Source of the DNA: Methanomassiliicoccales archaeon
GTDB lineage: Archaea > Thermoplasmatota > Thermoplasmata > SG8-5 > JAGLSY01
Length of the DNA stretch: 36,983 bases
NCBI GenBank assembly: GCA_030672365.1
Contig: DAOVGM010000055.1
Span: 1 to 36,983, forward strand
Reading direction: 5' to 3'
Shown here: positions 1-36,983 of the stretch, piece by piece
Numbering within the stretch: position 1 is the first letter of the stretch
How the letters are laid out: every line of letters starts with the position of its first letter
Program-made: the position numbers and the translations under genes
The notes under the pieces: generated by a model
What the model saw: the letters and a program-made list of their open reading frames with translations, nothing else
What the model was told of the DNA's origin: nothing
Database searches by the model: none

Positions 1-1
1 G

Positions 2-220
2 GACGTCGCCGGAGATATGGGGTTCTCCTTTGAAGTACTGAACGGCGGGGACATAAAGATCGATGCGCAGAACAACGACCAGATCGTCGATTTCCTCGAT
101 CAGTTGAGAGCTAAGAACGTGTCTTACAAGAGCATGGATATCAGGAAGCCGAATTTAGAGGAGCTGTTCCTCGCACTCACCGGCGAATCGTTGGTCCAAG
201 AAGAGGGGGATGATGAATGA
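2..220 (+). CDS. ABC transporter ATP-binding protein, C-terminal fragment (gene runs off the left edge)
   Basis: Open frame into the window edge; ...SMDIRKPNLEELFLALTGESL resembles the C-terminal tail of drug/ABC-2 exporter ATPases; followed directly by an ABC-2 permease. Confidence 0.75.
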   Translation, partial: DVAGDMGFSFEVLNGGDIKIDAQNNDQIVDFLDQLRAKNVSYKSMDIRKPNLEELFLALTGESLVQEEGDDE

Positions 221-294
221 GTGAGCAAAGCGAACACATTCATCAGCTCGAAACGATAGTTGAGAGGTGCGGAATGAAGTGGGGGGGATTGTAA

Positions 295-1428
295 ATGAAC
301 GTCAGAAGGGTGTATGCCAGTGTCGTCATTAACCTTAAACATTTCTTCAGAGAAAAATCTTCGGTTTTCTTCGTTCTTCTGTTTCCAATTCTGCTGATTT
401 TACTCTTCGGCTTCATTTTCCAAGGGCAGGGCGATATTTCATATCAGCTACATGTCCAGAATCTTGACGATGGCGCTTATTCGGGTGCGTTCATCGCCAT
501 GCTGAACGCCTCGTATAATGACTCCCAGCTGTTCGTAGTGAAAACCATACCTGCTGATGAGGATGCCATCCAGTATTTCGACGATAATAACCTGAATACT
601 GCGGTCGTCATACCTGCCGACTATACTGACCATATTCTTCAGATGCAGTATAATTATTCCCAGGGAAATGCCACCAGTCGGATTGATATTCAAGTCATTT
701 TTGACGATTCCAACTCTGCGGCGATGACCAAGGTCACTATCCTGGGGTCTATGATTGAGGGGTTCAACAAAAACGTCACTGGGGGAGTCGACTTCATCGG
801 AGCCGAGCATGTTACAACCACGTCCGACGAGTTTGACTTCATCGATTTCTTCGTACCGGGTATAATCGGGATGTCTGTTATGACCTCCAGCCTCTTCGGG
901 ACCGTCGGCATGATAACCGAGTTGAAACAGAAGGGCATCCTCAGGAAGCTGGCCACGACCCCTCTGACAAGGGCCGAGTGGATAGTTGCCAACGTCCTCT
1001 ACCAGTTCGTGATGGCCCTGATGTCAACGATTGTCATTCTCATTGTCGGAATATCGGTGTTCGGCCTTCAGCCGAAAATCAATATATTCCTGTTCCTGTT
1101 CATTATTTTGAACGTTTTCGCCTTCGGTGGCATCGGCATGCTGATAACCCGGTTCGTGAAAGAGGCGGAGAGCGCCCAGGCAGCGGCGAATGCCGTCATG
1201 TTCCCTATGATGTTTCTATCGGGAACATTCTTCTCGTTCGAGATGATGCCAGAGTTCTTGAGAGCCATTGCAAACTTTCTCCCGTTATACTATGTTAACG
1301 AGGGGCTGCGTGCGGCCATGATCGAGATAGACATGGCAGCCATCGGATACAACGCGCTGGTCGTTTTCATCTTCGCAATGGTCGTGTTCATCTTGGGAGT
1401 GTTCCTGACCACTTGGAAGGACGATTGA
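295..1428 (+). CDS. ABC-2 type transporter permease
   Basis: 377 aa; N-terminal TM helix, large extracytoplasmic loop, then ~5 TM helices; ELKQKGILRKLATTPLTRAEWI motif typical of ABC-2 permeases. Confidence 0.85.
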   Translation: MNVRRVYASVVINLKHFFREKSSVFFVLLFPILLILLFGFIFQGQGDISYQLHVQNLDDGAYSGAFIAMLNASYNDSQLFVVKTIPADEDAIQYFDDNNLNTAVVIPADYTDHILQMQYNYSQGNATSRIDIQVIFDDSNSAAMTKVTILGSMIEGFNKNVTGGVDFIGAEHVTTTSDEFDFIDFFVPGIIGMSVMTSSLFGTVGMITELKQKGILRKLATTPLTRAEWIVANVLYQFVMALMSTIVILIVGISVFGLQPKINIFLFLFIILNVFAFGGIGMLITRFVKEAESAQAAANAVMFPMMFLSGTFFSFEMMPEFLRAIANFLPLYYVNEGLRAAMIEIDMAAIGYNALVVFIFAMVVFILGVFLTTWKDD

Positions 1429-1479
1429 GTTGGCGAAAGTAATATATCAACTGTTCTTATTTCACAATCTGGTGTTTGT

Positions 1480-1740
1480 TTGAGCTGTGGAATATTACTC
1501 ATTTCGGTCAAACCCGGTTCCGAGTTGGAAGTCTACGAAAATTTGCTCAAATTGAAAATGATTTCAGAGGTCCTGCCAGTGCTCGGAACAGTCGACTTTG
1601 TAGTTCAAATCGTGGCTGACGGCCCGGACGACATCGCAAAGATAATCATCAATAATATCAGGACAATCAAAGGTGTGATAAGCACCAGGACCTTCATCGT
1701 TGATGAATTTATGGTTGAGCTGGAAACTCTGTACACCTGA
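1480..1740 (+). CDS. Stand-alone Lrp/AsnC ligand-binding (RAM) domain protein
   Basis: 86 aa, TTG start; GSELEVYENLLKLKMISEVLPVLGTVDFVVQIVADGPDDIAKIIINNIRTIKGVISTRTFIV matches the RAM domain pattern; no HTH. Confidence 0.75.
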   Translation: MSCGILLISVKPGSELEVYENLLKLKMISEVLPVLGTVDFVVQIVADGPDDIAKIIINNIRTIKGVISTRTFIVDEFMVELETLYT

Positions 1741-1749
1741 GGTTTTTTT

Positions 1750-2376
1750 ATGAAAATAATTATGCTCGGGCCCCCGGGTGCCGGCAAGGGAACTCAGGCG
1801 CAATTGCTCGTCGATAAATTTAGCATACCGCAGATTTCGACCGGCGATTTGTTACGGGCGGCAATCGACGAGGGCAGCCAGCTCGGTAAAATCGCCAAGG
1901 AATGCATCGACGATGGGAAGCTCGTTTCCGATGAGATTATAATTGAGCTCGTCAAGGAAAGAATAAGCAAGCCAGACTGCTCGAATGGATACATCCTCGA
2001 CGGCTTTCCGAGGACTGTTCCGCAGGCGGAGGCGATGGGCGGACTGGACAAAATCGACCGTGTGCTGAACATCGTCGTCGACATGAACGTTCTTATGGAA
2101 AGGCTGGTGAGCCGCAGGACTTGTAAAAGCTGCAACGCGGTGTATAACCTTGTCGGTAAGCCCCCGAATACTGCTGGCGTCTGTGATTTGTGCGGTGGTG
2201 TGCTGTTCCAGAGAGATGACGACCGCGAGGAAGTCATCCAGAAAAGATTTAACACCTACAGGAACCAAACAGAACCGCTGATTGAGTATTACTCCGGAAA
2301 GGGAATCCTGAGAAACGTAGAGACAGGGGCCAGCATAGAAGAGACCTTTAACTCGATTCTGGTTATTCTTGGCTAA
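1750..2376 (+). CDS. adk: Adenylate kinase, bacterial-type with zinc LID
   Basis: GPPGAGKGTQAQLL P-loop, DGFPRTVPQAEA, Cys pairs CKSC...CDLC in the LID domain. Confidence 0.95.
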   Translation: MKIIMLGPPGAGKGTQAQLLVDKFSIPQISTGDLLRAAIDEGSQLGKIAKECIDDGKLVSDEIIIELVKERISKPDCSNGYILDGFPRTVPQAEAMGGLDKIDRVLNIVVDMNVLMERLVSRRTCKSCNAVYNLVGKPPNTAGVCDLCGGVLFQRDDDREEVIQKRFNTYRNQTEPLIEYYSGKGILRNVETGASIEETFNSILVILG

Positions 2377-2427
2377 AATAATGCCCTTTGCCGCTCAACT
2401 TATATCTCACAACACGATTTACCGGCG

Positions 2428-3525
2428 ATGTTCAAGTTGGGGTTCTTGGTAAATCCTATTGCTGGCATGGGCGGAAAGGTCGGGTTAAAAGGCACCGACG
2501 GCCAGGATACTGTCGAGAAGGCGCACGCCCTCGGAGCGGTCCAGAACGCTCCGACTATAGCCAGACAGTTTCTTGAAAAGTTATATTGCCTTTCCGACGT
2601 CAAGATTTTTACCTGCGCCGGCGAGATGGGCGAGGCATATTTTTCCGGGGACTTGACCGTGGTCCACGAGCCAGGCGAACCGTCGACAAGGGAAGACACG
2701 ATAACTGCGGGCCAGATGTATCTGGAGCGGGAAGCGGACATCATCGTTTTCGTGGGCGGCGACGGCACGGCGAAGGACGTCGCCTCTGTTGTAGGCGACG
2801 TCACGCCAGTGCTCGGAATTCCGGCAGGTGTCAAGATGTACTCCTCTGTGTTCGCGACCGGTATTGAAGATGCTGTCGCGGTCTTGTGTGAATACATAAC
2901 CGGCAACATTTCACTTGCCGAGGCAGAGATTCTGGACATCGACGAATCAAAGCTTCGCGGCGGTGAGGCTGATATCTCGCTCTTCGGCTATGTGAAGACT
3001 CCTTTTGACGAAAAAAGGATGCAGCGCTCGAAGTCGTTCTCGGCTCCTGAAGAAAGAGAGTTCGCAAAGGCGATTGCCGAGCACATCACCGAGGAAATGG
3101 ACGATCGCCAGCTCTATATTTTATGCCCAGGTATGATTCGGACCGAGATCGCTAATGTTCTTGAGTTTAAAGAGTCGGTTCTCGGAATCGACGTCGTGAA
3201 AGGCAGAAAATTCGTTGGCTCTGACCTGAACGAGTGCGCCCTTTTAGACCTGTTGGCTCAACACGAGAATGCTAAAATTGTCGTGACCCCTATCGGTCGG
3301 CAGGGCTTCATTTTCGGAAGGGGGAATCAGCAGGTGAGCGCCGACGTTATCGAACACGTCGGCGTGGAAAACGTGGTGGTTGTGGCAACACCGCAGAAGC
3401 TGGCAAATACCCCGGCGCTCTTTGTCCACACCGGCAAACTCTCGCTTGACGAAAAGCTGGCTGGCTATGTGAAAATAGTCAATGGGTACCGGAATTACGA
3501 GATGAGGGAAGTTCGGGGGGTCTGA
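2428..3525 (+). CDS. ATP-NAD kinase family protein
   Basis: GFLVNPIAGMGGKVGLKGTDG and FVGGDGTAKDV motifs typical of archaeal ATP-NAD kinase-like proteins. Confidence 0.85.
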   Translation: MFKLGFLVNPIAGMGGKVGLKGTDGQDTVEKAHALGAVQNAPTIARQFLEKLYCLSDVKIFTCAGEMGEAYFSGDLTVVHEPGEPSTREDTITAGQMYLEREADIIVFVGGDGTAKDVASVVGDVTPVLGIPAGVKMYSSVFATGIEDAVAVLCEYITGNISLAEAEILDIDESKLRGGEADISLFGYVKTPFDEKRMQRSKSFSAPEEREFAKAIAEHITEEMDDRQLYILCPGMIRTEIANVLEFKESVLGIDVVKGRKFVGSDLNECALLDLLAQHENAKIVVTPIGRQGFIFGRGNQQVSADVIEHVGVENVVVVATPQKLANTPALFVHTGKLSLDEKLAGYVKIVNGYRNYEMREVRGV

Positions 3526-3535
3526 GGAAAAATAG

Positions 3536-3610
3536 CGGACGTGAGGGGATTCGAACCCCTGACTTACAGCTTAGGAGGCTGTCGCCATATCCTGGCTAGG
3601 CCACACGTCC
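3536..3610 (-). tRNA. tRNA-Arg (anticodon CCT)
   Basis: Minus strand GGACGTG TG GCCTAGCCAGGATATGGC G ACAGC CTCCTAA GCTGT AAGTC AGGGG TTCGAAT CCCCT CACGTCC G; full cloverleaf. Confidence 0.95.
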
Positions 3611-3698
3611 TTAATTGAGGGAAAAGTAATCTGATATATAACATTGTACTTTCCAAAAACATTTTAAACTGCGCTCATTTCCGTAGCCTGCACAACAT

Positions 3699-3840
3699 GG
3701 GCCCATAGATCAGCCTGGAAGATCGCCTGCTTTGCATTGGCTCGGCGGCCGAAGGACGCCGAGACACATAATAGCAGGAGGTCACGGGTTCAAAAGACAT
3801 CCAGATGTGCTCTGGGTGTCTGACTATCCCGTTGGGTCCA
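3699..3840 (+). tRNA. tRNA-Ala (anticodon TGC) interrupted by two introns (3737-3772 and 3795-3826)
   Basis: Removing both insertions gives GGGCCCA TA GATC AGCCTGGAA GATC G CCTGC TTTGCAA GCAGG AGGTC ACGGG TTCAAAT CCCGT TGGGTCC A (74 nt), a perfect cloverleaf with the G3:U70 alanine identity pair. Confidence 0.92.
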
Positions 3841-3847
3841 TCATTTT

Positions 3848-4387
3848 TTATTGCATCCCCATTTCCATGAACTTGAAGGCTCTTCTCCGGCCTTCCAGGA
3901 ACCGGTAGACTGCTGAATGCTCGCTTCCCTCCAAAATCATCTGGCTCGCCCGTTTTGCGACATCGAGTGATTGGATGTCGCCGATGATTGCCACCGAATT
4001 GCCGAAAATAGACATCTCGGCGCCTGTGAGCTCCTCGATGATTCGCCGCGTCTTGCCGTCGGTTCCGATTAGTCTGGCTCTTATTCTTCGGACGTGCTTC
4101 GTGCTCTTGCCGACGAAGTCCCGGACGTCCAGAAGTTCGAGATATATGTCATCACTTCTGAGCTGCATCGCCCTGTCCGGGGAGAAACCGCGCGCGATGG
4201 CCTTCACGATGTCGCGCGCTTTCAGGGCCATATAGTCGCCTTCCTCTTTCGATGCAATGCCGACATCGCCGGTTTTCGAATCGACTTGTATCTGGGTTTC
4301 GGTCATCTCCTCGATTCTCTGCTTGACCTCGCCTTTCTGGCCAATCAAAACGGCGACCCTTTCCTTCGGCATGCGAACGTACAACAT
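3848..4387 (-). CDS. KH-domain RNA-processing protein (Dim2/Pno1-like)
   Basis: Two KH-like segments (VAVLIGQKGEVKQRIEEMT; ARLIGTDGKTRRIIEELTGAEMSIFGNSVAIIGD); adjacent to RIO1 and aIF1A as commonly seen in archaea. Confidence 0.88.
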   Translation of the reverse strand: MLYVRMPKERVAVLIGQKGEVKQRIEEMTETQIQVDSKTGDVGIASKEEGDYMALKARDIVKAIARGFSPDRAMQLRSDDIYLELLDVRDFVGKSTKHVRRIRARLIGTDGKTRRIIEELTGAEMSIFGNSVAIIGDIQSLDVAKRASQMILEGSEHSAVYRFLEGRRRAFKFMEMGMQ

Positions 4388-4389
4388 TA

Positions 4390-5199
4390 TTATTCACCCT
4401 TGACCTCGGCAATTAATTTTTCAACATCCAGTTCAACGCCTTTCTTGGTAAAAAATCTTGCGATGTTGGTGATGTCGCGCTCCAGGAACTCGTCTGCCAT
4501 CGGATGGTTCTTTAAAACTGCCTGGCCAACATCGATGATTATTGGTTCTTCTACTGGTTGCCCACCAGTAGAAGCGGACTCGGATTCTGCCTGTCTCATT
4601 AGGATGTTGTACTCGCTAAGATCTGCATGGACCAGTCCGACGTCCTGGTACATCGTCAGGATATCGGCATGGATTTTTTCATAGACCTTGACGGGGTCTG
4701 CGAGTTCGACATCCTTCAGGTGTTTGGCGGGGGTTGTTTCGGTTCCGATGTATTCCATCACGACCACGTTGTTTGAGCAGGCTATCGGTTTAGGCACCGA
4801 TATTCCGCCTCCGTGCATTCTCTCGAGGTTGCGAAATTCCTTCTGAGCCCAGAGGTAAATACCGCGCCTATGGTTTTTGCCAACGCTCTTGAACCTCTGG
4901 TCGCCGACGATGTACTTCTGAATATTCTTGAAGGTGGAGTTCGAAACTCGATAAATTTTAACAGCCAGATGTTTGCCGTCTTTTGTGTCTGCCCTGAAGA
5001 CGTTGCCTTCTTTTCCGGTGGCCAGCGGGAAGTCTATGATGTCGAAGGTGTTTTTCGACATCATAGAATAGAGCGTCATGAGGGTCTTGTGGTCGAAGAC
5101 TTCATCGTAAGTCTTGCGCTCGTCGGCATCCTTTTCCCGAAATTTGTAAGACAAGACTTTGGCCTCTAACTGCATTCTTTTCTTTTCGGAAAATTCCAT
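4390..5199 (-). CDS. rio1: RIO1-type serine/threonine protein kinase
   Basis: STGKEGNV-like ATGKEGNVFRA, LAVKIYR, VHADLSEYNIL, IIDVGQAV. Confidence 0.93.
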   Translation of the reverse strand: MEFSEKKRMQLEAKVLSYKFREKDADERKTYDEVFDHKTLMTLYSMMSKNTFDIIDFPLATGKEGNVFRADTKDGKHLAVKIYRVSNSTFKNIQKYIVGDQRFKSVGKNHRRGIYLWAQKEFRNLERMHGGGISVPKPIACSNNVVVMEYIGTETTPAKHLKDVELADPVKVYEKIHADILTMYQDVGLVHADLSEYNILMRQAESESASTGGQPVEEPIIIDVGQAVLKNHPMADEFLERDITNIARFFTKKGVELDVEKLIAEVKGE

Positions 5200-5213
5200 T
5201 GCTCAAACCCCAC

Positions 5214-5537
5214 TCAGAAGACGTTGATGACCTCGGGAATGGCTCCTTTTCTGCTCAAGTAGGATGACTGGGTCCGGGTGTATCGATACACCACGTCCGC
5301 TTTCTCGTCTTGGAACTCCCAAGGACGAATAATCAAAAGATCGCCCTCGCGAATCCACATTCGCTTTTTGAGCTTGCCGGGTATTCTTCCCATTCTTGAC
5401 TTGCCGTCCTCGCACATAACCTTGATTTTCGAGGCGCCCATGAGCTGGTCGGCTATCCCGAACATCTCCCGCTTGGGCTTTTTCGGCATAGGCGCGCGAA
5501 CGACCTCTTCCTGACCTGCTGCGGCTCCTGGTCTCAA
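5214..5537 (-). CDS. eif1A: Translation initiation factor aIF-1A
   Basis: EMFGIADQLMGASKIKVMCEDGKSRMGRIPGKLKKRMWIREGDLLIIRPWEFQDEKADVVYRYT; start assigned to a TTG; the 168-aa track ORF is N-terminally overextended. Confidence 0.9.
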   Translation of the reverse strand: MRPGAAAGQEEVVRAPMPKKPKREMFGIADQLMGASKIKVMCEDGKSRMGRIPGKLKKRMWIREGDLLIIRPWEFQDEKADVVYRYTRTQSSYLSRKGAIPEVINVF

Positions 5538-5610
5538 GGTAACACCACACTCTGTAATTACAGGCAATATAAGGAGAGTTTGGTATTTAATAACAATTGA
5601 TGTCTGGCAA

Positions 5611-5831
5611 CTCCGAGCAGGGCATAGGGGACGGGTCAATGTTGTGTCAAATGCACAACATTTTGTAGTTGTGCATTTTTTCAACAGAAGTGCACAACTA
5701 CAAAAGCAAATACGTATCATATCAATTATAAGCTATGTATTTGATTAAATTTCTGAGATGCGAAGCGATTCGAAATATAGCCAGTGCAGACGCAGGGGGG
5801 TGGGGGGAACGCATTGAGTGGGGTGGGAATA
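5611..5831 (-). repeat. Copy 1 of a dispersed C-rich hairpin repeat (long form)
   Basis: Reverse complement of 5611-5660 matches 29383-29432 at ~44/50 positions without gaps (by eye); its 5' part (CTGGCTATATTTCG, CCCACCCC...CCCCCCACCC) also matches 29298-29360. Confidence 0.8.
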
Positions 5832-5858
5832 ATAATTGTTCGTCGTAGGGTTAATTCA

Positions 5859-6911
5859 TTAGCCAGACAGCTCGTATATCACAGCTTTGAGAAGCTTAAT
5901 GAGCCTCGTGATGTCATTGATGTGCACAACCTCGACAGGACTGTGAGTGTAACGCATCGGTATTCCGAACGGCAAGGTGGATGCGCCAGCCTCCTGCAAT
6001 GCCATGCCGTCTGTCCCACCGCCGGTGATTCCGTACTGGATGGGTATTTTCTGTTTCTTTGCAATCTTTGCCACCTTCTCTGCGAGCTTCGGGGATGCGA
6101 TGGTCCTTGCGTCCACCATCCGGAGAACTGGTCCGTCGCCGAGAAGCAACGGCTCGAAGAAGTCGCCCATGCCCGGCGAATCGGTTGTGGAGTAGGTGTC
6201 TATCGGAAATGCGTAGTCCAGTGGGATGGTATTGGATATGACGCGGGCGCCCCGGAGGCCTATCTCTTCTTGCACGCCCCATGCGAAGATAACCTCTGAT
6301 TTTAGTTTCTTCGGGTCTATCTGGCTGAAGAGCTCGAGAAGGACCGTCACCCCGACCCTGTTGTCGAGGCTTTTCGAGCAGATGAGATTCTTGTTCATGA
6401 TGAAGAAATCCTTCTTGAAAGTGATTTGCTGGAGCATGGAAATGCCAAGAGCCAGCGTCTCTTTTTTGGTTCGCGTGCCCACGTCGATGCACATCTTGTC
6501 CCACGTGATCGCCTGATCCTTTTCTTTCGGGTCAAGGGAGAGGTGCGGGGGGCGAAGGCCGATAACTCCGAGAACCGGTCCTTTCTTAGTGTGAATCTCA
6601 ACGGCCCTGCCCAGAAGTAGCCGGTCTTCTGTGCCTCCTAACTTCTTGAACTTGATTGTACCGTTGTCCAGAATGTTAGAAACTATCATTCCGGTCTCGT
6701 CCATGTGTGCTATGAGTGCTATTCGGTTGCCTTTTTTAGCTGGCTTGCCGGGTTTGCCGATTCTCACGATGAGGTTACCTATTTCGTCCTCCTCGATTTT
6801 ACCTTTTTTGCCGACCTTCTTTTTCACATATTCTCTAACTTTATTTTCATAGCCAGACACACCGGGAAGCATTGTTGCCTCCTCTAAATTCTTTATCAAT
6901 TCTTTTGACAT
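5859..6911 (-). CDS. M42 family metallopeptidase (aminopeptidase/endoglucanase-like)
   Basis: ALIAHMDETGMIV, SLDNRVGVTVLLEL, WGVQEEIGLRGARV, GGGTDGMALQEAG, PMRYTHSPVEVVH. Confidence 0.93.
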   Translation of the reverse strand: MSKELIKNLEEATMLPGVSGYENKVREYVKKKVGKKGKIEEDEIGNLIVRIGKPGKPAKKGNRIALIAHMDETGMIVSNILDNGTIKFKKLGGTEDRLLLGRAVEIHTKKGPVLGVIGLRPPHLSLDPKEKDQAITWDKMCIDVGTRTKKETLALGISMLQQITFKKDFFIMNKNLICSKSLDNRVGVTVLLELFSQIDPKKLKSEVIFAWGVQEEIGLRGARVISNTIPLDYAFPIDTYSTTDSPGMGDFFEPLLLGDGPVLRMVDARTIASPKLAEKVAKIAKKQKIPIQYGITGGGTDGMALQEAGASTLPFGIPMRYTHSPVEVVHINDITRLIKLLKAVIYELSG

Positions 6912-6915
6912 GATC

Positions 6916-8178
6916 TCACCCCTTGGGCTTTTTCACGAACGGAGGTTTAGTTGTTACTCCTTTAAGTCGTCTTCCCTTATATTCGATTTCCACCTCGATA
7001 TCGGGCTTCGCGAACTCTCTTTTCACACGAGCCAGTGCTATTGCGTAACCCAGTGTCGGAGAGAAGTTGCCACTCGTGACCAACCCCTTTATTTCCACTG
7101 GAGATTTCGGTTCCTGTGGGTTTGCGGCGAATATGGGGCTGTCTGTGCGGGCAGCCAGCTTACTCTCGAGGTGAATACCGACGAGCTTGTCATGTGTCTT
7201 CTTCTCCTTCTGAGCTCGTAGCTTGTCTTTTCCGATGAAGTCGTGGTCCCATTTTATGACCCACGCACCGGCTGACTCCAGAGGTGATTGGCTACCATTG
7301 AAATCCTGGCCTGAAAGCAGATACCCCATTTCGAGACGAAGGGTATCTCTGGCACCGAGGCCGATGGGACTGATTTCATGGGTTGGCTCGGCCTCTAGGA
7401 TCATGTTCCACAGTTCAACAGCTAGGTCATTATGAAAGAACAACTCAAATCCTTCTTCGCCAGTGTAACCAGTTCTGGATACAAATATGGTATTCAACTC
7501 TGGAAAGTTAGTAGTAGTAGTATAATTCGATTGACTATCTAATCTATCATCTATCTGATTAGTAGACGACTGCCCATCTAATCTATTGACTATATGACTT
7601 GTAGATGACTGACTGTCTGACCCATTGATTATCTGATTAGTAAATGACTGGTTATCCAATCTGTTGAATACCTTCCCAGCAAATCTTTGAATATTATCAA
7701 TCTCAGATCCAAACACCCTCCTCATAACATCAATTGACTTCGGACCCTGCACAGCAAGACACGTCATATCATCAGATAGATTGTTAATCTCTGTTAACAT
7801 CTGTTTTCTCATCCAGATATCAACTTTTTCTGTCGTGGTGGCATTGGGCACCACTAAAATTTTGTCCTTCGCAATCCTAAATACTATCATATCATCAATG
7901 ATATTTCCTTCTTCATCGAGCATATGAGTGTAGACCGCCTGGCCAGGCTTGGAATCGATTATGTTGTTGGTGCAAAGGCGTTGTAGTTCGCCAGGCGCAT
8001 CCGATCCCTCGACTATTATCTGGCCCATGTGCGAAACATCAAAGAGACCCACCGAATTCCGAACATTGTGGTGCTCCTTGATAATACCCAGTTCATAGTG
8101 AATTGGCAGTTCCCAGCCATGGAAATCTATTATCCTAGCACCGAGTTTCAGATGCTCATCATAAAGTGGAGTTCTCAT
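6916..8178 (-). CDS. gcvT: Glycine cleavage system aminomethyltransferase (T protein) with an internal repeat insertion
   Basis: TPLYDEHLKLGARIIDFHGWELPIHYELGIIKEHHNVRNSVGLFDVSHMGQ; GYTGEEGFELFF; LGARDTLRLEMGYLLSGQDF. Confidence 0.95.
   Translation of the reverse strand: MRTPLYDEHLKLGARIIDFHGWELPIHYELGIIKEHHNVRNSVGLFDVSHMGQIIVEGSDAPGELQRLCTNNIIDSKPGQAVYTHMLDEEGNIIDDMIVFRIAKDKILVVPNATTTEKVDIWMRKQMLTEINNLSDDMTCLAVQGPKSIDVMRRVFGSEIDNIQRFAGKVFNRLDNQSFTNQIINGSDSQSSTSHIVNRLDGQSSTNQIDDRLDSQSNYTTTTNFPELNTIFVSRTGYTGEEGFELFFHNDLAVELWNMILEAEPTHEISPIGLGARDTLRLEMGYLLSGQDFNGSQSPLESAGAWVIKWDHDFIGKDKLRAQKEKKTHDKLVGIHLESKLAARTDSPIFAANPQEPKSPVEIKGLVTSGNFSPTLGYAIALARVKREFAKPDIEVEIEYKGRRLKGVTTKPPFVKKPKG
7529..7684 (-). 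repeat. Imperfect 39-bp tandem repeat (about 4 units) within gcvT
   Basis: Units at 7529-7567, 7568-7606, 7607-7645 and a degenerate 7646-7684; encode NRLDNQSFTNQII/NGSDSQSSTSHIV/NRLDGQSSTNQID/DRLDSQSNYTTTT. Confidence 0.88.
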
Positions 8179-8241
8179 CGGCCATACTCAATAGCAACAC
8201 AAATAAAAACTTTTATATTCTTAAAACAAAATCAGGGAGAC

Positions 8242-8622
8242 ATGGGACTGATGCAATTTCTAAAAGAGAAAAAATTCGATTTGAGCCTCTTCTTGGCTAT
8301 ATCCGGAGGCTTTTTATCCTTTCTTTCTGTCCTGGCCATACTCGCAGAGGACGTGGGCACGGGATTCAGCAACACCATCTCCGATATTTTTGGTGAATGG
8401 ACATATTGGATATTCATCTTAGGAGCGGCAGCTTTCATCGTCGGAATTTTCTATCTCTTTGACTATATTCGAAAAGTAAGAGAAATCAGAAAATTGCTGG
8501 CCGAGCCAGGCAAATCAAAATTCATCCAAAACCAGGACAGGATTGAAGAACTGGCCTGGCGTCTTGGCACGAAGTTCGAAGTGGGTGTTGTCGAGAAAAA
8601 GAAGGAATTGAAAATCCGATGA
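8242..8622 (+). CDS. Small two-TM membrane protein, unknown function
   Basis: ATG 8242 preceded by cagggaga and an upstream TTTTATATTC TATA box; two hydrophobic segments then a charged tail. Confidence 0.7.
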   Translation: MGLMQFLKEKKFDLSLFLAISGGFLSFLSVLAILAEDVGTGFSNTISDIFGEWTYWIFILGAAAFIVGIFYLFDYIRKVREIRKLLAEPGKSKFIQNQDRIEELAWRLGTKFEVGVVEKKKELKIR

Positions 8623-8720
8623 TTAACTTTCACTCATGCTGGCAGTGATGGGGAGCCAATGCGTGCGTCAAATTATTGCAATTTTGCACAGGAAACAGAC
8701 CCTTCGGAACAATTACGTCT

Positions 8721-8752
8721 CGGCGCTCGGCACATCCTATCGCCGAGCGCCG
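8721..8752. terminator. 11-bp perfect GC-rich hairpin (terminator or origin-associated structure)
   Basis: CGGCGCTCGGC-ACATCCTATC-GCCGAGCGCCG. Confidence 0.5.
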
Positions 8753-8885
8753 CACAACGTTTTGTCAGTGATTTCACCACCGAAAAAATTCCATATTTTA
8801 TTTATAGCCAGTAATTTGAATATTAAATATAACAAAGTATATTAAGAAGCCGGTCAATCAGGTCTTAGCTCATTTGTGTGTTAGC

Positions 8886-8909
8886 GGTTTCCAATGGAAA
8901 TAAAGGGGT
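8886..8909 (+). promoter_or_regulatory. Origin recognition box (ORB/mini-ORB)-like site upstream of orc1/cdc6
   Basis: GGTTTCCAATGGAAATAAAGGGGT: TCCAnnGGAAA core followed by a G-string; AT-rich tract at 8792-8845. Confidence 0.65.
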
Positions 8910-8938
8910 ACCGGAGCCACTGTAGGGGGAGCTGAATC

Positions 8939-10183
8939 GTGACGACTAGCGTATTCGATAAGTACATGGATGCACCTAGCATATTCAAGAGAGACCGCGA
9001 TGTTCTCAGACCGTCCTACATTCCCGACAAGTTACTTCACCGCGACGAGCAGATCAACCAGATAGCCAGCATTCTCGCTACTGCACTCAAAGGCGAGCGC
9101 CCGTCCAACATCTTGATTTTCGGTAAGACCGGCACCGGCAAGACAGCCACAGCCAAATACTTGGGCAAGGAAATTACAAAAGTCTTGAAGGCCGGATCTG
9201 CATTTCAGGAAGTCGTTTACGTTTACATCAACTGCGAGGTTGTGGACACCCAGTACGGTGTTTTACAGAATATCGGCAACCGATTCATAGACAATTTCAA
9301 CGAGCGAATTCCGCCGACGGGATGGTCGACGGAGCGTGTTTACAACATTCTCTGGAAGAAAATGGATACGTCACCCAAGGTTGTGATTGTTGTGCTGGAC
9401 GAGGTCGATAAATTTGTCTACAAAAGCGGAGACGACATGCTCTACCACCTCACAAAGATCAATGACGACTTCGAAAATGCCAAAATTAGTCTTATCGGGA
9501 TTTCCAACGACATGAAGTTCACAGAGCTGCTGGACCCGAGGGTGAGAAGCAGGCTCAGCGACGAGAAAATCGTGTTCCCACCCTACGATGCCGGCCAACT
9601 GAAAGACATCCTGAAACAGAGGGCGGAACTGGCCTTCGACAACGGGATTTTAGCTGATGAGGTGATATCGCTCTGCGCTGCTGTCGAGGCCCACGAGCAG
9701 GGAGATGCCAGACGCGCCCTTGACCTCCTGAGGGTCGCAGCGGAAATCGCGGAGCGAAATCGCGACCAGGAAGTGACCGAGCAGCACGTCTACAAAGCCA
9801 AGAACAAGATAGAACTGGATTGCGTGATCGAGGCGGTCCGCACCTTACCAGTCCAGTCGAAGCTCATACTTCTGGGGATTCTGATGAACGAGGAGGCCGG
9901 CCAGATTAAATTGACGACCGGCGATGTTTACTCAACTTACAGGATTCTATGCAGGAAGACTGGCCTGAGCATGGTATCGCAGCGGCGCGTCACGGACCTC
10001 ATTTCCGAGTTGGACATGATGGGAATCGTCAGCGCGAGGGTGAAGTCGTTCGGAAGGGGCGGCAGGACGAAGGAAATCATGGCCAGCGTGCCATTGATGG
10101 AGACAAAACGCGTCATTCTGAAAGATTCGATGCTCGAGCCCCTTAATGAGTTCAAAATCAACAAACAGATGACCTTATTATGA
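8939..10183 (+). CDS. cdc6: Orc1/Cdc6 family replication initiator
   Basis: NILIFGKTGTGKTATAKYLGKEI, VVIVVLDEVDKFV, ISNDMKFTELLDPRVRSRL, C-terminal winged-helix region. Confidence 0.96.
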   Translation: MTTSVFDKYMDAPSIFKRDRDVLRPSYIPDKLLHRDEQINQIASILATALKGERPSNILIFGKTGTGKTATAKYLGKEITKVLKAGSAFQEVVYVYINCEVVDTQYGVLQNIGNRFIDNFNERIPPTGWSTERVYNILWKKMDTSPKVVIVVLDEVDKFVYKSGDDMLYHLTKINDDFENAKISLIGISNDMKFTELLDPRVRSRLSDEKIVFPPYDAGQLKDILKQRAELAFDNGILADEVISLCAAVEAHEQGDARRALDLLRVAAEIAERNRDQEVTEQHVYKAKNKIELDCVIEAVRTLPVQSKLILLGILMNEEAGQIKLTTGDVYSTYRILCRKTGLSMVSQRRVTDLISELDMMGIVSARVKSFGRGGRTKEIMASVPLMETKRVILKDSMLEPLNEFKINKQMTLL

Positions 10184-11278
10184 TTATCTGATTGCTCCGC
10201 CACAACTTGGACATTTGCTAAGGGTGCTTTCCACCAGGACATCACAATAGGGGCACGGAACCTTTACGATTTCTTTGATGACAATGATTTTTTCCGAACT
10301 GACTTTTTCAGGCAAAAGTCCGATATCTCCAGCGTGATTCCGCAACCTCTCGGCAATCTCATCCAGCGAGGTGGGCGGGGATGCCACGCCAGCTCGTTCA
10401 CTCAACGCATCCCCTTCTTCTCTCTTCATCTCCTTCCCCTTCCTATCCCTCAATCTCGGAAGTCCGAGATCGAGGAAAAGCGGAACTCCTACCAGGATAA
10501 TTATCGTGACGATGAGCAGCATCCAGCTGTTTGCCGGAACGTTCAACGGGAGGTCGTTCGTGAACAGCAATTTGATGAGACCGAACCAGGGAAGCTCACC
10601 GGTTGCCTTTCCGACAATCCAGTCCATTTTAATAAGCATTATCGTACCAGAACTCTGGTCATAAATGTGATTGTTATCTCCCATGGTGACAAAACCATCG
10701 TGGGGCTCAACACCCGCAGCGGCGAAGCCACCCATAATTTTATCCAGATGGATTGTGACATCTCGGTTTTGATGGCCATAATTCTCGAGAAGGAAGGTAT
10801 TTTCCGCAGGATCCCACGGATTTCGATTAACCCACTCAAAGACAGGAACATCGAATGTATAATTTTGATAATCGATTTGCCCATCAGATAGATTTTGAAC
10901 ACCATCGTCGTTAATCTCGAGCCAGATCACAGCTCTGTGAATTATCGGTGTCCTGTTCGTGTCGCCGTTTGGACGATAGACGATTACATTTCCAAAGCCA
11001 CTATAAGTTCGAAAAGTATGCTCTTCACCCTCCATGTATGTCAAAATGTCAGAACGTTCTTTAACCCCCCTCACCAAAACCATGTCTCCGGTGTCTATGA
11101 CACCAATGTGGCTGTTCGGGCCGTGCATCATGCTTCCGGATTCCACAACAACCATCGGCGGCCAGACTCGGCAATATGCAAGCAATATCAGCATGACGAC
11201 GATGACCACGATAAACGCTATGAACAGGTCTCGCCCGATGTTGAACAGGGTGTTTTTCATCTTGGCTTTGTCCATCAA
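10184..11278 (-). CDS. Signal peptidase I (S26B type) with C-terminal zinc ribbon
   Basis: VVVESGSMMHG...VIDTGDMVLVRGV, GDNNHIYDQ; C-terminal CPYCDVLVESTLSKCPSCGG. Confidence 0.85.
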   Translation of the reverse strand: MMDKAKMKNTLFNIGRDLFIAFIVVIVVMLILLAYCRVWPPMVVVESGSMMHGPNSHIGVIDTGDMVLVRGVKERSDILTYMEGEEHTFRTYSGFGNVIVYRPNGDTNRTPIIHRAVIWLEINDDGVQNLSDGQIDYQNYTFDVPVFEWVNRNPWDPAENTFLLENYGHQNRDVTIHLDKIMGGFAAAGVEPHDGFVTMGDNNHIYDQSSGTIMLIKMDWIVGKATGELPWFGLIKLLFTNDLPLNVPANSWMLLIVTIIILVGVPLFLDLGLPRLRDRKGKEMKREEGDALSERAGVASPPTSLDEIAERLRNHAGDIGLLPEKVSSEKIIVIKEIVKVPCPYCDVLVESTLSKCPSCGGAIR

Positions 11279-11646
11279 GTGCCTCGCATAGCCTCGGCTT
11301 ATTTAAAAATTCGCCTGTCAGATTCATGTACAAAACTATCATGCCCCATTCTCTCACCAACACGGCTCTCCGGCCACCTGCCCCTAACCTCCCATTCAGG
11401 CAGTCGCCACCCCCCGGTCACCACCACACGCCCACTCCCGCCCACAACACCGTCCCCGTCCTCCGCCCTTTCAACCCCCTATCCAATTTGTTCATCCCAC
11501 CCGCCCCCCAAAGCGCCCTCCCGTTTTCCCACCGCCTAGCCAGTCGTTGTGCCCCCCCAATCAAAACAGGCACGTTCCCACCCCACATCTCGCGTTTCTC
11601 CAAAACCCAAATAAACGATGATTGCTTCATCGTCCGTGGTGAACCT

Positions 11647-12096
11647 TTGAGCCGCCCGAGTATTGACGAATATTTCATGAAGATGGCACATCTGGCCTCC
11701 GAAAGGTCGACCTGCATGCGGAGGCAGGTCGGAGCAGCTGTGGTCAAAGACAAAAGGGTATTGACCACCGGCTACAACGGAGCACCCAAGGGAATCCGGC
11801 ATTGCGAGGAGATCGGGTGTCTCAGGGAACAAATGCAGGTTCCCAGCGGCCAGCGGCACGAACTGTGTCGCGGCGTTCATGCCGAGCAGAACGCAATCAT
11901 TCAGGCCGCGGTTTTCGGGGTGAGTGTCAAGGACGGGACGATGTACGTCACCAACCACCCATGCTCTGTCTGTGCCAAGATAATAATCAACGCCGGCATC
12001 AGGGAAGTCGTGTTCGAGGGAGACTACGAGGACGACCTGGCCGTCGAGATTTTTGAGGAGGCCAGCATAAAGACTCGCAAATTTAAATCACATTAA
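11647..12096 (+). CDS. dCMP deaminase/cytidine deaminase family (ComEB-like)
   Basis: RPSIDEYFMKMAHLASERSTCMRRQVGAAVVKDKRVLTTGYNGAPKGIRHC, HAEQNAI, HPCSVCAKIIINAGI; TTG start inferred, upstream part of the ORF is non-coding. Confidence 0.9.
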   Translation: MSRPSIDEYFMKMAHLASERSTCMRRQVGAAVVKDKRVLTTGYNGAPKGIRHCEEIGCLREQMQVPSGQRHELCRGVHAEQNAIIQAAVFGVSVKDGTMYVTNHPCSVCAKIIINAGIREVVFEGDYEDDLAVEIFEEASIKTRKFKSH

Positions 12097-12126
12097 TTAT
12101 AACCATTTTTTACAATCATTCCCCAC

Positions 12127-12135
12127 TTTTATATA
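12127..12135 (+). promoter_or_regulatory. TATA box of the hydrogenase operon
   Basis: TTTTATATA upstream of ATG 12183; Shine-Dalgarno-like GAGGAGG at 12165. Confidence 0.55.
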
Positions 12136-12182
12136 CACTAAGTTATATTGCCCCCTCGCCCATTGAGGAGGCTTGATGTTAC

Positions 12183-12437
12183 ATGGATCTAATGTCCTTG
12201 ATAAATCTCGTTTTGTTAATTTCGATGGTGATATTGATATTCTTCGCCATCGAGATGGGTGACCTTATACAGGCATCGATACTTCTGGGAGCCGGTAGTG
12301 CCCTTTTGGCGTGCGTTTTCTTCATCGCCGGCGCTCCGTTCGCGGCTGTCTTCGAGCTTGTAGTCGGCGCAGGATTGATTACCGTTCTGTTCATTTCCAC
12401 GGTCAGCCTGACGAAGAGCGGAGGTGATGCGGAATGA
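12183..12437 (+). CDS. MbhD/NuoJ N-half-like membrane subunit
   Basis: Three TM helices; FELVVGAGLITVLFISTVSL resembles MbhD/NuoJ; first gene of the operon. Confidence 0.65.
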   Translation: MDLMSLINLVLLISMVILIFFAIEMGDLIQASILLGAGSALLACVFFIAGAPFAAVFELVVGAGLITVLFISTVSLTKSGGDAE

Positions 12438-12673
12438 GCCCGTCCAGTAAGATGACAACAGCGGCTGCCGCAACCATCTTGCTGCTCGCCGTCTTGGTCG
12501 GCTTCGCCTTCACGATGTCGAACGAGGCGGTCGTGCTGGAAGATACCGGTGTACCTGTAGAAAATCAGCTTTGGGAGGCCAGAACGCTTGACCTGCTAAT
12601 CCTGTCAGTCATGATGTTCAGCGCTGTAATCGGAGTGCTGGCCCTTGTTGGAGGTGAGTTCCGATGGAATTAG
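12434..12673 (+). CDS. MbhE/NuoJ C-half-like membrane subunit
   Basis: Two TM helices; LWEARTLDLLILSVMMFSAVIGVLALVGG resembles MbhE; overlaps both neighbours by a few nt. Confidence 0.6.
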   Translation: MSPSSKMTTAAAATILLLAVLVGFAFTMSNEAVVLEDTGVPVENQLWEARTLDLLILSVMMFSAVIGVLALVGGEFRWN

Positions 12674-12960
12674 AAATGATCCAGATGAACCTATTCTTCG
12701 CCGCCATTCTCCTGTTCTTCGGCCTATACGCCATTATGAGGAAGCCGAATCTGATTAAAATTATCATAGGTTTGGAGATAATGGCCAAAGCCGCACTTCT
12801 AAGTTTTATCGGAAGCGGCGGCGCGAGCATCCAGTCTGTCGTTATCATCGTCATCGCAATTGACGCAATCGTGGCTGCGATTGCGTTGTCCATAGTGGTT
12901 AACGTCTGGAAACAGAACAAAACGCTGGACGTCGGTAAAATAACGAGATTGAGGGGGTGA
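12664..12960 (+). CDS. NuoK/MnhC-like subunit
   Basis: IIIGLEIMAKAALLSFIG and VVIIVIAIDAIVAAIALSIVV match the NuoK fold. Confidence 0.85.
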   Translation: MELEMIQMNLFFAAILLFFGLYAIMRKPNLIKIIIGLEIMAKAALLSFIGSGGASIQSVVIIVIAIDAIVAAIALSIVVNVWKQNKTLDVGKITRLRG

Positions 12961-12964
12961 AATC

Positions 12965-14743
12965 ATGATTCTGGAAAATTCATTGTTGGTTTTACTCATC
13001 ATCGTTCTGCCTTTCATCGCCACGGCACTTATACCGGCACTCAGGAGGTTCGGCGACAAAGCAATTGCCGGAATCGCGGTAGTTGCCGCGTTTCTCCTTG
13101 CCGCCTTCGTCTTCATGTTGGTCCCCGAGATATTCTTCGGGGCGACGAACGCAATCACACAATCCTATGATTGGATACCCTCCGCGGGCATCATATTCAG
13201 CGTATATATCGACCCGCTGGCCATGCTCATGGCGCTCATCGCCACCGGCATCGGCGCTTTGACAGTTCTGTATTCAGTCAAGTACATGGAGGGCAAGAAA
13301 GGCCTGGCCAGGTACTACTCGCTGGTCATACTCTTCATCGGCTCGATGGTGTGTTTGGTTTTCACCGACAACCTCCTGGTTCTCTACATTTTCTGGGAAA
13401 TCATCGGCCTGTGCTCATACGCGCTCATCGGTTTCTACAACACAGACCCGAAGGCTGCCAGAGCAGGAATCAAGGCATTCGTGATGACACGGGTAGGCGA
13501 CGTCGGCCTGTTGCTCGGTATATTCCTGTTGTATGCAGGCACCGGCACGTTCTCGATTTCAGACATGGTCTCGGGAGCGGTTACAGTTCCGGCCACGCAC
13601 CTTTCACTTGCCGCATTCTTGTTCATTCTTGGTGCTATGGGCAAGTCCGCCCAGGTACCGCTGCACACATGGTTGCCCGACGCGATGGAGGCGCCCACAA
13701 CGGTCAGCTCCCTAATCCACGCCGCAACGCTGGTGAACGCCGGCATTTACATACTGGCCAGGATGTCCCCGCTCTTCATAGGGGTCGAGGGGTGGACAAC
13801 CGCACTTCTGTTGATAGGAGGCATAACGGCACTTCTAGCGGCAATCATGGTGCTCGTCGAGCCGGACCTGAAACGGGTGCTGGCCTACTCTACAATAAGC
13901 CAGCTCGGTTACATGGTCTTCGCACTCGGCATAGGTGTCGGAGGGGTGTTTGCAGCTTCGTATCATCTGATGAGCCACGCGATTTTCAAAGGCCTATTGT
14001 TCCTTTGCGCCGGCGCGATCATTCACGCCGTCGGAACACGCAACATGTACTCCATGGGCGGCCTGAAGAAGGAGATGAAGGTGACACATTTCGCGATGCT
14101 CTTCGGAACACTGGCTCTCGCCGGGCTGGTGCCGTTCAGCGGCTTCTGGTCCAAGGACCTGATATTCGCCGGCGCTTATGGCGCCGAACTTTGGATCCCA
14201 CTGGCATTCATGGTGTTCATCGCGATTTTGACGGTAGCTTACTCGCTCAGGATGTACTACCTGGTGTTCCACGGAAAGTCCAAGAGGGCCGAGCCGGCGC
14301 ACAAAACGCCGGCCGCGATGGCCATACCTTTGGTTTTACTGGCCATCGGTGCGATAGCATCCTGGGCACTCATCGGAATATTCAGCGAGGCATTCTACGA
14401 CTTCGGGTTCGCCGATGCGCATGCCTACACGATATTCTCGTTCATCGAGCACACCTTCACGAGCCTGGCCGTCGTATTCTCATTCATCGCGCTCGGCCTC
14501 GGAGTTATGTTCTTCCTTGGCAGAAAAGATGCTTACAGGAACAAGCCAGTGCGCTCGATCCTGAAAGCAGCGGGCGCCGGATTCGGCTTCGACAGGTTCT
14601 ACGACGGCATCGTGATAGGCCTGAAGGAATTCGGATTGAGGTTGAGAAAGACGCAAACCGGAGACGCCAACATAAATTCTGTCGGCATCGTCGCAGCACT
14701 TCTTTTGATACTAATTTTCATATTCTTCTGGGGGGTGTTCTGA
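12965..14743 (+). CDS. NuoL-like proton/ion-translocating subunit
   Basis: YFSLVILFIGSMVCLVF-type segment, WEIIGLCSYALIGF, PLHTWLPDAMEAPTTVSSLIHAATLVNAGIYIL, long C-terminal helix. Confidence 0.93.
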   Translation: MILENSLLVLLIIVLPFIATALIPALRRFGDKAIAGIAVVAAFLLAAFVFMLVPEIFFGATNAITQSYDWIPSAGIIFSVYIDPLAMLMALIATGIGALTVLYSVKYMEGKKGLARYYSLVILFIGSMVCLVFTDNLLVLYIFWEIIGLCSYALIGFYNTDPKAARAGIKAFVMTRVGDVGLLLGIFLLYAGTGTFSISDMVSGAVTVPATHLSLAAFLFILGAMGKSAQVPLHTWLPDAMEAPTTVSSLIHAATLVNAGIYILARMSPLFIGVEGWTTALLLIGGITALLAAIMVLVEPDLKRVLAYSTISQLGYMVFALGIGVGGVFAASYHLMSHAIFKGLLFLCAGAIIHAVGTRNMYSMGGLKKEMKVTHFAMLFGTLALAGLVPFSGFWSKDLIFAGAYGAELWIPLAFMVFIAILTVAYSLRMYYLVFHGKSKRAEPAHKTPAAMAIPLVLLAIGAIASWALIGIFSEAFYDFGFADAHAYTIFSFIEHTFTSLAVVFSFIALGLGVMFFLGRKDAYRNKPVRSILKAAGAGFGFDRFYDGIVIGLKEFGLRLRKTQTGDANINSVGIVAALLLILIFIFFWGVF

Positions 14744-16219
14744 GTGATGGCAATATTACCAATACTGCTGCTCATAATCGGAGCATACCTGGCCTTCATG
14801 GCCGGCAGGCTCAAGCCGGCTAACAAGATGGCCGCGGGAGCAGTCGCGTCGGCATTCGCACTCCTGAGCTTCATAGTCACATTACTGTTGGCTATGCGGG
14901 TGTGGGACGGTGAACTTATATCCTGCACGATAGGCGGCACAATAATCGTCGCCGACGCCCTCGGAATCATGCTGGCCCTTATCGCGACGGCCATGGTAAC
15001 GCTCATTTCGGTCTACTCGATGAGCTACATGAAGCACGACACGAGGCTGGAGAGTTACTATTCACTCTTGCTTCTCATGGTCGCCGGCATACTCGGGATC
15101 GGGTTCGCCAGCGACTTGTTCCTGATGTTCGTGTTCTTCGAGCTGATGGCTGTTTCCTCCTACGCTCTGGTCACGTTCAGAAAGCACAGGAAGGACGCGG
15201 TCGAGGCAGGCATGAAATACGTAATTCTGAGCGCTGCCGGCTCTGCAATCGCACTCTTCGGAATCTCGCTGATGTACGGCCAGACAGGCTCGCTCGAGAT
15301 AGCCACAGTGGCGAACGGCCTCAGGGACAACATGGTCTCGCTCATAGGCGTGGTTATGGTCATTATCGGTTTCGGTGTGAAGGCAGCTATCGTACCATTA
15401 CACACCTGGCTGCCGGACGCACACTCGGCAGCACCGTCGGGAATAAGCGCCATGCTGTCCGGAATAGTGATACAGGCAGGCTTCATAGCACTCTTCAAGG
15501 CATTACTGGCCTTCACCGAGACCAACATATCGGTGGGCAACCTTTTGGTCGGCCTGGCACTCGTTACGATGACTGTCGGCAACCTGCTGGCTTTCGTGCA
15601 GATTTCTGTCAAACGCGCTGACCTGAAGAGGGTGCTGGCCTACTCAAGCATCGCGCAGATGGGCTACATCATTCTCGGCATCGGCTTATGGATGGAATAC
15701 AACACGGAAATCGGCTTGCAAGGCGGTCTGTTCCACATAATGACACACGCCTTCATGAAGGGGCTGGCCTTTTTGTGCGCCGGCCTCATCATCTACAGGC
15801 TGGGGACAAGGGAATTGAAGAAGATGAGAGGTATCGGGCACCTGATGCCCGTGACCGCATTCTGCTTCACGATTGCGGCGCTGTCTCTTGCGGGCCTCCC
15901 CCCGTTAAGCGGTTTCATGAGCGAATGGATGATATTCCGAGCAGGCATCGACGCCTGCAGCATAATCGGCTTCTGGGGAATACTCATAACCTTCATCGCG
16001 GTGCTGAATTCCATAATCTCGATGGGCTACTACCTGCCAATCATCAGGACGTTCTTCCTCAAGCCGAACCGGAAGTTCGTGGGAGTCAAGGAAACGCCGA
16101 AGCTCATGATGATTCCGATAATAGTCATGACCGCGATAACCATAACTCTGGGTGTCTGGCCAGAGCTGGGCCTGAAGGCTATTGCACCGGTTGTGACAGC
16201 CCTGTTAGGAGGTGTCTGA
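14744..16219 (+). CDS. NuoN/NuoM-like antiporter-type subunit
   Basis: ELMAVSSYALVTF, PLHTWLPDAHSAAPSGISAMLSGIVIQAGF, LKRVLAYSSIAQMGYI. Confidence 0.92.
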   Translation: MMAILPILLLIIGAYLAFMAGRLKPANKMAAGAVASAFALLSFIVTLLLAMRVWDGELISCTIGGTIIVADALGIMLALIATAMVTLISVYSMSYMKHDTRLESYYSLLLLMVAGILGIGFASDLFLMFVFFELMAVSSYALVTFRKHRKDAVEAGMKYVILSAAGSAIALFGISLMYGQTGSLEIATVANGLRDNMVSLIGVVMVIIGFGVKAAIVPLHTWLPDAHSAAPSGISAMLSGIVIQAGFIALFKALLAFTETNISVGNLLVGLALVTMTVGNLLAFVQISVKRADLKRVLAYSSIAQMGYIILGIGLWMEYNTEIGLQGGLFHIMTHAFMKGLAFLCAGLIIYRLGTRELKKMRGIGHLMPVTAFCFTIAALSLAGLPPLSGFMSEWMIFRAGIDACSIIGFWGILITFIAVLNSIISMGYYLPIIRTFFLKPNRKFVGVKETPKLMMIPIIVMTAITITLGVWPELGLKAIAPVVTALLGGV

Positions 16220-16574
16220 AATGGATTGGCAACTGTTATTCACACCGTTGTTTGTCTTCCTGGTATTCCTCTTCGTGAGTGCATCAATCTACTGGTTCGG
16301 AGGGAAGCTGGCCCTGAAAGGGGGCCCACAATCGGACCACAAACTGAGCACATATGCCTGCGGTGAAGAAGTTGAAGGCGGGAAGTTCCAGCAATCCTTT
16401 ACGCTGTTTCACGTAGCCTTCATCTTCACGATATTCCACATAGCGGCGTTGATAATAGTGACGATGTCGAATCTGGCCGAACCGGAAAACTACCTTTACG
16501 GGCTGTTGTTCGTCGGGGGCCTGGTAATCGCCGCGGCGGCGCTCATAACCTCAGGAGGTGTCAAACATGCTTGA
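16212..16574 (+). CDS. NuoA-like subunit
   Basis: 120 aa, 3 TM; STYACGEEVEGGKFQQSFTLFHVAFIFTIFHIAALI resembles NuoA Y-E-C/G-E region. Confidence 0.75.
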   Translation: MSEMDWQLLFTPLFVFLVFLFVSASIYWFGGKLALKGGPQSDHKLSTYACGEEVEGGKFQQSFTLFHVAFIFTIFHIAALIIVTMSNLAEPENYLYGLLFVGGLVIAAAALITSGGVKHA

Positions 16575-16998
16575 GAAACTCGTGACCTGGTCAAGGGTAA
16601 AATCGCCCTGGGTCCTGCACATGAACACCGGCAGCTGCAACGGCTGCGACATCGAGATCATAGCGGCACTCATGCCGAGATTTGACGCGGAGCGCTTCGG
16701 CGTCCTGCTCAAAGCAACCCCGAGACACGCGGACGTTCTTCTGTGTACTGGTGCCGTATCAGGGCAAATGAAGGATCGGTTAATCAAGATATACGAACAG
16801 ATGCCTGAGCCCAAGTTTGTAGTGACCATTGGCGAGTGCGCTATCAGCGGGGCAGGTTTCGACGGTGCATACAACGTGGAAGGAGGCATTGACAAGGTGA
16901 TTCCGGTCAACGCTCACATACCCGGCTGTCCGCCCAAACCGGAGGCAATACTGGACGGCGTGGTAAAACTTCTTACCGCCATTAAAGGAGGTGACTGA
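16567..16998 (+). CDS. [NiFe] hydrogenase small subunit / NuoB-like
   Basis: MNTGSCNGCDIEIIAAL, LLCTGAVS, GECAISGAGF, PGCPPKPEAIL. Confidence 0.92.
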   Translation: MLEKLVTWSRVKSPWVLHMNTGSCNGCDIEIIAALMPRFDAERFGVLLKATPRHADVLLCTGAVSGQMKDRLIKIYEQMPEPKFVVTIGECAISGAGFDGAYNVEGGIDKVIPVNAHIPGCPPKPEAILDGVVKLLTAIKGGD

Positions 16999-17458
16999 GA
17001 TGGTTGAGGAACAACTGGTCGAGCAATTAACGAACAGTCTGAGAGGACTTCAGCAAGGAATCGAGGCGAAGATGCCCCGGCGCGTTTATGTGGACATCCC
17101 GAGAGAATCTCTACTGGATGTCGCCAAGATACTGAAGGACGACTTCGACGGATATCACATCTCGACGATAACGGCCATCGACGCCGGCGAGAATTTCGAA
17201 CTACTGTATCACATAATTGTCGGTGCAGCCTGCGTGACTCTCAGGACCAAGGTGCCGAGGAACAACCCCACCATCGAGACACTGACACCAGTACTGCCCG
17301 GCGCCGTTCTTTTCGAGAGGGAGGCCCACGACATCATGGGCATCATATTCAAAGGACACCCGGACATGAGGGTTCTGTTGCTTCCCGACAGTTGGGGCAA
17401 CAAAGGCCATCCGCTCCGCAAGGACTGGGTCGACCCCAGGAAAGGAGGTGGTCAGTGA
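16991..17458 (+). CDS. NuoC-like 30-kDa subunit
   Basis: FELLYHIIVGAACVTLRTKVPRNNPTIETLTPVLPGAVLFEREAHDIMGIIFKGHPDMRVLLLPDSW. Confidence 0.92.
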   Translation: MTEMVEEQLVEQLTNSLRGLQQGIEAKMPRRVYVDIPRESLLDVAKILKDDFDGYHISTITAIDAGENFELLYHIIVGAACVTLRTKVPRNNPTIETLTPVLPGAVLFEREAHDIMGIIFKGHPDMRVLLLPDSWGNKGHPLRKDWVDPRKGGGQ

Positions 17459-18639
17459 TGGCGAAATTAACGATACCCATCGGACCGCAACATCCCGCGC
17501 TCAAAGAGCCGGAAAAGTTCATGATTACAGTCGAAGGCGAGACAGTGGTCGATGCCGACGTTCGAATCGGCCACATGCACCGCGGTCTGGAGAAGATGTT
17601 CGAAAACCGGACCTACATGCAATTGATTCACGCAACAGAGAGAATCTGCGGAATATGCTCGTTCACGCACTCCACCAACTTCTGCCAGAACGTCGAGTAC
17701 ATCCTTGGCACCGACCCGCCGCCGCGTGGTCTGTACCTAAGGACGATAATGAACGAATGGGAGAGAATTCACAGCCATCTTTTGTGGCTGGGAATCGCCG
17801 GCCACGAGATGGGTTTTGATACACTTCTCATGTGGTCCTGGGATGACAGGGAAGAGATTCTCAACCTTTTCGAGGACATTACCGGTAACAGGGTAACTCA
17901 CGCGTACAACACAATAGGAGGCGTCCGCAGGGACATATCGGACGCCCAGATACAGAGATCGCTGAGAGTTCACGACTATCTGCTCGAGAGAATGGACGCA
18001 TACGTTCACGTTGCTTTGAACGAAAAGACGGTCCTTAAGAGGACCCAGGGAGTCGGCATTCTCACGACCGAAGATGCAAAACGGCTTTGCGCAGTCGGTC
18101 CGCGCTTGAGGGCTTCGAACATCAGCTATGACGTTCGAAAGAACGACCCCTACGCGGCCTATGACCAGATACCATGGGAAGTCATTACCTGCGACACGCT
18201 GGACGTCCATGCACAACTGGTCGTCAGAGCACTGGAGATAATCGAAGCCATCAAGATGTGCAAGTACATGCTCGAGAACTTGCCGGCCGGTGACATTCGC
18301 ATCAAGGTGCCGAGAAAGGTTCCCGAAGGCGAGGCAATAAGCCGCACCGAGGCCCCGAGAGGTGAGGACTTACACTATCTCAAAAGCAACGGAACGGACA
18401 AGCCAGAGAGGTTGAAGGTCCGTGCACCGACACTTGCCAACATACTCAATGTCGCCCACGTACTCAAGGGCGCCAACATCGCGGACGTGCCGATGATTGT
18501 GGCAGGCATCGACCCCTGCATGGGCTGCATGGACCGCGTGTTGATTGTCGACAGCGAAAAGGAGACCAGCCGGGTTTGGGACAGGGAACAGCTGCGCAAA
18601 TATTCAATCGACTGGTATGAAAAGGAGGCGTTCAGATGA
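17458..18639 (+). CDS. Group 4 [NiFe] hydrogenase large subunit / NuoD-like
   Basis: IPIGPQHPALKEPE, ERICGICSFTHS (L1 CxxC) and DPCMGCMDR (L2 CxxC): both Ni ligand pairs intact. Confidence 0.93.
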   Translation: MAKLTIPIGPQHPALKEPEKFMITVEGETVVDADVRIGHMHRGLEKMFENRTYMQLIHATERICGICSFTHSTNFCQNVEYILGTDPPPRGLYLRTIMNEWERIHSHLLWLGIAGHEMGFDTLLMWSWDDREEILNLFEDITGNRVTHAYNTIGGVRRDISDAQIQRSLRVHDYLLERMDAYVHVALNEKTVLKRTQGVGILTTEDAKRLCAVGPRLRASNISYDVRKNDPYAAYDQIPWEVITCDTLDVHAQLVVRALEIIEAIKMCKYMLENLPAGDIRIKVPRKVPEGEAISRTEAPRGEDLHYLKSNGTDKPERLKVRAPTLANILNVAHVLKGANIADVPMIVAGIDPCMGCMDRVLIVDSEKETSRVWDREQLRKYSIDWYEKEAFR

Positions 18640-19622
18640 ATATTGTTGAATCGTTAGTCTACATGCTCATATTCCCGGGCTTCCTGTTCCTCACGAGCTA
18701 CGCTTTCTTCGCCCAATACATCGACAGAAAGTTATACGCCCGCTTCCAGAAAAGGGTCGGGCCCCCGTTCATCCAGCCGATCGCCGATTTCATAAAACTG
18801 ATGTCGAAGGAGGACGTCGTGCCGAAAGCAGCGGACAAGAGAATGTTCACACTGGCTCCGATAGTAGGATTGGCCGCAGTAATCACAGCCTTCATGTACA
18901 TCCCGATTGCCTGGGAATCATCCCTGCTTCCGTCATTCGAGGGCGACCTGATAGTCGTGCTCTACCTGCTAACAATCCCGACGCTGGCTTTGTTCCTGGC
19001 CGGGTGGACATCCGGCAATCCGTTCGGCCAAGTAGGCTCGATGCGTGCCATCACCCAGATGATTTCATATGAAATACCGTTCTTCATGGCATTGCTGGCT
19101 CCGGCGCTCATAGTCGGAAGCTGGAGTTTCGGGAACATAGTGACAGACCAGATGAACGGCATCTGGCTGATTTTCCTGGCGCCGATCGCGTTCATAGTCG
19201 CGATCATCACTTTGCAGGGAAAGTTGGAGAGGCTTCCGTTCGATATACCGGAGGCGGAGACAGAAATCGTCGGCGGCCCGTTGACAGAATATTCAGGCCG
19301 CAGGCTGGCTCTGTTCAAAGCCATGCTGGACATCGAGATGGTTGTCGGCGCGTCGGTTATCACGGCCCTGTTCCTGGGCGGACCGCACCTGTTCATCGAC
19401 TTCAGCGGATTGCCGCTGGCCCCGTACCTGCCGTTCATCATCGGCGTCATCATCTTCTTCGTGAAGGTTCTGGCGGTGATACTTATCCTCACACTCATCA
19501 AATCGGTGGTTGCCAGGTACAGGATAGACCAGATGGTCACGCTGTCTTACAGGTGGATGGTCTCGCTGGCGGTGGTTCAGCTCGTGATAATCATACTCGC
19601 GAAGTACATGGGGTGGTTATAG
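18636..19622 (+). CDS. NuoH-like membrane subunit
   Basis: YARFQKRVGPPFIQPIADFIKLMSKED, ERLPFDIPEAETEIVGGPLTEYSGRRLALF. Confidence 0.94.
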   Translation: MNIVESLVYMLIFPGFLFLTSYAFFAQYIDRKLYARFQKRVGPPFIQPIADFIKLMSKEDVVPKAADKRMFTLAPIVGLAAVITAFMYIPIAWESSLLPSFEGDLIVVLYLLTIPTLALFLAGWTSGNPFGQVGSMRAITQMISYEIPFFMALLAPALIVGSWSFGNIVTDQMNGIWLIFLAPIAFIVAIITLQGKLERLPFDIPEAETEIVGGPLTEYSGRRLALFKAMLDIEMVVGASVITALFLGGPHLFIDFSGLPLAPYLPFIIGVIIFFVKVLAVILILTLIKSVVARYRIDQMVTLSYRWMVSLAVVQLVIIILAKYMGWL

Positions 19623-19964
19623 ATGAAGAGACCAGGAGTGATGATAGGCGCCGTTCTCGGCCGTCTTACGAAGAAACCAGTGACCGTGCTGTTCCCGTTC
19701 GAGGAATCGCCGGCCGAGCCCGGGTACAGGGGTCAGATGAACTTCGACAACGACAAGTGCATAAGCTGCGGGATGTGCGCCAAGGATTGCCCCTCCTTCG
19801 CCTGCGTGATGGAGGAAATCGACGGCAAGAAGAGGCCGGTGTTCTACCTGGACAGGTGCATGTTCTGCGGCCAATGCGAGGAATCGTGCCCGAAGGACGC
19901 AATCGAGATGACCACGAAGTACGACCTGGCCCACCTTCCGGGCGACGAACCTATAGTGAAATGA
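19623..19964 (+). CDS. NuoI-like 2x[4Fe-4S] ferredoxin subunit
   Basis: CISCGMCAKDCP and CMFCGQCEESCP. Confidence 0.93.
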   Translation: MKRPGVMIGAVLGRLTKKPVTVLFPFEESPAEPGYRGQMNFDNDKCISCGMCAKDCPSFACVMEEIDGKKRPVFYLDRCMFCGQCEESCPKDAIEMTTKYDLAHLPGDEPIVK

Positions 19965-19980
19965 GTATGGTTGGATATCT

Positions 19981-20481
19981 ATGATATTCACTATATCCAT
20001 GACATCCATGGACGTCCTGGCAGAGGTCGACAACGTGTTGACCAACCTAAAGCATGCCGTAATCGTAGGCATAGGCAACGAACTGAACGGGGACGACGGC
20101 TTTGGGATTTACCTGTCGGAAAAACTATCGACCAGCTTGAAGTCCGCAAAGGTTTTTGTCACACACACCGCGCCGGAGAATTTCGTCAGCAGCATCGTTA
20201 AGGAAAGGCCCAGCCATGTCATCTTTCTCGACGTGGCTGCTTTCGACGGAGCACCGGGCACGATAAGACTGTTGACAACGGACGACCTGGCCAGAATAGA
20301 GGCCGCAACACATCGAATCCCGCTTTCGAAGATAATAGAAAGGCTGCTGTCATTCCACGAATGCCGGATAGTCATAATCGGCGTCCAGCCCCGTTCGATG
20401 GACGTCGGCGCAGGTTTATCCCCTGAGGTCCGGACAGCCGCAGACGAACTTCTTGACATCCTTTGCCGGATATTACGTTGA
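19981..20481 (+). CDS. Hydrogenase maturation endopeptidase (HycI/HyaD family)
   Basis: AVIVGIGNELNGDDGFGIYLSEKL; GVQPRSMDVGAGLSPEV. Confidence 0.9.
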   Translation: MIFTISMTSMDVLAEVDNVLTNLKHAVIVGIGNELNGDDGFGIYLSEKLSTSLKSAKVFVTHTAPENFVSSIVKERPSHVIFLDVAAFDGAPGTIRLLTTDDLARIEAATHRIPLSKIIERLLSFHECRIVIIGVQPRSMDVGAGLSPEVRTAADELLDILCRILR

Positions 20482-20486
20482 TTCAC

Positions 20487-20506
20487 CCCCGGCCTAAAGA
20501 CCGGGG
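20487..20506. repeat. Palindrome resembling an IS200/IS605-type element terminus
   Basis: attCACCCCCGGCCTAAAGACCGGGGAGTTCTCG: hairpin with CTAAAG loop. Confidence 0.45.
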
Positions 20507-20617
20507 AGTTCTCGACCAGTTGCACTAAACTCAACTGCCGCATTACAAATTAGGGGATTTAGTTTATATAGCAAATGCAAATTCCCACCTCACTCGTAAC
20601 TTGAGGAGAGTGAGAAC

Positions 20618-21952
20618 ATGACAGAGGAGCTAAATCCATTTAAGATAGCACAGCAGCAACTGGACAAAGTCGCTGGCTTGCTGAATTTGAAGAAAGGCAT
20701 CCATGAATATCTGAGATACCCGCACCGAGAACTGACAGTAAACTTTCCGGTGAAGATGGACAATGGAGACATCAAGGAATTCACAGGCTACAGAGTTCAA
20801 TACAACAATGCCCGGGGTCCCTGCAAGGGCGGTATACGATATCACTGGAACGTATCGCTGGACGAGGTCAGGGCGCTGGCTGCCTGGATGACATGGAAAA
20901 CTGCGGTCGTCGGCATACCTTACGGCGGTGCCAAAGGCGGCGTTATCTGCAACCCAAAGGAAATGTCACAGGGCGAACTTGAAAGGATGACAAGGCGTTT
21001 CACAGCCGAGATTTCGCCGATAATCGGGCCCGAGAGGGACATTCCGGCACCCGACGTCTATACCGATGCTCAAACGATGGCCTGGATAATGGACACTTAC
21101 AGCATGATCAAAGGCTACAGCGTTCCCGGTGTGGTGACAGGAAAACCACTTCACATCGGCGGCTCTTTGGGAAGGAACGAAGCCACTGCCAGAGGCTGCA
21201 TGTTCGTTGTCCGGGAAGCCCTCCAGAAGACGGATTATAAGGTATGTTCTCCCGAGGAGTGGAGGCAAAGAGAAACTTATGAGGACAAACCCCTGCCAGA
21301 TGGAGACGAAGGTGGGGGCTACCACTTCGACGACACCGTGGTGGCTGTTCAGGGATTCGGAAACGCCGGCTCCATCGCCGCGAAGCTCATTTCGGACAAG
21401 GGCGGTCGCATAATCGCTGTCAGTGATAGCAAAGGCGGTATTTTGAACAAAGATGGCCTGGACATAGATGCCGTGTTGGAGCACAAAGCCAGCACCGGAA
21501 CGGTTCAAGGATTTGAGGGCGCCGAGAACCTCGAGCCAAAAGCCGTATTAGAGGTCAAGTGCGACGTTCTTATTCCCGCAGCTCTCGAGAATCAGATAAC
21601 CAAAGAAAATGCGGACAATATAAAAGCCAAGATTGTGGCGGAGGCAGCCAACGGTCCGACGACCCCGGAGGCGGACAGAATTCTCTACGAGAAGGGAATC
21701 ACTGTCATTCCGGACATTCTGGCCAATGCCGGCGGTGTGACTGTTTCATACTTCGAATGGGTGCAGAGCCTTCAATCGTTCTTCTGGTCCGAGAGGGACG
21801 TGAACATGCGGCTCAAGGGCATCATGGTCAAGGCCTATGATGATGTTACGGGCATGTGCCAGACGGAAAACGTGGACATGAGAACCGGCGCTTACATGGT
21901 GGCAGTTCAACGCGTTGCGGACGCAATCATGCACCGCGGAATATTCCCGTAA
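20618..21952 (+). CDS. gdhA: Glutamate dehydrogenase (Glu/Leu/Phe/Val family)
   Basis: GPCKGGIRYH, GGAKGGVICNPKEMS, DIPAPDVYTDAQTMAWIMDTYS, AAANGPTTPEAD; TATA box upstream (TTTATATAG). Confidence 0.95.
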   Translation: MTEELNPFKIAQQQLDKVAGLLNLKKGIHEYLRYPHRELTVNFPVKMDNGDIKEFTGYRVQYNNARGPCKGGIRYHWNVSLDEVRALAAWMTWKTAVVGIPYGGAKGGVICNPKEMSQGELERMTRRFTAEISPIIGPERDIPAPDVYTDAQTMAWIMDTYSMIKGYSVPGVVTGKPLHIGGSLGRNEATARGCMFVVREALQKTDYKVCSPEEWRQRETYEDKPLPDGDEGGGYHFDDTVVAVQGFGNAGSIAAKLISDKGGRIIAVSDSKGGILNKDGLDIDAVLEHKASTGTVQGFEGAENLEPKAVLEVKCDVLIPAALENQITKENADNIKAKIVAEAANGPTTPEADRILYEKGITVIPDILANAGGVTVSYFEWVQSLQSFFWSERDVNMRLKGIMVKAYDDVTGMCQTENVDMRTGAYMVAVQRVADAIMHRGIFP

Positions 21953-22042
21953 TAAACCACAAGTAGAATACCATAGCCAGCGCGACCGGAAAAAAATAAA
22001 ATTGAAAATGGCAGGGCGGATTTTCGCCCTGCCATGTTTTAT

Positions 22043-23683
22043 TCAGCTCTCGAGAATTGCGTTGGCTTCTTCGCTGTAGGCATCCATTACGTAGGGGATG
22101 CCGGATATTTTTGCCGCCTCTTCGGTGAGTGTCATCAGGTCATCCCTGGTGATTGTGGTGATGTTGAAGTTCCTGCTTCCTGCCATGAGCTGCTGGAGAC
22201 CGACGTGAGTCTTCTGTGCGAAGTGATAGAAACCGATGGCTCCGTACGGAATTTCCTTGATGTCGTTTCCGAATTTTTCAACGAGCTCCTCGTGGCATGT
22301 GAAAATCTCGCTGGCTGTGGTTCCGTACTTGGAGACGGTCTTCGGCAGGTTACCCTCCTCAATCCACTTATGGATGTTCTTTCCGACCATTGCCGGGATC
22401 ATCAGTCCGCGGCCCATGCATACGGATTTCACAAAAGGCGCACCCATCGCGATCGCCTTGAAGATACCGTCCTCGCTCGAGAATCCGCCGGCCATTGCGA
22501 TGTCCGGCACCCCCAATCCTCGCCCCTCAAGCTTCTTGGCGAAGTTGTACATCATGCACTGCAAGTAGAATGTCGGAACACCCCACTCGCACATCATCGG
22601 CCACGGGCTCATTCCCGTACCGCCGGGGGCACCGTCGATTGTGAGCAGGTCAATCTTCGCTTCCGAGCTCCACCTCATTGCCATGGCCAGTTCCCTTTGC
22701 GGATAGGCGCCGGTCTTGAGCGTGATTCTCTTGAATCCGAGACCTCTAAGGCGATCAACTTCGTCAAAGAAAGCCTCCTTCGAGACGAAGCCGAGACGCG
22801 AGTGCCTCTCGAATTCCTTGATTCCGCCGCTCTGATAACAGGCTTTCACATCAGGCTCCGTCGGGTCGGGTGTGACCACATAGCCTCTGTTCTTAAGTTC
22901 AATCGCCCTGTCTATGGACTTCACCATTATTTCTCCGCCGATACACTTTGCACCCTGGCCCCACTTCAACTCGATGGTATCCAAATTATGCTTCGAAGAT
23001 ACGTACTCGGCAACACCGAGACGAGTGTCCTCGACATTCATCTGGACGAGAATTTCACCGTATCCCTCGTGGAACTTTTTGTAGGTGTTGATTCTACGGT
23101 CCATCTCCGGCGATTCAGCGATTTTACCATTGGCATCAATCTTGTGATTCGGATCTACACCACAGACGTTCTCGCCGCAGACCAGCGTAACACCGGATAT
23201 CGCAGCACCGATAGCAAAGTGTTCCCAGTTCTTCTGTGCGATGAATGTAGAACCCAGCGCACCCGTGAACATCGGCACCCTCATCTTCACCTTCTTGTCC
23301 CAGCCATACTCAGTTTCTGTGCTGACATTCGGGAAAATGGCGGTGTCAGGGTTACCTTCCACGCCCTCTGGCAATCCCTTGGCGCCCATAGCATATCCCA
23401 TGATATTCAGGTGGGAATAATCGATAGGATAATCCTTGTCCGCTCCAGCGGTAATGTCGCCAAAAGGCCCGGGGTAGAGCACTTCGCGCCCTCTGAATGA
23501 AGACAGCCAGATTTCACAACTGCCCTTACATCCATCTACACATCTGGTACATAGTCCTGACATAGGCACGACATTTCTCGAGCGATTTGCCGTCGCCGTT
23601 GCCTCATTTGCATTTGGTCGTCTTAGATTCACAAATATTCCTCCAATATGGATTAAACTTGGCGACTGGCATCCATTATTCAT
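22043..23683 (-). CDS. FMN-binding glutamate synthase family protein (archaeal GltB central-domain type)
   Basis: IELKWGQGAKCIGGE, LLTIDGAPGGTGMSPWPMMCEWGVP, VPDIAMAGGFSSEDGIFKAIAMGAPFVKSVCMGRG. Confidence 0.9.
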   Translation of the reverse strand: MNNGCQSPSLIHIGGIFVNLRRPNANEATATANRSRNVVPMSGLCTRCVDGCKGSCEIWLSSFRGREVLYPGPFGDITAGADKDYPIDYSHLNIMGYAMGAKGLPEGVEGNPDTAIFPNVSTETEYGWDKKVKMRVPMFTGALGSTFIAQKNWEHFAIGAAISGVTLVCGENVCGVDPNHKIDANGKIAESPEMDRRINTYKKFHEGYGEILVQMNVEDTRLGVAEYVSSKHNLDTIELKWGQGAKCIGGEIMVKSIDRAIELKNRGYVVTPDPTEPDVKACYQSGGIKEFERHSRLGFVSKEAFFDEVDRLRGLGFKRITLKTGAYPQRELAMAMRWSSEAKIDLLTIDGAPGGTGMSPWPMMCEWGVPTFYLQCMMYNFAKKLEGRGLGVPDIAMAGGFSSEDGIFKAIAMGAPFVKSVCMGRGLMIPAMVGKNIHKWIEEGNLPKTVSKYGTTASEIFTCHEELVEKFGNDIKEIPYGAIGFYHFAQKTHVGLQQLMAGSRNFNITTITRDDLMTLTEEAAKISGIPYVMDAYSEEANAILES

Positions 23684-23972
23684 TTAAATACATTACGGGA
23701 AGGTTTTTTTACTGTATTATCAACCCACATCGTGAACATCTCCCAGATCATGGAAGATGAATGATAGGTAGACAGAAATAGAGGATTCTCATGACGCGTG
23801 TAGGACAATGCAAAATGTCAAGAGAACCATACAGTAATAGGTAGAACAATATATGAAAGAGCCCTCAGATAATACAACGAAGCCTTTTCCTGCGAAAAAT
23901 TATTAAGTGTTAAAAAGAATATGTAACATGTTACTCATCTTCCTAATGGGGGCGGATGATTGGAGGAATATT

Positions 23973-24239
23973 ATGAAAAGTTATATTAAATTACAAGGAC
24001 CACCGCTTGACAAAGGACTACAGGCAATGAAAAAACTGGCTAAAGATTTACCGAAGCTTTCAAAAGGCGCAATATCTGAAGAAACCATCTACGACAGCAA
24101 GATTTTGATGGGCGAGTTCGACTTCGTTTTTTCATGGAAGAAAAAACCCGCGAAGAAGGATTTGAGAATTCTGGTTTTCCACATCGATGAGGTGATGGAA
24201 GAAATAGACTGCAGATACTCGATAGTCACAAAAGATTAA
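23973..24239 (+). CDS. Small hypothetical protein (88 aa)
   Basis: ATG preceded by TGGAGGA; balanced soluble composition. Confidence 0.6.
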   Translation: MKSYIKLQGPPLDKGLQAMKKLAKDLPKLSKGAISEETIYDSKILMGEFDFVFSWKKKPAKKDLRILVFHIDEVMEEIDCRYSIVTKD

Positions 24240-24395
24240 CTACCATTCTAATTCTCAGTCTCAATCGAAGTGAGTTCTAAGCTATGCTCAACGCCACGGC
24301 ACTGGCCCATAATCTTCAAGTGAGGCACAGGGCCCAATAGCACAGGAACGTTTTTTCAGAAACAAAATATTAATGTATGATAAGGCCTACAATGC

Positions 24396-25589
24396 TTGAT
24401 GCACCCCATAAACGACATCAGGGGCACGAAGAGCCGGAAGCTCGAAGGCAAGCGCATAGTGCTCGGCATCACGGGCAGTATCGCGGCAGTCGAATGCGTC
24501 AAGCTGGCGAGGGAGCTGGCACGCCACGGCGCAGAGGTCATTCCGGTCATGTCCCTTGCGTCTCAGAAAATAATACACCCGGATGCGATTCATTTCGCAA
24601 CCGGCCAACCACCGGTAACCGAACTGGACGGGGCCGTTAAACATGTAGAACTCTGCGGCCAGTCATCAGGAAGAGCCGACCTGCTGCTCATTGCACCATC
24701 GACTGCCAATACAATTTCAAAAATCGCATACGGAATCGACGACACAACAGTTACCACGATGGCGACCTGCGCCCTCGGCTCGGGCATGCCAGTCATTATC
24801 GTTCCGGCAATGCACGGCTCGATGTATGACCACAAACTCGTCATGGAGAATATCAAGAAACTCGAGAAAATCGGGGTTAAATTCGTCGGACCCAGACTTG
24901 AGGAAAACAAAGCCAAAATCGCGGACATCGACGAAATCGTGACCGCGGCGATTCAAGCAATCGGCCCATCTGACTTCAAAAAAAATAAGATTTTAGTGAT
25001 TACCGGCTCGTCGAAAGAAGCAATAGACGACGTGCGTTTTATCAGCAACTTCTCATCAGGCAAGACAGGCTTGGAAATCGCGCTCGCTGCCCACGAGCGC
25101 GGCGCGGACGTGGAGGTCTGGGCGCCCAAGGAAATAAAAATCCCGAAATATATGAAGACCAGACAATTTACGAGTACCAAAGATTTAGAGAAGATGGCCG
25201 AGAAGGTTAAAGCAAACATCGTGATAGTTCCGGCGGCGATTTCCGACTACTCCGCCAAAAAGACAGACGGCAAAATCTCGTCTGATAAGCCAGACCTGAG
25301 AATAACCTTTGAAAAGGCCCCGAAAATTCTAAAAATCCTGAGGAAAAACAAGAAGATAAAATTGGTGGGCTTCAAGCTCGAGTCCGGGGTGAGCCAGAAA
25401 GTTCTGGAAGAGAGAGCCGGGAAGCGAATGAAGGAGGTCGGCGCCGACATCATGGTCGCAAACCTTCTTCAGGACGTGAAATCAGACACCACGAAGGCCA
25501 TTATCCTCACCTCCAAGAAAAGGACGAAATTCGAGGGCACGAAGAAAGAACTGGCCGATGCAATTCTAGATGCAGTTTCGGGGCTTTGA
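24396..25589 (+). CDS. coaBC: Phosphopantothenoylcysteine decarboxylase/phosphopantothenate-cysteine ligase
   Basis: KRIVLGITGSIAAVECVKLARELARHGAEV, PAMHGSMY, FISNFSSGKTGLEIA, PAAISDY. Confidence 0.93.
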   Translation: MMHPINDIRGTKSRKLEGKRIVLGITGSIAAVECVKLARELARHGAEVIPVMSLASQKIIHPDAIHFATGQPPVTELDGAVKHVELCGQSSGRADLLLIAPSTANTISKIAYGIDDTTVTTMATCALGSGMPVIIVPAMHGSMYDHKLVMENIKKLEKIGVKFVGPRLEENKAKIADIDEIVTAAIQAIGPSDFKKNKILVITGSSKEAIDDVRFISNFSSGKTGLEIALAAHERGADVEVWAPKEIKIPKYMKTRQFTSTKDLEKMAEKVKANIVIVPAAISDYSAKKTDGKISSDKPDLRITFEKAPKILKILRKNKKIKLVGFKLESGVSQKVLEERAGKRMKEVGADIMVANLLQDVKSDTTKAIILTSKKRTKFEGTKKELADAILDAVSGL

Positions 25590-25590
25590 G

Positions 25591-26436
25591 ATGAAAGCGA
25601 GGGCTTTTTGTCCGGGCCACATCACAGGATTTTTTATCATCGAGGATAGCGACCCGGATTTTCGAAAAAAAGGCTCGCGCGGTGCAGGTTTTTGCACCGT
25701 GCTCGGCGCAATTTCAAAAGTTGAACTAGGCGAAGGCCAAGGCATTAAAATTTTCATCAACGGAAAGGAAGAAGACGCCCCGATCACAAGAACTGGTCTA
25801 TCAAGAATTCTCGGCGACAGAAAGCACCAGATCACCGCCGACATCACACTCCAGCTTCCGCAAAGCTCGGGATTCGGAATGAGTGCGGCAGGCACGTTCG
25901 CATCGTGCCTGGCTCTCACACATCTTTTGGAAATCGAAGACCCGAAAAATACAGCCCTGGAAGCCACCCATTTTACGGAAATTCAGCACAAAACCGGACT
26001 GGGCGACGCTGTCGCACAGAGCGTCGGCGGCTTCGTCCTGCGGAAGGAAGCAGGCCTGCCGCCGTTCGGTATCGTCGAGCAGCTGGATTTCGAGGGCGAA
26101 ATAACGCTCTGCGTTCTCGACGACTCTTTGAAGACCAGCCAGATACTTTCTGACAAAGAAGCCAGACAACGGATAATCGGCGTCGGATGCGAGGCGATGG
26201 GTGTTTTTGAAAACACCACCGACCTCGCGACCTTCGTCCAGCAATCGTGGAAGTTCGCGCAAAAGACCGAGCTAATCTCGACTAAAATTCAGGAAATTAT
26301 AGGAACGGCATGCCAGCAAAATGCGAGCATGGCGATGCTCGGCAACTCGATTTTTGCGTTCGGGAGTTTTGATTGTGCGGAAGGCCACATATTTAAGACA
26401 AAGATAGAAAAGGGAGGAGCAAAACTCCTCGATTAA
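25591..26436 (+). CDS. Pantoate kinase (archaeal GHMP family)
   Basis: AFCPGHITGFFII, GSRGAGFCTVLG, LPQSSGFGMSAAGTFASCLAL; immediately downstream of coaBC. Confidence 0.9.
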   Translation: MKARAFCPGHITGFFIIEDSDPDFRKKGSRGAGFCTVLGAISKVELGEGQGIKIFINGKEEDAPITRTGLSRILGDRKHQITADITLQLPQSSGFGMSAAGTFASCLALTHLLEIEDPKNTALEATHFTEIQHKTGLGDAVAQSVGGFVLRKEAGLPPFGIVEQLDFEGEITLCVLDDSLKTSQILSDKEARQRIIGVGCEAMGVFENTTDLATFVQQSWKFAQKTELISTKIQEIIGTACQQNASMAMLGNSIFAFGSFDCAEGHIFKTKIEKGGAKLLD

Positions 26437-26492
26437 GCACTAATTTTTTTTTTACCAAACAACTGTTTTGTCAGTAACACTTTCCTTCATTT

Positions 26493-26531
26493 TTATTCGT
26501 ACAACGTGAACAGTTTATCGTCCCCACTGAC
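26493..26531 (-). pseudogene. C-terminal remnant of a second DUF357 gene
   Basis: Reverse complement GTC AGT GGG GAC GAT AAA CTG TTC ACG TTG TAC GAA TAA = VSGDDKLFTLYE*, versus VGGDDKLFTLYE* of the intact gene. Confidence 0.7.
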
Positions 26532-26556
26532 GTTTTTTCTTTTTATAATCCTCGCT

Positions 26557-26623
26557 GCGCTAGCGCCATGTCGGATTGCTACGCATCCCGACATGATCTG
26601 TCGCGCCTTCGGTCACGACAGAT
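26557..26623. repeat. Run of three adjacent palindromes
   Basis: GCGCTAGCGC; CATGTCGG-ATTGCTACGCATC-CCGACATG; ATCTGTCG-CGCCTTCGGTCA-CGACAGAT. Confidence 0.8.
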
Positions 26624-26695
26624 GCTCCTAAAGAAAAAAGGTCAAAGAAACAAAGAAAAACCCGCCAGGCCTGCTCGCTCGGAAACCACCAAATC

Positions 26696-26989
26696 TCATT
26701 CATACAATGTGAACAGTTTATCGTCGCCGCCAACATCGAAAAATCCCAGTCTGGCTCCGCAATCTAACCACCCATGCGCGTAGTTCACGCACGCGAACGC
26801 GTTCACGTAATCCCCTTTCTCAAAAAAATGTACTGCGTCCTCAAAATAAGCCTTAGCCATTTTCAGGAAATCGTCAGCCCCCTTCCTCGCGAACGACCTC
26901 TCCGGAGCCATTATCTTCAGTTTGTTGAGCGCCGTCTCCGTCTTGGCCAGATAGTTCTCCAACTTCTCCTTCGATATCTGTTGGTTCAT
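26696..26989 (-). CDS. DUF357 family protein
   Basis: 97 aa; AKAYFEDAVHFFEKGDYVNAFACVNYAHGWLDCGARLGFFDV. Confidence 0.85.
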   Translation of the reverse strand: MNQQISKEKLENYLAKTETALNKLKIMAPERSFARKGADDFLKMAKAYFEDAVHFFEKGDYVNAFACVNYAHGWLDCGARLGFFDVGGDDKLFTLYE

Positions 26990-27548
26990 GGGCGTGAGTA
27001 CTCTTTTTTATATTTAATAATGACCCAAACCACCTGTCCACCCTGTCGAAGATATCCGGTTTCCACTCACTGTTCAGCCGCATTTTCATGGTATCGCGAT
27101 GGTTCGCGTAGATGTAAACGATCAGCAGGGCCAGATAGCTGAACCCGAGCACCCTCCAATCGAACCAACTGATGCCCTTAATGTAGAAATCCTGAGAAAT
27201 GGGAAACAGAAATCTCGTGGCGAACGTAGGGTCCTCGTGAAACGGAATGTCCATAAGGAGGTGGATGAACCAGCCGGATAGTGCCGGCACGAGTTTGGGT
27301 CGCAGTTTCCAGAGCACGATGGCGACAACTGCCAGTGTAACAAAACTGTGCATCACAAAATAAAAATCCAGGTAGAACTGGGGCATGCCTCTCACAGACT
27401 CCCAGAAACCGCTGGGCTGGCTGAAAACATAAAGAAGGATCAATGCAAAACTGATGTCCGGCAGAATTGCGAAGAACAGGGCCTCGTCGCGCCACAATTT
27501 ATTCCTCGTCGGAACGAAGACCCAGAGTATGTGTGAGAATAAGTCCAT
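26874..27548 (-). CDS. Integral membrane protein (YdjM/metal-dependent hydrolase-like)
   Basis: MDLFSHILWVFVPTR, GWFIHLLMDIPFHE, multiple TM segments; C-terminal tail overlaps the DUF357 gene. Confidence 0.7.
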   Translation of the reverse strand: MDLFSHILWVFVPTRNKLWRDEALFFAILPDISFALILLYVFSQPSGFWESVRGMPQFYLDFYFVMHSFVTLAVVAIVLWKLRPKLVPALSGWFIHLLMDIPFHEDPTFATRFLFPISQDFYIKGISWFDWRVLGFSYLALLIVYIYANHRDTMKMRLNSEWKPDIFDRVDRWFGSLLNIKKSTHAHEPTDIEGEVGELSGQDGDGAQQTEDNGSGEVVREEGG

Positions 27549-27618
27549 TGATTGATGATTGGCCTATGAAATATAAAAACACATTGGTACGGAATTTTGT
27601 ATAAGCCAGCAAACGAAA

Positions 27619-29163
27619 CTAATCATCAATGACTTTTACGGATTCGCCGCCGTGCCTCGTCTCCCTCGGCCTTATCTGGACGAACAGCGGGTTAGACACC
27701 CCGCCGCCGCTCACGATAGCGACTCCGATAGGCAGGCGCTGAATCTCATCCGCCATTCCGGAACTAAGCCCCTCGACGCTGGCCACTATCGCTTTGATAT
27801 CGTTCGGGTTCGTCACCTTCAGGATAACCTGGGTGTTGCACTGGCTGAGCACGTTCTTGTCGACCTTCGCAGCCCTCTGGGTGATAATAATAAGCCCCAA
27901 ACCGAACTTCCGCCCCTCTGAAGCCACGGTCCTCATAATTTTCGAGGAATCGGTCACACCCTGCTGGGGGCAGTAGTTGTGCGCTTCCTCGACAACCATC
28001 AGCATAGGCGGAATCTCATTGATCTTTCGCAGCTCGAAAAGAGCGGTCGCAATTCGATTGACAATAAGACTCTGGATGTCCGGCGGCGTCCCTCGCAAAT
28101 TCAGGATCGTCGTCTTGCCTTTAACAACCAACTCGCTCATCTTCGTGCCCCTGTCCGCGAAAATCTCAATCGAATTAAGATACTCCAGCTCCTGAATGAG
28201 GGCATTGGAGCCGTCCTCGTCCGCCTCCAGCACTTTCATGAGGTCCGAAAGTGTATATGAGTCCCTGCCGGCCCGCAAGGCCTCGATCGCCTTTTTCAGA
28301 GAAGTCAATTCTTTTCTTCCGTTCTTGATGTTCGTCAGCTCGAGGAGGTCCTTCGCCTCCATGTTAGCCAGCGTGAACTTCAGGGGCTTTGCCTGCGAGT
28401 TTATCTTCGTATCTGGCGAAAATTCCCGGATTTTGCTGCCGTAACCATGCGGAGTGACATTGAACTTCTCGGCGCCGTCAACACGGGAGCCAGCATCCCG
28501 CATGGAATTATACTCACCATGCGGGTCGACAACGAGGACCGTAACTTCGTGCTTCATCAATTCCTCCAAAATAACGCCGGTCATGTAGGACTTTCCGCCG
28601 CCGGTCTTGGCCAGCACCGAGACGTGCTTCTGAACCATCGAGTTGATGTCCAGCTGAATTTTGATATTGTGGCCGCTGAGCATTCCGATGTACGCGCCTG
28701 TTCTTTCGTTCTCATTAATGCCTATCACGTTGCGGATGAGCTTGTCCTCGGCTCTCAGAACAGGCGAGCCAGCCTTGAACGGCGTACCGGGCACCTGCAG
28801 AAGTCCCCTGCCGTCCCTGAAACCGAGAATGGATATGACTGCCGACACCCTCTCTTCGATGCTCATATCCTCGCCCTCCGCCATGCGCTGCGCCCTTTCG
28901 AGAGAGAGGTTGGTCTTTCTCTCGATCTGGTCGACCTGGCCGAGTACCATGCCGGACTGGCCGTGCGGGACCTGCACATATTCACTCTTCTCGAGTGGCG
29001 CGGTAACACTGCATTTAAAGCTCACCGTGCCCACGTCGCCGTAAATCACTCCGACGACATTCGAACCGCTTAGATCTGAAGTGCTGGCATCTTGGCTGTG
29101 CGCATCATCGATAACCTCGGATTGAGGGTCTTCAGAATCAAAGCTTGACCGCATCCCATCCAT
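27619..29163 (-). CDS. herA: HerA-type DNA helicase/translocase
   Basis: HVSVLAKTGGGKSYMTGVILEELMKHEVTVLVVDPHGEY; MLMVVEEAHNYCPQ; IITQRAAKVDKNVLSQCNTQVI; start moved to 29163 by domain content and a TATA-like TTATTTATTT. Confidence 0.9.
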   Translation of the reverse strand: MDGMRSSFDSEDPQSEVIDDAHSQDASTSDLSGSNVVGVIYGDVGTVSFKCSVTAPLEKSEYVQVPHGQSGMVLGQVDQIERKTNLSLERAQRMAEGEDMSIEERVSAVISILGFRDGRGLLQVPGTPFKAGSPVLRAEDKLIRNVIGINENERTGAYIGMLSGHNIKIQLDINSMVQKHVSVLAKTGGGKSYMTGVILEELMKHEVTVLVVDPHGEYNSMRDAGSRVDGAEKFNVTPHGYGSKIREFSPDTKINSQAKPLKFTLANMEAKDLLELTNIKNGRKELTSLKKAIEALRAGRDSYTLSDLMKVLEADEDGSNALIQELEYLNSIEIFADRGTKMSELVVKGKTTILNLRGTPPDIQSLIVNRIATALFELRKINEIPPMLMVVEEAHNYCPQQGVTDSSKIMRTVASEGRKFGLGLIIITQRAAKVDKNVLSQCNTQVILKVTNPNDIKAIVASVEGLSSGMADEIQRLPIGVAIVSGGGVSNPLFVQIRPRETRHGGESVKVIDD

Positions 29164-29295
29164 CAAGGGATGTAATGGCGGCAGTAAATAAATAATTATC
29201 GCTTTATTAATTTCAGGGTTTTGTTTTGGCCCCAAACCAGCATTCCGGTTGTGCCCCCAATCTGGCGGGCGGGTCATTTCCCACCCATCCGGGTA

Positions 29296-29437
29296 ATGCT
29301 CCCCACCCCGTACTTTTCTTGCACCCCCCACCCCGCTCCTCCGCTGGCTATACTTCGGTTCGCTCCGCATCCCGAAGTATAATGTTATGCATTTGACACA
29401 ACATTGCCCGCCCCCCTACGCCCTGCTCGGAGCGCTT
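29296..29437 (+). repeat. Copy 2 of the dispersed C-rich hairpin repeat (long form)
   Basis: CCCACCCC...CCCCCCACCCCGCTCCTCCGCTGGCTATACTTCGG-loop-CCGAAGTATA...TGTTATGCATTTGACACAACATTG...CCCTGCTCGGAGCG. Confidence 0.8.
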
Positions 29438-29459
29438 GGAATTAGGATGCTGGCACTAT

Positions 29460-30536
29460 CTAACGGGAGTATCTGTATTCGATATTACAGGAACCTTCCC
29501 TGCTCACCATGCAGGCGCCAATCGGGGTGTCAGGATTGCAGGCATTGCCGAACAACGGACATTCCTGCGATGTGATTACGCCGCGCAGCACGTCACCGCA
29601 TCTGCATCCCGCCGGCTCAGGATATTCTCTATTATGGACGTCAGCCAGCTCGTCCGCGAAAAGTTTTCTGGCATCGTGGTTTTCATACTCAGGTTTCAGA
29701 TCCAAACCGCTTCCGAGAATTACGGGAAATCCGCGCCAGACCACGTCCGTCGGCTCGAAGACCGCATCCATGGCAGCCAGCGCCTTCGGGTTTCCTTCAT
29801 CTTTGACCACACGCTCATACTCGTTTCGGACATAGCCCTCGCCCTTTTCTAGCTGCTCAACGAGCATAAGGCACCCCATCAGGAGGTCGAGCGGCTCGAA
29901 GCCGGCGATAACCTGAGCCACCCCGTACTTCTCGGATAAAAATTTGTATGGCTCGGTGCCGATGATGGTGCTCACATGGCCAGGCTGGATGAGGCCGTCC
30001 AGCGCAACCTCGCCGGACTCCACGATGGCCTTCAGCGCGGGCGGCACGACCCTGTGGCACGATAAAAATGATAAATTTTCGGGAGGGTGGGCCAACAAAA
30101 CAGCCGCGGTTGTCGGGGCAGTGGTCTTGAATCCCACGGCCATAAACACCACGTCCTTGTCGGTGCTGGCCGCGATATTCACAGCGTCGCCGGCGCCGTA
30201 AATGATACGGATATCAGCGCCCCCACTCTGCATGTCGGCGATGCTTTTACCGTCCACACCGGGAACGTGAGCCATGTCGCCGAAGATAGTGAGGGTCTTT
30301 CCCGCACAAGCCAGTGCCTTCGCCTCTTCGATTTCTTTCGGCGTCGTCACGCAGACCGGGCATCCGGGTCCTTGGCGGATTTCGATGTTCGCCTTTTCCA
30401 GAAGCGGCATGAGGCCGTGCCTGACCAGAGTGTCCTGGTGGGTTCCGCAGACGTGCATGAACCTCGCCTTGATGTTCTTCGACCGGATCTTCTCGACAAT
30501 TTTGGAAGCCAGCTCCCCATCTCTAAGCTCAAACAT
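29460..30536 (-). CDS. hypD: Hydrogenase formation protein HypD
   Basis: FMHVCGTHQDTLVRHGL, GPGCPVCVTTPKEI, VGFKTTAPTTA, C-terminal Cys cluster. Confidence 0.95.
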   Translation of the reverse strand: MFELRDGELASKIVEKIRSKNIKARFMHVCGTHQDTLVRHGLMPLLEKANIEIRQGPGCPVCVTTPKEIEEAKALACAGKTLTIFGDMAHVPGVDGKSIADMQSGGADIRIIYGAGDAVNIAASTDKDVVFMAVGFKTTAPTTAAVLLAHPPENLSFLSCHRVVPPALKAIVESGEVALDGLIQPGHVSTIIGTEPYKFLSEKYGVAQVIAGFEPLDLLMGCLMLVEQLEKGEGYVRNEYERVVKDEGNPKALAAMDAVFEPTDVVWRGFPVILGSGLDLKPEYENHDARKLFADELADVHNREYPEPAGCRCGDVLRGVITSQECPLFGNACNPDTPIGACMVSREGSCNIEYRYSR

Positions 30537-30596
30537 TTTAATTCCCCTCTTTTTCAAAGTGCCGATTCTCACCCACTCCATTCCAAGGCATCGAAA

Positions 30597-30974
30597 TCAT
30601 TCCCCCACCTCTGCAATCATGTTTTTGATCTGGCATTCTCTTCCTTTCAGAATGCTCACAGACCCGTCACAGTCCGGGCACTTGATTATGGGCATTCGAA
30701 AGTGATTTTCCTCGCCCAGATAATCTACATCCCCAACCCTGCCGCATTCCTGGCATTCGATTTCCGCGGGCACGCTCTCGAAGGTGAATTTTGAACCGGC
30801 CAGACGTTCATTGTCTTCGGCCAAGGTGTTGTAGGCAAATCTCATTTGCTCCTCTGCAAGAAATGACAGCTCACCGACCTCGACAATGACTTCATTGACT
30901 TTGGTCACGTTGTTTTTTTCTATCTCGGCTTTCAAAACGTCCACGAGGGCGCACATCATGGAAAATTCATGCAT
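30597..30974 (-). CDS. hypA: Hydrogenase nickel incorporation protein HypA
   Basis: MHEFSMMCALVDVL; zinc site CQECGRV...CPDCDG. Confidence 0.94.
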   Translation of the reverse strand: MHEFSMMCALVDVLKAEIEKNNVTKVNEVIVEVGELSFLAEEQMRFAYNTLAEDNERLAGSKFTFESVPAEIECQECGRVGDVDYLGEENHFRMPIIKCPDCDGSVSILKGRECQIKNMIAEVGE

Positions 30975-30980
30975 CTGGCC

Positions 30981-31199
30981 TCACTCCATGGCTTCGAACA
31001 TCTGACGCCACAATTCGAGGGTTTCGAGGGCCACCTTTTCCTCCAATATCTGGATTGCAAAGCCGGTGTGGACAATCACATATTCGTCGATGCCAGCGTC
31101 CACAAGGCTCACATCGATATCTCTCTTCACGCCCCCGAAATCGACGGTGGCTTTGTTTCCCTCCAATTCTATTACCTTTCCGGGCACTGCAAGGCACAT
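30981..31199 (-). CDS. hypC: Hydrogenase assembly chaperone HypC
   Basis: MCLAVPGKVIELEGNKATVDFGGVKRDIDVSLV with N-terminal Met-Cys; track ORF start is upstream. Confidence 0.95.
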   Translation of the reverse strand: MCLAVPGKVIELEGNKATVDFGGVKRDIDVSLVDAGIDEYVIVHTGFAIQILEEKVALETLELWRQMFEAME

Positions 31200-31283
31200 A
31201 TCAGCAACAAACCCACAATCGATTATTAACCTTTTGCCCAAATCGATTGTATGACTGCTAAGGTGGGCGGGTTAAGATGGGTC

Positions 31284-31373
31284 TTGCCCACCCCATTCAA
31301 TTCTTCCGTCCCCCCACCCTTCCGCTCCTCCGCTGAACCGCACCCATCCCCCTGCGGCTCTGCTCGGAGCGGT
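31284..31373 (+). repeat. Copy 3 of the dispersed repeat (short form)
   Basis: CCCACCCCATTCAAT...CCCCCCACCCTTCCGCTCCTCCGCTGAACCGCACCCATCCCCCTGCGGCTCTGCTCGGAGCGG. Confidence 0.75.
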
Positions 31374-31384
31374 TTTATCGGGCC

Positions 31385-32452
31385 TTATAAGTCCCAATGT
31401 GGTTCCAGGTATTTCTTGACATCCTCAATAGTCTCGTCCAGCATCTCATCAAGGACGTTCTCCGGGAAACCCCGCGACCCTTTGTATTCAGGAGGCGAGT
31501 GTGCCTTGTAATCGATGTCCAATTTTTCAACACCGCAGAACAAAGCCAGCCATCCGTAGATCACCGACGGACCGTAGCCGCTCACCATCATGTCCAGAAG
31601 TTTTCCGCAAGTCTGGTCCGATATCTCGCGAACCTCTCTGCCGAGCATGGCCAGACCGTCATAATCTAGGCTCAAAAGCGTCAGTTCATCGCCGACGTAT
31701 GGGTCCGACCCACCGTTTCGGATGACAATATCCGGCTCGAAAGCCCTCGAAACCGGCACGACAATCTCGTCCATCGCCCTTTCATAGTGCCCGAAGCCAG
31801 CATACGGCGGCATCGGCACGTTCACCGTATATCCACGACCAACACCGGCACCGACTTCATGGGCAAAGCCTCGGCCCGGATACAACGTTCTCGGGTCCTG
31901 ATGGATCGAGATGAATAAAACCTGCTGGCTCTCCCAGAAGATGTCCATAGTTCCATTGCCCTGATGGGCGTCGGTATCGATTATCAAAACTTTTTCAACA
32001 CCGTGATTCTGGTGCAGAGCCTTCGCCACGATAGCCACGTCGTTGTAGAGGCAGAATCCTTCTCCATAGTTCCTGCCGGCATGATGAAACCCGCCGAAAG
32101 TGTGGGCAATCGAAACCTCACCTTCAACCAACAACTTCGCGGCGTCCAGACCCGAACCGGCGATCAGGGATTGAATGTCCATCACGTCCCTATTTACGGG
32201 CGTGTCGAGGGTCAGATTGCCCCCGACATCGGCCAGATGCTCGACGTAATCGAGATAACTCTCGTCGTGAGCCAGTAATAGCTCGTCGTGAGTCGCATGC
32301 CTCAAACCTCGGACATCCAGCCTGTCCCCCAGGCCCGCCGCCTTTAACAAATCCATGAACTTTAGAAAACGATCGCCTGTGAAAGGATGACCCTGGCCGA
32401 AGTTGAACCTGGCCAGCTCATCGCTGAAAAAAATCGGAATACCGGATGGCAA
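31385..32452 (-). CDS. Histone deacetylase superfamily protein (AcuC/acetylpolyamine hydrolase-like)
   Basis: GGFHHAGRNYGEGFCLYNDVAI, LIIDTDAHQGNGT, IRNGGSDPYVGDEL. Confidence 0.92.
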   Translation of the reverse strand: MPSGIPIFFSDELARFNFGQGHPFTGDRFLKFMDLLKAAGLGDRLDVRGLRHATHDELLLAHDESYLDYVEHLADVGGNLTLDTPVNRDVMDIQSLIAGSGLDAAKLLVEGEVSIAHTFGGFHHAGRNYGEGFCLYNDVAIVAKALHQNHGVEKVLIIDTDAHQGNGTMDIFWESQQVLFISIHQDPRTLYPGRGFAHEVGAGVGRGYTVNVPMPPYAGFGHYERAMDEIVVPVSRAFEPDIVIRNGGSDPYVGDELTLLSLDYDGLAMLGREVREISDQTCGKLLDMMVSGYGPSVIYGWLALFCGVEKLDIDYKAHSPPEYKGSRGFPENVLDEMLDETIEDVKKYLEPHWDL

Positions 32453-32472
32453 CGCCTTCGCCTTCCGGGCAT

Positions 32473-32706
32473 TTATGGTTTATGGTCCAGCTGCGTCGCC
32501 TTGTCCTTGAGCTGCCTTATCTTCGAACGGATCTTCTGAAGGTTCATCTCTATCTTTCGGGCCTTCGCCTCGAGATTGGCGGCCTTCGCCCTGAGCTTTG
32601 CGGCTTTGGCCTGCGCCTTCGCGTCCTTGGACATCTGCTTCGCTTCTTTCATGGCAGATTTGGCCTCATGCTTGGAAGCTTTCGCATCCCCTTGATAACT
32701 TGACAT
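32473..32706 (-). CDS. Small Lys/Ala-rich coiled-coil basic protein
   Basis: MSSYQGDAKASKHEAKSAMKEAKQMSKDAKAQAKAAKLRAKAANLEAKARKIEMNLQKIRSKIRQLKDKATQLDHKP. Confidence 0.7.
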   Translation of the reverse strand: MSSYQGDAKASKHEAKSAMKEAKQMSKDAKAQAKAAKLRAKAANLEAKARKIEMNLQKIRSKIRQLKDKATQLDHKP

Positions 32707-32802
32707 GGTAATCATCCCGCAATGGAAGAGCGGTGATATAAACCTTCGTGGGATGGGCGCGTGTCGAGTGTCCTACCCCAGCCAGTCTTTATATTTCTGC
32801 CC

Positions 32803-32882
32803 GCCCTTGCCAGTTATATATCCCCCCACCCGCCGCTCCTGCGCTGGCCAAACCCTCCCCCCTTTGGCCTGCTCGGAGCGGA
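32803..32882 (+). repeat. Copy 4 of the dispersed repeat (short form)
   Basis: CCCCCCACCCGCCGCTCCTGCGCTGGCCAAACCCTCCCCCCTTTGGCCTGCTCGGAGCGG. Confidence 0.75.
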
Positions 32883-32927
32883 AGGCAAGAGGTTAGAAAT
32901 AAATACTGGATGGGGGTTTTCAAGGCA

Positions 32928-34307
32928 ATGAAAATATTGTTCGAATCCTACGGCTGCACCCTGAACAAGGGCGAGGCGGAGGAGATCAAAGAGGCATTGA
33001 TTGCCGACGGCCAGACAATCGTCGAGCCCAATGAGGATTTCAACAGAGTGGTTTTGTTTACGTGTTGTGTTATCGAAACAACACAACTGAAAATGATGAA
33101 AAGAATAAATGAATTGGCTGACGCAAACAAAGAAATCGCAGTGTGCGGATGTCTCGGCGCGGTTTTCGAGAGTCAGATTCTCAAAGTTGCGCCGAATGCC
33201 ATGATTTTCCCTCCACAACTTTCCCAGGCCGCGATCAAAGCATCGTTGTGCGGCGACCCACGCTCCCCCACTGCCCAATTTGTCCAACCCGCCCGCCCCC
33301 CGGCCTTGCCCTCCCAACAACTAGTGCAGCAGCCCCAACAACAAACCCAGCCAGCTTACCAGCAACCGGTTCAGCAACAACCACAACAGACACAGCTAGA
33401 TGGCGACGCGATTGGAATTCTGCCAATCGCGACGGGCTGTCTCGGGCACTGCACTTACTGCATAACAAGAAGGGCGAGGGGACCGCTCAGGAGCAGGCCG
33501 ATATCCGCCATTCTCGACAGGGCCGGCAAGTTAGTGGGGGCAGGCTGTGCGGAACTCCGACTGACCGCCCAGGATACGGGCATCTTCGGCATCGACACAG
33601 GGACCGACCTGCCCGAACTCCTGAACAGTCTGACAGCCCTCAAAGGCGATTTCATGGTCCGCGTCGGGATGATGACCCCGAACTCCGCCCTGCAAAACCT
33701 CGACGCGCTGGTTTCGGCTTTTAAATCTCCCAAGATTTTCAAATTTCTCCATCTGCCTGTCCAGTCAGGCGACGACAGAACTCTGAAAGCAATGGGACGA
33801 GAATACACAACCGCCGAGTTCAGAACAGTCGTCGAGGCCTTCAGAAATGCCGAGCCAGACATCTCACTCTCGACAGACATCATCGTCGGCTTTCCGGGCG
33901 AGACCGACACGCAGTTCGAGCTGAGCCTGAGCATGATAAAGAAGATCAAACCGGACATCGTGAACGTGACGCGTTTCTCATCGCGTCCCGGAACCGAGGC
34001 AGAGATGCTGGCCGACCAGGTTCCCGGTTGGGCCGCGAAGGAGCGCTCCCGGATTCTCACAGATCTGAGATTTGAGGTCACAGGTCAGAACTATTCAAAG
34101 TTTATCGGGCGAGAATTGGACGTGCTGGCCACCGAAAACCGAAAGCCCGGAACTACGTTTTTCAGAACCCGTGAATACAAGCCGGTTGTCGTGAACGGCG
34201 ACCACCAACTCGGAAAATGGCACAGGGTGAGGATAACTGGCCACGAGAAAACGCACCTCGCGGGCGAATTGATTAGTGTAAAGGGTCAAGAACTCCCTGG
34301 TCTTTAG
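32928..34307 (+). CDS. tRNA methylthiotransferase (archaeal MiaB/e-MtaB family) with P/Q-rich linker
   Basis: MKILFESYGCTLNKGEAEEI; GCLGHCTYCITRRARGPLRSRP radical SAM; STDIIVGFPGETDTQFE; C-terminal TRAM. Confidence 0.92.
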   Translation: MKILFESYGCTLNKGEAEEIKEALIADGQTIVEPNEDFNRVVLFTCCVIETTQLKMMKRINELADANKEIAVCGCLGAVFESQILKVAPNAMIFPPQLSQAAIKASLCGDPRSPTAQFVQPARPPALPSQQLVQQPQQQTQPAYQQPVQQQPQQTQLDGDAIGILPIATGCLGHCTYCITRRARGPLRSRPISAILDRAGKLVGAGCAELRLTAQDTGIFGIDTGTDLPELLNSLTALKGDFMVRVGMMTPNSALQNLDALVSAFKSPKIFKFLHLPVQSGDDRTLKAMGREYTTAEFRTVVEAFRNAEPDISLSTDIIVGFPGETDTQFELSLSMIKKIKPDIVNVTRFSSRPGTEAEMLADQVPGWAAKERSRILTDLRFEVTGQNYSKFIGRELDVLATENRKPGTTFFRTREYKPVVVNGDHQLGKWHRVRITGHEKTHLAGELISVKGQELPGL

Positions 34308-34325
34308 GCTAGGGATGAATTGACC

Positions 34326-34488
34326 CGTTTGATAGCAAACGTGGTAGATTGCCGTATACACATCGATAATCATCAAAGAAACTCGAAGCCTTCCGTGGCT
34401 TCGAGAAATTGTGCATATGGCTCACTGAAAGGAAACTTCCAGGCCAGGATTGTAACGCTAGGTCGTTAAGACGAGCTATGGCTCGTCT
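34326..34488. terminator. Three hairpins between convergent genes (34326-34341, 34382-34405, 34469-34488)
   Basis: CGTTTG-ATAG-CAAACG; CTCGAAGCC-TTCCGT-GGCTTCGAG; AGACGAGC-TATG-GCTCGTCT. Confidence 0.5.
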
Positions 34489-34521
34489 GAATATGGTCTG
34501 GTAGTTTACTGGAATGACTGC

Positions 34522-35808
34522 TCATCGACCAAGTTTCTCGACGTCTGCCATCACGTCCTCATAACTCTTATCGGTTCCGAGCTCTTTGTAGATGGCCAGT
34601 GCCTCGTTGTATCGTTCAAGGGCGTCATCCTTTCTCTTTAGGGCGGCGAAGGCATTCCCCAACTCATGCGTAGCGTCGGCCAGATACTTAGGAATACCCA
34701 GTTTCTTGAGAGTTGTGATGCAAGATTCGAAGTGCGGCACAGCCTCTTCGTATCTCTTCTGGTCCAGATACAGCTCTCCGAACTTCATGCTGACCCCCGC
34801 CATACCTATCTCGTCGTCCGTTTTTTTCAGCAGGTCGGTCGAGCGATCGAGTGCCTCCTCGGCCTTCCCGAAATCCTCCAGCTTGGTGTACGCTTCCCCC
34901 ACGTTAAACAAGGCCCAGGCAACGGTGTTCATGTACCCCTCCTTCTCGATGAGCCCGATGCACTTCTCGTAGTGCTCGGCGGCGCCCTGCCAGTCTTTCT
35001 TTAACGAATAAACGACGCCCATGTTCATGTAAACGCTACCGAGGTTATACACGTCAAACCTCGGGTCGAACAGAGCAAGACTTTTTTCGTAATAATTCAG
35101 ACCTTCGTCGTACTCGCCGCACTCTCCGAAGACATCTCCAAGGTCTTTGTAAGTGTAGGCTAGATTGAGCTCGTCCTTTTGCTTTTTAAAATACTCGGCG
35201 CTCTTGAAACCGTACTCTTTGGCCTGGTCGAACTTTCCGGTGCGCCAGGCGAGTTTTCCGAGGCCTCGGAACGCCAGCGCCCTCGAATCCTTGTCTTCAT
35301 ATTCAAGGGACTTGGCCAGCATTTCGTCCAAGTACTCGCCTGCTGAATCCCAGTTTCCCATCTCCAAATATACAGAGCCAGTGCTGTCCAGCGTTTTTAA
35401 TTCCTCTAGTTTCCTGCCAAGCTCCCGGGACAGCTTCAAAGCCTCTTCCAGATACTCGAGGGCGTTCTCCCACTCTCCGATGAAAGAGCAAATGTCTCCC
35501 AGCCGAATCAAAGCATCCATTTTGTTCGTTTTGCTGATGCGCTCCGCAATCTCGCCCCCAACATGAGCCAGCTCATCCAGAACCCTGAATTTTTCGATTT
35601 CCTTTACGATCTTTTCGGCTTTCTCGCGACCGGTGAACGTCAGGATTGCGTCGAAAAGCACTTTCGACAACTTGTCGATATCGTCGACAGATATCTCACT
35701 CCACAAAATTCCCAAGTCCCCGCATTGCTTTTTCAGAATGTTCTCGCCCATGGATTTTAGCTCGCGCCTGAGAATCCGTTTGATAACAAGGGACAGATGA
35801 CTAACCAT
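34522..35808 (-). CDS. Tetratricopeptide-repeat protein
   Basis: Repeated ~34-40 aa units such as ENALEYLEEALKLSRELGRKLEELKTLDSTGSVYLEMGNWDSAGEYLDEML. Confidence 0.9.
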   Translation of the reverse strand: MVSHLSLVIKRILRRELKSMGENILKKQCGDLGILWSEISVDDIDKLSKVLFDAILTFTGREKAEKIVKEIEKFRVLDELAHVGGEIAERISKTNKMDALIRLGDICSFIGEWENALEYLEEALKLSRELGRKLEELKTLDSTGSVYLEMGNWDSAGEYLDEMLAKSLEYEDKDSRALAFRGLGKLAWRTGKFDQAKEYGFKSAEYFKKQKDELNLAYTYKDLGDVFGECGEYDEGLNYYEKSLALFDPRFDVYNLGSVYMNMGVVYSLKKDWQGAAEHYEKCIGLIEKEGYMNTVAWALFNVGEAYTKLEDFGKAEEALDRSTDLLKKTDDEIGMAGVSMKFGELYLDQKRYEEAVPHFESCITTLKKLGIPKYLADATHELGNAFAALKRKDDALERYNEALAIYKELGTDKSYEDVMADVEKLGR

Positions 35809-35817
35809 GATTCCTCC

Positions 35818-36126
35818 TCAATGAAGGGAGCGCTTGCATTTTATACAAATAATGCGTGTTTCCTTCCCGCACTTCATACACTTTCCCCCGCCGAACTTCT
35901 CCCTGACCGGTGCGTGGCAGCACTCCGAAACCGAATTGACAATGTGACCGCAATATTTACAAGGATGCTGCTTCGGCGACTTGTCTGCAAAATATCTGTT
36001 GAAAACGTAAAGGCCGACATAAAGACCGAGAAAGATCAAACCAAGGATTATTATGTAAGTGCACAGCAAGCCAGTGCCCTCGTTTTCTGTCTGCAGCGGA
36101 TAAAAGAGAAGATTCAACACACTCAC
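35818..36126 (-). CDS. Small membrane protein with zinc-ribbon-like CxxC motifs
   Basis: One TM helix then CKYCGH, CMKCGK, CIKCKR. Confidence 0.65.
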   Translation of the reverse strand: MSVLNLLFYPLQTENEGTGLLCTYIIILGLIFLGLYVGLYVFNRYFADKSPKQHPCKYCGHIVNSVSECCHAPVREKFGGGKCMKCGKETRIICIKCKRSLH

Positions 36127-36162
36127 GAATACATGTAGAAGTCTAAAAGGTTTTGCTCGATT

Positions 36163-36390
36163 TCAGTAAAACGAGTATAAAGAATATCTTACGCCAGTGC
36201 CCCGAAGGGCAGTGTGAAGTTCATCGACCATTTTTTTGTAGGATGCCCCAACCCCCTCGCCGATTCCGCCCTCCATGACGAAATCATAGTCTCCCATGAC
36301 TGGCTTCCATCCGATACCTTCCAATTTATCGATGATTTTGGACGGAAACCCAGCCTCACTACTGAACTGGATTTTCAGATAGGTTTTCAT
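36163..36390 (-). CDS. Small conserved-looking hypothetical protein (75 aa)
   Basis: MKTYLKIQFSSEAGFPSKIIDKLEGIGWKPVMGDYDFVMEGG; coding-like composition. Confidence 0.6.
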   Translation of the reverse strand: MKTYLKIQFSSEAGFPSKIIDKLEGIGWKPVMGDYDFVMEGGIGEGVGASYKKMVDELHTALRGTGVRYSLYSFY

Positions 36391-36490
36391 ATATCGGCTC
36401 CGCGGACGGTAATCCGCCCTCCCCTCTTAATTTTGACGGAGCCAATCGAAAGTTATTAAATAATTGACCTCATCCCAATGCCCCCGACAT

Positions 36491-36563
36491 GCGGGTGTGG
36501 TGTAGCCTGGTATCACTCTAGCTTGCCAAGCTAGTAACTCGGGTCCAAATCCCGGCACCCGCA
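36491..36563 (+). tRNA. tRNA-Gly (anticodon GCC)
   Basis: GCGGGTG ... CTAGC TTGCCAA GCTAG ... TCGGG TCCAAAT CCCGG CACCCGC A. Confidence 0.93.
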
Positions 36564-36647
36564 TCGGATTTTTATTGTATCCGATGGGGGCGCGCCCGCC
36601 GTCCTTTCATGTGGCCGATGGGGGAATCCACAAACGTTAAAATATTT

Positions 36648-36983
36648 TCAATCAACATTACCCCGCGCCACTATTTCCTTAACATACTGACTGCCCTTTT
36701 CCATCATGAAATTGAACTCTTCCTTTCCGTAGGGCTTCTCTCCCCTCAACTCTTCGGAGTACGCATTCTTCGGCACGAACTGCTGGAGAACGTACTTTTC
36801 CGCGCCTTTTATGTCCTTGACCAGGTCGGCAAAACCCTCATCAGTGATCAGAGCCGGAACGATGGTCGTCCTGAACTCATAATCGACTCCGGAGTTCATA
36901 ATAATCTCGATGCTGGTCCGTATTTTTTCGAGGTCCACCTTGACGCCGGCAGCGACATCATACCTCTCATCCAACGGCGCCTT
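36648..36983 (-). CDS. Anaerobic ribonucleotide reductase activating protein-like radical SAM protein, C-terminal part (runs off the right edge)
   Basis: VDLEKIRTSIEIIMNSGVDYEFRTTIVPALITDEGFADLVKDIKGAEKYVLQQFVPKNAYS. Confidence 0.75.
   Translation of the reverse strand, partial: KAPLDERYDVAAGVKVDLEKIRTSIEIIMNSGVDYEFRTTIVPALITDEGFADLVKDIKGAEKYVLQQFVPKNAYSEELRGEKPYGKEEFNFMMEKGSQYVKEIVARGNVD

Follow-up and report, generated by a model that had tools for sequence, protein, structure and literature searches.

The tRNA-Ala(UGC) gene at positions 3699–3840 (+) of the window, the 36,983-nt stretch of DNA analysed here, carries an insertion in its T-loop, and T-loop introns are, on the textbook expectation, almost absent in Thermoplasmatota. 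The locus raises the question of whether such a gene could give rise to a working tRNA and, if so, which kind of splicing endonuclease (EndA) would serve it. The window corresponds to contig 78 of a Methanomassiliicoccales MAG (G000; 1.26 Mb in 92 contigs, 83.5% complete); its gene content had been judged euryarchaeal, in agreement with the assignment of the MAG to Thermoplasmatota.

A tRNA-Ala(UGC) gene with two introns

The gene contains a 36-nt intron at the canonical position 37/38 and a 32-nt intron in the T-loop at position 59/60. Exon 1 (3699–3736, +) covers tRNA positions 1–37, with the anticodon TGC at 3733–3735, and is followed by intron 1 (3737–3772, +), for which ARAGORN found the same 36 nt. 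Exon 2 (3773–3794, +; positions 38–59) ends with the 5′ strand of the T-stem, ACGGG, and the T-loop bases TTCAAA. Intron 2, a hairpin with the sequence AGACATCCAGATGTGCTCTGGGTGTCTGACTA, occupies positions 3795–3826 (+) and is flanked by ACGGGTTCAAA on its 5′ side and TCCCGT on its 3′ side, while exon 3 (3827–3840, +; positions 60–73) comprises T60, CCCGT, the 3′ strand of the acceptor stem and A73. The coordinates and sequence of the T-loop intron, as well as its place in a two-intron gene, are exactly those proposed in the initial annotation. Judged from the sequence alone, its junction has a one-base ambiguity, 58/59 and 59/60 being equally possible, and it was placed at 59/60 on the basis of bulge–helix–bulge (BHB) geometry.

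Removal of both introns restored a 74-nt tRNA with a full cloverleaf and G3:U70 (ARAGORN drawing), as had been predicted. The spliced molecule is identical at 74 of 74 positions, exon 1 included, to an intronless tRNA-Ala(UGC) from another genome of the same order (G012; L041:1308–1381). This match sets the exon ends without reference to a model, save for the choice between 58/59 and 59/60. A putative TATA-like element, TTTTAAA (3662–3668, +), was read from the sequence ~31 nt upstream of the gene, and a run of six T residues directly after it (3844–3849, +) is a possible terminator. A tRNA-Arg(CCU) gene without an intron lies divergently at 3535–3610 (−), and the same gene pair occurs in the same-family genomes G001 (L037) and G002 (L036).

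According to ORF translations, PNO1-like (KH-domain), Rio1-like kinase and eIF1A-like genes stand in a row at 3848–5720 (−), convergent with tRNA-Ala; farther along the window are a membrane complex I-like or group 4 hydrogenase gene cluster (12183–20481) and genes for HypD, HypA and HypC-like hydrogenase maturation proteins (29460–31241). Over the 1.5-kb flanks available for relatives, tRNA-Ala showed no conserved synteny with a PNO1-like or NAD-kinase-like gene, and ARAGORN found no tRNA near the KH (PNO1-like) homologue in four MAGs (Thermoplasmata/Methanomassiliicoccales).

Standard searches had been expected to miss this gene, and they do. ARAGORN called nothing on the native sequence but reported tRNA-Ala(tgc) once the gene was spliced or intron 2 alone was removed, and the Rfam search missed the gene as well. 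In the whole of G000, eight intron-bearing tRNA genes went unreported by Rfam at the gathering score and were recovered with an intron-tolerant model or by inspection. The Val(CAC) gene of G000 was misread by ARAGORN as Arg(CCG) with an intron.

Bulge–helix–bulge structure and covariation

The T-arm together with intron 2 folded at −25.1 kcal/mol, compared with −11.3 ± 2.7 for 200 shuffled sequences, none of which folded as well (z = −5.1); intron 2 alone gave a z of −4.1. A relaxed BHB through which intron 2 could be spliced had been drawn in the initial annotation and can be retraced in full: an outer helix ACGGG/CCCGT with all five pairs, a central helix TTCA/TGAC with three of four pairs and a T–C mismatch at position 54, bulges AA^A (5′) and TA^T (3′), and a long inner stem, GACATCCAGA/TCTGGGTGTC. 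In intron 1, the central helix TTTG/CATA likewise has three of four pairs. With both central helices one pair short, the BHB motif in the window is slightly relaxed (for intron 2, outer helix of 5 bp, central helix 3/4, long inner helix). In the minimum-energy fold the central helix is open as a 6 × 6 internal loop, with the third base of the bulge paired into the intron stem, so that comparative evidence is needed for the motif; the 3-nt bulges were assigned by motif and are backed by covariation across homologous sites, not by the energy model.

Such support came from 12 T-loop introns of the order, two of them from G000, in which 46 of 48 central-helix cells pair, whereas random intron 4-mers (2000 draws) gave a mean of 21 and a maximum of 33. 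Exon base 57 forms an A–U pair with the intron in eight of these and a G–C pair in four. When the set was extended to 22 T-loop introns, 96.5% of the cells in the T-stem and central helix were paired, and the covariation score was 0.592 against 0.202 ± 0.025 after shuffling (0 of 500 as high). Sliding the register by one column lowered pairing to 69 or 56%, and all slid registers were worse. At base 57 the larger set has ten G–C pairs, eight A–U pairs and four unpaired positions, the last being G021 introns with A against G.

Splicing enzymes

A PF01974 search detected EndA in 38 of 41 genomes, usually with two domains per ORF. It is missing from G000 and G001, both incomplete assemblies; in G000 (83.5% complete) neither Pfam nor a query with the G002 protein retrieved one. 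The EndA of G002, from the same family, is 359 aa long with two N- and two C-domains, and its best PDB matches are 5x89, Archaeoglobus fulgidus 1r0v/2gjw and M. jannaschii 1a79. In the relatives, the catalytic Tyr, His and Lys lie in unit 2, His being absent from unit 1, and the loop before GDYLQLSL, the site of a CSL or ASL, matches the short loop of A. fulgidus in length; a Lys follows FG/YG in most of these proteins. The relatives show neither separate catalytic and structural subunits nor a third unit (one ORF, two units), and their catalytic unit has no Lys-containing loop of 11–18 residues ahead of the G-[DN]-x3-L-S motif. By sequence, the EndA of the relatives is thus a single two-unit, alpha'2-like protein that lacks the crenarchaeal or ARMAN loop.

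These data bear on the proposal of the initial annotation that a heterodimeric EndA of relaxed specificity removes the introns. Removal by a broad-specificity enzyme, heterotetrameric or loop-bearing and of crenarchaeal or ARMAN type, would accord with the published link between introns of this kind and CSL/ASL-bearing enzymes (PMC12397907, PMC4033280) and with a central helix that is one pair short in the window. However, in the 21 relatives whose EndA ORFs were aligned, the enzyme is encoded by a single gene, in nearly all cases clearly of two units of which one is catalytic; none has an insertion of CSL/ASL size, and the G000 assembly yielded no EndA of any type. We consider this explanation very improbable.

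Our reading is that tRNA-Ala(UGC) is very probably a functional gene with two protein-spliced BHB introns, which an alpha'2-type EndA cuts out before RtcB joins the exons. We infer that the gene is expressed and that the organism shares the EndA type of its relatives. Each intron would form a BHB in the primary transcript; in intron 2, exon T-loop bases 54–57 would pair with the intron's final stretch, which makes the T-stem the outer helix, the T-loop/intron pairing the central helix and the hairpin of the intron the inner helix. The two-unit homodimeric enzyme would then cleave each bulge 3′ of its second base, and RtcB, whose gene is present in G000 (C29:178–1485, E = 8.9e-185), would join the exon ends. 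Since bases 54–57 lie in the central helix, the D-loop/T-loop elbow cannot coexist with the BHB, and this anatomy suggests that the BHB itself is recognized and that splicing precedes folding of the elbow. Cleavage driven by the BHB would fit the behaviour of the homodimeric EndA of Ferroplasma, also in Thermoplasmata, which reportedly cuts a minimal BHB without the mature tRNA domain; according to the same study, a canonical BHB is cut by all EndA types, and homodimers are able to cut BHL-like motifs (PMC8707768). The proposed mechanism sits less well with reviews in which alpha'2 enzymes prefer a strict BHB (PMC4090602, PMC6379350, PMC12397907), their hosts have single canonical introns only (PMC4090602) and relaxed motifs need a CSL or ASL (PMC6379350, PMC12397907).

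Introns in other tRNA genes and genomes

G000 was scanned with a B-box pattern, with Rfam at a loose threshold and with R1, a covariance model built for this purpose to tolerate introns. Its training set included several G000 introns and a few chimeras carrying random inserts in the T-loop, so that its scores for those are not independent; two chimeric rows misaligned by MAFFT were dropped, and Pro(GGG) and Leu(CAA) of G000 stood outside the training set. At least seven G000 genes have D-loop introns, and a second T-loop intron besides that of tRNA-Ala is present, in Leu(CAA). The D-loop introns, at 17/17a or in the 20/21 region, affect all three tRNA-Val genes, both tRNA-Lys genes and Pro(GGG): Val(CAC) (C20:35566–35675, L113; central helix TCGG/CCGA), Val(GAC) (C57:34059–34165, L114; TTGG/CCAA), Val(UAC) (C46:1331–1439, L111), Lys(CUU) (C14:4589–4693, L112; TTAG/CTAA), Pro(GGG) (C66:10180–10297, L116; GTAG/CTAC) and Lys(UUU) (C89, L118), which has a 37/38 intron in addition. 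Leu(CAA) (~C46:1527–1690, L111), close to tRNA-Val(UAC) on the opposite strand, combines its T-loop 59/60 intron with a less clear D-loop insertion that has no obvious BHB. Apart from Leu(CAA), the D-loop central helices, as read from the sequences, are mostly complete, with compensating changes. No source copy for the introns of the window was found among the introns collected, the best local score for the T-loop intron being 16, compared with 64 for identity. Partial copies of a tRNA 5′ end precede intact tRNA-Glu(CUC) (gctcccatagtgtagt...; L063, C8) and tRNA-Lys(CUU) (gggcctgtagc...; L066, C14) in G000, possibly left over from an intron gain or a duplication of the gene.

Among the closest relatives, the syntenic Ala(UGC) gene has only the 37/38 intron in G001 and no intron in G002. 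This comparison supports an independent gain of the T-loop intron of the window, which the initial annotation had offered as one of its explanations. In a survey of the order, R1 was run on eight relatives and long matches were aligned. The intron counts are lower bounds; T-loop 59/60 introns were present in at least six other genomes, the same-family G002 and five more. Among the matches listed, they occur in Val(CAC), Val(GAC) and Ala(GGC) of G002, Arg(UCU) and Lys(UUU) of G003, Lys(CUU) and Pro(UGG) of G004, Pro(UGG) of G006, Pro(GGG) of G008 and Arg(CCU) of G012. The Val(CAC) and Val(GAC) introns of G002 differ at one of 32 bases, and this near-identity suggests copying between genes.

Beyond the order, four further members of the class were considered. 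In the sequences retrieved, G021 has eight T-loop introns, G031 three and G039 one, and none was seen in G024. A T-arm-only model built from the 22 T-loop introns (R2) scored introns at 30–37 bits and intronless tRNAs at ~14 bits or less. Applied to 149 genomes of the phylum, R2 matched in 34 at E ≤ 1e-3, from about 15 families by hand count, and in 41 at E ≤ 0.1, some of these perhaps by chance, the E-values of such short-calibrated models being rough. Of the best 30 R2 loci, 28 fall inside full-length tRNA genes whose T-loop holds an insertion, as judged by the separate model R1. The rarity of such introns in euryarchaea implied by the initial annotation is thus wrong for Thermoplasmatota, where they are widespread, and the intron of the window is one among numerous lineage-specific introns of the T-loop and D-loop.

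Near-identical T-loop introns of the form TGCAACTTG...CAAGTTGC were seen in different isotypes and genomes (L240, L241, L251, L257, L262 and L263; f23 family and neighbours), which suggests intron transposition between tRNA genes. Four tRNA-Trp(CCA)-like genes (L258, L265, L259 and L260) have anticodon-loop insertions of ~90–105 nt, and L258 and L265 have a T-loop intron too.

This recurrence also bears on whether the gene is a pseudogene, inactivated by the T-loop insertion while another Ala(UGC) gene serves. A second copy could be missing from the incomplete assembly, and none was found in G000, at 83.5% completeness, when the check proposed in the initial annotation was made. All 74 exon bases are retained and match the intronless relative, and the insertion site and its BHB recur across many isotypes and genomes, which makes a pseudogene highly improbable. 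An assembly artefact or chance hairpin is hardly credible, even in a MAG, given that intron removal restores the exons exactly and that the same architecture appears independently in other assemblies, among them the single-contig genome G039.

Discussion

A tRNA-Ala(UGC) gene with two BHB introns belongs to a known kind. Introns at 59/60, splicing through a BHB and genes with several introns have already been described, chiefly in Crenarchaeota, 59/60 being a listed site of BHB tRNA introns in that group and above all in Thermoproteales (PMC4090602, PMC4033280). The crenarchaeal introns resemble the present ones in site, BHB logic, intron size, a co-occurring 37/38 intron and near-identical introns across tRNA genes. 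They belong to another phylum, however, and the crenarchaeal EndA is an (alpha-beta)2 enzyme with a crenarchaea-specific loop, unlike the loop-less two-unit form in relatives of G000. ARMAN (Micrarchaeum) introns also occupy non-canonical sites (PMC12397907), but there the enzyme is a three-unit epsilon2 EndA with an ARMAN-specific loop, which was not found in the relatives. Multiple or non-canonical tRNA introns outside Crenarchaeota are known in other lineages, namely Methanopyrus kandleri and Methanothermobacter (PMC4033280) and the Asgard Atabeyarchaeia and Freyarchaeia (PMC11291895); the M. kandleri EndA is of the (alpha-beta)2 type without the specific loop (PMC6379350). In enzyme architecture the closest counterparts are Ferroplasma acidarmanus (PMC8707768) and A. 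fulgidus (1r0v/2gjw), with a two-unit EndA and the catalytic Tyr, His and Lys in unit 2, although the Ferroplasma protein has 288 residues compared with ~350–370 in relatives of G000. We found no report of T-loop introns in either species. The non-canonical intron models of tRNAscan-SE 2.0 derive from Crenarchaeota, Euryarchaeota and Thaumarchaeota, and intron gains were placed mostly in Crenarchaeota and Thaumarchaeota (PMC8450103). In the literature accessible to us we found no description of such a spread in Thermoplasmatota.

The lineage-wide pattern is more interesting than the single tRNA-Ala gene. The spread of 59/60 introns under a loop-less homodimeric EndA runs against published generalisations. 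Whether Thermoplasmatota as a whole have undergone a large spread of T-loop and D-loop introns, with several in many genomes and near-identical copies across tRNA genes, while keeping a homodimeric, alpha'2-type EndA with no specificity loop is a point on which we are evenly divided. If they have, this would break the accepted rule by which non-canonical introns evolve together with heteromeric EndAs that bear such a loop; perhaps the conserved Lys in the short EndA loop substitutes, or near-canonical BHBs need no loop. In many Thermoplasmatota genomes the annotated tRNA set may be incomplete. Reviews ascribe single canonical introns and a strict endonuclease to this euryarchaeal phylum, yet T-loop introns are common there, so that one can test directly in Thermoplasmatota whether the diversity of introns tracks the architecture of EndA.
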